A stretch of DNA of 61,409 nucleotides. Source: Rhodovarius crocodyli. GTDB lineage: Bacteria; Pseudomonadota; Alphaproteobacteria; Acetobacterales; Acetobacteraceae. Positions 1 to 61,409 of this stretch are shown here, in pieces. Numbering within the stretch: the stretch's first letter is position 1; every line of letters starts with the position of its first letter. The notes below the pieces were generated by a model. The model worked only from the letters and a program-made list of their open reading frames with translations, was not told the origin of the DNA and did no database searches. The position numbers and the translations under genes are program-made. The stretch is taken from NCBI RefSeq assembly GCF_004005855.1, contig NZ_SACL01000017.1, forward strand, positions 1-61,409, given 5' to 3'.

Positions 1-226
1 AGGCCTGGAGGCGCGACTACAACGAGCGTCGCCCGCACTCGGGCCTCGGCTGGATGACGCCAAGGGACTACGCCAGCGCCTTCTGCGGAGAGACCGGCCG
101 GCACGCTGCGCAGGCTGATAGCTCCGCACACCGGCCTCTTGCCACCCACCAACACCAAGGCTCAAATCAACCCAGGACTCTCGTTATCGCTGGATGAGAA
201 ATGGGAGGCACGTCAGAGGCACGTCA
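1..226 (+). mobile_element. Right end of an IS3-family insertion sequence (left part outside window)
   Basis: Only the 3' end of the element is in the window: the transposase C-terminus followed by about 29 bases of non-coding end. IS3-family elements end in 5'-CA-3'. Here aggcacgtca occurs twice in direct tandem (206-215 and 217-226), so the exact end is either 215 or 226. From 227 onward the reading frame of an ATPase begins, which marks the junction. The left end, orfA and the target duplication cannot be seen. The family call is firm from the transposase motif; the end point is inferred. Confidence 0.7.
3..197 (+). CDS. IS3-family transposase OrfB, C-terminal fragment (5' truncated by window edge)
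   Basis: The frame opens at base 3 and stops with TGA at 195-197, giving about 64 residues. It begins AWRRDYNERRPHSGLGWMTP, the conserved end of the IS3-family DDE integrase core (rve_3: the tryptophan, the YNxxRPHS box and the tP.xyA region). The catalytic DDE residues lie upstream and are not in the window. The last ~40 residues (rich in H, Q and A) are a variable tail. Integrity of the whole transposase cannot be judged. It sits directly against the broken ATPase at 227, so the element probably caused that disruption. Confidence 0.85.
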   Translation, partial: AWRRDYNERRPHSGLGWMTPRDYASAFCGETGRHAAQADSSAHRPLATHQHQGSNQPRTLVIAG

Positions 227-553
227 CAGGATCTCGCGCTCGCGCTTTTTCTCTCCCGTGCGCGCAGTCTTGGCGGCACATTCTTCCTCGACGAACCCGG
301 GATCCACCTCGACGATCTCAACCGTGTGGGCTTGCTCGACATTTTGCAACCAACCGTGTTGGAGAACAGCGTGTCGCTCAATCTCGTCATCAAAACATCG
401 AGCCGAGCTCTTGCCCGTCACCTTATTGAGAAGTTCGCCCATGTGGGCCCTATCGAAACGCCAGCAGGCGCTTCGAATCCACTACGCGTCCTTGAGCTTG
501 ACGGCAACGGCTGTAGCGGGGTCGCCCTCAGCACAGTCTATCCGTTGACGTGA
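227..553 (+). pseudogene. SMC/RecN-like ATPase, C-terminal remnant cut by the IS element
   Basis: Reading in the frame of base 227, about 108 residues begin QDLALALFLSRARSLGG, then a Walker B box (TFFLDEP) and a D-loop (HLDDLNRVGLLD), followed by a segment typical of the C-terminal lobe of SMC-type ATPases, with TGA at 551-553. The Walker A, coiled coils and most of the ABC signature are missing because the IS end lies immediately upstream, within or just before the signature helix. An ATG at 194 allows a 119-residue frame, but it starts inside IS sequence. Base composition is visibly less GC-rich than the rest of the window, which suggests acquired DNA. The exact family (repair ATPase or mobile-element SMC) is not resolvable from this fragment. 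Confidence 0.65.
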
Positions 554-694
554 GTTCATTTGCGCCCATCCTCTCGGGGCGGAGGAATGGCGCATCCGAC
601 ACGATTCAAACTGGTAGCCTTTACCCTCGGAGGGTAGCGCTTCCACCGTGGGTAGCTGCTATCCCTCAGTAAATCATTAGGTTCCCAAAGAAAG

Positions 695-740
695 ACCAAG
701 GGGCAGCGCCCCTTGGTGGGGCCGAGGGGCGAAGCCCCTC
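695..740. repeat. GC-rich double hairpin of the dispersed palindromic family (copy 1)
   Basis: Two hairpins lie side by side: accaaggggc (695-704) pairs with gccccttggt (708-717) around a 3-base loop, and gaggggc (724-730) pairs with gcccctc (734-740). The second stem overlaps the stop codon of the aldehyde dehydrogenase (739-741). Similar hairpins recur at 20691-20904, 48357-48585 and 51930-52015, always at gene 3' ends. It may act as a terminator or mRNA-stabilising element for the minus-strand gene. Confidence 0.7.
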
Positions 741-2178
741 AGACGCCCGCCTGCGTCACGAACTTCGTGATCAGATAGGCTTCCGTCGCCTCAGACCCGC
801 CCTCGGTGCCGTAGCCGCTGTCGCGCACGCCGCCGAAGGGCACTTCCGGCAGGGCGAGGCCCAGGTGGTTGATGGTCATCATGCCCACCTCGACGCTGGA
901 GGCCAGCGCCTGCGCCGTGCGGTTGGAGGAGGTGAAGGCGTAGCTGGCCAGCCCGTAGGGCAGGCGGTTGGCTTCCGCCACCACGTCGTCGAACTCCTTG
1001 AACGGCGTCATCAGCGCGACGGGGCCGAACGGCTCCTCGTTCATGGCGCGCATGTCGGTGGTCGCACCCGCGATCACGGTCGGCTCGAAGAAGTAGCCCT
1101 TGTTGCCGATGCGGTTGCCGCCGGTCACGATCTCGGCACCCTTCTGGCGGGCGTCGGCCACCAGGGTCTCCATCACGGGCACGCGGCGGTCATTGGCCAT
1201 CGGGCCCATGGTCACGCCTTCCTCAAGGCCGTTGCCCACCTTCACCTTCTTCGTCTGCTCGACGAAGGTGGCGACGAAGCGGTCATACACCTTCTCCTGC
1301 ACTAGGAAGCGGGTGGGGCTGACGCAGACCTGGCCGGCATTGCGGAACTTGGACGTGGCCATGATCTTGGCCGCGGCCTCCACGTCGGCGTCGTCGAACA
1401 CCATCACCGGGGAGTGGCCGCCGAGCTCCATGGTCACGCGCTTCATGTGCTGGCCCGCGAGGCCCGCCAGCAGCTTGCCCACCGGGGTGGAGCCCGTGAA
1501 GGTCACCTTGCGGATGGTCGGGTGCGGGATCAAGTAGCCCGAGATCTCGGACGGCACGCCATAGACCAAGCTGATCACGTCGCCCGGCACGCCGGCATCG
1601 AGGAAGCAGCGGATCATCTCGGCCGGGGAGGCCGGGGTTTCCTCGGGCGCCTTCACGATGATGGAGCAACCGGTGGACAGCGCGGCGGACAGCTTGCGCA
1701 CGACCTGGTTGATCGGGAAGTTCCAGGGGGTGAAGGCGGCGACGGGGCCCACCGGCTCCTTGATCGCCAGCTGATAGACGTTGGGCGCGCGGGCCGGGAT
1801 GATCTGGCCGTAGGCGCGGCGAGTTTCCTCGGCGAACCAGTCGATGGTGTCGGCACCGGCCAGCACTTCCATCTTGGCTTCCGGCAGGGGCTTGCCCTGT
1901 TCCAGCGTCATGTAGCGGGCGATGGTGTCCGCGCGGCTGCGCAGCAGGTCGGCCGCCTTGCGCATCAGCTTGCCGCGCTCGAAGGCGGGCACCTTGCGCC
2001 AGGTGGCGAAGCCGCGCTCGGCGGCCGCCAGGGCGGCGTCGAGGTCCGCCTTGGAGGCATGGGCGACCGTGCCCACCACTTCCTCATTGGCGGGGTTCAG
2101 CACGTCGATGGTGCGGCCATCGGCGGCCCCGCGCCATTCGCCGGCGATGTGGAGCAGAACGTTGGGGTAGTCGGCCAT
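739..2178 (-). CDS. NAD(P)-dependent aldehyde dehydrogenase, succinate-semialdehyde dehydrogenase-like
   Basis: This 479-residue protein has the full length of the aldehyde dehydrogenase superfamily, which oxidises aldehydes to acids with NAD(P). Visible motifs are PWNFP (N153 oxyanion-hole Asn), K176 in [14 protein letters not shown] of the cofactor fold, the general base E251 in MELGGHSP and the nucleophile C285 in NAGQVC. The NAGQVC/SPTR context and overall pattern fit the GabD (succinate-semialdehyde) branch, but substrate cannot be fixed from sequence. A ggagat-type ribosome site precedes the ATG. The Bug-type binding protein just upstream on the same strand may be co-transcribed, suggesting uptake and oxidation of a related carboxylic substrate. 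Confidence 0.9.
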
Positions 2179-2232
2179 GGGTTATCTCCCGTTCGATACA
2201 ACGACTCTACGGATCACTGCCCTAGGTGGCAA

Positions 2233-3186
2233 TCAGCTGTCCCGTGACCAGGGGCGGCGCGCGAAAAGCGCCTTCACCCACTCGCCCTCACGGGTCATCA
2301 GTTCCTTGAACTCATCGCCCACCAGCGGGCGCAGCGGCAGGGAGGCCCGCTCGGCCTCCACCGCGAAGCGCGGGTCGGCGAAGGCCTGGCGGAAGGCGTC
2401 GCGCATGCGTTCCACCAGCTCGGGCGGCATGTTGGGCGGCCCGACGATCCCGCGGGAGGAGCCGATCACCACGTCGTAGCCCTGCTCCTTGAAGGTCGGC
2501 ACCTCGGCCGTGCCGGACCAGCGCGTGTTCGCCGCCTGGCCCAGCGCCCGGATGCGCCCTTCGCGCAGCAGGGCCGTGCTCTCGCCCATGTTGAAGCTGG
2601 CCACGTCGATCGAGCCCGTCAGCAGGTCGCGCTGGGCCAGCGCCGTGCCGTTATAGGGCGCGATCAGCGGGCGGATGTTCGTCACGTCCATCAGCGACAG
2701 CACCACCAGATGGTCATCCGAACCCACGCCGGCGGCCGTGCCGATGGAGACGGCCTCAGGCTTGTCGCGCAGGGCCGCGACCAGATCCTCCAGCGTGCGC
2801 AGGCGGGAATCGGCGCGCACGAACAGGCCCGACGGGTCCTCGACGACATTGGCGATGGCGGTGAAATCCTCGGCCCGCCAGCGGCAGGGGCGTTCCAGCG
2901 GCTGCGTCCAGATGGAGAGGTTGCCGAGCGCGCCGACCGTCGTGCCGTCCGGGATGCTGTTGAAGATCGCCTCATTGCCGATCTGCCCCGAGGCGCCGGG
3001 CCGGTTCACGAAGGCGAAGCGCATGCCGGGAAGCCGGGTGCCCGCATGGGCGAAGCCGAAGCGCGCCACGATGTCCACGCCGCCGCCGGGCGGATAGGGG
3101 ATGATGACTTCCGTGGTGCGGGCCTGGGCGAGGGCAGCGGCGGGCATGATGAACGGCGTGGCCAGCAGGGCGCGGCGGCTTGGCAT
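2233..3186 (-). CDS. Bug/TctC-family tripartite tricarboxylate transporter solute-binding protein
   Basis: About 317 residues. I start at the ATG at 3186 because ggaggaaacc lies just before it and the product then opens with a clean export signal (MPSRRALLATPFIMPAAALA); an in-frame start 36 bases upstream has no such support. After the signal come the Bug hallmarks: IIPYPPGGGVDIVAR, a PGASGQIGNE loop, and a two-lobed periplasmic fold ending at the family's normal length. Bug proteins bind carboxylates in the periplasm and usually deliver them to TctAB membrane proteins, none of which are in this window. It lies 54 bases upstream of the aldehyde dehydrogenase, on the same strand. Confidence 0.9.
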   Translation of the reverse strand: MPSRRALLATPFIMPAAALAQARTTEVIIPYPPGGGVDIVARFGFAHAGTRLPGMRFAFVNRPGASGQIGNEAIFNSIPDGTTVGALGNLSIWTQPLERPCRWRAEDFTAIANVVEDPSGLFVRADSRLRTLEDLVAALRDKPEAVSIGTAAGVGSDDHLVVLSLMDVTNIRPLIAPYNGTALAQRDLLTGSIDVASFNMGESTALLREGRIRALGQAANTRWSGTAEVPTFKEQGYDVVIGSSRGIVGPPNMPPELVERMRDAFRQAFADPRFAVEAERASLPLRPLVGDEFKELMTREGEWVKALFARRPWSRDS

Positions 3187-3266
3187 TGGTTTCCTCCGGA
3201 ATTGCCGGGAGGATAAGACCAAAGCGCGGTGATTGAAAGGCGGGGTGGTTGGCTGGAGGGGTTAGT

Positions 3267-3388
3267 GTTCTTTTTTATAAAAAAGAACCAAAAAATTTTT
3301 AGTTATTTTCTGGGCGTTTTAACGGGGAGGGATGCCATCATAATAACTAACAAAAGTCTTTTTGCTTCTTTTTCTACAGAAAAAGAAG
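3267..3388. repeat. AT-rich bipartite palindromic repeat (copy A)
   Basis: This lies between the Bug gene and rsh. It starts with a perfect 22-base palindrome (gttctttttta/taaaaaagaac, 3267-3288) followed by caaaaaa. It ends with gtctttttg and an 11-base-pair hairpin (cttctttttct 3365-3375, agaaaaagaag 3378-3388). Inside, ttagttatt (3299-3307) pairs with aataactaa (3342-3350). The same two ends recur in inverted orientation at 42656-42789, and the 3' hairpin alone at 61103-61124. The T-runs could also terminate transcription in both directions. Confidence 0.75.
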
Positions 3389-3412
3389 AATATCTATTCT
3401 AGCCTAGCTTCC

Positions 3413-5638
3413 TCACCCCTTCACCCGATCCACCCTGAACACCCCCTGGCAGGCGCGCAGCGACGCCATGATGTCCTGTAGGTGGCGGATGTCGCGCACC
3501 TCGGCCTCCAGCGTGATGTCGATCTCATCGGGCCGGCGGGCGATGCGCAGGGCATTCATCGCGCCCTTCTGGCTAGCCAGCGTGGTGGTGATGCCGGCCA
3601 GCACCTGCGGCTCGTTCACGGCCGAGACATGCAGCTTGGCCGTGCGGGGCTCGGCGCTGCCCGTGGCCCATTTCACCTCGAAGAAACGCTCGGGCGTCGC
3701 GGCGAAGGCGTCCAGGCTGTGGCATTCGCGCCTGTGGATGGTGATGGCGCGGCCGGTGTTGATAACGCCCACGATGGGCTCACCGGGCACCGGGCAGCAG
3801 CAGCCGGCGAAGTTGATGGGCGTGCCGGGCGGCAGGCCGGCGATGCCGGTGCTGTCCACGCCCTCGATCTCGCCGCGCTCGCGCCCCGTCAGCAGCGGGC
3901 CCGCGCCCAGCCGCCCGCGCGGGCGCGCCAGCATGAGGCTGTCGGGAGAGCGGGTCGGGCCGCGCAGCTCCGGCACGGCGGCGAACAGCACCTCACGCGG
4001 GCCGAGCGAGCCCGAGCCCACCGCGACATACAGATCGTCGAGCGTGGCCTGCTTCAGCGGCTTCAGCGCCGGCTCCAGCAGCTTCTCGTTGAAATCCAGC
4101 CCGTCCTGGCGGAAGGCCTTGGCGATGGCGGAGCGGCCTTCCTCACCGAACTTCTCGCGCTCGGCCGCCTGGGCGAAGCGGCGGATGCGGGCGCGGGCGC
4201 GGCCGGTGACGACGAAGTTCAGCCAATCGGGGTTGGGCTTGCCGCCACGCGCGGTGATGACCTCGATCTGGTCGCCGTTCGACAGCGGCTGGCGCAGCGG
4301 CATCACCTTGCCGTTCACCTTGGCGCCGACGCAGGTGTCACCCACCTGGCTGTGCACGCGATAGGCGAAGTCGATGGGCGTGGCACCCCGCGGCAGCTCG
4401 AACAGCTCACCCTTCGGCGTGAACACGAACACCACATCGGTGTGCAGTTCGAGCTTGGTATTCTCCAGCACGTCCTGCGGGTCGGCCGCGTTCTCGATGA
4501 TCTCGACGAGGGCCTTCATCCAGGGATAGCGGCGCGGCTGGGTGCCGTCGTCATTGCCCTGCTTGTAGACCCAATGCGCGGCGATGCCGTATTCCGCGAC
4601 CTCGTGCATCGCCTTGGTGCGGATCTGCACCTCGATCTTGGCGTGGCGCTTGGCGGGCACCGTCACACCCGTGTGCAGCGACTGATAGCCGTTGGCCTTG
4701 GGGGTGCTGATATAGTCCTTGAAGCGGCCCGGGATCACCCGATAGGCATCGTGCAGCGCGCCGAGCGCCACATAGCACTGGGATTTTTCCTCGACGATCA
4801 CGCGGAAGGCCATGACATCGGACAGCGCCTCGAAGGTCACGTCCTTGGCCTTCATCTTGCGCCAGATGGAGTAGGGGGATTTCTGCCGCCCCAGCACCTC
4901 GATGGCCTTGATGCCGTGGCGCGCCAGCACCTCGGCGATGTCCTTCTCGATCTCGCCGATCAGGTCGGCCGACTGGCCGCGCAGGAATGTCAGGCGCGAC
5001 TGGATGCCCTGCCAGGCTTCCTGGTTCAGCTCCCGGAAGGAAAGGTTCTCAAGCTCGGACTTGAAGCGTTCCAGGCCGATGCGTTCGGCCAGCGGGGCAT
5101 AGATGTCGAGCGTCTCTCGCGCCGTCTGGGCCCGTTTCTCGGGCTTGGGCACGTGATGCAGGGTCTGCATGTTGTGCAGACGGTCCGCGAGCTTGACCAG
5201 CAGGACGCGGATGTCCTCGCTGACCGCCACCAGCAGCTTGCGCAGGTTCTCGGCCTGCTTGGTGCGCTCGGACTGGACCTCGATGCGGGAAAGCTTGGTG
5301 ACGCCGTCCACCAGCTTCGCGACTTCGGCGCCGAAGCGGCGCTGGATGTCGGCCAGCGTATGCTCGGTGTCCTCGACCACGTCGTGCAGCAGGGCTGTCG
5401 CGATGGTGGCGGTGTCGAGCTTGTAGTTGGCGAGGATCCCGGCGACGGCGACCGGGTGGATGATGTAGGGCTCGCCGTTCTTGCGCGCCTGCTGGGCATG
5501 GGCCTCGGCGGCGAAGCGCGCGGCCTCGACGATGACGGCGCGATCAAGGCGCGGGTCCGCGTCGGCGGCGCGGTTGGCGAAGGCGATCGCTTCGGTCAGG
5601 CCGGGAATGGAGGCGGGGGGCGTGGCGCCCCCTGCCAT
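3413..5638 (-). CDS. rsh: Bifunctional (p)ppGpp synthetase/hydrolase, RelA/SpoT homologue
   Basis: The single Rsh enzyme of alphaproteobacteria makes and degrades the stringent alarmone (p)ppGpp. With the ATG at 5638 (gaggga nine bases before it) it has 741 residues; a TTG at 5686 would add 16. The hydrolase HD domain is intact: H61, H85-D86 in LLHDVVEDT and D152 in LADRLHNM. The synthetase follows (DVMAFRVIV, RFKDYISTPKANGYQSLHT). Then come a TGS domain (VFVFTPKGELFELPRGATP), a Cys-containing GCCCPVPGEPIVG segment and a C-terminal ACT domain. Both catalytic centres look active. It follows rpoZ by about 60 bases, the usual alphaproteobacterial arrangement. Confidence 0.97.
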   Translation of the reverse strand: MAGGATPPASIPGLTEAIAFANRAADADPRLDRAVIVEAARFAAEAHAQQARKNGEPYIIHPVAVAGILANYKLDTATIATALLHDVVEDTEHTLADIQRRFGAEVAKLVDGVTKLSRIEVQSERTKQAENLRKLLVAVSEDIRVLLVKLADRLHNMQTLHHVPKPEKRAQTARETLDIYAPLAERIGLERFKSELENLSFRELNQEAWQGIQSRLTFLRGQSADLIGEIEKDIAEVLARHGIKAIEVLGRQKSPYSIWRKMKAKDVTFEALSDVMAFRVIVEEKSQCYVALGALHDAYRVIPGRFKDYISTPKANGYQSLHTGVTVPAKRHAKIEVQIRTKAMHEVAEYGIAAHWVYKQGNDDGTQPRRYPWMKALVEIIENAADPQDVLENTKLELHTDVVFVFTPKGELFELPRGATPIDFAYRVHSQVGDTCVGAKVNGKVMPLRQPLSNGDQIEVITARGGKPNPDWLNFVVTGRARARIRRFAQAAEREKFGEEGRSAIAKAFRQDGLDFNEKLLEPALKPLKQATLDDLYVAVGSGSLGPREVLFAAVPELRGPTRSPDSLMLARPRGRLGAGPLLTGRERGEIEGVDSTGIAGLPPGTPINFAGCCCPVPGEPIVGVINTGRAITIHRRECHSLDAFAATPERFFEVKWATGSAEPRTAKLHVSAVNEPQVLAGITTTLASQKGAMNALRIARRPDEIDITLEAEVRDIRHLQDIMASLRACQGVFRVDRVKG

Positions 5639-5697
5639 GCTGCTTCCCTCGGGTTCCCGGAGGGGTTTCGGGTGCGGGTCCGGCAACCCGGCCTCTG

Positions 5698-6090
5698 TTA
5701 CTGGTCGTCGCCGAAGAGTTCGGCGCCGATCGCGGCCTCGATGTCCACGCCGTCCTCGGCGGCTTCGCCACCGCCCGGCAGTTCCTCGTTCACGTCCATC
5801 ACGCCGAAGATGTTCTCGTCGGTCGCGATCAGGTCCATCACCTCGTCCTCGACGGGCTCCGGCTCCGGCGCGCGGGACAGGGACTTGATCAGGTCGGCTT
5901 CCAGGTTCGGCAGCTCGACGGTCTGGTCCGCGATTTCGCGCAGCGCGACGACGGGGTTCTTGTCATTGTCGCGATCGACCGTCAGGCTCTCGCCGCGGCT
6001 GATGTTGCGGGCGCGCTGCGCGGCGTACAGAACCAGCTCGAAGCGGTTCGGAACCTGAAGGATGCAGTCCTCGACGGTAACGCGTGCCAT
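5698..6090 (-). CDS. rpoZ: RNA polymerase omega subunit
   Basis: 130 residues. The ATG at 6090 is preceded by caggagtaccc and gives the canonical omega start [20 protein letters not shown], followed by [12 protein letters not shown] and [11 protein letters not shown], the conserved core that clamps the beta-prime subunit. The acidic C-terminal extension (from about residue 75) is long, as in other alphaproteobacteria. A longer frame runs upstream but has no omega similarity. Order folK-rpoZ-rsh on one strand suggests one operon linking RNA polymerase assembly and ppGpp metabolism. Confidence 0.97.
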
Positions 6091-6181
6091 GGGTACTCCT
6101 GTACGCCGGTAATGCTGGAGCCTGACGGGCACCAGTGCGGAAACTTCCAGATAGCCACGGGCGGCCCGAAAGGCAAGCGCA

Positions 6182-6676
6182 TCAGGCCGGAAGCGGGTGA
6201 AGATCCTGTGGCGGCAGGGCTTCCAGCAGCGCATGGGCGGGCCCCAGCAGCGGGTGCACCCAGCCCGGCGCCACCTCCAGCAGCGGTTCCAGCACGAAGC
6301 GGCGGTCCTGCAGGCGCGGATGCGGCAGAATGAGGCCCGGCCCGCTGCGCACCGTCTGCCCATGCGCCAGCAGGTCGAGGTCGAGCGTGCGCGGCGCATT
6401 CACATAGGGGCGCTCGCGGTGGAAGCGGTCCTCGATGCCGTGTAGGGCGGCCAGCAGCGCGTCGGGGGCCATCGCGCCCTCCAGCCGCGCCACCCCGTTC
6501 ACATACCAGGGGGAGCCGGGCAGGGGCGGGATGGGCGCGCTTTCCCACCAGCGGGAGAGGGCGGCCAGGCGCATGCCCGGCAGCGCGGCCAGTGCCCCGG
6601 CCGCCGCGCGGCAGGTGGCCAGCGGCGCGCTGCCGTCGGCGCCGGGCAGGTTGGCGCCTATGCCGATCAGGATCAT
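6182..6676 (-). CDS. folK: 2-amino-4-hydroxy-6-hydroxymethyldihydropteridine pyrophosphokinase
   Basis: 164 residues, the usual HPPK size. The enzyme transfers pyrophosphate from ATP to the pterin alcohol in folate synthesis. Diagnostic motifs are the N-terminal IGIGANLP, the ESAP substrate segment ([20 protein letters not shown]), PRTLDLDLL with the Mg-binding Asp pair, and [16 protein letters not shown]. It is the first gene of the folK-rpoZ-rsh group, separated from rpoZ by 91 bases in which I see no hairpin. Confidence 0.95.
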
Positions 6677-6790
6677 GCGGGCGGATTAGCACCCTGTGGC
6701 GTGGTTCCCAACTTCACCCTTGCGCCGCGCCTCGCGCCGCACAACCATGCGCCCACAAAGGTGCAAACGAATGCGCCGTGGAGGAAATTG

Positions 6791-7747
6791 ATGAGAATGA
6801 CCCGCCGTGGGGCTCTTGCCCTGCCGTGCACGCTGCTGGCTGCCCCGGCTCTCGGGCAGAGCTGGCCCGATCGCCCCATTCGCATGGTCATCGCCTTTCC
6901 GGCGGGTTCGGTGACGGACACGCTGTTCCGCAACCTGGCGGAACCTCTCAGCCATGCGCTGGGCCAGACGGTGGTCATCGAGAACCGGCCGGGCGGCAAT
7001 GGCGTGGTGGGCACCATCTCCGCCAGGACGGCGGCGGCGGACGGCAATACCTGGGTGGTGCTCTCGGTCACCAACGGGGCGCTGAACCCTTATACGGTGC
7101 GCAACCTCGGCTATGATCCGGTGAACGACTTCACCCATATCGGCCAGGTGGCAGAGGCGCCCTATCTGCTGGTGGCGCCGATGAACGGCGCGACCTCCAC
7201 CGCGGACCTGATCGCCCGCGCCCGGGCGCGGCCCGGCCAGCTGACCTTCAGCCACGGCAATTCCTCCGCGCTGATCGCCAGCGCCCAGATGAACCGCACG
7301 GCAGGCGTGACCATGACCGCCGTGCCCTATCGCGGCGGGCCCGAGGCGCTGACCGATGTGATGGCCGGGCGTATCGACAGCACCTTCACCGATTTCGCCA
7401 ACGGCATGGCCCAGGTGCGTGAGGGCCGGGTGCGCGCGCTGGGCGTGACCACCGCCCAGCCCTTCCCGCTGGCGCCCGAGATCCCGCCCGTGGGCGCGGC
7501 GGTGCCCGGCTTCTCCCTGACGGTGTGGTTCGGCCTGGCCACCGTGTCGCCCGCACCCGCCGGCGTGCAGGCCAAGGCCAATGCCGCCCTCAACCGCGTG
7601 CTGGCGGACCCCGAGGTGGGCGCACGCCTGGGCCGCCTCGGCTACACCCCCACGCCCGGCACCACCGAACATGCCAAGACCTTCCTGGCGAGCGAGATCG
7701 CGCGCTATGCGGAACTCGCCGCCGCCGTGGGGCTGGAGCGCCAGTGA
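6791..7747 (+). CDS. Bug/TctC-family solute-binding protein
   Basis: 318 residues from the ATG at 6791, chosen because gaggaa lies at 6781-6786 and the product opens with a signal peptide (MRMTRRGALALPCTLLAAPA, cleaved near ALGQ). The frame is open for 30 more codons upstream without a ribosome site. Family features are RPIRMVIAFPAGSVTDTL, IENRPGGNGVVGT and VPYRGGPEALTDVMAGRID. Its stop codon overlaps the ATG of the next Bug gene by one base, so the two are translationally coupled. The ligand is presumably a carboxylate, unknown. Confidence 0.92.
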   Translation: MRMTRRGALALPCTLLAAPALGQSWPDRPIRMVIAFPAGSVTDTLFRNLAEPLSHALGQTVVIENRPGGNGVVGTISARTAAADGNTWVVLSVTNGALNPYTVRNLGYDPVNDFTHIGQVAEAPYLLVAPMNGATSTADLIARARARPGQLTFSHGNSSALIASAQMNRTAGVTMTAVPYRGGPEALTDVMAGRIDSTFTDFANGMAQVREGRVRALGVTTAQPFPLAPEIPPVGAAVPGFSLTVWFGLATVSPAPAGVQAKANAALNRVLADPEVGARLGRLGYTPTPGTTEHAKTFLASEIARYAELAAAVGLERQ

Positions 7748-8706
7748 TGCTGCGCCGTTCCCTGTTGGCTGCACCTTTCCTGGCGACCCCTGCCTTCGCG
7801 CAGGCCTGGTCGCCGACGCGGCCCATCCGCCTGATCGTGCCCTTCGCGGCGGGCGGGGCGGCCGATAACGGCGCACGCGCCATCGGCGCGCGTATGTCGG
7901 AAACCCTCGGCCAGCCGGTGCTGGTCGAGAACCGGGGCGGCGGCGCGGGGGCCATCGCGGCCAATGCGGTGGCGGAGGCCGCGCCGGACGGGCACACCCT
8001 GCTCTGGGCCGGGCAGGCGGTCATCACGACCAACCCGCATCTGTATTCGCGGCTGAGCTATGACCCGGCGGCCTTCGTGCCGATCTCCAACGGCACGCGT
8101 CTGCCGCTGGTGCTGCACGTCCATCCGAGCTTCCCGGCCCGCAACCTGGCCGAATGGGTGGCCAAGGTGAAGGCGGAGCCGGGCCAGCATGCCTATGGCA
8201 CCGTCGGGCGCGGCGGCATGACCCATGTCTTCGCCGAGCAGGCCGAATCCATCATGGGGCTCGACCTGCAGGATGTGCCCTATCGCGGCTCCGGGCCCAT
8301 GCTGTCGGATGCGGTCGCGGGCAATGTGAAGATGTGCTTCGACGGCGTGCTTCCGGCCATCAACAATCACCGTGCCGGGCAGCTGCGCATCCTGGCCGTG
8401 AGTTCCGAGCGGCGGCTGGATGCAGCACCCGATATCCCGACCTTCGCCGAGCAGGGCTGGCCGCAGCTCACGGCCTATCTGTGGTTCGGCCTGTTCGGGC
8501 TGCGCGGGATGCCGGCGGGGTCCGTCGAGCGGCTGTCGGCCGCGGTGCAGGAGGCCGCTCGGCGGCCCGATATCCGCGAACGCATGGCCCGTGACGGCGC
8601 CGAGCCCGTGGGCAGCACGCCGCAGGAATTCGGCAACCTGGTCGAGCATGAGAGCACGATGTGGGGCGAGGTGATCAGGCGCGCCAATATCCGGCTGACG
8701 GATTGA
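7747..8706 (+). CDS. Bug/TctC-family solute-binding protein, tandem paralogue
   Basis: 319 residues starting at the ATG that shares its A with the preceding stop (TGATG at 7745-7749). It has a signal peptide (MLRRSLLAAPFLATPAFAQA) and the family motifs RPIRLIVPFAAGGAADNGAR, VENRGGGAGAIAANAV and VPYRGSGPMLSDAVAGNVK. The longer open frame reaching back to 7525 overlaps the previous gene and is a shadow. Two Bug proteins in a row followed by a ThDP enzyme suggest import of a keto or hydroxy acid that the enzyme then uses. No TctA/TctB genes are next to it. Confidence 0.92.
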   Translation: MLRRSLLAAPFLATPAFAQAWSPTRPIRLIVPFAAGGAADNGARAIGARMSETLGQPVLVENRGGGAGAIAANAVAEAAPDGHTLLWAGQAVITTNPHLYSRLSYDPAAFVPISNGTRLPLVLHVHPSFPARNLAEWVAKVKAEPGQHAYGTVGRGGMTHVFAEQAESIMGLDLQDVPYRGSGPMLSDAVAGNVKMCFDGVLPAINNHRAGQLRILAVSSERRLDAAPDIPTFAEQGWPQLTAYLWFGLFGLRGMPAGSVERLSAAVQEAARRPDIRERMARDGAEPVGSTPQEFGNLVEHESTMWGEVIRRANIRLTD

Positions 8707-8741
8707 GGGGCGCTTCCCCGGCTGCGCAAGCGGGTGCACAC

Positions 8742-8767
8742 TTCTTCCCATAACAAATAGGGAAGAA
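8742..8767 (+). promoter_or_regulatory. Hairpin that buries the ribosome-binding site of the ThDP enzyme
   Basis: ttcttccc (8742-8749) is perfectly complementary to gggaagaa (8760-8767), separated by a 10-base A/T-rich loop. The second arm is the Shine-Dalgarno sequence of the gene whose ATG is at 8773. Closing this hairpin would block initiation. No known riboswitch fold was recognised, so the trigger (if any) is unknown. Confidence 0.55.
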
Positions 8768-8772
8768 ACGCC

Positions 8773-10410
8773 ATGGCCTATACGGTTGGGGAACTCGTGG
8801 CCGAGTTCCTGCCGGCGGTGGGGGTCGACACCGCCTTCGGCATCGTCTCCGTCCACAACATCCCGATGCTGGATGCCCTGAGCCAGCGCAACGCCGTGCG
8901 CTATGTCATGGCGCGCGGCGAGATGGGCGGGGCGCATATGGCCGATGCCTATGCGCGCGTGGCCCGGCATCTGGGCGTGCTGTTCAGCTCCACCGGCCCG
9001 GGGGCGGCCAATGCGGTGCCGGGCCTGGTCGAGGCACGCTTCGCCGGCAGCCCCGTCCTGCACATCACCGGCCAGACGGCCACGAAATTCATCGATCGGG
9101 ACATGGGCACCGTGCATGACGTGCCGGGCCAGACCGACATGCTGGAGGCCGTCTGCAAGCGCGCCTTCCGCGTGCGCGCCCCGCAGGAGGCGCTGCCCAC
9201 CCTGATGGCGGCCGCGACCGCCGCCCTGACGCCGCCCATGGGCCCGGTCAGCGTGGAGGTGCCGATCGATATCCAGCGCATGGAGGTCGCGCGGCCGGAT
9301 TGGGCGAACATCGCCATCTCCCTGCCGCCCCCGCCGCCGCCGGAGGCCCAGGGCCTGGCCGCCGCCATCGCCGCGCTGCGCGCCGCGAAGCGCCCGATGC
9401 TGTGGCTGGGCAACGGTGCGAAGGGCGCGCGCGAGGCGGCGCTGCGCCTGCTCGACCTCGGCTTCGGCGCGGTCAATTCCTGGAACGGCCGCGGCGTGAT
9501 CGCGGAGGACGACCCGCGCACGCTGGGCGGGCTGCATGGCGCGGGCGCACCGCCGGTGGCCGAATTCTACGGCAGCTGCGATGCCATGCTGGTGGTCGGC
9601 AGCCGGCTGCGCGGGCATGAGACGCTGGATTTCTCGCTGAAGCTGCCCAAGCCGCTGATCATCGTGGACATCGACCCGGCGGCGAATGGGCGCACCTATC
9701 AGCCCGACATCTTCGTCCAGGGTGATGCGAGCCTGACGATGAACGCCATCGCCGACGCGCTGGAACCGAAAGGCGACGCCTTCCAACGGGACCTCGCGGC
9801 GCTGAAGTCCCGCGCCGTGGCGGAGTTCGCCTCCACCCTCGGCCCCTATGAGAGCTTCCCGGCGACGCTGCGGAAAGTGATGCCCAAGGATGCGCTGTGG
9901 GTGCGCGACATCACCATCAGCAACTCCGCATGGGGCAACCGCATCTTCCCGGTGCTGGGGCCGAATGACGCGGTGCATCCGGTGGGGGCGGCGATCGGGC
10001 CCGGCCTGCCGCTGGGCATCGGGGCCGCCATGGCGGGGAAGGGGCGCAAGGCCATCGCCATGGTGGGTGACGGCGGCTTCGCCATGAACATGCCGGAGCT
10101 GTGGACGGCGGTGCAGGAACAGGCCGAGCTGATCGTCATGGTCATGAACGACAAGGGCTATGGCGTGATCCGGCACATCCAGGATTATGCCGCCGGCCGG
10201 CGCTTCTACCACGACCTGCAGGGGCCGGACCTGATGCAGCTGGCGCAGCTGGCCGGGCTGCCGGGGCTGCGCGTCTCCAGCGTCGCGGATTTCGGGCCGA
10301 TGCTGGAAAAGGCCTTCGCCACCAAGGGGCCGGTGCTGCTGGAGATCGACATGGCGACGATCGGCGAGCACCCGCCCTATGCGCCCTATAACCAGGCGCG
10401 GAAGGCCTGA
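8773..10410 (+). CDS. Thiamine-diphosphate-dependent enzyme, acetolactate synthase-like
   Basis: 545 residues with the three-domain layout of the decarboxylase/acetolactate synthase superfamily: N-terminal pyrimidine-binding domain with the catalytic Glu (E50 in ARGEMGGAHMADAYAR), a central Rossmann-type domain (about 190-330), and the C-terminal ThDP domain with GDG at 432-434 through NDKGYG at 459-464. The STGPGAANAV and TGQTATKFIDRD segments are typical of the family. There is no adjacent IlvN small subunit, so it is probably a catabolic ThDP lyase or decarboxylase rather than true IlvB. It follows the two Bug genes by 66 bases and its ribosome site lies in a hairpin. Confidence 0.85.
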   Translation: MAYTVGELVAEFLPAVGVDTAFGIVSVHNIPMLDALSQRNAVRYVMARGEMGGAHMADAYARVARHLGVLFSSTGPGAANAVPGLVEARFAGSPVLHITGQTATKFIDRDMGTVHDVPGQTDMLEAVCKRAFRVRAPQEALPTLMAAATAALTPPMGPVSVEVPIDIQRMEVARPDWANIAISLPPPPPPEAQGLAAAIAALRAAKRPMLWLGNGAKGAREAALRLLDLGFGAVNSWNGRGVIAEDDPRTLGGLHGAGAPPVAEFYGSCDAMLVVGSRLRGHETLDFSLKLPKPLIIVDIDPAANGRTYQPDIFVQGDASLTMNAIADALEPKGDAFQRDLAALKSRAVAEFASTLGPYESFPATLRKVMPKDALWVRDITISNSAWGNRIFPVLGPNDAVHPVGAAIGPGLPLGIGAAMAGKGRKAIAMVGDGGFAMNMPELWTAVQEQAELIVMVMNDKGYGVIRHIQDYAAGRRFYHDLQGPDLMQLAQLAGLPGLRVSSVADFGPMLEKAFATKGPVLLEIDMATIGEHPPYAPYNQARKA

Positions 10411-10425
10411 TCGGCGAAGGTCCGA

Positions 10426-10830
10426 TCACCGCCTGGGGAAATAGACCTTCTCGTTGCGGTCGGTCAGGTAGTACCGGCCGCGACCGTCGGTGCAGGGGGC
10501 GACGAAGGTGCAGCGTTGCGGCGGCCCCGATGTCCTCGGTACCGGAGACACCGCCAGCCGGCCCTGGCATTCCATGCGCGCGCGCAGATCTGCAATGGCG
10601 GCGCAGGGGCCGGGTGAGAAGGGCGCGGTGGCAGGCGCCGGGCGCCGTTGCGACAGGCATTCGAAATAGGCGCGCGACTGCCCACGCAGCTCGTCGCAGG
10701 GTTGCCGCACCTGGAGGGGGGCCGGTGGCCGCTGCAGCAGCGGTGACTGCGCCGCCGCCGGGTTCGGGCCGGACAGGATGGCTGCCAGCATCGATGCCCC
10801 GGCAAGGCTGAGTAGACGTGTCCGCGGCAA
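10426..10830 (-). CDS. Small secreted cysteine-containing protein, unknown function
   Basis: 134 residues starting with TTG at 10830, which is supported by aggagg nine bases upstream; no ATG is better placed. The N-terminus is a signal peptide (MPRTRLLSLAGASMLAAILS, cleavage likely after AAAQ). The mature part has six cysteines, in pairs suggesting disulfides (PCDEL/FECLS, PCAAI/MECQG, RCTFV/PCTDG), and ends YYLTDRNEKVYFPRR. I do not recognise a family. It converges on the ThDP gene with only 15 bases between the two stop codons. Confidence 0.65.
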   Translation of the reverse strand: MPRTRLLSLAGASMLAAILSGPNPAAAQSPLLQRPPAPLQVRQPCDELRGQSRAYFECLSQRRPAPATAPFSPGPCAAIADLRARMECQGRLAVSPVPRTSGPPQRCTFVAPCTDGRGRYYLTDRNEKVYFPRR

Positions 10831-10850
10831 ATCCCGAATCCTCCTATCGA

Positions 10851-10887
10851 CTTCCCGAACGCATCACGAATCCGTGATTTCGGGAAG
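10851..10887. terminator. Interrupted hairpin between two minus-strand genes
   Basis: cttcccgaa (10851-10859) pairs with ttcgggaag (10879-10887), and inside it atcacg (10863-10868) pairs with cgtgat (10873-10878) around a four-base loop; three bases bulge on one side. It lies between the DPND-repeat gene (stop 10913) and the start of the next gene. It has no T-tract, so it could be a terminator, a processing site or a leader structure of the downstream gene. Confidence 0.4.
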
Positions 10888-10912
10888 CCGATAAGCGGCG
10901 GGCGCCGCGCGG

Positions 10913-11338
10913 CTACGTGCGGCCGCCGCCGCCGCGCCGGCGGCCGGGCGGGTCGTTGGGATCACTGTCGGTGGGCCCCTGGGGCGCACCGCCGCCCCGC
11001 CCACGGCCCTGGCCGGGCGGGTCGTTGGGGTCGCTGTCGGTCGGGCCCTGGGGGGCACCGCCGCCGCGCCCGCGGCCCTGGCCCGGCGGGTCATTGGGGT
11101 CACTGTCGGTCACGCCGCCCGGGCGCCCGCCCTGGCCGCGCCCGTTGCCGGCCGGATCATTCGGGTCGTTGTCCGTCAGCCCGCTCTGCCCGCCGGGTGC
11201 CGCGCCCGGGGGCGCGTTCCAGCCCGATTTCGGCCCCTGCGCATAGGCGGGCACCACGCCCGCGGCGCCGCCCACCGCCGCCAGGCGCAGAACCACCAGG
11301 CGACGACCGAACCGGCTATTGTCTTGGCTGTCGGACAT
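10913..11338 (-). CDS. Exported low-complexity protein with tandem DPND repeats
   Basis: 141 residues. The N-terminus (FGRRLVVLRLAAVGG...AYAQ, residues 10-34) looks like an export signal with a twin arginine. From residue 55 on it is repetitive: units starting at residues 55, 77, 100 and 123, each with T-D-[SN]-D-P-N-D-P followed by a Gly/Arg-rich stretch of about 15 residues. The last two full units are identical at the protein level. The alternating Asp/Asn pattern resembles Ca-binding DxDxND loops, but that is only a resemblance. No known family recognised; probably disordered and extracytoplasmic. Confidence 0.6.
   Translation of the reverse strand: MSDSQDNSRFGRRLVVLRLAAVGGAAGVVPAYAQGPKSGWNAPPGAAPGGQSGLTDNDPNDPAGNGRGQGGRPGGVTDSDPNDPPGQGRGRGGGAPQGPTDSDPNDPPGQGRGRGGGAPQGPTDSDPNDPPGRRRGGGGRT
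10943..11176 (-). repeat. In-gene tandem repeat, about 69 bases per unit
   Basis: Three and a half copies of a 66-69-base unit encode the DPND blocks of the overlapping gene. Two adjacent units encode identical 23-residue peptides, differing at few DNA positions. Such arrays change copy number easily by slippage or recombination. Confidence 0.8.
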
Positions 11339-11404
11339 GCGTTTTCCCTCAAGGTCTTGCCATCATCGCAGCCCGATGGGGCGGCGGGCAAGAACCCCGG
11401 GGGA

Positions 11405-12286
11405 TCACACCCTGGGCAGGGCCTGCACCCGGCACTCGCCCACCTGCAGCGACTGACCCTGAACGCGCAGCAGGGCCGCGCGGATGAGTCCGCGCGACAG
11501 AAGGCGTTCCGCCACGCGCGCCCCCCGCTCCAGCGCCAGCAGCACCAGCGGCGGCGGCAGCGCGCGCACGCCGGTGGTCACGAGGATGTCACCCAGGTCG
11601 CTGTCCGCATCCAGCGAGGCGGCGGGCGCGCGCTGCACGGCCGGGTGGTCGGCGTCGGTGGCGTTGGCGATGATGGTGGCGGCCGCATCGGCATCCGCCG
11701 CGCGCGTGGCCAGCACCGTCACCGCATCGGCCACCCCGCGGGAGAAGCTGCGCCCCGGCCAGCCGCTGGTGGCGATGCCGCCGATGCCGTCGCCCGCCGC
11801 CAGCACCGCCAGCCCGTCGGGCCGCCCGTCGCCCAGGTCCGCGCACAGCCCCACGCGCAGGCTGGACCCGCGCGCCAGGAACACCGCGATATCCCCGCCA
11901 TTGTTCACATGGGCGGCCTGGATGCCCGGCACCTCGGTGATGGCGGCCAGCACATGCTCGGCCACCGCGCCCGCCACGGCGGCCATCGGGGTGATGAAAT
12001 CGGCGCGGTGGGGCCAGCATGCTTCGGCCATGCGCCGCGCGACGGGGTGGCGCAGCACGGGCAGGGGCCCGTCGAGGCGCGCGCGCAGCAGCGGCAATTC
12101 CTCGCACATCGCCGCCAGCAGCCCGTTCATGCGCGTGATGGCGGCCTGCTGGGCCGCGCGCACGGCCACGGGCTTGCCCTCGATGCCGATCACCAGGCTG
12201 ATCGGGCCTTCCTCGATGCAGAACCTGCCATCGGGCAGGTCCTTGGCGCCCAGCAGGGGGGGAGTTACGCCGGGGCGCCAGGCCAT
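11405..12286 (-). CDS. UPF0280 family protein, ApbE-like fold (putative flavinyltransferase)
   Basis: 293 residues. UPF0280 proteins belong to the ApbE (FMN transferase) superfamily. The ApbE-type signatures are visible: NNGGDIA at 128-134, an ATSGW segment at 172-176, and an ADADAAAT segment at 197-204 matching the metal/FMN-binding A-D-A-x-A-T box. The ATG at 12286 lies inside the end of the upstream reductase-like gene (22-base overlap), so the two are translationally coupled. The closest characterised relative of that neighbour, 6-hydroxynicotinate reductase, carries covalently bound flavin; I therefore infer that this protein attaches the flavin. Family assignment is firm, the activity is inference. 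Confidence 0.85.
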   Translation of the reverse strand: MAWRPGVTPPLLGAKDLPDGRFCIEEGPISLVIGIEGKPVAVRAAQQAAITRMNGLLAAMCEELPLLRARLDGPLPVLRHPVARRMAEACWPHRADFITPMAAVAGAVAEHVLAAITEVPGIQAAHVNNGGDIAVFLARGSSLRVGLCADLGDGRPDGLAVLAAGDGIGGIATSGWPGRSFSRGVADAVTVLATRAADADAAATIIANATDADHPAVQRAPAASLDADSDLGDILVTTGVRALPPPLVLLALERGARVAERLLSRGLIRAALLRVQGQSLQVGECRVQALPRV

Positions 12287-13752
12287 GGCAGGTCCCCACG
12301 AAGCGACTCGCGCCGGGCGGTGTCGCCGTACTCCTTCAGGATCTCAGCGAGCGGCACCGCCTGGGCGGTGTGGCCGCCGATCGCGGCATAGAGATCGGCG
12401 GGCATCGTGAACTCCAGCGGCGCCACCAGGGCGGGGGTGGGGACATAGCCGAAGGAACCGTCGGGCATGTCCAGGACGTCCGCCATGATGGTGATGCCGC
12501 CGCCGGGCCACAAGATGCAGGGCGCGCCGCCCATGGTCAGGCGGATCTCACCCGACTGCACCTTGCGCGTCAGGTGGATGGGGTTTTCGGTCACGCCGGC
12601 GCGCAGGGACCCGCCAGCCCCCGCGATGAACAGCACGGAGGTCATCGCCGGCTCGCAGTTCTCGCCGATGCGCTCGACCGTGGCGCGCACCGCGTCGGGC
12701 ATGCGGGCGGGGATGGGCTTCAATGCGTCGTCCAGCTCGAACCAGGCCGAATCCTCGCCGGTGGTGCTGACCATCAGCATCCGCATGCCGGGCCAGGCCA
12801 GCTTGGGGTCGATGCTCTCGATCGCGTCCAGCGGGTTCTCGATGGTGGTGCCGCCCCAGCCCGCGCCGGGCTCCGCCACCTGGAAATAGCGGCCGGGGGT
12901 GGAGCGGCGGCCGCGCACCCGCACGCCGCCCGGGCGCATGTCCAGGCATTTGCCGGCCTGGTGTTCCGTCAGCACGCCGGTGATGTGGTCGTCGATCACC
13001 ACGACCTCATCGACATGGCCCTGCCATTGCTGGGCGAAGATGCCGATGGTGGCGGCCCCGCAACCCACGCGCATCCGCGCCTCGGGCACGCCGTTCACGA
13101 TGGGGGCGCGGCCGGCCTGGATGGTGAGCTTCGCGCCGCCCTCGATCTCGACATCGATGGCTTCCTTGTTGGACAGCGCGAGGACGGCCTGGCACGTCAC
13201 CTGGCCTTCCTTCTTGGAGCCGCCCGTCAGGTGGTGCACGCCGCCGAGCGACAGCATCTGGCTGCCGTATTCGGCGGTGGTGACATGGCCGATCACCTCC
13301 CCCTGGTAGCGCACGGCGGCGGTCTCGGGCCCCAGGTGCCGGTCGGTGTCGATCTTCACCTTCACGCCGGCGTAGCTGAAGATGCCCTCCGTCACGACGG
13401 TCACGGTATCCACGCCGCGGAACTCGGTCTGCACGATGAAGGGGGCGGGCTTGTAGTCGGGGTAGGTGGTGCCCGAGCCGATGGCGGAAACGAAGTATTC
13501 CTCAGCCGGCGCGATGCCGCCCGCCCAGTCGCGGGAGGCTTCGAGGAACGGCACCACGCGGCCATCCTCGGCCACCGTGCGTTCCAGCAGCACAAGCGGC
13601 TCGGTGCGGACCAGCCTTCCGTCCTCATTGGCATAGCGTTGGCAGGCGCCGGCGCGGCCTGGGCGGATGCGGCACAGCACCGGGCAGGCGTCGCAGCGCA
13701 CGATGCCCTCATTGCCCTCGCGCGCACCGAAAATCGCGGTCCTGTCGCTCAT
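12265..13752 (-). CDS. 6-hydroxynicotinate reductase-like iron-sulfur flavoprotein
   Basis: 495 residues from the ATG at 13752 (aaggag seven bases upstream). The N-terminus has four cysteines spaced C20-x2-C23-x3-C27-x9-C37 (CDACPVLC...GAC), suited to one [4Fe-4S] cluster. The rest follows the family of 6-hydroxynicotinate reductase (Hnr) of Eubacterium barkeri, which reduces 6-hydroxynicotinate and holds covalent flavin and Fe-S clusters. I recognise the family from the conserved EGIFSYAGVKVKIDTD, GGVHHLTGGSKKEG and MRVGCGAATIGIF regions. Only one obvious cluster motif is present, so it may be simpler than the anaerobic enzyme. No other nicotinate-pathway gene is nearby, so the true substrate is open. 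Confidence 0.8.
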   Translation of the reverse strand: MSDRTAIFGAREGNEGIVRCDACPVLCRIRPGRAGACQRYANEDGRLVRTEPLVLLERTVAEDGRVVPFLEASRDWAGGIAPAEEYFVSAIGSGTTYPDYKPAPFIVQTEFRGVDTVTVVTEGIFSYAGVKVKIDTDRHLGPETAAVRYQGEVIGHVTTAEYGSQMLSLGGVHHLTGGSKKEGQVTCQAVLALSNKEAIDVEIEGGAKLTIQAGRAPIVNGVPEARMRVGCGAATIGIFAQQWQGHVDEVVVIDDHITGVLTEHQAGKCLDMRPGGVRVRGRRSTPGRYFQVAEPGAGWGGTTIENPLDAIESIDPKLAWPGMRMLMVSTTGEDSAWFELDDALKPIPARMPDAVRATVERIGENCEPAMTSVLFIAGAGGSLRAGVTENPIHLTRKVQSGEIRLTMGGAPCILWPGGGITIMADVLDMPDGSFGYVPTPALVAPLEFTMPADLYAAIGGHTAQAVPLAEILKEYGDTARRESLRGDLPWPGAPA

Positions 13753-13882
13753 CTGCCACTCCTTGCCCGAGTGCGACTCTGGCATTCTGGCGTGCCCGGC
13801 ACCAGTTGGAAGCCGGGAAGGAAACCGGGCGCGCAGGCGGCCATTGCCCAAACCCTGCCGCGCCCATGAAGGGGTGTGACCC

Positions 13883-14458
13883 ATGCCCGTGCAGATCCGC
13901 AAGTTCATCCTGCTGACCGAGGAAGTGCTGGAGGAGGGCGGATGCCCCCTGCCGGAGCCGCGACGGCGCGCCATCGCGGCCTGCGTGCTGAAGAACCCCT
14001 TCGCCGGGCATTTCGAGCATGACCTGGCGCCGCTGATCGAGGCCGGCGAGGCGCTCGGCGCGGAGCTTGCCGCGCGCGCCCTGGCGGCGCTGGGCACCGA
14101 GGCCGATGCCTATGGCAAGGCCGCGATCGTGGGGGAGGGAGGCGAGCTGGAACATGCCGCCGCCCTGCTGCACCCCAAGATGGGCGCGCCGGTGCGGGCC
14201 GCGCTGAACGGCGGTGCGGCGCTCATCCCCTCGGCCAAGAAGCGCGCCGGCATGGGGGCCACCATCGACATCCCGCTCGGCCACAAGGACGCGGCCTTCG
14301 TGCGCAGCCATTTCGACGCGATCGAGCTGCGCGTGACCGACGCGCCCATGGCGGGCGAGATCGTGCTGGCGCTGGCGCTCGCGAAGGGCGGCCGCCCCTG
14401 GCCGCGTATCGGCGGGCTCAGCGCCGAGGAAATCGAGGGGCATGACGGGCTGCGCTAG
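13883..14458 (+). CDS. Amino acid synthesis family protein (PF06684)
   Basis: 191 residues. The sequence (VQIRKFILLTEEVLEEGG at the start, NPFAGHFEHDL near 45, GEGGELEHAAALLHPKMG near 92, and TIDIPLGHKD near 133) fits the PF06684 family, annotated only as amino acid synthesis and without a proven reaction. It is divergent from the reductase-like gene, with a 130-base shared control region (13753-13882). In other proteobacteria I recall this family beside UPF0280 and Hnr-like genes, which suggests a shared pathway. A GTCTGCGCAGAC perfect palindrome lies 14 bases after its stop (14472-14483). Confidence 0.8.
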   Translation: MPVQIRKFILLTEEVLEEGGCPLPEPRRRAIAACVLKNPFAGHFEHDLAPLIEAGEALGAELAARALAALGTEADAYGKAAIVGEGGELEHAAALLHPKMGAPVRAALNGGAALIPSAKKRAGMGATIDIPLGHKDAAFVRSHFDAIELRVTDAPMAGEIVLALALAKGGRPWPRIGGLSAEEIEGHDGLR

Positions 14459-14679
14459 GCGCCCTTTGCCTGTCTGCGCAGACGGTCCGGCACCGCTTCC
14501 GCCGGGCCGTGCTGTGGAACGCTGTTGCGGTGGCGAGGGGTGCTCGAGGCCTCGACCGACCGGTTGAACCCCAGCGTGTTTTCGATGCTTGCCATGCGGA
14601 TGGTGCATCGCCATAACTTCCATTCAACGGGTGGAGACTCACCCGAACGGAATACGGAAACGACAGGAGAGGAGCCCGG

Positions 14680-15454
14680 GTGAGCGATTTCATCCTGGAA
14701 ACCGAGGGCATGACCAAGGAGTTCCGCGGCTTCGCGGCGGTCTCCAACGTGAACCTCAAGGTCAGGCGCGGTTCCATCCACGCGCTGATCGGACCCAATG
14801 GCGCGGGCAAGACGACCTGCTTCAATCTGCTCACGAAGTTCCTGCCGGTCACGCGCGGGCGCATCACCTATGACGGGCGCGACATCACCGCGATGAAGCC
14901 CGCCGAGGTCGCGCGCCTGGGCCTGGTGCGCAGCTTCCAGATCTCCGCCGTGTTTCCGCATTTCACCGTGATGGAGAATGTGCGCGTGGCGTTGCAGCGG
15001 CAGCGCGGCAACAGCTTCGATTTCTGGCGCTCCTCCTCCATGCTGAAGCAGTACAACGACCGCGCGATGGAACTGCTGGCCGATGTGGGGCTGACCCAAT
15101 ACGCGGAGCTCGCGGCGGGCCAGCTTCCCTATGGCCGCAAGCGCGCGCTCGAGATCGCGACGACGCTCGCGATGGAGCCGCAGATGATGCTGCTGGACGA
15201 GCCCACCGCCGGCATGACGTCGGAGGATGTGGACCGCATCGTCGCACTGGTGAAGCGCGTCTCGCAGGGGCGCACCGTGCTGCTGGTCGAACACAACCTG
15301 AAGGTGGTCGAGGGGCTGTGCGACCGCATCACCGTGCTCGCGCGCGGGCAGGTGCTGGCCGAGGGCGACTATGCCTCCGTCTCCCGCAATCCGGAGGTGA
15401 TCGCGGCCTATCTGGGCGAGGACCCGCAGAGCGTGGGTGCGCCGGAGACCGCGC

Positions 15455-15462
<8 letters not shown>
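14680..15462 (+). CDS. livG: Branched-chain amino acid-type ABC transporter ATP-binding protein (LivG-like)
   Basis: 260 residues. The start is GTG at 14680, with aggagaggag directly upstream. Walker A is GPNGAGKT (38-45), followed by the Q-loop (VRSFQIS), a signature of the LivG form (LPYGRKRALEIA) and Walker B (MMLLDEPTAGM), then the switch His in VEHNLKVV. It powers the importer encoded by the next five genes. The 220 bases upstream hold no gene and probably the operon promoter. Confidence 0.92.
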
Positions 15463-16159
<697 letters not shown>

Positions 16160-16193
16160 CGCCCCACCAGGTCATGCAGGAGGAACACAGGAA

Positions 16194-17435
16194 ATGAACT
16201 TCGATCGCCGCACTCTTCTCGGTGCCGCCGCCACCGCTCCTGTCTGGGGCGCGGCACCCTTCCGGTCGGCCCGGGCCCAGGCCGCCAACACCATCAAGAT
16301 CGGCGTGCTGAACGACCAGTCCGGCACCTACCGCGACCTGTCGGGCGGCGGTTCCACCCAGGCGGTGCGCCAGGCCATCAAGGACAGCGGCATCGAGGCC
16401 CGCGGCATCACGGTGGAGGTCGTGCAGGCCGACCACCAGAACCGCCCGGACGTCGGCAGCACCGTGGTGCGCCAGTGGATCGACCGCGACGGCGTGGACG
16501 TCATCATGGACGTGCCGACCTCCTCGGTCGCGCTGGCCGTGAACACCATCGTGCGTGAGAAGAACAAGGTCTTCATCAACTCGGGCGCCGCGGCCTCCGA
16601 CCTGACCGGCACCGCCTGCTCGCCCAACACCGTCCACTGGACCTACGACACCTGGATGCTGGCCAAGTCCACCGGCGGCGCCATGGTGCGCGCGGGCGGG
16701 CAGCGCTGGTTCTTCATCACCGCCGACTATGCCTTCGGCCATGCGCTGGAGCGTGACACCAGCACCTTCATCCGCAATGCCGGCGGGCAGATCCTGGGCA
16801 GCGTGCGCACGCCCTTCCCGGGCACGACCGACTTCTCCTCCTTCCTGGTGCAGGCGCAGGCGTCCCGCGCGCAGGTGATCGGCCTGGCCAATGCGGGCGC
16901 CGACACCATCAACAGCATCAAGCAGGCGGCGGAATTCGGCATCACCCGCCGCGGCGTGAAGCTCGCCGGTCTGCTGGTGTTCATCACCGACGTCCATAGC
17001 CTCGGCCTGCAGACGGCCCAGGGCCTGGTGCTGACCGAGAGCTTCTACTGGGACCTGAACGACCGCACCCGCGCGCTGACGCAGCGCCTGGGCAACATGC
17101 CCGGCAACGTGAAGCCCAGCATGGTGCATGCAGGCTGCTATGCCGGCGCGCTGCACTACCTGAAGGCGGTGGCCGAGATGGGCGTCGCCGCCGCCAAGGC
17201 CAGCGGCGTCGAGGCCGTGAACAAGATGAAGGCGATGCCCACCGAGGACGACGCCTTCGGCGCGGGCTCCATCCGCGCGGACGGCCGCAAGCTGCACCCG
17301 ACCTATCTGTTCGAGGTGAAGTCCCCGGCCGAGAGCCGCGCGCCGTGGGACTACTACAAGCTGCTGGCGACGACCCCGGCCGAGGAGAGCTTCCGCCCCC
17401 TCGCCGAGGGCAGCTGCCCGCTGATCAGGAGCTGA
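16194..17435 (+). CDS. ABC transporter substrate-binding protein, LivK/Peripla_BP_6 type (copy 1)
   Basis: 413 residues from the ATG at 16194 with aggaggaacacagg just upstream. The N-terminus (MNFDRRTLLGAAATAPVWGA) has a twin-arginine-like signal ending near ARAQA. The mature protein has the two-lobe type I fold: IKIGVLNDQSGTYRD at the start and DHQNRPDVGSTVVRQWIDRDGVD. It ends CPLIRS, as does its neighbour. It belongs to the aromatic/branched-chain solute group of LivK-like proteins. It is about two-thirds identical by eye to the next gene, so the pair arose by tandem duplication. Confidence 0.92.
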   Translation: MNFDRRTLLGAAATAPVWGAAPFRSARAQAANTIKIGVLNDQSGTYRDLSGGGSTQAVRQAIKDSGIEARGITVEVVQADHQNRPDVGSTVVRQWIDRDGVDVIMDVPTSSVALAVNTIVREKNKVFINSGAAASDLTGTACSPNTVHWTYDTWMLAKSTGGAMVRAGGQRWFFITADYAFGHALERDTSTFIRNAGGQILGSVRTPFPGTTDFSSFLVQAQASRAQVIGLANAGADTINSIKQAAEFGITRRGVKLAGLLVFITDVHSLGLQTAQGLVLTESFYWDLNDRTRALTQRLGNMPGNVKPSMVHAGCYAGALHYLKAVAEMGVAAAKASGVEAVNKMKAMPTEDDAFGAGSIRADGRKLHPTYLFEVKSPAESRAPWDYYKLLATTPAEESFRPLAEGSCPLIRS

Positions 17436-17442
17436 CGCCGAC

Positions 17443-17471
17443 CGCGGCGCGGGAACAGGGCCCGCGCCGCG
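17443..17471 (+). other. Strong hairpin between the tandem binding-protein genes
   Basis: cgcggcgcggg (17443-17453) and cccgcgccgcg (17461-17471) form a perfect 11-base-pair G/C stem with a 7-base loop. There is no T-tract, so it is more likely an mRNA-stabilising or partial-attenuation structure that raises expression of the upstream binding protein. A second small stem (ggggg/ccccc, 17533-17547) lies nearer the next gene. Confidence 0.6.
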
Positions 17472-17572
17472 ATGCGCCACCAGGTTGAGGAGGAATGACC
17501 GCCCACAGAAGGCGGCGCCCTCCGGAACATAAGGGGGATCAACCCCCGCATCTGGGAACGGAGGAAACCACC

Positions 17573-18796
17573 ATGCTGACGGAGCGTAGAACATTGCTGA
17601 CGGGCGGTGCCGCACTCGCGGCGCTGCCGGCCATCCCCATGGCGCGCGCGCAGGCCAACACGCTGCGCATTGGCGTGCTCACCGACATTTCAGGCACCTA
17701 CCGCGACCCGACCGGGCCCGGCAGCGTGTCCTGCACGGAGCAGGCGGTGGCCGAGTTCCAGGGCAGGGGCCTGAATGTCGAGGTCCTGCGCGCGGACCAC
17801 CAGAACCGCCCGGATGTGGGCGCCAACATCGCGCGGCAATGGTTCGACCAGGGCGTGGACGCGATCGTGGATGTGCCCACCTCCTCGGTGGCGCTCGCGA
17901 TCAACCAGATCGCGCGCGAGAAGAACAAGGTCTTCCTGAACTCGGGCGCCGCGACCAGCGACCTGACCGGGCCCGCCTGTTCGCCCAACACGGTCCATTG
18001 GACCTATGACACCTACATGCTGGCGAAATCGACCGGCGGCGCGCTGACGCGCTCGGGCGGGGACAGCTGGTTCTTCATCACGGCGGACTATGCCTTCGGC
18101 CACGCGCTGCAGCGCGACGCCACCAGCTTCATCGAGGCCGCCGGCGGCCGCGTCGCGGGTTCCGTGCGCTATCCGTTTCCGGCGACGACCGATTTCTCCT
18201 CCTTCATGGTGCAGGCCCAGGCCAGCCGCGCGAAGGTGCTGGGCCTGTGCAATGCCGGCACCGACACGCTGAACACCATCAAGCAGGCGCGCGAGTTCGG
18301 GCTGACCAGCCGGATGAAGATCGCGGGGCTGCTGCTGTCGATGGCCGAGGTCCACACGCTCGGCCTCGACACGGCGCAGGGGCTGGTGCTGACCGAACCC
18401 TTCTACTGGAACGCCAACGACCGCACCCGCGCCTTCACCACCCGCGTGCGGCCGCGCCTGTCCAATGGCTGGCCGCCCACGCAGATCCAGGCCGGCTGCT
18501 ATGCCGTGACGCTACATTACCTCAAGGCGGTGGCCGATATGGGTGTCGCGGCCGCCAAGGCGAGCGGCACCGATGCGGTCGCGCGCATGAAGGCGATGCC
18601 GACCGACGATGACGCCTTCGGCGCGGGCATGATCCGCCCCGACGGCCGCAAGATCCATCCCACCTATCTGTGGGAGGTGAAGTCACCCCGGGAATCCAGC
18701 GGACCCTGGGACTATTACAAGCTGGCCGCCACCACCCCCGCCGAGGAGGCCTTCCGGCCGATGGCGCAGGGCGGCTGCCCGCTGGTTCGCTCATAA
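17573..18796 (+). CDS. ABC transporter substrate-binding protein, LivK/Peripla_BP_6 type (copy 2)
   Basis: 407 residues from the ATG at 17573, preceded by ggaggaaacc. Twin-arginine-like signal (MLTERRTLLTGGAALAALPA...ARAQA), then TLRIGVLTDISGTYRD and the same landmarks as copy 1 (DHQNRPDVG, NSGAATSDLTGPACSPNTVH, WFFITADYAFGHAL, WDYYKL, CPLVRS). Differences concentrate in the middle lobe, so the two may accept related but not identical ligands. It sits between copy 1 and the permeases in one operon. Confidence 0.92.
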   Translation: MLTERRTLLTGGAALAALPAIPMARAQANTLRIGVLTDISGTYRDPTGPGSVSCTEQAVAEFQGRGLNVEVLRADHQNRPDVGANIARQWFDQGVDAIVDVPTSSVALAINQIAREKNKVFLNSGAATSDLTGPACSPNTVHWTYDTYMLAKSTGGALTRSGGDSWFFITADYAFGHALQRDATSFIEAAGGRVAGSVRYPFPATTDFSSFMVQAQASRAKVLGLCNAGTDTLNTIKQAREFGLTSRMKIAGLLLSMAEVHTLGLDTAQGLVLTEPFYWNANDRTRAFTTRVRPRLSNGWPPTQIQAGCYAVTLHYLKAVADMGVAAAKASGTDAVARMKAMPTDDDAFGAGMIRPDGRKIHPTYLWEVKSPRESSGPWDYYKLAATTPAEEAFRPMAQGGCPLVRS

Positions 18797-18815
18797 GAAA
18801 TATCGAGGGAAGGGC

Positions 18816-19700
18816 ATGGACGAGATATTCGGAATACCCGCGCCGCTGCTGTTCGGGCAGTTGCTTCTGGGCCTCATCAACGGGGCCTTCTACGCGCTGC
18901 TCTCGCTGGGGCTGGCCGTCATCTTCGGCATGCTCAACGTCATCAACTTCACCCATGGCGCCCAGTTCATGCTGGGCGCCTTCGTGGCCTGGATGCTGCT
19001 GAACTGGCTGGGCATCGGGTACTGGGGGGCGCTGATCCTGGCGCCGCTGATCGTGGGGGCGTTCGGGATCATCCTCGAACGCCTGATGATCGCGCGATTG
19101 TACAAGCTCGATCACCTCTATGGCCTGCTGCTGACCTTCGGGCTCGGCCTTATCATCGAGGGGCTGGCGCGTAACGAATTCGGCAGCTCGGGCCTGCCCT
19201 ATCGCATTCCGGCCGAGCTGACGGGCGCCTGGGATCTGGGCTTCATGTTCATGCCCATCTATCGCGGCTGGGTGGTGATCGTGGCGATCGTGATGTGCCT
19301 GGCCACCTGGCTGGTCATCGAGAAGACCAAGATCGGCAGCTATCTGCGGGCAGCCACGGAAAATCCGGCGCTGGTCCAGGCCTTCGGCATCAACGTGCCG
19401 CGGATGATGACGCTGACCTACGGCGCGGGCGTGGCACTCGCGGCCTTCGCCGGCGTGCTGGCGGCGCCGATCTATTCCGTGAACCCGCAGATGGGTTCCA
19501 ACTTGATCATCATCGTCTTCGCCGTGGTCGTGATCGGCGGCATGGGCTCCATCTTGGGCTCGGTCGTCACCGGCTTCGGGCTCGGCGTCATCGAAGGGCT
19601 GACCAAGGTGTTCTACCCCGAGGCCTCCTCCACCGTGATCTTCGTGGTCATGGCCATCGTGCTGCTGGCCCGCCCCGCCGGCCTGTTCGGGAGGGCCTGA
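18816..19700 (+). CDS. livH: Branched-chain amino acid-type ABC transporter permease (LivH-like)
   Basis: 294 residues, almost entirely hydrophobic helices (about eight), with the family's GLINGAFYALLSLGLAVIFG start, NVINFTHGAQFMLGA and the cytoplasmic EAA-type loop around LRAATENPALVQAFGINV. gaggga precedes the ATG. It forms the inner-membrane channel with the LivM-like product. Confidence 0.93.
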   Translation: MDEIFGIPAPLLFGQLLLGLINGAFYALLSLGLAVIFGMLNVINFTHGAQFMLGAFVAWMLLNWLGIGYWGALILAPLIVGAFGIILERLMIARLYKLDHLYGLLLTFGLGLIIEGLARNEFGSSGLPYRIPAELTGAWDLGFMFMPIYRGWVVIVAIVMCLATWLVIEKTKIGSYLRAATENPALVQAFGINVPRMMTLTYGAGVALAAFAGVLAAPIYSVNPQMGSNLIIIVFAVVVIGGMGSILGSVVTGFGLGVIEGLTKVFYPEASSTVIFVVMAIVLLARPAGLFGRA

Positions 19701-19703
19701 GCG

Positions 19704-20690
19704 ATGGCCGCACCTGCTTCCGGTTCCTTCGAGGCGCTGGCCGCCGAGAACGAGGCGCTCTGGGGTTTCACCAAGCCGCAGCTCATCGCGCTCGGCCTCA
19801 TGCTGGTGGGCATCCTGGTGGCGCCCGCCATCCTGTATCCCATCTTCCTGATGAAGGTGCTGTGCTTCGCGCTGTTCGCCTGCGCCTTCAACCTGCTGAT
19901 CGGCTATGTCGGCCTGCTCAGCTTCGGCCATGCGGCCTATTTCGGCATGGGCGGCTATCTGGCGGGCCACGCCGCCAAGGCCTGGGGGCTGACGCCCGAG
20001 GCCTCCATCCTGATGGGTGGCCTGGCCGGCATGCTGCTGGGCTGGGTGATCGGCTGGCTCGCGATCCGGCGCCAGGGCATCTACTTCGCGATGATCACGC
20101 TGGCCATGGCGCAGATGGTCTACTTCTTCTGCGTGCAGGCGCCCTTCACGGGCGGCGAGGACGGCATCCAGGCCATTCCGCGCGGGCGGCTGTTCGGCAT
20201 GATCGACCTGTCCGCGGACACCACCATGTACTGGCTGGTGGCGGGCGTGTTCGTCGCGGGCTTCCTGTTCATCCACCGCGTCATCCACTCGCCCTTCGGG
20301 CAGGTGATGACCGCGATCCGCGAGAATGAGCCGCGCGCGACCTCGCTCGGCTATCGCGCGGAGCACTACAAGCTGATGGCCTTCGTGATCTCCGCCGCGC
20401 TGTCGGGTGTGGCGGGCGCGACCAAGGCCCTCGTCTTCGGCATCGCGACGCTGACCGACGTGTTCTGGACCATGTCGGGCGAGGTGGTGCTGATGTCCCT
20501 CGTCGGCGGGCTGGGCACGCTGTTCGGCCCGGTGGCGGGGGCCGCCATCATCATCACCATGCAGAACTACCTGGCCGAATACGGCGCCTGGGTGACGGTG
20601 ATCCAGGGCATCATCTTCGTGCTGTGCGTGCTGGTGTTCCGGCGCGGCGTGGTGGGTGAGATCGGGCGGTTCCTGAAGGTAAGGCTGTAA
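19704..20690 (+). CDS. livM: Branched-chain amino acid-type ABC transporter permease (LivM-like)
   Basis: 328 residues starting 3 bases after livH. Multiple transmembrane helices, the GYVGLLSFGHAAYFGMGGYL segment and the cytoplasmic loop AIRENEPRATSLGYR are characteristic of LivM. It is the last gene of the livGF-SBP-SBP-livHM operon; a block of GC-rich hairpins follows its stop. Confidence 0.93.
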   Translation: MAAPASGSFEALAAENEALWGFTKPQLIALGLMLVGILVAPAILYPIFLMKVLCFALFACAFNLLIGYVGLLSFGHAAYFGMGGYLAGHAAKAWGLTPEASILMGGLAGMLLGWVIGWLAIRRQGIYFAMITLAMAQMVYFFCVQAPFTGGEDGIQAIPRGRLFGMIDLSADTTMYWLVAGVFVAGFLFIHRVIHSPFGQVMTAIRENEPRATSLGYRAEHYKLMAFVISAALSGVAGATKALVFGIATLTDVFWTMSGEVVLMSLVGGLGTLFGPVAGAAIIITMQNYLAEYGAWVTVIQGIIFVLCVLVFRRGVVGEIGRFLKVRL

Positions 20691-20693
20691 CAG

Positions 20694-20897
20694 GGGGCGT
20701 TGCCCCCGCAGCCCGCAGCCAGGGGCGCTGCCCCTGGCGACCCCGCCAGTCGATCATAAAAATTTGGCGCCTGGCCTTCGCAGGCGGGGCGCCAAGAAAC
20801 ACCTTCCCAAGCTGTGGTTGCCACTACTCGGGGTCCAGGGCCGTTACGGCCCTGGCAGGGGGCAGGGCCCCCTGGTGGGTTCCGGGGCAAAGCCCCG
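20694..20897. repeat. Composite GC-rich palindromic repeat (copy 2)
   Basis: The whole gap between convergent livM and trxA is a chain of hairpins: gggggcgttgccccc, then a ccaggggcgctgcccctgg stem, then a 33-base hairpin starting tttggcgcc (20763-20795), then a core cggggtccagggcc... (20829-20856), then gggggcagggccccc and ccggggcaaagccccgg stems. The 33-base hairpin, the core and the last two stems recur in the same order at 48357-48585. It probably also terminates both converging genes. Confidence 0.75.
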
Positions 20898-20904
20898 GCG
20901 GCAC

Positions 20905-21234
20905 TTACCCCAGATGCCCGGCCAGCCACGCCTTCATCTGCCCCTTGGGCATGGCGCCGACCTTGGTGTCCACCGGCTTGCCGTCCTTGAACAGGATCAT
21001 GGTCGGGATGCCGCGCACCGCGTATTCGTTGGGCGTCATCGGGTTCTCGTCGATGTCCACCTTGGCGATGGTCAGCTTGCCTTCGTATTCCTTGGCGATC
21101 TCGTCCAGCACCGGGGCGACCATGCGGCACGGGCCGCACCATTCGGCCCAGAAATCCACCAGCACGGGGCCGGGCGCGCCCAGCACATCCTGCTTGAAGC
21201 TTTCATCGGTGACAGGCTTGGTCAGTTCGCTCAT
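20905..21234 (-). CDS. trxA: Thioredoxin
   Basis: 109 residues, the standard thioredoxin length. The redox site is WCGPC with C33 and C36 ([20 protein letters not shown]), followed by KVDIDENP and the cis-proline loop [15 protein letters not shown]. It reduces cytoplasmic disulfides. It lies 72 bases after addA on the same strand, the alphaproteobacterial addB-addA-trxA order. Confidence 0.97.
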
Positions 21235-21306
21235 GGCGGGGGTCCTCGAAACGGCTTGGGTGGAAAGTCGGTCTGCAACCTCAATAGGTCAAGGTCCGCG
21301 TATCCG

Positions 21307-24300
21307 TCACGCTGCGGGCGCATGGATGTCCAGCAGGCCGTCCGGCAGCGGCATCAGCCGCGCGGCATAGGTCCAGAGCAGGGCGGTTTCGACGACACGC
21401 CCCGGAAAGGCCAGCCGCAACAGCGCCCTGTAGGCCGCCATCTGCTTGAGATAGGCGGGCGAGACCGCCTCCACCAGCTCCGGCGGCGGGCGGTTGGTCT
21501 TGTAGTCGATCAGCAGCACGCGGCCGGGCTCCACCAGCAGCCGGTCCACCTGGCCGGCATAGAGCTGCCCGCCGATCCGCCCGGCGATGGGCGCCTCGGC
21601 CAGCGACTCCGGGCCGAAGGCGGCGGCGAAGCGCGCATCATGCAGCAGGGTGCGTGTTTCGGCCGCGATCGCCGCCTGTTCCTCGGCCGAGATGGCGTGG
21701 CCCGGGCGCGCCAGGAAGCGCTCGGCCGCCCGGTCGCGCTCCGCCAGGGGCAGCAGGGGCAAATGCTGCAGCAGGGCATGGATCAGCCGCCCGCGCAGGA
21801 AGCGCCGCGCCGCCGGGTCGCCAGGGGCATGCGGGGCGGCGGCGGGCGGGCCCGCTTCCTCATCCAGCAGGGCAGAGGGCGAGAGCGCGCCGGGCAGGCG
21901 TTCCAGCTCCGCCGGGATCGCGGCCCAGCCGGGCAGGGTGGCGCTGCGGGCGGCCTCGCGCGCGGGTTCCTCGCGCGGCGGGTCGGTCTGGGGCGTGGCG
22001 AAGCGCGCGCCCTCACCCGCGAAGCCGTCGGCGCCGACCATATCGGGGTCGAGGGCCATCGGCTCCGCGCCCAGCGTTGAGAAGCCCTGGGCGATCTGGC
22101 TGTACCAGTCCACATCGCGCGCGCCCTTCTCGCCGGCCCAGCCGCAGACCAGCAGCCGGTCCTCGGCCCGGGTCAGCGCGACATACAGCAGGCGGTTCTC
22201 CTCCTGCTGCTTCTGCCGGGCCTCGGCGTCGGACAGCGCATCGACCACATCCGGGCGAGGCATCTCCTTCACCGGGATCCAGAGCGGCAATTCGCGCTCG
22301 CCATCGGGCAGCCAGCGCAGCCCGCTTTCGGCGGGCGGGCGGCGGACGGTGTCGGGCAGGATGACGATGGGCGCCTGCAGCCCCTTGGCCCCATGCACGG
22401 TCATCAGCCGCACCAGGCCCTGGGCCTGCTCGGCGTCGCGCTTCACCTCCGCGCCGCCCTGGCGCAGCCAGTGCAGGAAGCCCTGCAACGAGGGCGCGTG
22501 CCGCCCCTCATGGGTCAGGGCCGCATTGAGCAGCTCGTCCAGCCCCTCCGCGGCCTCGGGGCCGAGGCGCGCCAGCAGACGCGCCCTTCCGCCATCGGCA
22601 CCCAGCAGTTCGGCCAGCAGGGCGTGGGGCGTGGCGCGGTCCGCGCGGGCGGCCCAGCCGGCGATCCAGTCGGCGGCCAGGGCGTATCGTGTGCCCTGGC
22701 CACGATGTTCCATCAGCTGGGCATGCAGGGATGCGTCGCGCCCGCGCGCCAGGGCGAACAGCTCCTCCTCGGTCAGGCTGACCGGGGGCAGGGGGGATTT
22801 CAGCAGCGCCGCCAGTTGCAGGTCGTCGCGCGGCATCAGCAGCACGTCCAGCAGCGCCAGCACGTCCATCACGCCGATCTGCGCGGTCAGCGCGATGCGG
22901 TCGAGCCCGCCCACCGGCACCAGCGCCTGCTTCAGCTCTCGGATGATGAGGCGCGCCAGCGCATTGCGGCTGCGCACCAGGATCAGGATGTCGTCGGGGC
23001 GGATGCGCCGGCCCTCGGGCTGGCCGGGGCCATCGGCACGGGCCGGCAGGGTCTCATGGGCCAGCATATGCGCGATGCGCCGCGCGATGGCCGCCGCCAG
23101 CCGCGCCTGGGCATGCGCCTCGGCCTCGGTTTCCTCGGGCACCGCCCAGGGGGCGGGCGGGCCGGATTTGGCCGCGAGCTGGAGCGGCCACAGCTCCACC
23201 AGCCCGGCCGCGCCCGCCCGGTGCGGGATGTGGCGCATGGTGTTGCCTGCCTCCACCACGCCATCCCGCGCGGGGCCGGCGAAGGTGGCGTCCACCAGCC
23301 CCAGCACGGCGGGGGTGGAGCGGAAGGAGACATCGAGCGGCACGTCCTCGAACCGGCCGGCCGCGCCCAGCACGCGGGCGGAAAAATGCCCCTTGCTGTC
23401 CGAGAAGCCCGTCGGGTCGGCGCCCTGGAAGCCGTAGATGGACTGCTTCACGTCGCCCACGGCGAACACGCTGCGCGGGGTTTCGGTGGCGCCCTCGCCG
23501 GAGAAGAAATCGGCCGAGAGCGCCTTCACGATGCGCCATTGCGCGGGGTTGCTGTCCTGCGCCTCGTCCACCAGGATGTGGTCCAGGCCGCTGTCCAGCT
23601 TGAACAGCACCCAGGCGCTGCCGGGGTCGCGCAGCAGGGCGCCGGTCGCCTCGATCAGATCATTGAAGTCGAGCTGCGCGCGGGCGGATTTCGCCTCCGC
23701 GTAGGCGGCGAGCACGGGTTCCGCCAGGCCCAGCAACGCCAGCGTGCTGTCCACCATGCCGGCCGCGACCTGGGACTGGCGCAGACGCAGGATGCGCTCG
23801 CCCTCGCGCGCCAGGATGTCCTGCACCTCGGCGAAGCTGGCGGGCATGCCGCCCTTGGTCGCCAGCGTCTTGCGGACGGTGCCCTCATTGGTCAGGAAGA
23901 TGCCGCACCAGCCCGCGAAACCGGCGGCGCGCCCGGCGGCTTCCTCGGCCAGCCACAGCGACAGCTTCGCCCCGCGTTCCCGGTCATTGACGTTGCCCGA
24001 CAGGCGCAACATGGCGGCTGCGCGGGCCAGCGCGTCATTGTCGCCGGCCATGCAGCCGGCCTCCAGCGCCGCCGCCCCGTCCGCCGGGGCACCCAGCGCA
24101 TTGGCCAGCGCCGCCCGCAGCAGCGCCAGCCCCCCGCTGCCCTGGATCGCCTCGTCGATCCGCGCGGCGCTGCCGGCCATGTCCTTGACCAGCCCGGCGA
24201 AACGGTCGGCCGAGATCTTCTCCGCCAGCCCCTCCAGCAGGGCGGAGCCGCGCGCGAGCACGCCCTCCCGCGCCTCGGTCAGGGTGGCCTGGGCGTCGGC

Positions 24301-24759
24301 GTCCTCCAGCACGGAGAATTGCGGCGGCAGCCCGGCCTCCAGCGGAAAGGCGCGCAGCAGCGACTGGCAGAAGGCGTGGATGGTGGAAATCCGCATGCCG
24401 CCCGGCAGTTCCAGCACCTCGGCGAACAGGCGGCGGGCCAGTGCTTCCTCACTGATTTTCGGCGGCTGGCCCAGCAGGCGCGTCAGCAGGCGGCGCAGCG
24501 TCGCGTCCTCGGCCACCGCCCATTCGCCCAGCGCCTTGTTCAGCCGCTGCGCCATCTCCGCCGCAGCCGCCTTCGTGAAGGTCAGGCACAGGATGCGCCC
24601 CGGGGGCGTGCCCGCCAGCATCAGCCGAAGCACCCGGTCGGTCAGCAGCTTGGTCTTGCCCGACCCGGCTGAGGCCGAGACCCAGGCCGAGGCCAGCGGG
24701 TCGGAGGCGCGGGACTGTTCGGCCTCGGCGCGCTGCGCGGGGGTCAATGCGGTGTTCAT
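21307..24759 (-). CDS. addA: Double-strand break repair helicase-nuclease AddA
   Basis: 1150 residues from the ATG at 24759, which overlaps the addB stop by four bases (ATGA). AddA is the UvrD-like helicase with a C-terminal RecB-type nuclease that resects broken ends for RecA. Visible: Walker A ASAGSGKT (about 29-36), LCLTFTKAAAAEMAQR, STIHAFCQSLLRAFPLEAG, Walker B VDEAQDSNPAQWRIV, VGDVKQSIYGFQGADP, LMTVHGAKGLQAPIV, and the nuclease IDYKTNR near residues 1084-1090. All key motifs are intact. The frame stays open about 600 bases upstream, but that part lies over addB and is a shadow. Confidence 0.96.
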   Translation of the reverse strand: MNTALTPAQRAEAEQSRASDPLASAWVSASAGSGKTKLLTDRVLRLMLAGTPPGRILCLTFTKAAAAEMAQRLNKALGEWAVAEDATLRRLLTRLLGQPPKISEEALARRLFAEVLELPGGMRISTIHAFCQSLLRAFPLEAGLPPQFSVLEDADAQATLTEAREGVLARGSALLEGLAEKISADRFAGLVKDMAGSAARIDEAIQGSGGLALLRAALANALGAPADGAAALEAGCMAGDNDALARAAAMLRLSGNVNDRERGAKLSLWLAEEAAGRAAGFAGWCGIFLTNEGTVRKTLATKGGMPASFAEVQDILAREGERILRLRQSQVAAGMVDSTLALLGLAEPVLAAYAEAKSARAQLDFNDLIEATGALLRDPGSAWVLFKLDSGLDHILVDEAQDSNPAQWRIVKALSADFFSGEGATETPRSVFAVGDVKQSIYGFQGADPTGFSDSKGHFSARVLGAAGRFEDVPLDVSFRSTPAVLGLVDATFAGPARDGVVEAGNTMRHIPHRAGAAGLVELWPLQLAAKSGPPAPWAVPEETEAEAHAQARLAAAIARRIAHMLAHETLPARADGPGQPEGRRIRPDDILILVRSRNALARLIIRELKQALVPVGGLDRIALTAQIGVMDVLALLDVLLMPRDDLQLAALLKSPLPPVSLTEEELFALARGRDASLHAQLMEHRGQGTRYALAADWIAGWAARADRATPHALLAELLGADGGRARLLARLGPEAAEGLDELLNAALTHEGRHAPSLQGFLHWLRQGGAEVKRDAEQAQGLVRLMTVHGAKGLQAPIVILPDTVRRPPAESGLRWLPDGERELPLWIPVKEMPRPDVVDALSDAEARQKQQEENRLLYVALTRAEDRLLVCGWAGEKGARDVDWYSQIAQGFSTLGAEPMALDPDMVGADGFAGEGARFATPQTDPPREEPAREAARSATLPGWAAIPAELERLPGALSPSALLDEEAGPPAAAPHAPGDPAARRFLRGRLIHALLQHLPLLPLAERDRAAERFLARPGHAISAEEQAAIAAETRTLLHDARFAAAFGPESLAEAPIAGRIGGQLYAGQVDRLLVEPGRVLLIDYKTNRPPPELVEAVSPAYLKQMAAYRALLRLAFPGRVVETALLWTYAARLMPLPDGLLDIHAPAA

Positions 24760-27743
24760 GCCCCGGCATCCCATTCGGCGACCCGCGCCAAATGCGCGTA
24801 ATCCTGGTTTCGCGATGTTCGCCCGGGATGCGGCCGCGCGGTGAAGGGCCGCTCCCCGGCCAGGTAATCGGTGGCCAGGTGCAGAAGCGCGGCGCGGGCG
24901 CTCTCGGTCAGTTCCGGCACGTTCTTCAGGGCCAGCTGCTCGCCGGCCTCCCGCCCGCCGGTCAGCCGCCAATAGAGAAGATGCCCGGCCTCGGCCGCCG
25001 GCATGCCGCGAAAACCGCCTTCGGCGGCCAGTACGGCCTCCAGCGGCAGCTGCGGCGCGGTGCCGTCGGCCACTTCCTTCGCGCTCGGCAGGGTGCCGGT
25101 CTTGTAGTCGAGGATGGCCATGCGGCCGTCCGAGAGTTCGTCCACGCGGTCGGCGCGGCCATGCAGGGTCACGCCATGCAGCACGGCCTCGGCCGGCACC
25201 TCGGTGCGGGTGCCGATCACGCCGAGCTCGGCGCGGTGGGCGGGCTCGTGCTCCAGCACGAAATCGCCGATGCGCGCCAGGCGCGGGCGCCAGAAGGCGG
25301 CGACGGCGGGGCGCAGCTGCGCCTTTTCCAGCGCGTCGCGCGCGGCGATGGTCCACATGGCGCGGGCCGAATCCTCGCCGGGCCATTTCGCGGTCAGCCC
25401 GTTCAGGAAGCGGGACATGGTGTCGTGCACCAACTCGCCATACTCGGCGGGGCCGATCTCAGCCTCCAGCGGGTCGAGCGGGCGCAGGCGCAGCACCTGC
25501 TTGGCATAGAAGGAATAGGGATCGGCCAGCAGCAGCCCGGCATCGGTGACGGAGAGTTTTCGCGGGCGTTCCCCGGCGGGCGGCGCGGGGCGCGGGCGTT
25601 GGGCTGGGGTGATGGGGGCGGTGGGCTGGTCGAGTGCCGCGGCCCAGGCGACGGCCTGGTTCTCGGGCACCGACAGGCCTTGCGGCCAATGCTCGTTGCG
25701 CTGCCCGGCCAGGAAGGTCTCCAGCCGGGTCAGCCAGCGCGCCGGCACGGTGGGCGAGCCGCCGCGCCGCGTGGCGCGCGACAGCACCACCTCCTTCGCG
25801 GAGCCAGCCGTCAGCAGGAAGTCGGCGGCGACGCGGCCGATCCGCGCCTCGGGCGAGGGCAGGCCGAACTGCGCGCGCATGGGCCTGCCCATCCAGGGGC
25901 CGGGGTCGGTGGCCAGCGGCCAGATCGCCTCGTCGAGGCCGCCCAGCACCACGCGGTCGAAATGCAGCAGCCGGGCTTCCAGCAGGCCCAGGATCGCCAC
26001 GCGCGGATGCGCGGATCGGCTGCGCGGGCGGCGGGCCACGCCCTGCGACAGCGCCGCCTCGAACAGCGGCGGAAAGCGGTTGGGCGCGATGGGCGGCAGG
26101 GCCGCGAAGCCCACCTGCATGTCGGCCAGATGGTTGGCCAGCGCCTCGCCTTCCTCACCCGCATAGAGCGCGAGCCCGCCCGGCAGCTCCACCGAGCTCG
26201 CCAGCCGTTCCGCCGCCGCCAGCAGGTCCGACAGCAGCTGCGCGGGCGGCAGGGAGGGGGCGGAGGGCAGGGAGGTGAAGCCCGCCATGGCGCAGGCGAG
26301 TGCGTCGATGATCTGCAGCGCATTGGCGGGCGCGCGCGGGTCCAGCGCGGCGCGCAGCCCCTCCAGCCCGGGGCCGGGGCGCGGGCCGCGCATCGCCGCC
26401 AGCTCAAGGGCGCGGGCGGCGGGCAGCCATTCGTCGCGGCCCATATTGCCGGCGGCCAGCGGGTGTTTCAGGGCCGAGAGCGTCGCGACCGGCGCGAAGC
26501 CCGTGCGCACCATCTCCGCGACGAGGCGCAAGAACACCCCGGCTTCGGAGAGGTGCAGCGGCTGGCCGGCGCTGTCCTCGGCCTCGATGCCGTGGCGCGC
26601 CAGGGCGGCGGCGGTGCGGCGCGCCAGGTCGCGGTCGGGCGTGACCAGCGCGGCCGAGGCGCCCGGCTGTTCCAGCGCGCCGCGCAGCAGCAGGGCGATG
26701 GCGCGGGCTTCGTGCTCGGCATCGGGGGCGGTCTGGCGGGACAGGCCCTCCAGCGCGGGCGCGCGCTCATCCGGGCGGCGGGACTGCCAGGCGGGCAGGG
26801 CGGCGGGCGGGCACAGCGCCTGGCCCAGCAGGCCCATGCGCGGCAGGGGCGCCGCGCCCGCATGCCAGTCCGGGAAGGGCCCCAGCCCCGCGCCCATCAT
26901 GCGCAGCAGCCGGCGCTGGCCGTGGAAGGGGTGGGTGGGCGCGGTGTCCAGCGCGTCGGCGGGCAGTTCGGCGGTGGCGGGGTCTTCCGCATGCAGCACC
27001 ACGAAGCCCTGGGGCAACTCCTCCGCGATCACCTTCAGCAGTCGGGCGGCGGCGGGGATGGTGCCGCCCGCGCCGATGCCGGCGGCCACCACCAGCCCCT
27101 CGGGCGGGCGCAGGCGCCAGGCATCGGCCTGGGTCGCCAGCGCCAGCACGCGGCGCACGCCGATGTCCAGCAACTGCTGGTCCTCCAGCCATTCCTGCCA
27201 GGCCTCGACCACGCCGCGCAGGAATGTGGTGGTGATGCGCCAATGGACGGCGAGTTCGCCCTCCACCAGCCCTTCCAGCCGTTCCAGCCAGGCCTGTTGC
27301 AGGGCGTGCGGGTCGCGCAGCAGCTCGGGGTCGGCTTCCTCCAGCGCGATCTCGTCCAGCAAGGCGGCGAGTTCGCCGGCCAGGCCCCAGGCCTGCTCCG
27401 GGCTGGCCGGGCCGCCGCGCGCGGGGGGCAGGCGCTGCACCAGCGCGGCCAGCTCACCCTGGCGGCGCAGGGGCTCCACGGCAGGGGGCAGCTCCAGAAG
27501 TGCAGGCAGGGCCAGCTCATCCGCGTCCTCGGTCGACAGGCCAGCGAGCGCGCGCAGGCGCGGCAGCAGCAGGGCGCCGCCCTCGGCGGGTGCGAATTCG
27601 GCGCGCAGGGCGCGGGCGCTGCGGCGCGTGGGCAGCAGGATGGTGGCGCGGGCCAGATCCTCGGGCGCGGGCAGCCTTTCCCTGAGGCCGGCGGCCAGCG
27701 CCGGCAGGAAGGGCACGCCCGAGGGAATCGTGAGAATGCGCAT
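24756..27743 (-). CDS. addB: Double-strand break repair protein AddB, alphaproteobacterial type
   Basis: About 995 residues. I prefer the ATG at 27743 (MRILTIPSGVPFLPALAAGL), which matches the family's usual start; a GTG at 27752 would add three residues. AddB lacks a working helicase (no Walker A seen) but has a C-terminal PD-(D/E)XK nuclease: GRADRVDEL followed by MAILDYKTGTLPSAKEV near residue 890. Central features of the family include ILGLLEARLLHFDRVVLGGL and LSVTDAGLLLADPYSFYAKQVLRL. It is the first gene of addB-addA-trxA. Confidence 0.94.
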   Translation of the reverse strand: MRILTIPSGVPFLPALAAGLRERLPAPEDLARATILLPTRRSARALRAEFAPAEGGALLLPRLRALAGLSTEDADELALPALLELPPAVEPLRRQGELAALVQRLPPARGGPASPEQAWGLAGELAALLDEIALEEADPELLRDPHALQQAWLERLEGLVEGELAVHWRITTTFLRGVVEAWQEWLEDQQLLDIGVRRVLALATQADAWRLRPPEGLVVAAGIGAGGTIPAAARLLKVIAEELPQGFVVLHAEDPATAELPADALDTAPTHPFHGQRRLLRMMGAGLGPFPDWHAGAAPLPRMGLLGQALCPPAALPAWQSRRPDERAPALEGLSRQTAPDAEHEARAIALLLRGALEQPGASAALVTPDRDLARRTAAALARHGIEAEDSAGQPLHLSEAGVFLRLVAEMVRTGFAPVATLSALKHPLAAGNMGRDEWLPAARALELAAMRGPRPGPGLEGLRAALDPRAPANALQIIDALACAMAGFTSLPSAPSLPPAQLLSDLLAAAERLASSVELPGGLALYAGEEGEALANHLADMQVGFAALPPIAPNRFPPLFEAALSQGVARRPRSRSAHPRVAILGLLEARLLHFDRVVLGGLDEAIWPLATDPGPWMGRPMRAQFGLPSPEARIGRVAADFLLTAGSAKEVVLSRATRRGGSPTVPARWLTRLETFLAGQRNEHWPQGLSVPENQAVAWAAALDQPTAPITPAQRPRPAPPAGERPRKLSVTDAGLLLADPYSFYAKQVLRLRPLDPLEAEIGPAEYGELVHDTMSRFLNGLTAKWPGEDSARAMWTIAARDALEKAQLRPAVAAFWRPRLARIGDFVLEHEPAHRAELGVIGTRTEVPAEAVLHGVTLHGRADRVDELSDGRMAILDYKTGTLPSAKEVADGTAPQLPLEAVLAAEGGFRGMPAAEAGHLLYWRLTGGREAGEQLALKNVPELTESARAALLHLATDYLAGERPFTARPHPGRTSRNQDYAHLARVAEWDAGA

Positions 27744-27770
27744 GGGCGGCACTATAGCACCGCCCGCCGG

Positions 27771-28958
27771 TCAGTCGGGCGACAGCTCCCGCCGCGCGAT
27801 CTCCGCGAAGCAGCCGGCGCCGATCGGCAGCAGCGCGTCGTTGAAGTCGTAATGGCCGTTGTGCAGCGGCACGTTGCTGCCCTTCTGCTCACCCGCCTGG
27901 CCCAGCAGCAGGAAGGCGCCCGGGGCGTTGTGCAGCATATAGGCAAAGTCCTCGCCGGCGGTCAGCGAGGGAAAATCATCCTTGATGCCGGCCGGGCCCA
28001 CCACGGCGGCGGCGGCTTCCGCGGCCAGCGCCGCCTGCTCAGGCGTGTTGATGGTGGGGGGGTAGGAGCGGTGATAGGAAAGCTCCAGCCCCAGCCCATG
28101 GGCGGCGGCCGTGCCTTCCACCACCTGGTGGAACAGCTTGTCCATGTGCTCTCGCATCTCGGGCAGCAGGGTGCGGATGGTGCCGCGCAGCTCCACCGTC
28201 TCCGGGATCACGATGTCCGAGGTGCCGGCGTGGAACTGGCCCACGCTGATCACCGCCGTGCCGTGCGGGTCCACCCGGCGGCTGACCAGGGATTGCAGCG
28301 CCATGTACAGCTGCGTGGCGCCCGGCAGCGGGTCGATGCCGCGATGGGGCTGCGCGCCGTGGCTGCTGCGCCCGCGCAGGGTGATGGAGAAATAATCCAC
28401 CGCCGCCAGCACCGTGCCCGGCCGGATCGCGACCGTGCCCAGCGGCAGCTCCGGCAGGTTGTGCAGCCCATAGACGGCATCGCAGGGAAAGCGGCGGAAC
28501 AGCCCGTCCTCCACCATCGCCAGCGCGCCGGTCAGCCCTTCCTCGGCGGGCTGGAAGATGAAGTTGATCGTGCCGGCGAAGTCCCGCGTCTCGGCCAGGT
28601 GCCGGGCCGCGCCCAGCAGGGTGGCGGTGTGGCCGTCATGGCCGCAGGCGTGCATCACGCCTTCATTCACGCTGCGATGGGGGATGTCGCTGGTCTCGGG
28701 CATGGGCAGGGCATCCATGTCCGCACGAAAGCCGATGCTGCGGTTGCCGCGCGGCCCGTCATGCTTGCCGCGCAGCACGCCCACCACGCCGGTGCGGCCG
28801 ATGCCGGTATGCACCTCCAGCCCCCATTCGCGCAGCTTCTCGGCCACGATGCCGCTGGTGCGGTGTTCCTGGAAGCCGATCTCGGGATGGGCGTGGAAGT
28901 CTCGGCGCCAGGCCGTCATCTCGGGGGCCAGGGCAGCGATCGCGGGGTTCACGGGCAT
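27771..28958 (-). CDS. M20 family amidohydrolase (hippurate/N-acyl-amino-acid hydrolase type)
   Basis: 395 residues. The AbgB/HipO-like M20D group hydrolyses N-acyl or N-aminoacyl amide bonds with a two-metal site. Metal-site segments are present: MHACGHDGHTATLLGAA, FQPAEEG (the EE pair), GLHNLPELPLG, and TAGEDFAYML near the C-terminus, with the dimer-lobe His in SSHGAQPHRGIDPL. There is no signal peptide, so it is cytoplasmic. It is divergent from the IclR regulator at 29038, which probably controls it. Confidence 0.9.
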   Translation of the reverse strand: MPVNPAIAALAPEMTAWRRDFHAHPEIGFQEHRTSGIVAEKLREWGLEVHTGIGRTGVVGVLRGKHDGPRGNRSIGFRADMDALPMPETSDIPHRSVNEGVMHACGHDGHTATLLGAARHLAETRDFAGTINFIFQPAEEGLTGALAMVEDGLFRRFPCDAVYGLHNLPELPLGTVAIRPGTVLAAVDYFSITLRGRSSHGAQPHRGIDPLPGATQLYMALQSLVSRRVDPHGTAVISVGQFHAGTSDIVIPETVELRGTIRTLLPEMREHMDKLFHQVVEGTAAAHGLGLELSYHRSYPPTINTPEQAALAAEAAAAVVGPAGIKDDFPSLTAGEDFAYMLHNAPGAFLLLGQAGEQKGSNVPLHNGHYDFNDALLPIGAGCFAEIARRELSPD

Positions 28959-29020
28959 CGGGGGGTGTCCTTCCAGGGTGGAGGGACGGTACGACAGGCG
29001 CTGGTGGAGTCAACAAATGA

Positions 29021-29034
29021 TATGATAGTATCAT
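29021..29034 (+). promoter_or_regulatory. Divergent operator/promoter at the iclR-type gene start
   Basis: atgatagtatcat (29022-29034) is a perfect 13-base palindrome in an A/T-rich patch, ending four bases before the IclR start codon. It overlaps tatgat (29021-29026), a good -10 hexamer. If that -10 is used, transcription begins within a few bases of the ATG, so the mRNA would be nearly leaderless, which fits the missing ribosome site. A regulator bound here would block its own promoter and could control the divergent M20 gene. Confidence 0.55.
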
Positions 29035-29037
29035 CTG

Positions 29038-29832
29038 ATGACACAAAACGAACTCAGCGCCGGCGTGCCGCTGGTCCGGGCGCTGGATCGGGGCATCGCC
29101 ATCCTGGCCGCCTTCACGCCCGAGCGGCCGGCCCTGACGCTGACGGAGCTGTCGCGCGCCGCCGCGCTGGACAAGGGCACCACGCGCCGCCTGCTGCAGA
29201 CGCTGCTGCTGAACCGGCTGGTCACGCATGACGGCGCGGCCGGCACCTACGCCCTGGCCGGCCGGGTGCTGAGCCTGGCCGCCGCCGTGCCGCTCGGCAG
29301 CGACCTGCGGGCCGCGGGTGCCGGCGTGCTGCGGGAACTGGCCGCCGAGACGGGTGCCACCAGCTTTCTCTGGACCTTCGACGACGGCATGGCGCTGTGC
29401 CTGGACAGCGTGCGCGTGAAGCTGCCCGACATCGAGGTCGCCTGGTTCGCGGTGGGCGGCCGGGCCGCGCTGAACTCGGGGGCGGGCCCGCGCGTGCTGC
29501 TGGCCCATCTGCCGGCGCGGGAGCGCGAGCGGGTGCTGGCGGCCCCGCTGGCCAGCCGCACCCCGGCCGCCGAGACCGACCCCGGGCTGCTGCGCCGCCA
29601 GGCGGAGCGGATCAGGACGCGCGGCTGGGATTTCGCGCGGGATGATTTCGTGATCGGCCTGGCGGGGCTCGGCGTGCCCATCCTCTCTGCCAGGGGCGCG
29701 CTCCTGGGCGCGCTGAGCATCGCGAGCCTGACCGGCGGCTTCGGAGACCCGGAGGCACCGGGCCCGCTGGACGTGTTGTGGCGCTGCGCGTCCCGGATCG
29801 CGGCGCTGACGGAAGGTGGCCGCCGCCCATAG
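29038..29832 (+). CDS. IclR family transcriptional regulator
   Basis: 264 residues. An N-terminal winged helix-turn-helix (VRALDRGIAILAAFTPERPA, LTLTELSRAAALDKGTTRRL) is followed by the IclR effector domain (about 85-255) with GRAALNSGAGPRVLLAHLP and GVPILSARGALLGALSIA. No Shine-Dalgarno sequence precedes the ATG. IclR proteins usually regulate adjacent catabolic genes and themselves; here the divergent M20 hydrolase is the natural target. Confidence 0.92.
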   Translation: MTQNELSAGVPLVRALDRGIAILAAFTPERPALTLTELSRAAALDKGTTRRLLQTLLLNRLVTHDGAAGTYALAGRVLSLAAAVPLGSDLRAAGAGVLRELAAETGATSFLWTFDDGMALCLDSVRVKLPDIEVAWFAVGGRAALNSGAGPRVLLAHLPARERERVLAAPLASRTPAAETDPGLLRRQAERIRTRGWDFARDDFVIGLAGLGVPILSARGALLGALSIASLTGGFGDPEAPGPLDVLWRCASRIAALTEGGRRP

Positions 29833-29864
29833 CCGCCACGCCCGGCCTGTGCTTCATCGCCGGA

Positions 29865-30782
29865 ATGACACGCTTCCCCAGGCCCGTCCTGCCCCTGTTG
29901 GCGCTGGCCCTGATGGCCGGCTGCGCCACCCCCGAGGTCTCGGGCGCGCGCATCATCTCCGAGGGCTTCTGCATGCCATCGGCCGAGACGGTGGGGGCCG
30001 CGCTGGGTGAGCCCGTGCCCGCGCCGCTGCCGGGCTTTTCCGCGCGGGCGCAGCGCATGGCGGTGCTGATCGGCATCGCCCCGCAGCTGTCGGGCCTGAT
30101 CGTGGGCGATGGGCCGCCCCTGCAGCGGCTGCGCATGCGCCAGATGGTGGTGGAGCGCATCGTCGCGGCCTCCCTGGACGTGCAGGAGGCGATGGCCCTG
30201 CTGGATTGCGAGGATGAGCGCGGCGACCAGCTGCGTTCCCTGCTGGAGGCACGGGAAAGCCGGGCCAGCCGCCGCCTGACCATCGCCAGCATCGGCATCG
30301 GCGCCTTCACCGCGGTCGCGACCGGCGGGCTTTCCCTGGCGGCCGCGCCCACCGCGGCCTCGGCCGTCGGCATCGCGGGCGGCCTGGGCGAGGCGTCCTC
30401 GGGCGTCGCGCAGCTGCTGGGCGAATCACGCGGCCGGCTGATGACCAGCCGCAACATCCTGCGTGAGATCCGGGAACGTCCGGAACAGTCGACCATGCTG
30501 CCGGCCGTGGTCTGGCGCTATCTGCTGCGCCACGACACCGAAGGGGCCTCGGTGCTGGACCAGGTGGTGGAGCAGTGGCGCGGCGCGGGCCTGCTGGGCG
30601 AGGGCGGGTTCGAGAACCCGGACCGCCGCACGGCGCTGCTGGTGGGCGAGGGCGGGGTCTATTCCACCGCCGACCTCAACGCGCGCGGCGCCATGCTGGA
30701 CGGGCTGGAGGCAGCCATCGGCCGGATGAGCCGGTCATTGAGGCTGCTGCTGGCGGAAATGCAGACGGTGCTGCCGCCTTAG
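29865..30782 (+). CDS. Putative outer-envelope lipoprotein, unknown function
   Basis: 305 residues from the ATG at 29865; a frame open further upstream overlaps the IclR gene and is unlikely. It has a lipoprotein signal with lipobox LMAGC (acylated C20). The middle contains one long Gly/Ala-rich hydrophobic stretch (about 140-185: IASIGIGAFTAVATGGLSLA and on) that could be membrane-associated. The remainder is helical and charged. I recognise no family. Its last four bases overlap the stop of the convergent enoyl-CoA hydratase. Confidence 0.65.
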   Translation: MTRFPRPVLPLLALALMAGCATPEVSGARIISEGFCMPSAETVGAALGEPVPAPLPGFSARAQRMAVLIGIAPQLSGLIVGDGPPLQRLRMRQMVVERIVAASLDVQEAMALLDCEDERGDQLRSLLEARESRASRRLTIASIGIGAFTAVATGGLSLAAAPTAASAVGIAGGLGEASSGVAQLLGESRGRLMTSRNILREIRERPEQSTMLPAVVWRYLLRHDTEGASVLDQVVEQWRGAGLLGEGGFENPDRRTALLVGEGGVYSTADLNARGAMLDGLEAAIGRMSRSLRLLLAEMQTVLPP

Positions 30783-31567
30783 CTTTCCCAGCCGGGCTTC
30801 CGCCTCTCCCGGAAGGCCGCGATGCCTTCCACCGCATCGCCCACGGCGCAGCGGGCGAAGGCCTGGGCGCCGGCGGCGGCATAGCCCGCGGGCGAGATCT
30901 CGCCGAGTGCCGCCAGCAGTTTCTTGGTCTCGGCCATCGCCTGCGGGGAGCCGCGCCGCAGGTCCTTCAGGATGGCGTCGAGCCCGGCATCCAGCGCGGC
31001 CTCATCCGCGAACACCTCATGCACCAGGCCGATCTTCGCGGCCGCCTGGGCGTCCAGCACCTGGGCCTGCAGCACCAGCCGCTGGGCCTGGCTGCGGCCG
31101 ACGCGCCGGGTGATCCAGGGCAGGATCTGGGCCGCCACCAGCCCGCGCAGCACCTCGGGCGCGCAGAACTTCGCGGAGGCATCGGCGATGGCGATGTCGG
31201 CCGCGCAATTGAAGCCGAGCCCGCCCGCGAAGGCGCTGCCCTGGATGCGGGCGACCACCACCTGCGGCAAGGAGGCGAGGCGCAGCAGGCGCGCGCCCAT
31301 ATCGGCGTTGCGGCGCAGCTGCGCCTCCAGCCGCTGCTCGGCCGAGAGCTGGTCCTCCGCGACCTCCACCAGATCAAGCCCCGCGCAGAAATGCCCGCCC
31401 GCGCCGCGCAGCACCACGACGCGGAAGGTGTCGCTCGATTCCAGCTCCTCCATGGCGCGGTCCAGCTCGGCCACCAGCGCCAGGGACAGCGCATTGCGCC
31501 GGTGCGGGCGGTTCAGGGTGATGTGCATCACCGGGCCGTCGCGGGTGATCAGGATGGGCTGTTCCAT
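30779..31567 (-). CDS. Enoyl-CoA hydratase/isomerase family protein
   Basis: 262 residues from the ATG at 31567 (gaggaa nine bases upstream); an open frame reaching 31624 lacks a ribosome site. Crotonase-fold motifs are present: ITLNRPHRRNALSLALVAEL, the oxyanion-hole HFCAGLDL, and QGSAFAGGLGFNCAADIAIA, with Glu in APEVLRGLV. It likely hydrates or isomerises an acyl-CoA in fatty or amino acid breakdown. It lies 53 bases after the racemase-like gene. Confidence 0.85.
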   Translation of the reverse strand: MEQPILITRDGPVMHITLNRPHRRNALSLALVAELDRAMEELESSDTFRVVVLRGAGGHFCAGLDLVEVAEDQLSAEQRLEAQLRRNADMGARLLRLASLPQVVVARIQGSAFAGGLGFNCAADIAIADASAKFCAPEVLRGLVAAQILPWITRRVGRSQAQRLVLQAQVLDAQAAAKIGLVHEVFADEAALDAGLDAILKDLRRGSPQAMAETKKLLAALGEISPAGYAAAGAQAFARCAVGDAVEGIAAFRERRKPGWES

Positions 31568-31620
31568 GGAGGCTTCCTCGGTCGGTCTTGCCTCCGCGAT
31601 GCGCTGCCGGGCGGCGCGGG

Positions 31621-32337
31621 TCAACCCAGCAGGGCGGCCAGCGGCGCGGAAAGCCCCATGGTGGGCACGGGCTTCGGGTCGGGCGCGGCCGTCGCCTCGA
31701 AGGCCGCGAGCAGGGCGCAGTCCAGGCTGTCCAGCACATTCACCCCGCTGGCGGCGGAGACGCGCGGCGCGAGCCCCGCGAGACCCGCGCCGCCCAGCAC
31801 CACCGCCCCCGCGCCATCGGCCGCGGCCTGGCGCGCGGCCTCGGCCAGCAGGGCGATGGCGCCGTCCGGGTCGGCCGCGATCATGCCCCCCGTCGGGGCG
31901 ACGGCCCTTACCGAGACCCGGTCGGGCCCATAGCCCCGCACCAGGGCGAATTCCTCCAGCATCGGCACCCAGGCCGCGCCCCCCGTGATCAGCGCCACGC
32001 GCTCCGCCTGGCGGAAGGCCAGCAGCAGCGACGCATCGGCCATGCCCGTGACCGGCACCGGGCTGACCTCCCGCGCGGCTTCCAGCGCGGGGTCCCCGAA
32101 ACAGGCGATCACCACGGCATCGGTATCGGCCGTCAGCTTTTCCGCCATCGCGTCCAGCACGGCATGGCCCGCGATGGCCGAAGCCGCGCGGGAGGCGATG
32201 TAGCGCGCCCCGAAACGCGCCGTGGCCCCCACCAGCGTGGCCGGCCGGGCAAAGCGTTCCAGGGCTGATTCGGCATGGCGCAGGATCAGCGCCGTGATCG
32301 CCTCATCCGTGTTCCCGTTGATGACCAGTAGCTTCAT
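31621..32337 (-). CDS. Asp/Glu/hydantoin racemase superfamily protein lacking the second catalytic Cys
   Basis: 238 residues from the ATG at 32337 (MKLLVINGNT is the classic start of this family). The superfamily uses two cysteines as acid/base pair. The first is present (C79 in VVIACFGDPAL). At the second site, where homologues have LGCxG, this protein reads LGGAGLAG with Gly at 183. It is therefore probably not a two-base racemase; decarboxylase, isomerase or binding roles are possible. It is divergent from the permease pair at 32475. Confidence 0.75.
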   Translation of the reverse strand: MKLLVINGNTDEAITALILRHAESALERFARPATLVGATARFGARYIASRAASAIAGHAVLDAMAEKLTADTDAVVIACFGDPALEAAREVSPVPVTGMADASLLLAFRQAERVALITGGAAWVPMLEEFALVRGYGPDRVSVRAVAPTGGMIAADPDGAIALLAEAARQAAADGAGAVVLGGAGLAGLAPRVSAASGVNVLDSLDCALLAAFEATAAPDPKPVPTMGLSAPLAALLG

Positions 32338-32474
32338 GGGCGGGCAGTCCTGCATCGGTGCTGGGCAGGCGCAGTCTGCGCCAGCCGATGCGCCCCGCCA
32401 ACGGCGTTGCCCCGGCCACGGCCCGCGCGCGAGATTGGCTGGCCCCCTGCGGGGGGCGGTTTCTGGAGTGCGCC

Positions 32475-33428
32475 ATGTTCTTCTACCTGCTCCGCCGGGT
32501 GCTCTATGCCATCCCCATCGCGCTGGCGGTGGGCTTCGTCTGCTTCATGCTGGTGCAGATCGCCCCTGGTGACCCGATCAACGCCATCGTCCCCGCCGAT
32601 GCCCCCGCCGATGTGGTGGAGCAGGTGCGGCGTGACTACGGCCTCGACAAGCCGCTGGCGGTGCAGTTCGCGATCTGGCTGTCCAAGGTGGTGCAGGGCG
32701 ATCTCGGCCGCTCGCTCGCGACGGGCCGCCCGGTGTGGGACGACCTGCGCTCGGCCATCGGCAACACGTTGATGCTGGCCGCCTTCGCCTCCGGCCTCGG
32801 CTTCATCATGGGCACGATCCTCGGCGGGCTGGCGGGCACCTTCCGCGGCTCCATCATCGACCGCGCGGCGGTGACCACGGCGGTGGCGGGCGTGTCCGTG
32901 CCGCATTACTGGCTGGGCATGGTGCTGGTCGTGGTGTTCTCGGTGCAGTGGAACATGCTGCCCGCCATGGGCGCCGGCCCCGGCGGCAGCGAGGACTGGG
33001 CCTGGAACTGGGAGCACATGCAGCATCTGGTGCTGCCCTCCATCACGCTCGCCGTCATCCCGATGGGCATCGTGACCCGCACGGTGCGTGGCATCGTGGC
33101 CGAGATCATGAACCAGGAATTCGTCACCGCCCTGCGCGGCAAGGGCCTGGGCGGCTGGGGGGTGTTCCTGCATGTGGTCAAGAACGCGGCCCCCAATGTG
33201 CTGGCCGTGATGGGCCTGCAGCTGGGCTACCTGATGGGCGGCTCCATCCTGGTCGAGACCGTGTTCTCCTGGCCCGGCACCGGGCTGCTGCTGAACAGCG
33301 CCATCTTCCAGCGCGACCTGCCGGTGCTGCAGGGCACCATCCTGGTGCTCGCCATGTTCTTCGTCACGCTGAACCTGTGCGTCGATCTGATCCAGACCGG
33401 GCTCGACCCGCGCATCAAGAGGGGCTGA
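32475..33428 (+). CDS. ABC transporter permease, DppB/OppB type
   Basis: 317 residues from the ATG at 32475 (FFYLLRRVLYAIPIALAVGF), with a weak ggag upstream; the open frame before it has no membrane character. It has six predicted helices, the FMLVQIAPGDPIN periplasmic motif, and the EAA loop (EFVTALRGKGLG). It forms an inner-membrane channel with the next gene for peptides or similar solutes. No binding protein or ATPase gene follows. Confidence 0.9.
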   Translation: MFFYLLRRVLYAIPIALAVGFVCFMLVQIAPGDPINAIVPADAPADVVEQVRRDYGLDKPLAVQFAIWLSKVVQGDLGRSLATGRPVWDDLRSAIGNTLMLAAFASGLGFIMGTILGGLAGTFRGSIIDRAAVTTAVAGVSVPHYWLGMVLVVVFSVQWNMLPAMGAGPGGSEDWAWNWEHMQHLVLPSITLAVIPMGIVTRTVRGIVAEIMNQEFVTALRGKGLGGWGVFLHVVKNAAPNVLAVMGLQLGYLMGGSILVETVFSWPGTGLLLNSAIFQRDLPVLQGTILVLAMFFVTLNLCVDLIQTGLDPRIKRG

Positions 33429-33432
33429 GGCC

Positions 33433-34338
33433 ATGAGCACCGCAACGACCGCGGCCGCCGCCGAACTCGCCGTCCAGGCCCGCCAGGCGGCCGCCGCCTC
33501 CGACGGCTACTGGAAGGGCGTGCTGCGCCGCGTCAGCCGCGACCCGATGACCATCTTCTGCACCGCCGTGCTGGTCATCATGTTCCTGGCCATCCTGTTC
33601 GCGCCCCTGATCGCCCCGCATGACCCGTATCAGGGCAGCATGATCCGCCGCCTGCGCGCCATCGGCACCCCCAACTACCCGCTGGGCACCGATGAGCTGG
33701 GCCGCGACATCCTGACGCGGCTGCTCTACGGCGGGCGGCTTTCCTGGTTCATGGGCATCGTGCCGGTGCTGATCGCCTTCAGCGTCGGCACCATGCTGGG
33801 GGTGACGGCCGGCTTCATGGGCGGGCGCGTGAACATGCTGATCATGCGCGTCACCGACATCTTCTACGCCTTTCCCTCCGTCCTGCTCGCGGTCGCGATC
33901 TCCGGCGCGCTGGGGGCGGGCATCATGAACGCGATCCTCGCGCTGAGCCTGGTGTTCGTGCCGCCCATCATCCGGGTTGCCGAAAGCGTGACCCAGGGCG
34001 TGCGCAACCTGGATTTCGTGGACGCCGCCCGTGCCTCCGGCGCCAGCGGCTTGACCATCGTGCGCGTGCATGTGCTGGGCAATGTGCTGGGGCCCATCTT
34101 CATCTATGCGACCAGCCAGGTGTCGGTCTGCATGATCCTGGCCTCGGGCCTCTCCTTCCTCGGCCTCGGCACCCGCCCGCCGGAGGCCGAATGGGGCCTG
34201 ATGCTGAACACGCTGCGCACGGCCATCTACGTTCAACCTTGGGTCGCTGTTCTGCCCGGTGTTTGCATCTTCGTGACCTCGATCTGCTTCAATCTGGTCA
34301 GTGACGGGCTGCGGCAGGCAATGGACGTGAAGGGGTAA
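33433..34338 (+). CDS. ABC transporter permease, DppC/OppC type
   Basis: 301 residues, starting 4 bases after the DppB-like gene. Features are an N-terminal cytoplasmic segment, FAPLIAPHDPY, YPLGTDELGRDILTRLLYGG (the diagnostic DppC motif) and the EAA loop (DFVDAARASGASG). The pair would need an OppA-like protein and OppDF ATPases encoded elsewhere. A promoter for a candidate small RNA begins 12 bases after its stop. Confidence 0.92.
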   Translation: MSTATTAAAAELAVQARQAAAASDGYWKGVLRRVSRDPMTIFCTAVLVIMFLAILFAPLIAPHDPYQGSMIRRLRAIGTPNYPLGTDELGRDILTRLLYGGRLSWFMGIVPVLIAFSVGTMLGVTAGFMGGRVNMLIMRVTDIFYAFPSVLLAVAISGALGAGIMNAILALSLVFVPPIIRVAESVTQGVRNLDFVDAARASGASGLTIVRVHVLGNVLGPIFIYATSQVSVCMILASGLSFLGLGTRPPEAEWGLMLNTLRTAIYVQPWVAVLPGVCIFVTSICFNLVSDGLRQAMDVKG

Positions 34339-34349
34339 TACAATATCGC

Positions 34350-34378
34350 TTGGGCGGACTCGCGTAATCGCGCATAAT
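34350..34378 (+). promoter_or_regulatory. Sigma-70-type promoter of the candidate small RNA
   Basis: ttgggc (34350-34355) and cataat (34373-34378) are separated by exactly 17 bases, close to the TTGACA/TATAAT consensus. The predicted start is about 34385. It is one of the clearest promoters in the window and no coding gene begins in the next 150 bases. Confidence 0.6.
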
Positions 34379-34384
34379 GCCCGG

Positions 34385-34475
34385 ACACCCAAGCTAACAG
34401 GTCGGGTCCCCCACTCCTCGAGCCCGACCGGATGGACGCCGGAGAGCCCCCCGCGGTTCTCCGGCGTTTGTTTTT
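34385..34475 (+). ncRNA. Candidate trans-acting small RNA with an anti-Shine-Dalgarno loop
   Basis: A transcript of about 90 nt is predicted from the promoter at 34350-34378 to the terminator at 34436-34475. It has two hairpins. The first pairs ggtcggg (34400-34406) with cccgacc (34423-34429) and exposes a 16-base loop tcccccactcctcgag, rich in CUCCUC, complementary to ribosome-binding sites. The second is the terminator. Loops of this kind are known in alphaproteobacterial regulatory RNAs. No ORF of note lies within. The alternative is a short untranslated remnant or a peptide leader. Confidence 0.5.
34436..34475 (+). terminator. Rho-independent terminator
   Basis: acgccggaga (34436-34445) pairs perfectly with tctccggcgt (34458-34467), followed by ttgttttt. 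It ends the candidate small RNA and could also stop read-through from the permease genes. Confidence 0.85.
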
Positions 34476-34535
34476 GCGGCGGCTGTCCCGCCAGAGGCTT
34501 TCACAACCACGACGTGTGCATGGTATGCAGGGCGC

Positions 34536-35345
34536 ATGCGCCCATGGCTGCCTGTCCTGCTGCTTCTTCCCCTGTCGCTTCCGGGCTGCGGGGGCAGCTC
34601 GGCGGACCCGTTGAGCGAGGGAAGCGGGCTTTCGGCCTGGCTGCCCGCCAATCCCTTCCGTGACATCTTCGCGCCCAACCCCCTGGCGGACCCCTGGTCC
34701 GGCGCGGCTGAGGACGAGTCGGACGGGCCCGCCCTGCGCATGACGCTGGGCCGGCGCAGCGCGGGGGCGCGGCTGGTGCACCAGCAGGGCGCGCGGCAGA
34801 TGTGGCGCACCCGCAGCGGCGTGGTGGTGGCGCTGGACGGGGCGCGGGTGGTCGCGACCTCAGGCCTGCCGACCATGCTGGCCGCGACCCGATTCGACGG
34901 GCCGGACCCCCTGGCGGAGCCGCTGCGCCTACGCCGTCGCGCTGCCGAAACGCGGCGGGTGATCGACCTGGCCACCGCCTCGCGCGATCCGGCCGGCATG
35001 CGCTTCGGCATCACGCTGCAATGCCGTCTGGTCGCCAGCACCCAGCTGGCCGAAAGCGAGGCCGCGCCCGAGGCGGAAAGCCCGGCCGAGACGGGCTGGC
35101 TGCTGGTCACGGAACGCTGCCGCGCCCAGGGTCTGCGGCAGTTCACCAGCCGTTTCTGGGCGGACCCGCAGACGGGCGAAATGCTGTTCAGCGAACAATG
35201 GATCGGCCCCGGCCTGGCACCGTTGCGCCTGCGCCACCAGGCCACGCGGCGCAGCACCCCGGCGGCGGACGAGCCGGACGAGGCCCCGGCCGGCCTGCCG
35301 GAGGTGCCGGGCCCGGAGCCGGCGGAACCCGTTATCCCAGGCTGA
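34536..35345 (+). CDS. YjbF-like lipoprotein
   Basis: 269 residues with a lipoprotein signal (lipobox LSLPGC, C18). The central part, with MWRTRSGVVVALDGARVVAT followed by SGLPTMLAATRF, matches the YjbF/GfcB family of outer-membrane-associated lipoproteins found in exopolysaccharide/capsule loci. The C-terminal 40 residues are Pro/Glu-rich. The usual partners (YjbE, YjbG, YjbH) are not adjacent. It converges on the next gene with a 14-base overlap. Confidence 0.7.
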   Translation: MRPWLPVLLLLPLSLPGCGGSSADPLSEGSGLSAWLPANPFRDIFAPNPLADPWSGAAEDESDGPALRMTLGRRSAGARLVHQQGARQMWRTRSGVVVALDGARVVATSGLPTMLAATRFDGPDPLAEPLRLRRRAAETRRVIDLATASRDPAGMRFGITLQCRLVASTQLAESEAAPEAESPAETGWLLVTERCRAQGLRQFTSRFWADPQTGEMLFSEQWIGPGLAPLRLRHQATRRSTPAADEPDEAPAGLPEVPGPEPAEPVIPG

Positions 35346-36528
35346 GGCGCTGCTCGATCAGCCGTCCCTGGAAGCGCTCGATCCCGCGCTGCCAGCCCCA
35401 GCTGATGGCCACCGCACTGTCCACCCCGCTCAGCACGATGCGGCTGCGGTCCGAGGGCAGGGCGGCCTCCAGCGCGGCGCGGCCCGTGGCATCCAGCTCC
35501 AGCAGACCCGGCGCGAAGCGCAGCTTCAGCAGAGTAAGCCCGAACAGGTCCGGCGGCACCAGCGGCAGTTCCTCGGGTGCGAGTTCCGTCAGGGCGGTGC
35601 GATAGCCCCGCAGCCCGGCGAAGCGCAGCGCCATGCCGAAGGCCTCCGGGTCGGCCAGGATGTCCGTCAGGGTGAAGCCGATGGTCAGCATGGCGCGGTT
35701 GGAGCCCAGCATCGCGTCCAGCCGCAGGAACTCATCCTGCAGGAGATTGGCGGGCAGCAGGGCCAGCCCGCGCGGGGTGAAGCCCACTACCTCATCGGGG
35801 CGGGCCCATTGCGCCAGGGTGCGCCGCGCCATGCGGGAGCGCAGGCGCCGCCGCAGCCAGGGCACGCCCGCCAGCGGGGTGCCAGGCAGCAGCGCCTCCA
35901 GCAGCGCCTCCTCGCTCAATCGCTGCTCGCGCCATTCCTCGCGCGGTTCGGGGTGGCCGTCCTTCAGCAGGCACACCGCCTGCCAGCGCTGATGCACGCT
36001 GAGATCGGCGGGCGCGAGGGCGGCCTCGGCGGCCAGCACATCCTCGGCGCGGGGCGGCTGGCCGGGGGCAGGGCGGCCCGGCGGGTGGGCGGGGCGCTGC
36101 ATCCAGGTGCGCTCGGCCGGGGCGGGCGGGGCCAGGCCCAGCCCGCCTTCCACGGCCGCCAGAAGGGCGGCGGCCTGGGCCGGCAGCCGCAGCTCCTGGC
36201 AGCAATTCGCCGCCGCCGGGTCGTCGCCCAGCAGTTTCAGCATGGTGGCGCGCACGGTTTCCAGATGCTCGGCCGGCGGCGGCGAGACAGCCACGAGATC
36301 CCCGTTCGGCAGGTCGTACAGCCGGGCCCGGGTGGGGCGCAGCAGCGGCAGCAGGGCTTCGCGCAGCTGCCGCTGGTGGTGGGTGTGGTTCAGCTGCGCC
36401 GGCAGGGCCGAGAGGCGGAGATGCAGCACGCGCCTCTCGACGCCCGAGGCCACGCTTTCACGCGCCAGCGCCGTCAGGGCCAGCGTGTCCTTCTGGGCAT
36501 TGGCCGGGGGAGGAAGCATCGCGTTCAT
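35332..36528 (-). CDS. Degenerate GGDEF/EAL-like protein, unknown function
   Basis: 398 residues from the ATG at 36528, which overlaps the preceding stop (ATGA). No signal or membrane segment. The region near residue 65 (ARLYDLPNGDLVAVS) resembles a worn GGDEF motif, and the C-terminal 120 residues (FGMALRFAGLRGYRTALTEL, then RIVLSGVDSAVAISWGWQRG and GIERFQGRLIE) follow the end of EAL domains, but the EAL, DDFG and metal-binding residues are absent. A Pro/Ala linker lies near 140-160. I infer a catalytically dead c-di-GMP-related or protein-binding domain. Confidence 0.55.
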   Translation of the reverse strand: MNAMLPPPANAQKDTLALTALARESVASGVERRVLHLRLSALPAQLNHTHHQRQLREALLPLLRPTRARLYDLPNGDLVAVSPPPAEHLETVRATMLKLLGDDPAAANCCQELRLPAQAAALLAAVEGGLGLAPPAPAERTWMQRPAHPPGRPAPGQPPRAEDVLAAEAALAPADLSVHQRWQAVCLLKDGHPEPREEWREQRLSEEALLEALLPGTPLAGVPWLRRRLRSRMARRTLAQWARPDEVVGFTPRGLALLPANLLQDEFLRLDAMLGSNRAMLTIGFTLTDILADPEAFGMALRFAGLRGYRTALTELAPEELPLVPPDLFGLTLLKLRFAPGLLELDATGRAALEAALPSDRSRIVLSGVDSAVAISWGWQRGIERFQGRLIEQRLSLG

Positions 36529-37511
36529 GCGCCCACCCCGTGGCACAGGGCGAAGCCGTGACGGGCCGATCGGGCCAGAAGATCCGGCGTCGGGGCGCCG
36601 CACAGCGCCAGCCGTGCCGGATTCGGGCCGGGTTCGGCGGCCAGCTTCGCGGTGGCCTCGGCCAGGATGAAGCCGCCGGGCAGGCGGTCGCCTTCGGCCA
36701 GCCCCAGCAAGGCCGGGGCCATTCCCCGCCAGGCCAGCCCCCAGCCGGCCGCCCGCGCGGCCTCTGCCCAGGGCAGCAGGCGCGGCAGCAGCGCCAACGG
36801 CAGCACCAGCGCATGGCCCTCCCCCGGCGGAGGGGCGGGGAGGGGGGGCGGTTCCTCCAGCCAGGGCATGTCGATCAGCAGCGGCAGGCCCGCCTTGCGC
36901 CCGGCCGGCCACTGGCCCGCCTGGGCCATGGCCAGAAGCCGCTGGGCCAGAAGGTTGGCCGCATGGCCCGACCAGTCTGCCTCGGCGCCCGTGCGGAATG
37001 TGTCGGGCAGCAAGGCATCGGGAATGCCGCCCCAATACTGGGCCAGCAGGCGCGGTTGGCCGCCTTCCATGCGCCACATGGTGCCCAGCCGCAGCAGTTC
37101 CTGGGCGGGACGGCTTCGCGCCCTCTCCTCCAGCCCGCCCAGCGCGGGCGGGGAGGGCGGGCGGGCGGGTGCCGCCGCCGCATCCTCGGCCAGGGCCGCG
37201 TCCAGCAGAGGCAGGTCGCGCGGAAAGTCCAGCAGACGCGCCGGGATCTCCATGCGTTCCAGGTGGCGGGCGGCACGCGCCGCTGCCCCGGGGGCGGTGC
37301 CCAGCAGCCAGGCCTCACCCGCGCGGGGGCGCCATACCAGGCCATCCCCGGCATTGGCCGCTTCCTCCAGCAGGGCGGAGACCAGGCGCGGCAGGCCGTC
37401 GCCGGCCAGAACGCCCGCGCAGCCACCGGCCTCGCAACGGCGCAGGGCTTCCGCCAGCGCGGCGGATCTCGGGGGGGCGGGGCTTTCCGGGGAAGGAGCG
37501 GTGATCTGCAT
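36525..37511 (-). CDS. Unknown protein, possibly EAL-derived
   Basis: 328 residues, rich in Ala, Leu, Pro and Arg, with no signal peptide. The last 90 residues (EAARAAGWGLAWRGMAPALL and PGGFILAEATAKLAAEPGPN, ending HGFALCHGVGA) loosely resemble the EAL-domain C-terminus, like the downstream neighbour, with which it overlaps by four bases. No catalytic motif is visible. The two are clearly one operon and probably work together. Family identity is uncertain. Confidence 0.5.
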   Translation of the reverse strand: MQITAPSPESPAPPRSAALAEALRRCEAGGCAGVLAGDGLPRLVSALLEEAANAGDGLVWRPRAGEAWLLGTAPGAAARAARHLERMEIPARLLDFPRDLPLLDAALAEDAAAAPARPPSPPALGGLEERARSRPAQELLRLGTMWRMEGGQPRLLAQYWGGIPDALLPDTFRTGAEADWSGHAANLLAQRLLAMAQAGQWPAGRKAGLPLLIDMPWLEEPPPLPAPPPGEGHALVLPLALLPRLLPWAEAARAAGWGLAWRGMAPALLGLAEGDRLPGGFILAEATAKLAAEPGPNPARLALCGAPTPDLLARSARHGFALCHGVGA

Positions 37512-37695
37512 GGTGGCCTGGGTGATTCGCTGCGCAGCATCGCCGGGAATGGTTAAGCGATGCTTCCCGCCCGGCGCCTTCCGGGCCTCCGGCTCGTTGC
37601 GGAACTCTCACAATGGCTTGCGATAGGCATGAAGCTACCGTCACCATAGAAGCGCGTTATTGTCCCCGTAGCGAATAACTTGCCATAAGACGTTA

Positions 37696-39096
37696 ATGGT
37701 TCCTCCGCGCACCCCACCTGCGAACCGCTCGCCCGAGCTTCTGGCCGCCGCCGTGCGGCAGCTGAAGCGCGGAACCGTGCTCGTTGTCGGCGACGCGATG
37801 CTGGACCGATACGTCTATGGCCGGGTCACGCGCGTCTCGCCCGAGGCGCCGGTGCCGGTGCTGGCGGTGGAGCGCGAGCTGGCCCTGCCGGGCGGCGCCG
37901 CCAATGTCGTGCGCAACCTGACGGCCCTGGGTGCCGCGGTCGCCTTCGTGTCGGTGGTGGGCGACGACCAGCCCGGCAGCGACCTGACGGCGCTGATCGG
38001 CGGCCAGCCGAGGGTCGAGCCCTGGCTGCTGGTCCAGGGCGGGCGCGCGACCACCACCAAGACGCGCTTCGTGGCATCCGGCCAGCACCTGATGCGCGCG
38101 GACCACGAGCATGCGGGCCCCATTCATCAGCGCCTGGCCGAAAGGCTGGTGCGCATCGCCACCGACGCCGTGGCCGCCACCAGCGCGCTGGTGCTCTCCG
38201 ACTATCATAAGGGCGTGCTGAGCGGCGACGTGCCCCAGCGCCTGATCGATGCCGCCCGCTCCGCCGGCCGTAAGGTGGTGGTGGAGCCCCGGGGGACCGA
38301 TTTCTCCCGCTATCGCGGTGCGGACCTGCTGGTGGTCGAGCGCGACACCCTGGCCGCCGCCTGGGGCGCGCCGATCGTGACGCGCGACGACATCGTGGCG
38401 GCCGCCAACCATGCCCGCCAGGCCAATGGGCTGGGCGCGGTGCTGGTGCCCCGCTGCCCCGAGGGGCTGACGCTGGTGCATGAGGACGGCCAGGTGCTGT
38501 CGCTGCGCGCGGAGGCATCCGAGCAGAACGACAATGCCGGTGCCGGCGACGCGGTCGTGGCGCTGCTGGGGGCCGCGCTGGCCGCCGGGTTGCCGCTGGT
38601 GGTGGCCGCGCAGCTGGCGGCGATCGCCATCGGGGTGGTGGCCCGCAAGGCCGGCATCTCCGTCGTGCGTGAGGATGAGCTGCTGGAGGCGCTGACCCCC
38701 GGCGCCCAGGCGCAGCGGAAGCTGGCCTCCATTCCCCTGGCCTCCGAGATGGTGGAGCGCTGGCGGCATCGCGGCTGGCGCGTGGGCCTGCTGCATCTGA
38801 CCGGGGGCGCGGCCGCCGCCTGGTCGCTCGCGCTGATGGAACAGGCGCGGGGCTGGTGCGACCGCCTGCTGGTGGCCGTCAGCGACGAGGAAGGGCTTTC
38901 CCTGGCCGATTGGCCGGCGGTGGACCTCGTGACCAGCTGCAACGGCCAGTCCAATGAGGAATTGCTGCGGCTGTTCCGCCCCGATGTGCTGGTGCAGGGG
39001 CCGAAGGCCGTCCCGCTCGGCATGGATGACGAGAACCTGCTGGCCGAATGGGGCGGCACCCTGAAGCGCACCGAACTGCAGCGCGCGGCGGAATAG
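37696..39096 (+). CDS. HldE/RfaE-like sugar kinase with a degenerate cytidylyltransferase domain
   Basis: 466 residues. Residues 25-330 are a PfkB-type kinase like the heptose-7-phosphate kinase half of HldE: VLVVGDAMLDRYVYGRVTRV, LPGGAANV (64-71), FVSVVGDDQPG, LVLSDYHKGVL and the catalytic GAGD with D285. Residues 355-466 align with the second (adenylyl/cytidylyl-transferase) half (RLLVAVSDE, FRPDVLVQG), but where HxGH is expected the sequence is HLTGG (367-371), an internal segment is missing and the STTxII box is absent. The first domain should be active, the second not. Divergent from the EAL-like pair, with 184 bases between. Confidence 0.8.
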   Translation: MVPPRTPPANRSPELLAAAVRQLKRGTVLVVGDAMLDRYVYGRVTRVSPEAPVPVLAVERELALPGGAANVVRNLTALGAAVAFVSVVGDDQPGSDLTALIGGQPRVEPWLLVQGGRATTTKTRFVASGQHLMRADHEHAGPIHQRLAERLVRIATDAVAATSALVLSDYHKGVLSGDVPQRLIDAARSAGRKVVVEPRGTDFSRYRGADLLVVERDTLAAAWGAPIVTRDDIVAAANHARQANGLGAVLVPRCPEGLTLVHEDGQVLSLRAEASEQNDNAGAGDAVVALLGAALAAGLPLVVAAQLAAIAIGVVARKAGISVVREDELLEALTPGAQAQRKLASIPLASEMVERWRHRGWRVGLLHLTGGAAAAWSLALMEQARGWCDRLLVAVSDEEGLSLADWPAVDLVTSCNGQSNEELLRLFRPDVLVQGPKAVPLGMDDENLLAEWGGTLKRTELQRAAE

Positions 39097-39104
39097 CGGA
39101 CATG

Positions 39105-39135
39105 AAAAAGCCGCCCCGTTTCGGGGGCGGCCTTT
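39105..39135. terminator. Bidirectional hairpin terminator
   Basis: gccgcccc (39110-39117) pairs with ggggcggc (39124-39131) around a six-base loop. It is flanked by aaaaa on the left and ttt on the right, so it can serve both the HldE-like gene and the small gene converging on it. Confidence 0.8.
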
Positions 39136-39156
39136 GCGTGGTGCCGATCGGGTGGT

Positions 39157-39453
39157 TCAGCCGCGGCTGTTGACCCACACGGTGCGGTCGGTGCCGGCGA
39201 TGTTCTGCACCACCGGCGTCATGCCGGCCACACCCTGCTGCACCGGGCCGTTGGAGGCATAGCCCAGCACAGGGCGGCCCTCATCCACACGGATCACGGC
39301 GACGGCGCCGCCACCCACGATGTTGCCCCGGTAGCTGTCGTCATAGACGACATGCTGGCTGGCGAAATCGCCTTCCAGGCGGGGAGACTGGGCGAAGGCG
39401 GGGGCGGAAGCCATCAGGCTGATGGCGGCGGCGGCGAAAGCGAAGCGGTTCAT
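39157..39453 (-). CDS. Small secreted protein, unknown function
   Basis: 98 residues from the ATG at 39453. A clear signal peptide (MNRFAFAAAAISLMASAPAF, cleavage near AFAQ) leaves a mature protein of about 75 residues with no cysteine. The sequence GGGAVAVIRVDEGRPVLGYA and VVQNIAGTDRTVWVNSRG suggests a small beta-rich domain. I do not recognise it. It lies downstream of ribF on the same strand, with a 127-base gap likely holding its own promoter. Confidence 0.65.
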   Translation of the reverse strand: MNRFAFAAAAISLMASAPAFAQSPRLEGDFASQHVVYDDSYRGNIVGGGAVAVIRVDEGRPVLGYASNGPVQQGVAGMTPVVQNIAGTDRTVWVNSRG

Positions 39454-39580
39454 GGTCTCGGTCTCTTGTCTCTGAGGGGGCGGCCCGTGCCGCCCTTCGG
39501 TGAGACAGAGATGCGCCGCAGCATGATTTTTCTCCAATCGAGCCTCGGCATCGGCATCATACGCGGCGGTTATGATGGGC

Positions 39581-40504
39581 TCAGGCGCCCAGCATTCCCC
39601 GCGCGGTCTGCGCATCGCTGGCGATCTGCGCCGTCAGCGCCGCGAAATCCGGGAAGCGCCGTTCCTCGCGGATGAAGCCGTGCAGCGCGACCTCGACCTC
39701 CTGGCCGTAGAGGTCGCCCGCGAAATCGAACAGATGCGCCTCGATGCGGGAGACGGGGTCGCCGCCCAGCGTCGGGCGCCGGCCGATATTGGCGACACCC
39801 GGCACCACCCGCCCGTCGGCCAGCCGCACCCGCACGGCATAGACGCCGCGCGCGGGTTCCAGATGCCGGCCCAGCGGCACATTGGCGGTGGGAAAGCCGA
39901 TGGTGCGGCCCCGCGCATCGCCATGGGTCACGGGCCCGGTGACCGACCACGGCCTGCCCAGCAGCGCTGCCGCGCGCTCGACGTAGCCGCCCTGCAGCTC
40001 GCGCCTGATGCGGGTGGAGCTGATGCTGCCCTCGGAATCGGTCAGGGGGGGCACGACCGACAGGCCGATGCCGGCTGCCTCGGCGGCCTGGCGCAGGAAA
40101 TCCTGGCTGCCGCCGCGCCGGTGGCCGAAGGCGAAATCCGGCCCGCAGGCCAGGTGCCGCGCGCCGATCCCCTCCACGATCACCTCTCGGAAGAACTCCT
40201 CTGCCGACATATGCGCCAGCGCGTCGTCGAAGGGCAGGGCATAGACCAGCCGCGCGCCCAGCCCGGCCAGCGCCTCGGCCTTGGCCGGCAGCAGCGTCAG
40301 CCGGAAGGGCGGGTCATCGGGGCGGAAATGCTCGCGCGGGTGCGGTTCGAAGGTCAGGGCCGCGAGTGGCAGGTCGGGGCGCGCGCGATGGGCCGCGGCC
40401 AGCACGGCGCGGTGGCCCAGATGCACGCCGTCCATGTTGCCGAGCGCCACGGTGGCGCCCCGCGCCTCGGCGGGCAGGTTGCGCCAGTCGGTCAGGATGC
40501 TCAT
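39581..40504 (-). CDS. ribF: Bifunctional riboflavin kinase/FAD synthetase
   Basis: 307 residues. The N-terminal FMN adenylyltransferase domain shows ALGNMDGVHLGHRAVL (Met replaces the usual Phe in GNFDGVHxGH) and ISSTRIRREL. The C-terminal riboflavin kinase domain shows GRTIGFPTANVPL and GVANIGRRPTLGG. It makes FMN and FAD. Its ATG overlaps the stop of the LOG-family gene (ATGA), placing it last in a three-gene overlapping operon. Confidence 0.96.
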   Translation of the reverse strand: MSILTDWRNLPAEARGATVALGNMDGVHLGHRAVLAAAHRARPDLPLAALTFEPHPREHFRPDDPPFRLTLLPAKAEALAGLGARLVYALPFDDALAHMSAEEFFREVIVEGIGARHLACGPDFAFGHRRGGSQDFLRQAAEAAGIGLSVVPPLTDSEGSISSTRIRRELQGGYVERAAALLGRPWSVTGPVTHGDARGRTIGFPTANVPLGRHLEPARGVYAVRVRLADGRVVPGVANIGRRPTLGGDPVSRIEAHLFDFAGDLYGQEVEVALHGFIREERRFPDFAALTAQIASDAQTARGMLGA

Positions 40505-41106
40505 GCCTTGGCTTCCCCTTGGGGCCCCTCGGACCAGCGGCTCTCGCCCGAGGGCTGCCAGTTCCGCAGCATCTCGATCGCCTGCTCGGGCGTGTCGGCC
40601 CGCAGGGCGATGTCCCGGTGGGCGGGGCGCAGGAAGCCGCCATCCACCATGGTCTGGGTCAGGGTGAAGAACGGGTCCCAGAAGCCGTCCTCATCCAGAT
40701 AGACGATGCCCTTGCGGTGGAAGCCGAGCTGGGACCAGGACTGGATCTCCACCGCCTCCTCCAGCGTGCCGATGCCGCCGGGCAGCACGATGAAGCCGTC
40801 CGAGAGGGCGTTCATCCGCGCCTTGCGGCTGTGCATGTCGGGCACGACCTCCAGGTGCTGGATTCGGGGGTGGGAGAGTTCGCGCGCCTGCAGCGCCTCG
40901 GGGATCACGCCGAACACCTCGGCCCCCGCATCCAGCGCGGCATCCGCGACCACGCCCATCAGCCCGGCATGGCCGCCGCCATAGACCAGGTCCACGCCCG
41001 CGACGCCCAGCGCGGCGCCCAGCTTCGCGGCCAGGGCCGCATGCGCGGGGTCCGCCCCGCGCGAGGCACCGCAGAACACGCAGATGCGCCAGGGATGTTC
41101 AACCAC
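40501..41106 (-). CDS. LOG-family (TIGR00730) nucleotide 5'-monophosphate phosphoribohydrolase
   Basis: 201 residues. The family cleaves nucleoside monophosphates at the N-glycosidic bond (cytokinin-activating LOG type or housekeeping PpnN-like). Signatures: ICVFCGASRG, LVYGGGHAGLMGVVADAAL, the ARMNALSDGFIVLPGGIGTL region with PGGIGTLEE, and SRKARM. No signal peptide. It overlaps MaoC by 8 bases upstream and ribF by 4 bases downstream. Confidence 0.93.
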   Translation of the reverse strand: MVEHPWRICVFCGASRGADPAHAALAAKLGAALGVAGVDLVYGGGHAGLMGVVADAALDAGAEVFGVIPEALQARELSHPRIQHLEVVPDMHSRKARMNALSDGFIVLPGGIGTLEEAVEIQSWSQLGFHRKGIVYLDEDGFWDPFFTLTQTMVDGGFLRPAHRDIALRADTPEQAIEMLRNWQPSGESRWSEGPQGEAKA

Positions 41107-41509
41107 GGGATGCCACCATGACCAGCGCCTCGCCCTCGATCACGGTCTTGCCCGCCACGCTGCACACGGTGCTGAGCGTGGCCCGGTGCTTCGCCGGGTC
41201 CAGCGCGGTGATGGTGACGGTGGCCGTCACCGTCTCTCCGATGCGGACGGGCGCGCGGAACTTCAGGGACTGACCGAGATAGACCGTGCGCTCCCCCGGA
41301 AGCCGGGTGCCGAGCACGGTGGAAATCAGGGCGGCCGAGAGCATGCCGTGCGCCACCCGGCCCTGGAAGGCGCCCTGGGCGGCCACTTCCTCGTTCAGGT
41401 GCATCGGGTTGGTGTCGCCGCTGACGGCGCTGAACAGCAGGATGTCGGCCTCGGTGATGGTCTTGCCGAAGCTCGCGCTCTGCCCCACGGAAAGGTCTTC
41501 GAAATACAT
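41099..41509 (-). CDS. MaoC-like (R)-specific enoyl-CoA hydratase
   Basis: 136 residues, one hot-dog domain. The catalytic pair is D32 and H37 in SGDTNPMHLNEEVA; the conserved RVAHGMLSAALISTVLGT follows. It hydrates trans-enoyl-CoA to (R)-3-hydroxyacyl-CoA, often feeding polyhydroxyalkanoate synthesis. It is the first gene of the MaoC-LOG-ribF operon and divergent from the LpxR-like gene, with 103 bases between. Confidence 0.92.
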   Translation of the reverse strand: MYFEDLSVGQSASFGKTITEADILLFSAVSGDTNPMHLNEEVAAQGAFQGRVAHGMLSAALISTVLGTRLPGERTVYLGQSLKFRAPVRIGETVTATVTITALDPAKHRATLSTVCSVAGKTVIEGEALVMVASRG

Positions 41510-41612
41510 GCGTGCCCGATCCAGTTGCGCGGCCCAGATTTAGCAGGCCGCGCACGTGCTGGGAAACCGGGGGGCGCTTCGCGCGTTTGGCCAGCGTCCT
41601 GGGGATGATGAG

Positions 41613-42647
41613 ATGAACTTCCGACTGCCGCTCGCCACCGCGCTCAGCCTGCTGCCCTGCCTGGCCTTCGCCCAGCCCGTGCCGGAGCCCCGGCCCGATG
41701 CGGCGCCGCCGCCGGACTGGCGCGGCACGCTTTCCGTCTCCATCGAGAACGACAAGTTCGGCGTGGGAACGGACCGCTTCTATTCCAACGGCTTCCAGCT
41801 GTCCTGGCGCAGCGCCAGCGCCGACCTGCCGCGCCCGCTGGAGTGGACCAACCGCCAGCTGGAGGCCCTGATGGGCCCGGGTGAGCTGCGCTGGGGCATG
41901 GCGCTCAGCCACAGCATCTTCACCCCCCGCGATACCCGCCGCACCAACCCAGACCCCACCGACCGGCCCTATGTCGGCATGCTGATGGCCTCCATCTCCC
42001 TCAGCCGCGCCAGTGAGCGCAGCCTGACCCTGGTCGAGCTGCAGGCCGGCATGGTGGGCCCGAGCGCGCTGGGCGAGCAGGTCCAGAACGGCTTTCACCG
42101 CGCCATCGGCGTCGACCGTTCCTATGGCTGGGACCGTCAGATCCATGACGAGCCGGTGGTGAACCTGCTGGCGGAGCGCAAGTGGCGCGTGCCGCTCGGC
42201 CAGTTCGCCGGGCTGGAGTTCGAGGCGCTGCCGAGCGTCAGCGTCTCTCTCGGCAATGCCAACACCTATGGCGCGGTGGGCGGCATCGTGCGCTTCGGCC
42301 AGGGGCTGCAGGCCGATTACGGCCCGGCGCGCATCCGCCCGGCCCTGGCCGGCAGCAACTACTTCCAGCCCAATGCGGACCGCACCGGCCGCGAATGGGG
42401 CTGGTACATGTTCGCGGGCCTGGAGGGGCGCGGCGTGGCGCGCGACATCGCGCTGCAGGGCAATAGCTGGCGCGACAGCCGCCATGTGGACGCCCGGCCC
42501 TTCGTGGCCGACGCGCAGGCCGGTATTGCCGTCTACTGGCGCCAGTGGCGCGTGGCCTATACCCAGGTGATCCGCTCCGAGGAGTTCTACGGACAGCGCG
42601 GCGGCCCGCAGATCTTCGGGTCTATCAACCTGTCGATGCGGTTCTGA
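41613..42647 (+). CDS. LpxR-family outer-membrane lipid A deacylase
   Basis: 344 residues from the ATG at 41613 (signal MNFRLPLATALSLLPCLAFA). Family landmarks are SVSIENDKFGVGTDRFYSNG with the catalytic Asn-Asp pair, DRPYVGMLMAS, and GPSALGEQVQNGFHRAIG containing the conserved His. It ends in a phenylalanine after a beta-strand pattern (INLSMRF), the Omp-type C-terminus. LpxR removes the 3'-acyloxyacyl chains of lipid A. An AT-rich repeat follows its stop by 8 bases. Confidence 0.88.
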   Translation: MNFRLPLATALSLLPCLAFAQPVPEPRPDAAPPPDWRGTLSVSIENDKFGVGTDRFYSNGFQLSWRSASADLPRPLEWTNRQLEALMGPGELRWGMALSHSIFTPRDTRRTNPDPTDRPYVGMLMASISLSRASERSLTLVELQAGMVGPSALGEQVQNGFHRAIGVDRSYGWDRQIHDEPVVNLLAERKWRVPLGQFAGLEFEALPSVSVSLGNANTYGAVGGIVRFGQGLQADYGPARIRPALAGSNYFQPNADRTGREWGWYMFAGLEGRGVARDIALQGNSWRDSRHVDARPFVADAQAGIAVYWRQWRVAYTQVIRSEEFYGQRGGPQIFGSINLSMRF

Positions 42648-42655
42648 AGGGTGTT

Positions 42656-42789
42656 CTTCTTTTTCTGAAGAAAAAGAAGCAAAAAGACTCTTCGAGTGGG
42701 TGGCGGTCTGGAGGGGAAGGGTGAAACTTTCTCTCCAGGGGCGCACAAAACGATCAGAGGTTTTTTGGTTCTTTTTTTCAGAAAGGAAC
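42656..42789. repeat. AT-rich bipartite palindromic repeat (copy B, inverted relative to copy A)
   Basis: cttctttttct (42656-42666) pairs with agaaaaagaag (42669-42679), followed by caaaaagac. The other end is ggttttttggttcttttttt followed by cagaaaggaac (to 42789). Read on the minus strand, these are the same two ends in the same order as at 3267-3388, while the 80 central bases differ and are GC-rich. The gap also carries the start region of the next gene. Confidence 0.75.
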
Positions 42790-42874
42790 ATGGCTCCGCG
42801 TGCCGCCTGAGCCCCTCGCCCCCTCACCGCCTCAGGCTTACAATGCCCCCCGACCAATTCAGGGGCATTCGATC

Positions 42875-44008
42875 ATGACGGACATCGCCATCGGCACCAG
42901 CGAGGAATTGCTGGAGGAACTGCGCAGCTGGGTGGAGATCGAGACCCCCAGCAACAAGCCCGAGGCCGTCAACACCCTGCTGGACAAGGCCGAGGCCGGG
43001 CTGCGCGCCGCGGGGGCCACGATCGAGCGCATTCCCGGCCGCAACGGCTTCGGCGACACGCTGATCGCGCGCACCAACACCGGCAGCGGCAATGCCCCGG
43101 TGGTGGTCTCGGGCCATGTGGATACGGTGTGGGACATTGGGCATCTGGGCAGCGACATGCCCTTCCGCATCGAGGGCGACCGTGCCTACGGCCCCGGCAT
43201 CTATGACATGAAGGCCGGCAGCTTCCTGGCCTTCAACGCCGTGCGCGCCATCCTGACGCAGAAGATCCCGACCAACCGCCCCATCACCCTGCTGCTGACG
43301 CCGGACGAGGAAGTGGGCAGCCCCACCAGCCGCGCGCCCATCGAGGCCGAGGCCGCGCATGCCGCCGCCGTGCTGATCCCGGAACCCGCTGGTGGGCCCA
43401 ACGGCTGCGCGGTCACGGCCCGCAAGGGCACCGGCCGCTTCACCATCAAGGTGGAGGGCCGCAGCGCCCATGCCGGCGGCAACTGGACCGAGGGCCGCAG
43501 CGCCACCGTGGCGCTGGCGAAGCTGATCCTGGCCGTGCATGCCATGACAGACCTGGAGCGCGGCGTGACCACCAATGTGGCGCCCATCTGGGGCGGGGCG
43601 CGTGCCAATGTCGTGGCGCCCGAGGCCGGCTGCCATGTCGACCTGCGCGTGGCGGTGCCCGAGGACGGCGCGATCTTCGCCCAGAAGATCAAGGACCTGG
43701 CCTATGAGGAGGACGGCATCAAGGTGACCGTCACCGGCCAGATCAACCGCCCGCCCATGACCGAGAGCCCCGAGGGGCTACGCCTGTACGAGGCCGCGAA
43801 GGCGCTGGCCGCCAGGCACGGCTACGACCTGCCGAAGCAGTATCGCGGCGGCGGCTCGGACGGCAATTTCACCGCCGCCATGGGCATCCCGACCCTGGAC
43901 GGGCTCGGCTGTTCCGGCCACGGGGCGCATGCGCCGGAGGAGCACATCCGGTGGAAGGAACTGTCCCAGCGCGGCAAGGTGCTGGCGGACCTGCTGCGCA
44001 CGCTGTGA
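42875..44008 (+). CDS. M20 family metallopeptidase, glutamate carboxypeptidase (CPG2)-like
   Basis: 377 residues from the ATG at 42875; the frame reaching back to 42800 overlaps the repeat and has no ribosome site. Metal-binding segments: VSGHVDTVWD, GPGIYDMKAG, LTPDEEVGSPTSR (Glu base and ligand), LIPEPA, and the C-terminal GAHAPEEHI. The dimerisation lobe has GRSAHAGGNW. It should release C-terminal Glu or similar from small peptides or folates. No signal peptide. It overlaps the cytochrome gene by four bases (GTGA). Confidence 0.9.
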   Translation: MTDIAIGTSEELLEELRSWVEIETPSNKPEAVNTLLDKAEAGLRAAGATIERIPGRNGFGDTLIARTNTGSGNAPVVVSGHVDTVWDIGHLGSDMPFRIEGDRAYGPGIYDMKAGSFLAFNAVRAILTQKIPTNRPITLLLTPDEEVGSPTSRAPIEAEAAHAAAVLIPEPAGGPNGCAVTARKGTGRFTIKVEGRSAHAGGNWTEGRSATVALAKLILAVHAMTDLERGVTTNVAPIWGGARANVVAPEAGCHVDLRVAVPEDGAIFAQKIKDLAYEEDGIKVTVTGQINRPPMTESPEGLRLYEAAKALAARHGYDLPKQYRGGGSDGNFTAAMGIPTLDGLGCSGHGAHAPEEHIRWKELSQRGKVLADLLRTL

Positions 44009-45216
44009 TCCGGCGCGCCGTCCTCGCGGCGCTGTTGCTGGCCGGCCCCGCCTTTGCGCAGGGCCATGGCGGCCCGGTGCGCGCCCTGGCGGTGGGGCCG
44101 CTGGGGGCGGCGAGCGGCGGGCTGGACCAGGCGGTGATCTTCTGGTCGCCCCAGGGGCAGGCCCGGCTGGCCGCGCGCTGGCACCGGGGGGCGGTGGAGG
44201 CCTTGCTCGCCATCCCCGGCGGCGGTTTCGCCAGCGCCGGGGAGGACGGGCGCATCGCCATCTGGCCGCCCACCGGCGCCCCCGCGCCGGATGCGGTGCT
44301 GGAGGGGCATGAAGGGCCGGTCTCGGCCCTGGCGAGCGACGGCACGGTGGTGGCCTCGGGCGGTTTCGACGGCACGGTGCGGCTGTGGCGGGGCCCGGGC
44401 GATGCGGATGTGCTGCGCGGCCACCAGGGGCCCGTGACGGCGCTGGCCGCGACCCCGCGCGGCTTCGTCAGCGGCGGGCAGGACGGCACGCTGCGGCTGT
44501 GGCCGGGTGGCGAGGTGCTGGCGGAATTCGGCCTGCCGGTGACGGCACTGGCCGCATTGCCTGAGGGCGTCGCGGCGGGCCTCTCGGACGGCAGCGTGCG
44601 GCTGCTCGAAGCCGGCGGCACGCGTGAGCTGGCCATCGGCACGCGCCCGATCATCGCGATGGCCATACGCGCCGGGCTGCTGGCGGCCGGCGGCGTGGGC
44701 GGCGAGGTCGCGATCTGGGACTGGAACGCGGCGCGCCTGCTGCGCGTGCTGGAGGGGCCGGGGCTTCCGGTCTGGTCGCTGGGCTTCGCCCCCGACGGCA
44801 CGCTCTGGACCGGGGGCGCGGATGCGGTGCTGCGCCGCTGGAACCCGCTGACCGGCCGCCCGATCTCGGAAACCCCGGCCGCCGCGCCGCTGCCCGAGGG
44901 GTTGGACCCCGAGGGTGCCCGCGTCTGGCGCTATTGCCAGGCCTGCCACGCGCTGCGCGCCGATGCGCCACCCATGGCCGGGCCGCATCTGCAGAACCTG
45001 TTCGGCCGTCGCATGGGCAGCGTGCCCGGCTATGACTATTCCGAGCGCCTGGCGCGCGGCGACATCATCTGGGACGAGAACACGGTGGCCGAGCTGTTCA
45101 CCCAGGGCCCCGATCTCTTCACCCCCGGCACGCGCATGCCGGTGCAGCGGTTGAGCGACCCGGACGACATGGCCGCCCTGATCCGCTTCCTGAGGCGCGC
45201 GACCGCTACGCCTTGA
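44005..45216 (+). CDS. Periplasmic WD40-repeat/cytochrome c fusion protein
   Basis: 403 residues from the GTG at 44005, chosen because it gives a signal peptide (VIRRAVLAALLLAGPAFAQG); an upstream ATG would overlap the peptidase deeply. Residues 22-300 hold about seven WD40-like repeats (GLDQAVIFW, GEDGRIAIW, GFDGTVRLW, GQDGTLRLW, GGEVAIWDW). The C-terminal 95 residues are a class I cytochrome c with haem site CQACH (311-315), KxG-like LFGRRMGS and axial Met in GTRMP (M378). It is likely an electron carrier docked to a partner by the propeller. Confidence 0.88.
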   Translation: MIRRAVLAALLLAGPAFAQGHGGPVRALAVGPLGAASGGLDQAVIFWSPQGQARLAARWHRGAVEALLAIPGGGFASAGEDGRIAIWPPTGAPAPDAVLEGHEGPVSALASDGTVVASGGFDGTVRLWRGPGDADVLRGHQGPVTALAATPRGFVSGGQDGTLRLWPGGEVLAEFGLPVTALAALPEGVAAGLSDGSVRLLEAGGTRELAIGTRPIIAMAIRAGLLAAGGVGGEVAIWDWNAARLLRVLEGPGLPVWSLGFAPDGTLWTGGADAVLRRWNPLTGRPISETPAAAPLPEGLDPEGARVWRYCQACHALRADAPPMAGPHLQNLFGRRMGSVPGYDYSERLARGDIIWDENTVAELFTQGPDLFTPGTRMPVQRLSDPDDMAALIRFLRRATATP

Positions 45217-46087
45217 GGAAGGTGCTGGCCTCAGCGGCCAGGGCCATCAGCTCACCCAGCGCCGGCGAGGTGACGGCGCAGACCGCCTCATAGGCGACAT
45301 GCACCAGCGGCGGGTCCATCGGCAGCAGCCGCAGCCGGCCTTCCTCGATGTCGCGCTCCGCCGTCATCACCGGCATCAGGCTGATGCCGAGCCCGGCCAT
45401 GGTCAGCGAGCGGCGGGCGGCCAGGCTGTTGCAGGAGGTGCCGCCCCGACGCCCCGCGCCGCCCGGAAACAGCAGGGAGCTCATCAGCCGGTTCATGTAG
45501 GAATCGGCGGTCTGGTAGATGATGGGCCAGTGCCGCAGATCCTCGGGCGACATCGGGGCTTCCGGCAGCTCCGTGCCGCCGCCCGCCATCCAGGCGAAGG
45601 GCACGGTGCCGAGGGCGCGGGCCTGCAGCTCGGCGCCCGTCTCGGTGTGGATGACGAAGGCGATGTCCAGGTCGCCCGCCCGCACGCCCGCCACCATGCT
45701 GGGGTTCATCGCCACCTCGAACTGCAGGGTCACGCCCGGATAGCGGGCCCGCACCCGGGCGGCGAAGGCGGGCAGCCAGGTCACCGCGATCAGCTCCGCC
45801 ACGCCGATGCGCACCACGCCCGACAGCGCCTGCTGTGAGCCGATGCGCTGCCTGATCTCATCCTGGAGGCGCACGGCCTGGGCCGCGTAATCCAGCAATT
45901 CCCGCCCCTTGGGCGTCAGCTGCACCTGCCGGCGGGACCGGTCGAACAGGGTGACGGCCAGATCCTGCTCCAGCTCCTTGATGCGGGCGGAGATGGTGGA
46001 TTGGGTCAGGTTCAGCCGGTCGGCGGCCTCGGCGAAGCTGCCGTGGTCGGCGATGGCGAGGAAGGCTTCGAGCTGCTTGATGTTCAC
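45206..46087 (-). CDS. LysR-type transcriptional regulator
   Basis: 293 residues. N-terminal winged HTH (NIKQLEAFLAIADHGSFAEAA, LTQSTISARIKELEQDL) and the periplasmic-binding-like effector domain (from about 90). It is divergent from the LLM oxidoreductase gene at 46257 across a 169-base AT-richer gap with a LysR-type inverted repeat, so I infer it controls that gene and the Bug gene behind it. Its 3' end overlaps the cytochrome gene by 11 bases. Confidence 0.94.
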   Translation of the reverse strand: MNIKQLEAFLAIADHGSFAEAADRLNLTQSTISARIKELEQDLAVTLFDRSRRQVQLTPKGRELLDYAAQAVRLQDEIRQRIGSQQALSGVVRIGVAELIAVTWLPAFAARVRARYPGVTLQFEVAMNPSMVAGVRAGDLDIAFVIHTETGAELQARALGTVPFAWMAGGGTELPEAPMSPEDLRHWPIIYQTADSYMNRLMSSLLFPGGAGRRGGTSCNSLAARRSLTMAGLGISLMPVMTAERDIEEGRLRLLPMDPPLVHVAYEAVCAVTSPALGELMALAAEASTFLKA

Positions 46088-46131
46088 GGGGTCATTGTAT
46101 CGAAAAAATCGATGAAAATACCCGCTGAATT

Positions 46132-46147
46132 ATTCGTTTGTGTGAAT
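46132..46147. promoter_or_regulatory. Putative LysR operator in the divergent gap
   Basis: attc-N8-gaat (46132-46147) forms a dyad inside attattcgtttgtgtgaatg, the type of T-N(11)-A box that LysR proteins bind. It lies about 45 bases upstream of the regulator start and 110 bases upstream of the LLM gene. The surrounding 46095-46150 is the most AT-rich part of the gap. Binding is inferred. Confidence 0.45.
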
Positions 46148-46256
46148 GATTGCCCCGGCACAAGCTTTTCCCGTCCAGAAAGCAGCGGGAAGCGACAAGA
46201 GGGCGGGGCCGCCCCCAGCCTCCCGCGGAACGAGAACAGACCGGAGGAATACGGAC

Positions 46257-47330
46257 ATGCCCGTCAAGGTCATCGGGATGATCGGCGTCGACCCGCCGAA
46301 GGGAACCACGCTGCATGTGATCGCCGGCGGTGTCTCGGCATCCTTCCTGAAGGAGTTCGCCCAGACGCATGAGAATGCGGGCTTCGACCATGTGCTGGTC
46401 GGCTACTACTCGTCCTCGGCCGAGGGCTTCAACGTCGCGTCCTATGCGGCGGCGCATACGAAAACGCTGTCCTACCTGATCGCGCACCGGCCGGGCGTGG
46501 TCTCGCCCACGCTCGCGGCGCGTTCGGCGGCCACCTTCGACCATCTGTCCAATGGCCGCCTGCTGCTGCACATCATCAGCGGCGTGACCGACAAGGAGCA
46601 GGAGAGCGAAGGCGATTTCCTGAAGAAGGACGACCGCTATCGCCGCGCCGCCGAGTATCTGGGTGTCATGCGCCGGCTCTGGACCGCCGATGCGCCCTTC
46701 GACCATCACGGCGAGTTCTACCGCTTCAACGCGGCCTGGACGGCGGTGAAGCCGCTGCAGAAGCCTTATCCCAAGCTGTTCTTCGGCGGCGCCTCCGAGG
46801 GCGCTCTCGAGATGGGCGCCGAGCATTGCGACAGCTATGCCCTGTATGGCGAGCCGTTGAAGGAGACGGCCGACCGGATGGCCGATTTCCGCGCGCGCGC
46901 GGCGAAATTCGGCCGCACGCCGGGCTTCAACATCTCCTTCCGGCCCATCATCGCGCCCACCGAGGGCGAGGCCTGGGACAAGGCGCGCCGCATCCTGGCC
47001 GATATGGAAAACGCCAATCTGCCGCGCCACGCGCAGGACAAGTCGGCCGAGCGCATGTTGGCCATCGCGGCCCGCGGCGACGTGCATGATGAGCGCCTGT
47101 ACCTGCCCATCGCCAAGGCCGTGGGGGCCAAGGGCAATACCAGCTGCCTGGTGGGCACGCCGCAGCAGGTGGCGGACGCGATGCTGAAATACTACCGCAT
47201 GGGCGTGCAGTCCTTCCTGATCCGCGGCTTCGACCCGGTGGGCGACACCACGGAGTTCGGCCGCGAGCTGATCCCCGCGCTGAAGGAAGGCGCGCTGGCC
47301 ATCGACCGGGAGACCGCGGTCGCCGCCTGA
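46257..47330 (+). CDS. LLM-class flavin-dependent oxidoreductase (SsuD-like monooxygenase)
   Basis: 357 residues from the ATG at 46257 (ggaggaat upstream). It follows the bacterial luciferase-like fold: VKVIGMIGVDPPKG at the start, FDHVLVGYYSSSAEGFNVAS, AARSAATFDHLSNGRLLLHI, and FFGGASEGALEMG. These are features of FMNH2-dependent alkanesulfonate monooxygenases and relatives. It would need a flavin reductase, not seen nearby. Followed at 47 bases by a Bug-type binding protein, suggesting uptake and oxidation of one substrate. Confidence 0.88.
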   Translation: MPVKVIGMIGVDPPKGTTLHVIAGGVSASFLKEFAQTHENAGFDHVLVGYYSSSAEGFNVASYAAAHTKTLSYLIAHRPGVVSPTLAARSAATFDHLSNGRLLLHIISGVTDKEQESEGDFLKKDDRYRRAAEYLGVMRRLWTADAPFDHHGEFYRFNAAWTAVKPLQKPYPKLFFGGASEGALEMGAEHCDSYALYGEPLKETADRMADFRARAAKFGRTPGFNISFRPIIAPTEGEAWDKARRILADMENANLPRHAQDKSAERMLAIAARGDVHDERLYLPIAKAVGAKGNTSCLVGTPQQVADAMLKYYRMGVQSFLIRGFDPVGDTTEFGRELIPALKEGALAIDRETAVAA

Positions 47331-47377
47331 ACCCGCTCTCCCCAACGACAAGAAAAAATATCCGGGAAGAAACGAAC

Positions 47378-48343
47378 ATGCGTATTCGCAACCTGCTGGT
47401 CGCGCTGGCAGCCCTCGTCACGGCGCTGCCGGCCGCGGCCCAATTTCCTGACCGTCCGGTGCGGCTGATCGTGCCCTACCCGCCGGGCGCCACCAACGAC
47501 ATCCTCGGCCGGGCCTTTGCCGAGCAGATGACGCGTGAGCTGGGCCAGCCCGTGGTGGTGGAGAACCGGGGCGGCGCCGGCACCGCCATCGGCGCACAGG
47601 CCACGGCCAATGCGCGTGCCGACGGCTACACCATCCTGCTCGGCACCGGCACGACCTTCACGCTGAACCCCGCCGTGACGCGCAACCTGCCCTATGACCC
47701 GATCCGCGACTTCCAGATGGTCTCGATCGTGGCCGAGGTGCCGATCATCTTCATCACCAACCCCCGTGTGCCCGCGCGCAACCTGCGGGAGCTGGTGGCC
47801 TATGCCCAGGCCAATCCGGGGCGGGTGAACTTCTCCTCCTCCGGCCCCGCGACGTCGCTGCACCTGGCGGGTGAGATGTTCGCCCGCGCGGCGAATATCG
47901 GCCTGACCCATGTGCCCTATCAGGGCAGCGCGCCGGCTATGCTGGCGGTAACGGGCGGCGATGTGCAGATGATGTCCGAGGTGGTGTCCGGCGCCGTGCC
48001 CGCGATCCAGGGCAACCGCGTGGTGCCCATCGCCGTCACGTCGGAACAGCGCCTGTCCATCCTGCCCGATGTGCCGACCGTGGCCGAGAGCGGCTATCCC
48101 GGCTTCCAGGCGCTGGGCTGGTACGGGCTGGCCGTGCCGCGCGCGACGCCGGCGCCCATCGTGGAGCGCCTGCGGGAAGCCACCAACCGGGTGATGGCCG
48201 CCAATGAACTGCGGGCGCGCTTCGAGCCCACGGGCCTGATCATCCTGCAGCCGCGCACGGGGGCGGAGGTGGATATGTACATGGACCGGGATCGGGAACG
48301 CTGGGTGCCGCTGGTGCGGGCGCTGAACCTGACGGCGGAGTAG
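47378..48343 (+). CDS. Bug/TctC-family solute-binding protein
   Basis: 321 residues with a signal peptide (MRIRNLLVALAALVTALPAA, cleavage before QFPD). Bug motifs: RPVRLIVPYPPGATNDILGR, VENRGGAGTAIGAQ, HVPYQGSAPAMLAVTGGDVQ. It is probably co-transcribed with the LLM oxidoreductase. No TctAB follows; a block of palindromic repeats ends the unit. Confidence 0.92.
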   Translation: MRIRNLLVALAALVTALPAAAQFPDRPVRLIVPYPPGATNDILGRAFAEQMTRELGQPVVVENRGGAGTAIGAQATANARADGYTILLGTGTTFTLNPAVTRNLPYDPIRDFQMVSIVAEVPIIFITNPRVPARNLRELVAYAQANPGRVNFSSSGPATSLHLAGEMFARAANIGLTHVPYQGSAPAMLAVTGGDVQMMSEVVSGAVPAIQGNRVVPIAVTSEQRLSILPDVPTVAESGYPGFQALGWYGLAVPRATPAPIVERLREATNRVMAANELRARFEPTGLIILQPRTGAEVDMYMDRDRERWVPLVRALNLTAE

Positions 48344-48356
48344 AGTCAGGGCCGCT

Positions 48357-48585
48357 TTGGCCCCCATTGAGGGGCTCTGCCCCTCAAGCTCCCCTCCAGG
48401 AGATAATATCTCCTGGACCTGATAAGAGTTTGGCGCCCGGCCTTCACAGGCTGGACGCCAATTTGATTATAATAATCAACGCTATCAGGGTATGGCACCA
48501 ACTCCCCGGGGTCCAGGGCCGCTACGGTCCTGGCGGGTTCCAAGGGCAGCGCCCTTGGTGGGGGTCTCGGGGGCGAAGCCCCTGA
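48357..48585. repeat. Composite GC-rich palindromic repeat (copy 3)
   Basis: It fills the gap between the convergent Bug gene and dadA. Components in order: gaggggctctgcccctc (48369-48385), a perfect 21-base palindrome ccaggagata-a-tatctcctgg (48396-48416), the 33-base hairpin starting tttggcgcc (48429-48461, same length as at 20763-20795), an AT-rich stem ttgatta-taa-taatcaa, the core cggggtccagggcc... (48507-48534), then ccaagggcagcgcccttgg and ggggcgaagcccc stems. The order matches copy 2. Confidence 0.75.
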
Positions 48586-48588
48586 GCC

Positions 48589-49851
48589 TCAGGCCGCCGC
48601 CACGTACCGTTCCACCGACAGATCCGCGCTGTCGATCCCCGGCGCCTGCCCGCCGATGATATCCGCCAGCAAGCGGCCCGACCCGCAGGCCATGGTCCAG
48701 CCCAGCGTGCCGTGGCCGGTGTTGGTGAACAGGTTCCCCACCTTGGTCGCGCCCACGATGGGCGTGCCGTCCGGCGTCATCGGCCGCAGCCCGGTCCAGA
48801 AACTGGCGGCGGCGATGTCGCCGCCCTCGGGGAACAGGTCGCGCACGGAGTGTTCCAGCGTCTCGCGGCGCGGGCGGCGCAGCTTGTTGCTGAAGCCGGC
48901 CAGTTCGGCCGTGCCGCCCACCCGGATACGGTCGTCGAAGCGGGTGATGGCGACCTTGTAGGTCTCGTCCATCACGGTGGAGACGGGCGCCGCATCGGGG
49001 TTCGTGATCGGCACGGTGATGGAGTAGCCCTTCACCGGATAGACCGGCAGCTCGATGCCCAGCGGCCGCACCAGCGCGGGCGAGAAGCTGCCCAGAGCCA
49101 CCACATAGCGGTCGGCCTTCAGCACGCCCTGGTCGGTGCGCACGCCGGTCATGACGCCGCCCTCGGTTTCCAGTGCCTGGATGTTCACGCCATAGCGGAA
49201 CGTCACGCCGCGCTCGGCGCAGAGCGCGGCCAGGCGCTGGGTGAAGTAATGCGCGTCGCCGGTCTCGTCGCCCGGCAGGCGCAGCCCGCCCACGAACTTC
49301 TCCTTCACGCGGGACAGGGCGGGCTCGCGCGCGATGCAGCCGGCATTGTCCAGCACCTCATAGGGCACGCCATAGGCATCCAGCACGGTGGTGTCGTCGC
49401 CCACATGGTCCAGCTGCTGCTGGGTACGGAACAGCTGCAGCGTGCCGCCTTCGCGGTGTTCATAGGAGATGCCGGTCTCGGCCCGCAGCTCCTTCAGCAT
49501 GTCGCGCGAATACTCGGCGATGCGCACCATGCGGGACTTGTTGGTGCGATAGGCGGACTCAGTGCAGTTGGCCAGCATCCGCGCCAGCCACCAGGCCAGG
49601 CGCCCCTCGGGGTTCGGCCAGATCACGAAGGGGCGGTGGCGCATCATCAGCCACTTCAGCGCCTTGAACGGCACGCCCGGCCCGGCCCAGGGCGCGGAAT
49701 AGCCGGGCGAGACCTGGCCCGCATTGGCGAAGCTCGTCTCCATGCCGGCGGCGGGCTGGCGGTCGACCACCTCCACCTCATGGCCGGCGCGGGAGAGGTA
49801 CCAGGCGGTGGTGGTGCCCACCACGCCGCTGCCGAGGATCAGGATCTTCAT
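48589..49851 (-). CDS. dadA: D-amino acid dehydrogenase small subunit
   Basis: 420 residues. The FAD-binding Rossmann motif is [16 protein letters not shown] (4-19) with a conserved acidic E/D end (VEVVDRQ). Family features include [32 protein letters not shown] and [29 protein letters not shown]. It deaminates D-alanine and other D-amino acids, passing electrons to the respiratory chain. It lies 5 bases after alanine racemase, as in dadAX operons. Confidence 0.95.
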
Positions 49852-49856
49852 GGGTA

Positions 49857-51008
49857 TCAGGCTTCCGGGGGGAGGTAGCGGCGGTGGTACCGCGCGCCGA
49901 GGCTGGTCAGGATTTCGTAGCCGATGGTGCCGGCATCGGCGCCGACCGCATCCACGTCGCGCTCGGGCCCGATCAGGCTGACGAGCGCGCCTTCATGCAG
50001 CGCGCCCTCCGGCAGGGCGGAGGCATCGAGGATGATGCTGTCCATCGACACGCGGCCGAGCAGGGGCAGGGGAATGCCCGCGAACCAGGCGGCGCCCTTG
50101 TTACTGCCGGCACGCAGATAGCCGTCGGCATAGCCCACGGCGATGGTCGCGAGCCGCGCCGGGCCGGCCGTGCGGGCGGTGTGGCCATAGCCCACGGGCG
50201 TGCCCGCCGGCACGTCCCGCAGCTGGATCACCCGCGCATCCAGCCGCACCACCGGCTGCATCGGGTTCAGCTGGCCGGGCGTCGGGTTCACGCCATAGAG
50301 CGCCACGCCGGGCCGGGCGAGCTGATAGTGAAAATCAGGGCCGAGGAAGATGCCGGAAGAAGCCGCCAGGCTGGCGGGTGCCGCCGGCAGCAGGGCGCGC
50401 AGCGCGTCGAAGCGCGCGCGCTGGGCCGCGTTGGCCGGGTGGGCTGCCTCATCGGCGCAGGCCAGGTGTGACATGACCGCGCGCAGCTCGATGGCCGCCA
50501 GGGCCCGGCCGTCGGCCACCACCTGCCTCAGCTCGGCCTCGGAAAAGCCGAAGCGGGCCATGCCGGTATCGAGCTGGATCAGCGCCGGCAGGCGCTTGCC
50601 GCGCGCGATCCCGAGCGCCGCCCAGGCAGCCAGCTGCGACGGGCTGTTCAGCACCGGGATCAGCCCATGGGCCGCGCATTCGGCCTCGGTCCCCGCGAAG
50701 CAGCCGTGCAGCACATGGATCAGCGCGCCTTCGGGCAGATGCGGGCGCAGGGCGATGCCTTCGGCCAGATGCGCGACGAAGAAATGGGTGCAGCCGGCGG
50801 CCGCCAGGGCAGGGCCCACCTGCGCGGCGCCGAGCCCGTAGGCATCGGCCTTCATCACCGCGGCGCATGTCGCGGCGCCGAGCCGCGCCTGCAGGCTGCG
50901 CCAATTGGCCTGGATCGCACCGAGGTCGATGGACAGCACGGCCCCCGCGCGCATCGCCGCCGCGTCGGGCAGGCTGGGGTGCGGATAGGGCGCGGTGCTG
51001 TCGGGCAT
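49857..51008 (-). CDS. alr: Alanine racemase (catabolic DadX type by context)
   Basis: 383 residues. The PLP-binding lysine is K53 in [12 protein letters not shown]. Other features are [13 protein letters not shown] and the C-terminal domain with [20 protein letters not shown] and VGYADGYLR, carrying the catalytic Tyr region. It interconverts L- and D-alanine; beside dadA it supplies the dehydrogenase. The gene is divergent from an Lrp-type regulator. The protein begins with about 20 extra residues before the fold, so a later start (Met19) is possible. Confidence 0.94.
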
Positions 51009-51068
51009 GGGCGGCCTCAGGGTGTTCGGATGTCAGAAAGGTTACCGGCTGCGACGCACAATGTGGTG

Positions 51069-51095
51069 GCGAAGTTTCGCACATTCTTGCGAATG
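51069..51095. promoter_or_regulatory. Tandem dyads in the alr/lrp divergent gap, putative Lrp-type operator
   Basis: gcgaa-gt-ttcgc (51069-51080) and cattc-ttgc-gaatg (51082-51095) are two perfect inverted repeats almost touching, followed by a further gcatgcatgc stretch at 51100-51109. They lie about 60 bases before both divergent starts. Repeated dyads of this sort suit a regulator that binds cooperatively. Binding is inferred. Confidence 0.5.
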
Positions 51096-51144
51096 ACGGG
51101 CATGCATGCAATTTACTGCCGCGAAACAGGTGGTTTCTGCCAAC

Positions 51145-51597
51145 ATGGACGTCGACGGCATCGACGAGCGAATCATCGGCCATCTGCGCGCCGACGGCCG
51201 GATGAGCAATGCGGATCTGGCCGCCGCCGTGGGGCTTTCGCCCTCGGCCTGCCTGCGGCGGGTGCGGGCGCTGGAAAGCCGGGGCGTCATCCGCGGCTAT
51301 ACCGCCATCATCGATTCGCGCAGCGGCCGGCAGGGCATCGTGGTCTTCGTGCAGATCTCGCTGGAGCGGCAGACCGACGACTTCCTCGGCCGCTTCGAGA
51401 AGGCCGCGCGCCGCTGCCCGGAAATCCGGGAATGCTACCTGATGACCGGGGTGGCCGATTACCAGCTGCGCCTGGTGGTGGCCGACATGACGGAATACGA
51501 GCGCGTGCACCGGGACGTGCTGTCCGCGCTGCCCGGCGTGTCGCGCATCCAGTCGAGCTTCACCATCCGCGCCGTGATCCAGCCGATGGAGGGTTGA
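51145..51597 (+). CDS. Lrp/AsnC family transcriptional regulator
   Basis: 150 residues from the ATG at 51145 ([20 protein letters not shown]); an in-frame ATG at 51106 would add 13. HTH residues about 5-45 ([20 protein letters not shown]) precede the ligand-sensing RAM domain (about 65-145; [20 protein letters not shown]). It is divergent from alr-dadA, so I infer that it senses alanine or a related amino acid and controls that operon. Confidence 0.92.
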
Positions 51598-51598
51598 T

Positions 51599-51916
51599 GT
51601 GGCCTTCGTGATCTTTCCGCTGGCGGCCCTGCTCGAAATCGCGGGCTGCTTCTCCGTCTGGGCGGTGTGGCGGCAAGGCGCCAACCCGGCCTGGCTGCTG
51701 CCGGGCCTGGCTGCGCTGGCGGGGTTCGCGGCGCTGCTGGCGCTGGCACCCACCGAGGCGGCGGGGCGCGCCTATGCCGCCTATGGCGGGGTGTATGTCG
51801 CGGCCAGCCTGGGCTGGCTGTGGGTGGTCGAAGGCTTCAGGCCGGACCGGTGGGATGTGATGGGGGCGGCGCTGTGCGTGGCCGGTGCGCTGGTGGTGCT
51901 GTTCGGGCCACGGTGA
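51599..51916 (+). CDS. YnfA family (UPF0060) small membrane protein
   Basis: 105 residues starting with GTG one base after the lrp stop. Four transmembrane helices and the motifs [38 protein letters not shown] and [20 protein letters not shown] define UPF0060. The family is related to small multidrug-resistance exporters but its substrate is unknown. A hairpin block follows the stop. Confidence 0.93.
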
Positions 51917-51929
51917 GCACCGGTGCCCG

Positions 51930-52015
51930 AGGTCAGGGAGCGCTACGGTCCTGGCGGGGATGCCCAAAGGGTCCAGGGGGCAGGGCCCCCTGCTGGGCCG
52001 CCGGGGCAACGCCCC
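51930..52015. repeat. GC-rich palindromic repeat (copy 4, short form)
   Basis: Between convergent ynfA and the prenyl synthase gene. It holds a core variant (gtcagggagcgctacggtcc..., 51932-51955), then cagggggcagggccccctg and a ccggggcaacgcccc stem. It lacks the 33-base tttggcgcc hairpin of copies 2 and 3. Confidence 0.7.
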
Positions 52016-53023
52016 TCAGCGCGCCCGTTCGATGCAGTAATCCACCAGCCCGATCATGGCCCGCTTCTCCGCGCTGTCCGGGAAGCCGCCCAGCGCCTCC
52101 TTCGCCTGGCGCCCATAGTCCCGCGCCCGGGCGAAGGTCTCGGCCAGCGTGCCGTGGCGCGCGATCAGGCGCTGCGCCTCGGCCAGATCCTCGTCGGTCT
52201 GGTCGCGTTCCTCCAGGGTGCGGCGCCAGAAGCCGCGCTCGGCCTCGTCGCCGCGCTCGAAGGCCAGCAGCACCGGCAGGGTGATCTTGCCCTCGCGGAA
52301 GTCGTCGCCGACCGTCTTGCCCAGCACCGCTTCGTCGGCGGCGTAGTCAAGCGCGTCGTCCACCAGCTGGAAGGCCACGCCCAGGGTGCGGCCATAGGTG
52401 TCGAGCGCCTCCTCCTCGGCGGCCGGGCGTTCCTGCAGCACCGCGCCCACGCGGGTGGCGGCGGCGAACAGGGCCGCGGTCTTGCCGTGGATGACCTCCA
52501 GATACTGCGCCTCGGTGGTCGAGGTGTCGTTCTGCGTCATCAGCTGCAGCACCTCGCCCTCGGCGATGGTGGCGGAGGCGGCGGAGAGGATGCGCAGCAC
52601 CTCCAGCGAGCCGTCGCCCACCATCAGCTCGAAGGCGCGGGCGAACAGGAAGTCACCCACCAGCACGCTGGGCTTGTTGCCGAACAGCGCGTTGGCGCTG
52701 GCGCGGCCGCGGCGCAGGGCGCTTTCGTCCACCACATCGTCATGCAGCAGGGTGGCGGTGTGGATGAACTCCACGCAGGTGGCGAGCGCCACATGGCGCT
52801 CCCCGCCGGCCGGGTAACCGCACAGGCGCGCGGCGGCCAGCGTCAGCAGCGGGCGCAGGCGCTTGCCGCCGGCGGCCACGATATGGGCGGCCAGCTGCGG
52901 GATCAGCGCCACGGGGCTGTCCATGTGGCGCACGATCAGGCGGTTCACCGCCTCCATGTCGTCGCGCAGCAGCACGACGATGGCCGAAAGCGCGTCCTCG
53001 CGGTTTGCCTGCGCGCCGTCCAT
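52016..53023 (-). CDS. Polyprenyl (octaprenyl-type) diphosphate synthase
   Basis: 335 residues from the ATG at 53023. Both Asp-rich Mg sites are present: LLHDDVVDESALRRG (first, DDxxD) and FQLVDDALDYAADEA (second). GGKRLRPLLTLAAARL is the usual IPP-binding start. It builds the long isoprenoid tail of ubiquinone (IspB role). A frame stays open upstream across the rhodanese gene and is a shadow. It is two bases behind the rhodanese gene. Confidence 0.93.
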   Translation of the reverse strand: MDGAQANREDALSAIVVLLRDDMEAVNRLIVRHMDSPVALIPQLAAHIVAAGGKRLRPLLTLAAARLCGYPAGGERHVALATCVEFIHTATLLHDDVVDESALRRGRASANALFGNKPSVLVGDFLFARAFELMVGDGSLEVLRILSAASATIAEGEVLQLMTQNDTSTTEAQYLEVIHGKTAALFAAATRVGAVLQERPAAEEEALDTYGRTLGVAFQLVDDALDYAADEAVLGKTVGDDFREGKITLPVLLAFERGDEAERGFWRRTLEERDQTDEDLAEAQRLIARHGTLAETFARARDYGRQAKEALGGFPDSAEKRAMIGLVDYCIERAR

Positions 53024-53025
53024 GC

Positions 53026-53442
53026 TCAGCGCTGCATCCAGGGCAGGCCGCTGGCCTTCCAGCCGGCGACGGTGCCGCGATGGCCTTCGCCGTCCACCGG
53101 CCCCTCGAAGCCGTCGGTCACGTTGAAGACATGGGCATAGCCCGCGGCCTGGGCCGCCTGGGCGGCCGCATGGCTGCGCGCGCCGGAACGGCAGATGAAA
53201 TAGACCTTGCTGGTCGCCTCGGCGCCCGCCTTGTGCAGCATCTCGGCGAACTGGCCGTTCACGCCCATGGAGGGATAGACCTGCCAGGGGATGAGGACCA
53301 CGCGCTTGCCGGCGGGCGACAGGTCGGGGACGCCCACGAAATTCCACTCGGCATCGGTGCGCACATCCACCAGCACGGCGTCGCTGTCGGATTGGATGGC
53401 CGCCCAGGTTTCGGCGGGCGAGATTTCGGGCACGGGGGACAT
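53026..53442 (-). CDS. Rhodanese-domain protein
   Basis: 138 residues, a single rhodanese domain: DAVLVDVRTDAEWNFVG, the catalytic Cys C84 in YFICRSGARSHAAA, and a C-terminal WKASGLPW. The active-site loop CRSGARS is typical of sulfurtransferases of the GlpE/PspE size. No signal peptide. It is co-transcribed with the prenyl synthase. Confidence 0.92.
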   Translation of the reverse strand: MSPVPEISPAETWAAIQSDSDAVLVDVRTDAEWNFVGVPDLSPAGKRVVLIPWQVYPSMGVNGQFAEMLHKAGAEATSKVYFICRSGARSHAAAQAAQAAGYAHVFNVTDGFEGPVDGEGHRGTVAGWKASGLPWMQR

Positions 53443-53553
53443 GTCCGGCGCTCCTGCTTGTCGAAGGGTAGTCGGGACGTAGGTATGGGCCGTGAGGGCC
53501 CTGGCCGCAACCGGGGGGCGCGCTATGCTGATGAAACTTGAGGGGGAAGCAGC

Positions 53554-54450
53554 ATGCGGGCGCCACCGGACGCGCAGGCCAAGGGACAGGACCGGGGGTT
53601 CGAGCTCGCCCTGCTGGGGCTGCTGGCCCTGTTCTGGGGTTCCTCCTACGCGCTGATCAAGGTCGCGACGACCGGCTTCGCCCCCTTTACGCTGGTCGGG
53701 CTGCGCTGCGTGCTGGCGGCGCTGGTCCTGTATGGGCTGATGCGCTGGCAGGGGCTGCGGGTGCCGCGCGACCGCGCCAGCTGGCGCGCCTTCGCCATCC
53801 AGGCCGCGCTCGCCACCGTGACGCCCTTCGTGCTGATCGCCTGGGGCACCCAGCGGGTGGACGCGGCATTGGCCGTCATTCTCTCCTGCACCTCGCCCAT
53901 CTTCGCCTTCTTCATCGGCATGGCCTTGCGCAAGGGCGACCCCGCCACCTGGAAGAAGGGAATGGGTGTGGTGCTGGGCCTGTTGGGCGTGGCGCTGATC
54001 GTGGGCCTGCAGGGGCTGGAGGGCGGGTCGGTGCCGCACATGCTGGCGCTGGTGCTGTCGGGCGCGCTGTTCGCCATGTCGGGCTTCACGGGGCTGGGCT
54101 TCGCGGGGATGAATCCGCTGATCCCGGCCTTCGGCGCGCAGGTGCTGGGCATGTGCGTGCTGCTGCCGGCGGGGCTGCTGCTGGAGGGGCTGCCGCAGTG
54201 GCCCGTGCCGACCAGGGCGCTGGTGGCGCTGCTGGCCTTTTCCGTCTTCTGCACGGCCTTCGCCTCCATCATCTGGTTCCGGCTGCTGCGCACGCTGGGC
54301 GTGGTCGCCACCACGTCCCAGGCCTATCTGCGGGTGCCGGTGGGCGCTGCGATCGGCGTGGTGTTCCTGGGCGATTCGCTGCAGGTCTCGGCGCTGATCG
54401 GCATGGCGGCCGTGATGGGCGGGGTGGCGCTGATGACGATGCGTTCCTGA
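53554..54450 (+). CDS. EamA-family (DMT) transporter
   Basis: 298 residues with about ten hydrophobic helices in two EamA repeats: LALFWGSSYALIKVATTGFA in the first and the repeat beginning near 150 in the second, with GVVFLGDSLQVSALIGMAAV near the end. Such proteins export metabolites or amino acids. ggggga precedes the ATG. Substrate unknown. Confidence 0.9.
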   Translation: MRAPPDAQAKGQDRGFELALLGLLALFWGSSYALIKVATTGFAPFTLVGLRCVLAALVLYGLMRWQGLRVPRDRASWRAFAIQAALATVTPFVLIAWGTQRVDAALAVILSCTSPIFAFFIGMALRKGDPATWKKGMGVVLGLLGVALIVGLQGLEGGSVPHMLALVLSGALFAMSGFTGLGFAGMNPLIPAFGAQVLGMCVLLPAGLLLEGLPQWPVPTRALVALLAFSVFCTAFASIIWFRLLRTLGVVATTSQAYLRVPVGAAIGVVFLGDSLQVSALIGMAAVMGGVALMTMRS

Positions 54451-54518
54451 TACTTGCCCTGTTTCGGGGCAGGCTGCTAACGGTCCGCGCAACAACGACC
54501 GAAAGAGGCCCGCCCGCC

Positions 54519-55523
54519 ATGCTCACACGCCGCCATCTCGCCTCAGCACCCGCCCTGCTGGCCGCACCCGCCTTCGCCCAGGGCAACCAGCGCGTGCGCA
54601 TGCTGCTGGATTGGACCTATCAGTCGCCCAACGCCTTCGCCCTGGTCGCGCGGGAGCGCGGCTTCTTCCGCGAGGCGGGCGTCGAGGTGCAGGTCGATCG
54701 CGGCCAGGGCTCGGGGGCGGTGCCGGTGGGGCTGGCCGGCGGCACGCATGACATCGGCTATGGCGATATCAGCGCCGCCATCCGCTTCGCGGCCGAGAAC
54801 CCGGACAAGGGCCTGATCTGCGTGGCGCTGCTGCATGACCGCGCGCCGCTGTGTGCCATCGTGCGCGCCGACGGGCCGATCCGCACGCCGAAGGACCTGG
54901 AGGGCAAGCGCCTGGCCGCCCCGGATTTCGATGCCGGGCGGCAGCTGTTCCCGGCCTTCGCCCGCGCGGCCGGCATCGATGCCTCCAAGGTGACCTTCGT
55001 CTCCGTCAGCCCCGCCCTGCGGGAGCCGATGCTGGTCCGGCGCGAGGCGGACGGCATCACGGGCTTCGTCACCACCTCGGCGCTGGCGCTGAAGGGCATC
55101 GGCCTGGATCACCCGGCGCAGCGGGTGTTCCTGTACAGCGATCACGGGCTGAACCTGTATGGCGGCTGCCTGCTGACCACCCGCGCCTTCGCCGAGCGCA
55201 ACCCGGCGGCCCTGCGGGGCGCGCTGGCCGGCCTCATCCGCGGCTTCCGCGTCTCGGTGAATGAGCCGGAGGCGATGCTGGCGGTGCTGCGCCAGGCGGA
55301 GCCGCTGGTCGACATCGCGCAGGAGCGCGAGCGCCAGCAGATGAACATCCGCCTGATCGCGACCGATCATGTCCGCCAACAGGGGATCTCCGTGGTGGAC
55401 CCGGCCCGGATGCAGGCGGGCATCGAGGCGGTGCAGACCACCTTCAACCTGTCCAACCGGCTCGCGCCCGCTGCCTTCTACACCGATGCCTTCCTGCCGC
55501 CGGTGGCTGAGCGCAGGCTGTAA
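54519..55523 (+). CDS. NMT1/THI5-like ABC transporter substrate-binding protein (copy 1)
   Basis: 334 residues from the ATG at 54519. Signal peptide MLTRRHLASAPALLAAPAFA, then VRMLLDWTYQSPNAFALVAR (the D-W motif of this family), RGQGSGAVPVGLAGGTHDIG, GKRLAAPDFDAGRQLFPAFA. The family binds thiamine precursors, sulfonates, nitrate or similar. About 60-65 percent identical by eye to the next gene. The ATPase and permease follow. Confidence 0.9.
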   Translation: MLTRRHLASAPALLAAPAFAQGNQRVRMLLDWTYQSPNAFALVARERGFFREAGVEVQVDRGQGSGAVPVGLAGGTHDIGYGDISAAIRFAAENPDKGLICVALLHDRAPLCAIVRADGPIRTPKDLEGKRLAAPDFDAGRQLFPAFARAAGIDASKVTFVSVSPALREPMLVRREADGITGFVTTSALALKGIGLDHPAQRVFLYSDHGLNLYGGCLLTTRAFAERNPAALRGALAGLIRGFRVSVNEPEAMLAVLRQAEPLVDIAQERERQQMNIRLIATDHVRQQGISVVDPARMQAGIEAVQTTFNLSNRLAPAAFYTDAFLPPVAERRL

Positions 55524-55546
55524 CATCGCTGCCCAAATCCCGTGCA

Positions 55547-55623
55547 GTTCCAGCGCCCTGCCGCGCTGGAACGGGTATTCCGCTGTTTGGTGGCGTCGCG
55601 CCGCTTGCTACTGCGGAATACCC
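55547..55623 (+). other. Two stacked hairpins between the tandem binding-protein genes
   Basis: Hairpin 1: gttccagcg (55547-55555) with cgctggaac (55564-55572), 9 perfect pairs. Hairpin 2 starts on the next base: gggtattccgc (55573-55583) with gcggaataccc (55613-55623), 11 perfect pairs enclosing a further ggcg/cgcc stem. They occupy most of the 117-base gap. There is no T-tract. Likely an mRNA processing or stabilising element, or a leader controlling copy 2. Confidence 0.6.
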
Positions 55624-55640
55624 AAGCCGGAGACGTCCCC

Positions 55641-56672
55641 ATGCCTCTGACCGCCACTCGCCGCGCTCTGTTCGCTGCCCCTTTGGCCGCCCCCGGCCTG
55701 GCCTTCGGCCAGGGCATGACGCGGGTGCGCTTCACCATGGACTGGGCCTTCCAGGCGCCGCAGAGCTTCGGCCTGGTCGCGCGGGAGAAGGGCTATTTCC
55801 GCGAGGCCGGGCTCGATGTGCAGATCGATCGCGGCCAGGGCTCGGGCGGCGTGCCGGTGGCCCTCGGCGGCGGGTCGCACGACATGGGCTATGCCGACAT
55901 CGCCCCCACCCTGCGCTTCCTGGCCGAGGACCCGAGCCGGGACGTGATCGCGGTGGCCATGCTGCATGACCGCAGCCCGCTCTGCATCATCGCCCGCGCC
56001 GACGGCCCGATCCAGACGCCGAAGGACATGGAGGGCAAGCGCCTGGCCGCCCCCGATTTCGACGCGGCGCGGCAGCTGTTCCCAGCCTTCGCGCGCTCGG
56101 CCGGCATCGACATGGGCAAGGTGAACTTCATCTCGGTGCAGCCGCCGCTGCGCGAACCCATGCTGGTGCGCCGCGACGTGGAGGGGCTGACGGGCAGCGT
56201 GCAGACCTCCTCCATCGCGCTGGTGGGCCTCGGCGTGGCCCAGGCGCAGCAGAAGCTGTTCATGTACAGCGACCACGGGCTGGACCTGTATGGCGGCGCC
56301 ATCCTGACCACGCGGCGCTATCTGGAGCGTAACCCCGAGGTGGTGCGCAAGATGGTCGCCGCCCTGATGCGCGGCTTCCGTGACCAGCTGGCCGACCCGG
56401 CCGGCGCGCTTGAGGCCCTGAAGCGCGCCGAGCCGCTGACCGATGTGGCGCTGGAACGCCAGCGCCATGACCTGATGGTGCAGCGGATGGTCCTGTCGGA
56501 CCATGTGCGGGCCAACGGGCTGTCGCAGGTCTCGGCCGAGCGCCTGCAAGGCAACCTCGACATGGTGAAGTCCCTGTTCAACCTGCCCGGGCGTGTCATG
56601 GCCAACCAGGCCTACACCCCCGATTTCCTGCCCCCCGCGGATCAGCTCCGCCTGCCTGGAGGACTGGCATGA
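55641..56672 (+). CDS. NMT1/THI5-like ABC transporter substrate-binding protein (copy 2)
   Basis: 343 residues from the ATG at 55641 (ggag nine bases upstream); the frame back to 55542 runs through hairpins. Signal MPLTATRRALFAAPLAAPGL...AFGQ, then VRFTMDWAFQAPQSFGLVAR, RGQGSGGVPVALGGGSHDMG, GKRLAAPDFDAARQLFPAFA, mirroring copy 1. Its stop overlaps the ATPase start by four bases (ATGA), so it is the copy most tightly tied to the importer. Confidence 0.92.
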   Translation: MPLTATRRALFAAPLAAPGLAFGQGMTRVRFTMDWAFQAPQSFGLVAREKGYFREAGLDVQIDRGQGSGGVPVALGGGSHDMGYADIAPTLRFLAEDPSRDVIAVAMLHDRSPLCIIARADGPIQTPKDMEGKRLAAPDFDAARQLFPAFARSAGIDMGKVNFISVQPPLREPMLVRRDVEGLTGSVQTSSIALVGLGVAQAQQKLFMYSDHGLDLYGGAILTTRRYLERNPEVVRKMVAALMRGFRDQLADPAGALEALKRAEPLTDVALERQRHDLMVQRMVLSDHVRANGLSQVSAERLQGNLDMVKSLFNLPGRVMANQAYTPDFLPPADQLRLPGGLA

Positions 56673-57472
56673 GCCGTCCCTATGTCGAGATCGACAATGT
56701 CGCGATGCGTTATGGCGGGGTGAGCGGCACGCTCGCGCTGCAGAACTGCTCGATGAATGTGGAGCAGGGGGAGTTCATCGCGGTCGTCGGTCCCTCCGGC
56801 TGCGGCAAGTCCACCCTGATGCGGTTGGCCAGCGGGCTGTGGCCCGCGACCGAGGGCAATGTGATCGTGGCGGGCACCGAGGTGGACGGCCCGCTGCCCA
56901 TCGTGGGCATGGCGTTCCAGAACCCGACCCTGCTGCCCTGGCGGCGCATCCTGTCCAACGTGATGCTGCCGCTGGAGGTGGTGCCCGAGCACCGCAAGCG
57001 CCTGCGCAAGGAACGCCCGCAATACGAGGCCAAGGCGCGGGAGCTGCTGCGCCTGGTGGGGCTCGAGGGTTTCGACGCCAAGTTCCCCTACCAGCTGTCG
57101 GGCGGCATGCAGCAGCGCAGCAGCCTGTGCCGCGCCCTGGTGCACGACCCCGCCCTGCTGATGCTGGATGAGCCGTTCAGCGCGCTCGACGTCTTCACGC
57201 GTGAGGAATTGTGGGCCGTGATGCAGCAGGTCTGGATGGCGCGGAAGCCCACCGTGATCCTGGTCACGCACGACCTGCGCGAAGCCGTCTATCTGGCCGA
57301 CCGCGTGCTGGTGATGTCCGCCCGCCCGGGCCGCATCATCGCCGAGCGCCGCGTCGATCTGCCGCGCCCGCGCACGCTGGACGACACCTATTCCCCCGAA
57401 TTCCAGGCGCTGACCCATGATCTGCGCCGCTACATCGCCGCGGCACGCTCCGGCGAGGAGGTCGTCCTGTAA
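56669..57472 (+). CDS. ABC transporter ATP-binding protein, SsuB/TauB/ThiZ type
   Basis: 267 residues. Walker A GPSGCGKS, Q-loop GMAFQNPTLLPWRRIL, signature LSGGMQQRSSLCRAL, Walker B LLMLDEPFSALD and switch THDLREAVYLADRVLVMS are all intact. It energises uptake through the next gene's permease. Confidence 0.95.
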   Translation: MSRPYVEIDNVAMRYGGVSGTLALQNCSMNVEQGEFIAVVGPSGCGKSTLMRLASGLWPATEGNVIVAGTEVDGPLPIVGMAFQNPTLLPWRRILSNVMLPLEVVPEHRKRLRKERPQYEAKARELLRLVGLEGFDAKFPYQLSGGMQQRSSLCRALVHDPALLMLDEPFSALDVFTREELWAVMQQVWMARKPTVILVTHDLREAVYLADRVLVMSARPGRIIAERRVDLPRPRTLDDTYSPEFQALTHDLRRYIAAARSGEEVVL

Positions 57473-58311
57473 TGACCGGCATGTCCGCCCGCGCCCTCGC
57501 GCGCTATGAAGCCATGGCCGCCCAGGCGCGCCGCCAGCGCCGGCTGCAGACCGCGCTGCCCTGGATCGTCATCATCGGGATGTTCCTGGTCTGGGAATTC
57601 TCCTGCCGGGTGTTCGGCATCAGCGAGTTCATCCTGCCGGCCCCCAGCCGCATCTTCGCCGCCGGCCTGCGCTGGTGGCAGCCGCTGATGTGGGACAGCC
57701 TGGATACGCTCAAGACCACCATGCTGGGCTTCGCCTTCGCGATTGTCGCCGGCGTGCTGCTGGGGGTGGCGATCGGCTCCTCCACCATGGTCTACAAGGG
57801 GCTGTACCCACTGCTGATCGCCTTCAACTCCATCCCCAAGGTGGCGGTGGTGCCGGTGCTGATCATCTGGTTCGGCATCGGCATGTGGCCGGCGGTGATC
57901 ACGGCCTTCCTGATCAGCTTCTTCCCCATCGTGGTGAATGTCGCGACCGGCATCGCCACCGTGGAACCGGAGCTGAAGGACGTGCTGCGCGCGCTCGGCG
58001 CCCGCCCCTGGGACATCATCGTGAAGGTCGGCCTGCCGCGTGCGATGCCCTACTTCTTCGCCTCGCTGAAGATCGCGGTCACGGTCGCCTTCGTGGGCGC
58101 GATCATCGCGGAGAGTGTCGCGCCCAATTCGGGGATCGGCCGGCTGATGATGGTGGCGTCCTCGCGCTTCGACGTGCCGCTGGTGTTCGCCGGGCTGATC
58201 GTGACGGGCGCCATGGGCATCGTGCTGTACCTGATCGCGGAGTTCATCGAACGCCGGACGACGGGATGGGCGATGCGCGGGCAGGACCAGAACCTGGCGG
58301 TGGGGGGGTAG
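57472..58311 (+). CDS. ABC transporter permease, SsuC/TauC/ThiX type
   Basis: 279 residues, its ATG sharing one base with the ATPase stop (TAATG). Six helices and the permease signature with the EAA-like loop ELKDVLRALGARPWDIIVKV and the LPRAMPYFFASLKIAVTVAF segment; PVLIIWFGIGMWPAVITAFL is typical of the group. It completes the four-gene importer with two binding proteins. Confidence 0.94.
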   Translation: MTGMSARALARYEAMAAQARRQRRLQTALPWIVIIGMFLVWEFSCRVFGISEFILPAPSRIFAAGLRWWQPLMWDSLDTLKTTMLGFAFAIVAGVLLGVAIGSSTMVYKGLYPLLIAFNSIPKVAVVPVLIIWFGIGMWPAVITAFLISFFPIVVNVATGIATVEPELKDVLRALGARPWDIIVKVGLPRAMPYFFASLKIAVTVAFVGAIIAESVAPNSGIGRLMMVASSRFDVPLVFAGLIVTGAMGIVLYLIAEFIERRTTGWAMRGQDQNLAVGG

Positions 58312-58371
58312 GGCACCCCCCTGGCGGCACGCGCCCTCCCGCTCCACACTCCCTGACCGAGGGGGTGCCCA

Positions 58372-59277
58372 TTGGTCGAGTTCCGCAGCCTGGAGGTCTT
58401 CTATTGGGTCGCCACCCTGCGCAGCTTCGGCCGCGCGGCGGAGCGCCTCTACACCACCCAGCCCGCCGTCTCCCAGCGCATCGCCGCCCTGGAGCAGGAA
58501 CTGGGCGGCCGCCTGCTGGAGCGCACGCGCCGCGCCGCCGTGCCCACCGCCAAGGGCCAGGTGCTGCTGGAACACGCCGACCGCCTGCTGCAGCTGCGCA
58601 CCGAGATGCTGAAGGCGGTCGCCGCCCCCACCGCCTTCAGCGGCCTTGTGCGCCTCGGCGTGTCCGAGACGGTGGCCCAGACCTGGCTGCCCGACTTCAT
58701 CGAGCGCGTGAGCCGCGCCCACCCGCTGGTCACTTTCGACATCGAGGTGGACCTGACGGTGCGCATGCGCCGCAACCTGCTGCGGCATGAGCTGGATCTG
58801 GCGATCCTGGCGGGCCCGATCTCGGAGCCCGGCTTCACCGACCTGGAGCTGCATCCCTTCGAGCACGCCTTCGCCGCCAGCCCGAAGCTGGGCATCGGCC
58901 GCGGGCGGATGGCGGATCCGCTGCTGTCCCGGCACGCCTTCGTCACCTATCCGCGCAGCACCCCCAACTATTACCAGCTGCAGCAGGTGCTGCGCGAACG
59001 CACGCGCCGGGTGCCGCGCATCCATGTCAGCGCGTCGATCGCCACCATCATCCGCATGGCGGTGGACGGCATAGGCATCTGCGTCATCCCCCAGGCGGTG
59101 ATGCGCGCGGAACTGGCACGCGGCGACCTGGAACTGGTCGATCCGGGGCTGGAACTGTCGCCCATCCGCTTCACGGCTACCTGCCGCACCGCGTCCGAGG
59201 ACGCGCTGATGCCCACGCTTGCCCGAATGGCGGTCGATGTGTCGCGTGCCTATGCGGCGTCAGATAAGCAGAGCTAA
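58372..59277 (+). CDS. LysR-type transcriptional regulator
   Basis: 301 residues starting with TTG at 58372, the only start in frame that keeps the conserved VEFRSLEVFYWVATLRSFGR and has a purine-rich ribosome site (gaggggg) upstream. HTH: AAERLYTTQPAVSQRIAALE. The effector domain follows from about residue 90. It lies 60 bases behind the permease and upstream of the TRAP genes on the same strand, so it may regulate either. Confidence 0.92.
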   Translation: MVEFRSLEVFYWVATLRSFGRAAERLYTTQPAVSQRIAALEQELGGRLLERTRRAAVPTAKGQVLLEHADRLLQLRTEMLKAVAAPTAFSGLVRLGVSETVAQTWLPDFIERVSRAHPLVTFDIEVDLTVRMRRNLLRHELDLAILAGPISEPGFTDLELHPFEHAFAASPKLGIGRGRMADPLLSRHAFVTYPRSTPNYYQLQQVLRERTRRVPRIHVSASIATIIRMAVDGIGICVIPQAVMRAELARGDLELVDPGLELSPIRFTATCRTASEDALMPTLARMAVDVSRAYAASDKQS

Positions 59278-59417
59278 TGCTCGATCGTTCGCAATTATGA
59301 TTTGATCTTACCGTCCGGCGCCCATCACACTCCCGGGAACAGGGACCAGCCGAAAGACAAAGGTGGCCCGGATACGCCGGAGCGCACGGCCTCCCTGCCC
59401 ACGGAGGTCCGAGACAG

Positions 59418-60497
59418 ATGTTCAGTCGTTACCTGCCCCGCGCCCTGACGGCGTGCCTGGCCCTTGCCGCCGTTCCCGCGATGGCACAGGTGCCCGAAAG
59501 CCTGGCCGCCGGCCCGCGCGTGACGATCGCGGCGGTGACCCAGCCGCTGCCGACCCAGGCGCAGTACGTGCGCGTGGACCAGCCCATCCTGCGTGATCTG
59601 GTGAACCAGCGCAGCGGCGGCCGGATCCAGGTGACGCTGTCCACCCATTCCGAGCGCAACCTCTCCGGCAATGAGATCGTGCGCCTGGTGCGTTCCGGCC
59701 AGGTCGAGATCGGCGCCGGCACGCTGTCCACCCTCTCGGGCGATGTGCCCATGCTGGACGGCATCGATCTCGCGGGCCTCAGCCCCGACATCGACATGGC
59801 CAAGCGCATCGCCGACGCCATCCTGGAATCGGCCAACCGAGACCTGGAGCGCTTCGGGGTGCGGCTGATGGCCATCTTCCCCTTCCCGGCGCAGGTGATG
59901 TTCTGCCGCCAGCCCTTCACGACCCTGGCGGACCTGCGTGGCCGCAAGATCCGCACCTTCGGCAATTCGCTGAATGACTTCGTGACGGCGATCGGCGGCA
60001 ACCCGATCAGCATCGGCTTCCCTGAGGTGTATTCGGCGCTGGAGCGCGGCGTGGCCGATTGCGCCATCACCGGCACCGGCTCGGGCGCCGCCGCCCGCTG
60101 GCCCGAGGTGACGACCCATATTTCCGACCTGCCGCTCTCCTGGGCGCTGGCCGGCTATATGGTGAACCTCAATTGGTGGAACCGCCTGGACCCGCAGGTC
60201 CGGACCTTCATGGAGGGCACCTTCCGCCAGGTGCGTGACGCCCAGTGGGAACTGGGCCGCAGCGCGACCCGTGACGGCATCGCCTGCGCCACCGGCGTCG
60301 CCGCTGAATGCCACCTGACCCCGGTTGCCGCCCGCGGCATGACCGAGGTCCGCGCCACCGCAGCCGACCGCCAGGCCGTCAGCACCATCTTCCGCGACAC
60401 GGTCCTCCCTGGCTGGGTTCGCCGCTGCGGCGCGCGCTGCGGCGAGGTGTACAACCAGATCATCGCGCCGATCTCCGGCGTGCGGTTCGGCGGGTGA
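59418..60497 (+). CDS. TRAP transporter solute-binding protein (DctP family)
   Basis: 359 residues. Signal peptide MFSRYLPRALTACLALAAVP...AMAQ. DctP features are GRIQVTLSTHSERNLSGNEI, MFCRQPFTTLADLRGRKIRT (the conserved Arg that binds carboxylate), and IGFPEVYSALERGVADCAIT. It binds an organic acid in the periplasm for the sodium-driven TRAP membrane pair that follows. A 140-base AT-richer gap precedes it, probably holding its promoter. Confidence 0.94.
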   Translation: MFSRYLPRALTACLALAAVPAMAQVPESLAAGPRVTIAAVTQPLPTQAQYVRVDQPILRDLVNQRSGGRIQVTLSTHSERNLSGNEIVRLVRSGQVEIGAGTLSTLSGDVPMLDGIDLAGLSPDIDMAKRIADAILESANRDLERFGVRLMAIFPFPAQVMFCRQPFTTLADLRGRKIRTFGNSLNDFVTAIGGNPISIGFPEVYSALERGVADCAITGTGSGAAARWPEVTTHISDLPLSWALAGYMVNLNWWNRLDPQVRTFMEGTFRQVRDAQWELGRSATRDGIACATGVAAECHLTPVAARGMTEVRATAADRQAVSTIFRDTVLPGWVRRCGARCGEVYNQIIAPISGVRFGG

Positions 60498-61096
60498 GTT
60501 CGCTGCTCGTGGGCGCCAGCCTGCTGCGTCGTGGCGCAGCGGGCCTCTCGGCCCTGATGGGGTATCTGGCGGGATGGAGCTACGTCGCCGCCGCCCTGTT
60601 CATCACCTTCGACATCCTGGCCCGCAACTTCCTGGGCTTCTCCTCCTCCGCCACTGTCGAGATCACGGGCTATATCCTGGCCTGCGGCATCGCCTGGGCA
60701 TTGGCGCATGCGCTGGCCGCCCGCGCCCATATCCGCGTGGATGTGCTGGTCAGCCGCTTCCCCATGAAGCTGCGCGCGCCGCTGCATCTGTTCGCCCTCT
60801 CCCTGCTCGGCGGCTTCGCGCTGTTCTGCGCCTGGGCCGCCTGGTCGCTGGTGGACGAGAGCCTGCTGTTCGACGCGCATGACAACTCGGCGCTGCGCAT
60901 CGCCATGGTCATCCCGCAGGGCATCTGGCTCGCGGGGCTGGTCATGTTCGTGATCATGGTGGCGGCCCTGCTGCTGGAGAGCCTGGCCGCCCTGCTGGCG
61001 GGCGAGCCGGCACGGCTGGACACGCTGCTGGCATCGCGCAGCTTCGAGGACGAGACCGCCGAGGCATTGGACGCGGTCGGGATGGCACGGGAATGA
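60494..61096 (+). CDS. TRAP transporter small permease (DctQ family)
   Basis: 200 residues from the GTG at 60494, overlapping the dctP stop by four bases (GTGA). Four helices and the family motif LFITFDILARNFLGFSSSAT (the conserved D-x-x-x-R-x-x), followed by EITGYILACGIAWALAHALA and HIRVDVL. It pairs with the large DctM permease. The frame open upstream of 60494 overlaps dctP and is a shadow. Confidence 0.92.
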   Translation: MSSLLVGASLLRRGAAGLSALMGYLAGWSYVAAALFITFDILARNFLGFSSSATVEITGYILACGIAWALAHALAARAHIRVDVLVSRFPMKLRAPLHLFALSLLGGFALFCAWAAWSLVDESLLFDAHDNSALRIAMVIPQGIWLAGLVMFVIMVAALLLESLAALLAGEPARLDTLLASRSFEDETAEALDAVGMARE

Positions 61097-61102
61097 GGAA
61101 CA

Positions 61103-61124
61103 TTCTTTTTCTTCAGAAAAAGAA
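61103..61124. repeat. AT-rich hairpin (copy C, half element)
   Basis: ttctttttct (61103-61112) pairs with agaaaaagaa (61115-61124) around two bases, in the 45 bases between dctQ and dctM. It is the same hairpin as one end of the repeats at 3267-3388 and 42656-42789. The other end is absent here. Confidence 0.7.
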
Positions 61125-61141
61125 GAAATGAGGCACCATCT

Positions 61142-61409
61142 ATGATCGCCGTCGTCTTCCTGCTCGCCCTGCTCGGCGTCCTCGTCTTCGCCGCCGCCGG
61201 CACCGCAGCCGTGCCCGTCGCCGAGATACTCATGCTCATCGGCGTCTTCATCGTGTTCTTCGGCTCGGGCGTCTATGTCGCCGCCGTGCTGGGCATCCTC
61301 GCCTTCCTCATCGGCTTCATGTTCAGCGACCGGCCCTGGTGGCTGTTCGCCGGGCAGACGCTGTGGGGGCCCAGCTCCAACTTCGTCCTCGTCGCCGTGC
61401 CGCTGTTCC
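61142..61409 (+). CDS. TRAP transporter large permease (DctM family), 3' end outside window
   Basis: The first 89 residues are present, starting MIAVVFLLALLGVLVFAAAG and cut at VLVAVPLF by the window end. Hydrophobic helices and the ending AGQTLWGPSSNFVLVAVPLF match the DctM N-terminal region (the ...LxAIPLF box). The first ~25 residues are unusual for the family and may be an extra hydrophobic segment. It completes the dctPQM operon. Confidence 0.85.
   Translation, partial: MIAVVFLLALLGVLVFAAAGTAAVPVAEILMLIGVFIVFFGSGVYVAAVLGILAFLIGFMFSDRPWWLFAGQTLWGPSSNFVLVAVPLF

Follow-up and report, generated by a model that had tools for sequence, protein, structure and literature searches.

Organization of the hnr–UPF0280 Locus

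The window (the whole stretch of 61,409 nucleotides of Rhodovarius crocodyli DNA analysed here) carries a gene for a UPF0280 protein (COG2122) downstream of a gene for a 6-hydroxynicotinate reductase-like (Hnr-like) protein (Table 1). Both reading frames are intact across the 22 bases that they share, as originally predicted, and the same 22-base overlap was found in the nearest named relative (L001) among the best 80 of 590 loci. At the level of sequence, the overlap suggests translational coupling. An AA_synth (PF06684) gene and a branched-chain-type ABC transporter cluster lie on the other side of hnr. In this cluster, the binding proteins were assigned by Pfam, the ATPases by the LivG marker and the permeases by reading of the open reading frames only; the transporter probably serves for substrate uptake. 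Beyond UPF0280, two TctC-type binding proteins precede a ThDP-dependent enzyme. A relative of this enzyme lies near the Hnr–UPF0280 pair in one locus (L053) among the best 80 of 590, and another adjoins UPF0280 in G007.

Table 1. Genes and sequence features of the hnr–UPF0280 locus in the window.
Feature	Position	Strand	Remarks
ThDP-dependent enzyme	8773-10410		beyond UPF0280; NF005470, 699 bits
UPF0280 / COG2122 gene	11405..12286	minus	intact frame, 293 aa; predicted ApbE-fold protein; proposed Hnr maturation factor (putative flavin transferase)
ADAAAT, UPF0280 residues 199–204	11675..11692	minus	D200 and T204 spaced like the ApbE metal-site Asp/Thr
ATSGWPGRS, UPF0280 residues 172–180	11747..11773	minus	S174 and G175 invariant; R179 in 47/50
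NNGGD, UPF0280 residues 128–132	11891..11905	minus	matches ApbE GGD/GGE
Overlap of the Hnr-like gene and UPF0280	12265..12286	minus	22 bases, in both reading frames
Hnr-like gene	12265..13752	minus	intact frame, 495 aa
TTYPDYKPAPFI, Hnr residues 95–106	13435..13470	minus	invariant, 55/55; begins in a low-confidence loop
Four-Cys motif of Hnr (C20, C23, C27, C37)	13642..13695	minus	invariant; probable iron-sulfur ligands
AA_synth (PF06684) gene	13883..14458	plus	divergent from hnr, 130 bases away
Branched-chain-type ABC transporter cluster	14680..20690	plus	two ATPases, two binding proteins, two permeases

The Hnr-like Protein

The Hnr of Eubacterium barkeri carries a covalent flavin. It also holds three iron-sulfur clusters (one [2Fe-2S] and two [4Fe-4S]), compared with the one four-Cys motif of the window's protein, which weakly matches the equivalent part of AmmeMemoRadiSam enzymes. 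Three other Cys residues (C187, C231 and C366) are invariant. No Pfam or NCBIfam model scored above its cut-off for the Hnr-like protein, and no significant PDB sequence match was obtained. Its name is taken from plasmid relatives with 59–67% identity (17 of the 26 records are annotated as Hnr) and from a Bradyrhizobiaceae homologue given, in the cited part of PMC3511419, as 42% identical to the E. barkeri enzyme. The gene product is probably a pyridine-ring-reducing enzyme.

The classical DxxSGAT-type acceptor motif (DxxSGA[S/T]) was found in none of 55 Hnr proteins, as had been stated for the window's protein. The SGTT at residues 93–96, put forward earlier as the nearest acceptor, held in position and in its two Thr residues (T95 and T96, 55/55), whereas G94 is kept in 44/55 and S93 in only 13/55. 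The invariant TTYPDYKPAPFI begins in a stretch (residues 85–101) with pLDDT below 50 in the predicted structure; full conservation combined with uncertain structure would fit a loop that is ordered or modified by a cofactor, and TTYPDYKPAPFI is a candidate loop for holding a cofactor or accepting flavin. The predicted Hnr model showed no recognisable flavin-binding fold.

UPF0280 as a Probable Relative of ApbE

Based on NCBIfam NF003322 (331.8 bits, cut-off 290), the protein is a member of the UPF0280 family. The structure model predicts a full ApbE fold, and the overall predicted fold is that of FAD-using enzymes. Of the ApbE-type signatures claimed for it at the outset, NNGGD and ADADAAAT (residues 197–204) are present, but the score against Pfam ApbE (PF02424) is 16.3 bits, under the gathering cut-off of 25.6, and in the profile alignment UPF0280 has a gap where ApbE has H..DP.TG, the stretch that contains its catalytic His. 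UPF0280 shares with ApbE/Ftp/FmnB the predicted fold and, judging by sequence alignment, the metal-site DxxxT (D200 and T204) and the active-site Ser (S174), with the ligands as described in the cited parts of PMC4767422 and PMC12052999, and it differs from them in the sub-cut-off score, the missing His segment and the lack of any lipoprotein signal noticed at the N-terminus by inspection. Its partner here is an apparently soluble reductase that has no DxxSGAT.

Residues N128, G131, D132, S174, G175 and D200 are invariant in all 50 aligned relatives, and T204 is found in 48, with Ser in the other two. The catalytic His of V. cholerae ApbE is H257; the nearest conserved position of UPF0280 in the sequence alignment is R179 (Arg in 47/50, His in 2/50). 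By eye, an invariant Ala stands where ApbE has Lys/Glu beside the second metal. No Cys is conserved in the UPF0280 alignment, the positions of Cys61, Cys90 and Cys148 being variable.

Constancy of the Hnr–UPF0280 Pair

Three overlapping whole-genome samples were drawn from Pseudomonadota, the phylum of the window's genome, to which the pairing claim is confined: 289 genomes of the class, 398 of the phylum and 60 close relatives. The first two were searched with both the Hnr and the UPF0280 alignments. Hnr and strong UPF0280 matches coincided in the same 44 genomes of the class sample and the same 32 of the phylum sample, giving 72 distinct pair genomes from 45 genera; the genes are adjacent in 71 and sit on separate contigs in G266. 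Among the close relatives, UPF0280 was found in 22 genomes and Hnr in 19, all 19 with UPF0280; the genes are adjacent in 16 and lie in separate places in G010, G014 and G035. In total, all 88 Hnr genomes (72 + 19, three being common to both) have UPF0280, adjacent in 84. The survey thus bears out the predicted co-occurrence, and UPF0280 is not mostly a gene of Hnr-less genomes, given that Hnr accompanies strong matches in 44/44 and 32/32 cases and is present in 19 of the 22 UPF0280 genomes among the close relatives. The pairing (44/44 and 32/32, in samples that follow kinship and are not independent) is far beyond chance, and a dedicated UPF0280–Hnr partnership in Pseudomonadota is very probable. 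G381 gave one weak Hnr match (9.9e-4) and G036 an additional one; both cover the four-Cys part only.

A scan for Hnr relatives gave a similar arrangement. Among the best 80 of 590 confirmed loci (61–76% identity, mostly Proteobacteria by title), UPF0280 follows hnr in 79; in the remaining one (L071), only about 65 bases lie between hnr and the end of the contig. For 73 loci with both ends set, 36 pairs overlap, 22 of them by exactly 4 bases, as measured from script-guessed start codons, a few of which are clearly too far upstream. Some non-overlapping loci have a MarR gene between hnr and UPF0280. In plasmid records, UPF0280 was found in 27 and Hnr in 26, under different E limits; the record with UPF0280 only is a Hydrogenophaga plasmid. 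Viral contigs scanned with both alignments gave nothing confirmed.

Two loci contain interrupted genes, by error or decay: hnr is interrupted near residue 249 in L124 (G063), giving two overlapping frames, with UPF0280 intact behind it, and UPF0280 is in two pieces behind an intact-looking hnr in L135 (G003, a 520-contig draft). A correlation of Hnr and UPF0280 distances over 49 loci (rho 0.53, against a maximum of 0.25 in 999 shuffles) was dropped, being expected from shared ancestry. Fisher values for the pairing, which take no account of kinship, were likewise set aside.

UPF0280 in the Absence of Hnr

Two genomes of the same genus as the window's, G002 and G007, keep UPF0280 and have no Hnr. 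Their UPF0280 proteins score 206.5 bits (below the NF003322 cut-off) and 294.6 bits (above it), respectively. In G007 (L126, 8197-12197), the ThDP enzyme, UPF0280, AA_synth and the transporter follow in the order of the window, and hnr is gone from between UPF0280 and AA_synth. Among the 33 invariant columns of the 50-row alignment, 6 are altered in G007 and 12 in G002. Both proteins have lost S174, S180 and T204 (the last replaced by Met in one and Ala in the other), and G002 has also lost D132. In a further genome without Hnr (G034), UPF0280 is represented by a fragment of 60 residues where the contig ends, too short to judge.

For comparison, 35 other UPF0280 proteins from Hnr-bearing genomes or plasmids show no change in 31 cases, one in three and two in one, and never in a motif residue; most of them are less like the window's protein than the G002 and G007 copies are. 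Not counted in this set were L138 and L142, already in the alignment, L117, L122 and L123, which repeat one genome, and the broken pieces from G003, in which no covered column is changed. Since these residues are lost in G002 and G007 and intact in the 35 others, it seems that the ApbE-type active site is retained only while Hnr is present, although two genomes are few. The loss makes the flavin-transfer reading slightly more likely.

The UPF0280 of the Hydrogenophaga plasmid pBPS33-1 (L116) has no Hnr neighbour and is intact (0/33 columns changed), as judged from the plasmid only; IS1071 lies directly upstream of it. Weak UPF0280 matches without Hnr occurred in the class sample (G044, 1.2e-5; G178, 6.4e-9; G156, 7e-4) and the phylum sample (G537, G593 and G665, 2.6e-4 to 7.6e-4). 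These six were excluded from the counts of 44 and 32 as not strong, and S174 and D200 are changed in those of G178 and G044. The G178 relative (L105:7982-8776), in a genome without Hnr, is degenerate, lacking the GGD and ADxxAT motifs and any Pfam match.

Gene Content of Related Clusters

In annotated relatives, Hnr, UPF0280 and AA_synth are variously accompanied by a molybdenum hydroxylase, a ferredoxin-NADP reductase, HyuA/HyuB or an amidohydrolase, a branched-chain-type transporter and a MarR regulator. A census took in the 60 loci that span 17 kb or more, out of 92 examined, the window included: all 60 contain UPF0280, 55 the Mo hydroxylase marker, 50 LivG, 48 AA_synth, 32 HyuA, 18 the amidohydrolase and 6 FNR. 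There are often two AA_synth genes in tandem beside the pair.

Locus L117 contains NicAB-type, Hnr, UPF0280, AA_synth, ABC, MarR and amidohydrolase genes. According to the cited part of PMC3511419, the nicotinate cluster of Azorhizobium/Bradyrhizobiaceae encodes the enzymes of the first three steps together with an ABC transporter and two conserved proteins of unknown function. The content of L117-like loci fits this published cluster, as far as it is described there, and UPF0280 may be one of the two unknown proteins. The window differs from the E. barkeri/Bradyrhizobiaceae type: the pair, AA_synth and the transporter are present, but it contains neither a Mo hydroxylase marker nor the other enzyme markers.

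Canonical ApbE and DUF39

No canonical ApbE was found in the window's genome (99.5% complete). Above the cut-off, it occurs in 38 of 72 Hnr genomes and is absent from 34; in G464, one further weak ApbE match lies inside UPF0280 itself. Owing to these absences, Hnr is regarded as independent of canonical ApbE.

In the cited part of PMC5764234, homocysteine synthesis in Desulfovibrio depends on COG2122, whose fitness correlates with that of DUF39 at 0.98; the same text cites the judgement that the homology of COG2122 to ApbE stops short of the flavin-binding region, and persulfide formation is proposed there instead of flavin binding. MA1715 is needed for growth at low sulfide and is called a sulfur trafficking protein in the portion cited of PMC12068725. 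In these homocysteine systems (MA1715, DvMF_0044; structure 2o34 of DVU1097), the partners are DUF39/HcyBio and a NIL-ferredoxin, both absent here. DVU1097 has a His after TSGxxG, where the window's UPF0280 has Arg. DUF39/HcyBio (PF01837) was found in none of 299 Pseudomonadota genomes, the window's included, and control genomes were matched; a DUF39 partner is therefore unavailable to the window's UPF0280. Because COG2122 serves both enzymes, Hnr and DUF39/HcyBio were considered as possible homologues; hmmscan of the 55 Hnr proteins, with E values as high as 1 allowed, gave no HcyBio match, which leaves such a homology unsupported. In the literature searched, no paper named both COG2122 and 6-hydroxynicotinate reductase or contained both ApbE and hydroxynicotin-, and the name UPF0280 was not found.

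Proposed Role of UPF0280

Based on near-obligate pairing, the ApbE fold, the active-site residues lost with Hnr and the lack of a canonical ApbE in the genome, all of them computed, we suggest that UPF0280 serves specifically in the maturation of Hnr, most likely as a flavin transferase of the cytosol that uses a new acceptor; we put the probability of this reading at slightly above one half (about 0.53). Flavin transfer is the likeliest step because of the fold of UPF0280 and of its residues, which decay without Hnr. In the scheme that we infer, which covers the presence and covalent attachment of flavin in the window's Hnr as well as the transfer reaction, the acceptor and the substrate, UPF0280 as a soluble cytosolic relative of ApbE would take FMN from FAD using a metal ion and bond it to Hnr at a site outside the classical DxxSGAT motif, the first candidate acceptor being T95/T96 of the TTYPDYKPAPFI loop. 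Hnr would then carry an iron-sulfur cluster on its four-Cys N-terminus together with the covalent flavin. A molybdenum hydroxylase would make a hydroxylated N-heterocycle, whose ring Hnr would reduce before ring opening, with electrons arriving via a ferredoxin/NAD(P)H route.

In the cited part of PMC12052999, a cytoplasmic ApbE of Klebsiella acts, as is proposed for UPF0280, as a cytosolic transferase for a soluble reductase, its fumarate reductase; unlike UPF0280, it is described as an ApbE, and it modifies the classical DxxSGAT-type motif. The originally proposed flavinylation pair is partly supported, as a partnership (88/88) and by the fold and the Ser and metal residues, but the catalytic-His segment is without a counterpart. 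This gap in the alignment, the invariant Ala in place of Lys/Glu and the 0/55 count for DxxSGAT count against flavin transfer. The separated genes in G010, G014 and G035 and the intact, Hnr-less UPF0280 of the Hydrogenophaga plasmid also count against it, as do the judgement on COG2122 relayed in the cited part of PMC5764234 and the lack of a recognised flavin-binding fold in the Hnr model.

It is unlikely that UPF0280 instead matures Hnr by delivery of sulfur, persulfide or an iron-sulfur cluster, the kind of role put forward for methanogen COG2122. The requirements described in the cited parts of PMC5764234 (homocysteine synthesis) and PMC12068725 (low sulfide), as well as the four-Cys motif and the three other invariant Cys residues of Hnr, would suit such a role, but the conserved columns of UPF0280 hold no Cys, the DUF39 partner is missing from its own genome and from the phylum (0/299), the residues lost with Hnr belong to the ApbE-type metal/Ser site, and the whole predicted fold is that of FAD-using enzymes. 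That UPF0280 is a pathway enzyme acting on the Hnr product (e.g., in ring hydrolysis), neither protein modifying the other, is quite unlikely: COG2122 is tied to one enzyme in each of two different pathways (DUF39 and Hnr), and a maturation factor is favoured for this reason. It is very unlikely that UPF0280 merely supplies FMN or hydrolyses FAD, in the manner of the pyrophosphatase Ftp of Treponema, the Hnr flavin being non-covalent or self-attaching; such supply alone would not call for one-to-one pairing with a single enzyme.

Returning to UPF0280 as a putative flavin transferase of Hnr, a single two-gene system would address both the acquisition of covalent flavin by Hnr and the chemistry of COG2122, for which the cited work offers genetics only. 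If true, the proposal predicts flavinylation at a site that departs from the D-x-x-[ST]-G-A-[ST] rule, and it would supply a function for a protein that is possibly one of the two unknowns in the aerobic reductive nicotinate cluster. A wider but rather unlikely reading is that COG2122/UPF0280 represents a second class of FAD:protein FMN transferases, cytosolic and relying on another catalytic base and a new acceptor motif. Each subfamily would then be devoted to a single redox enzyme, namely Hnr in Pseudomonadota and, among methanogens and sulfate reducers, the DUF39 homocysteine synthase. In that case, DUF39 enzymes would carry an overlooked covalent flavin, and the sulfur-trafficking role of MA1715 would be an indirect effect.
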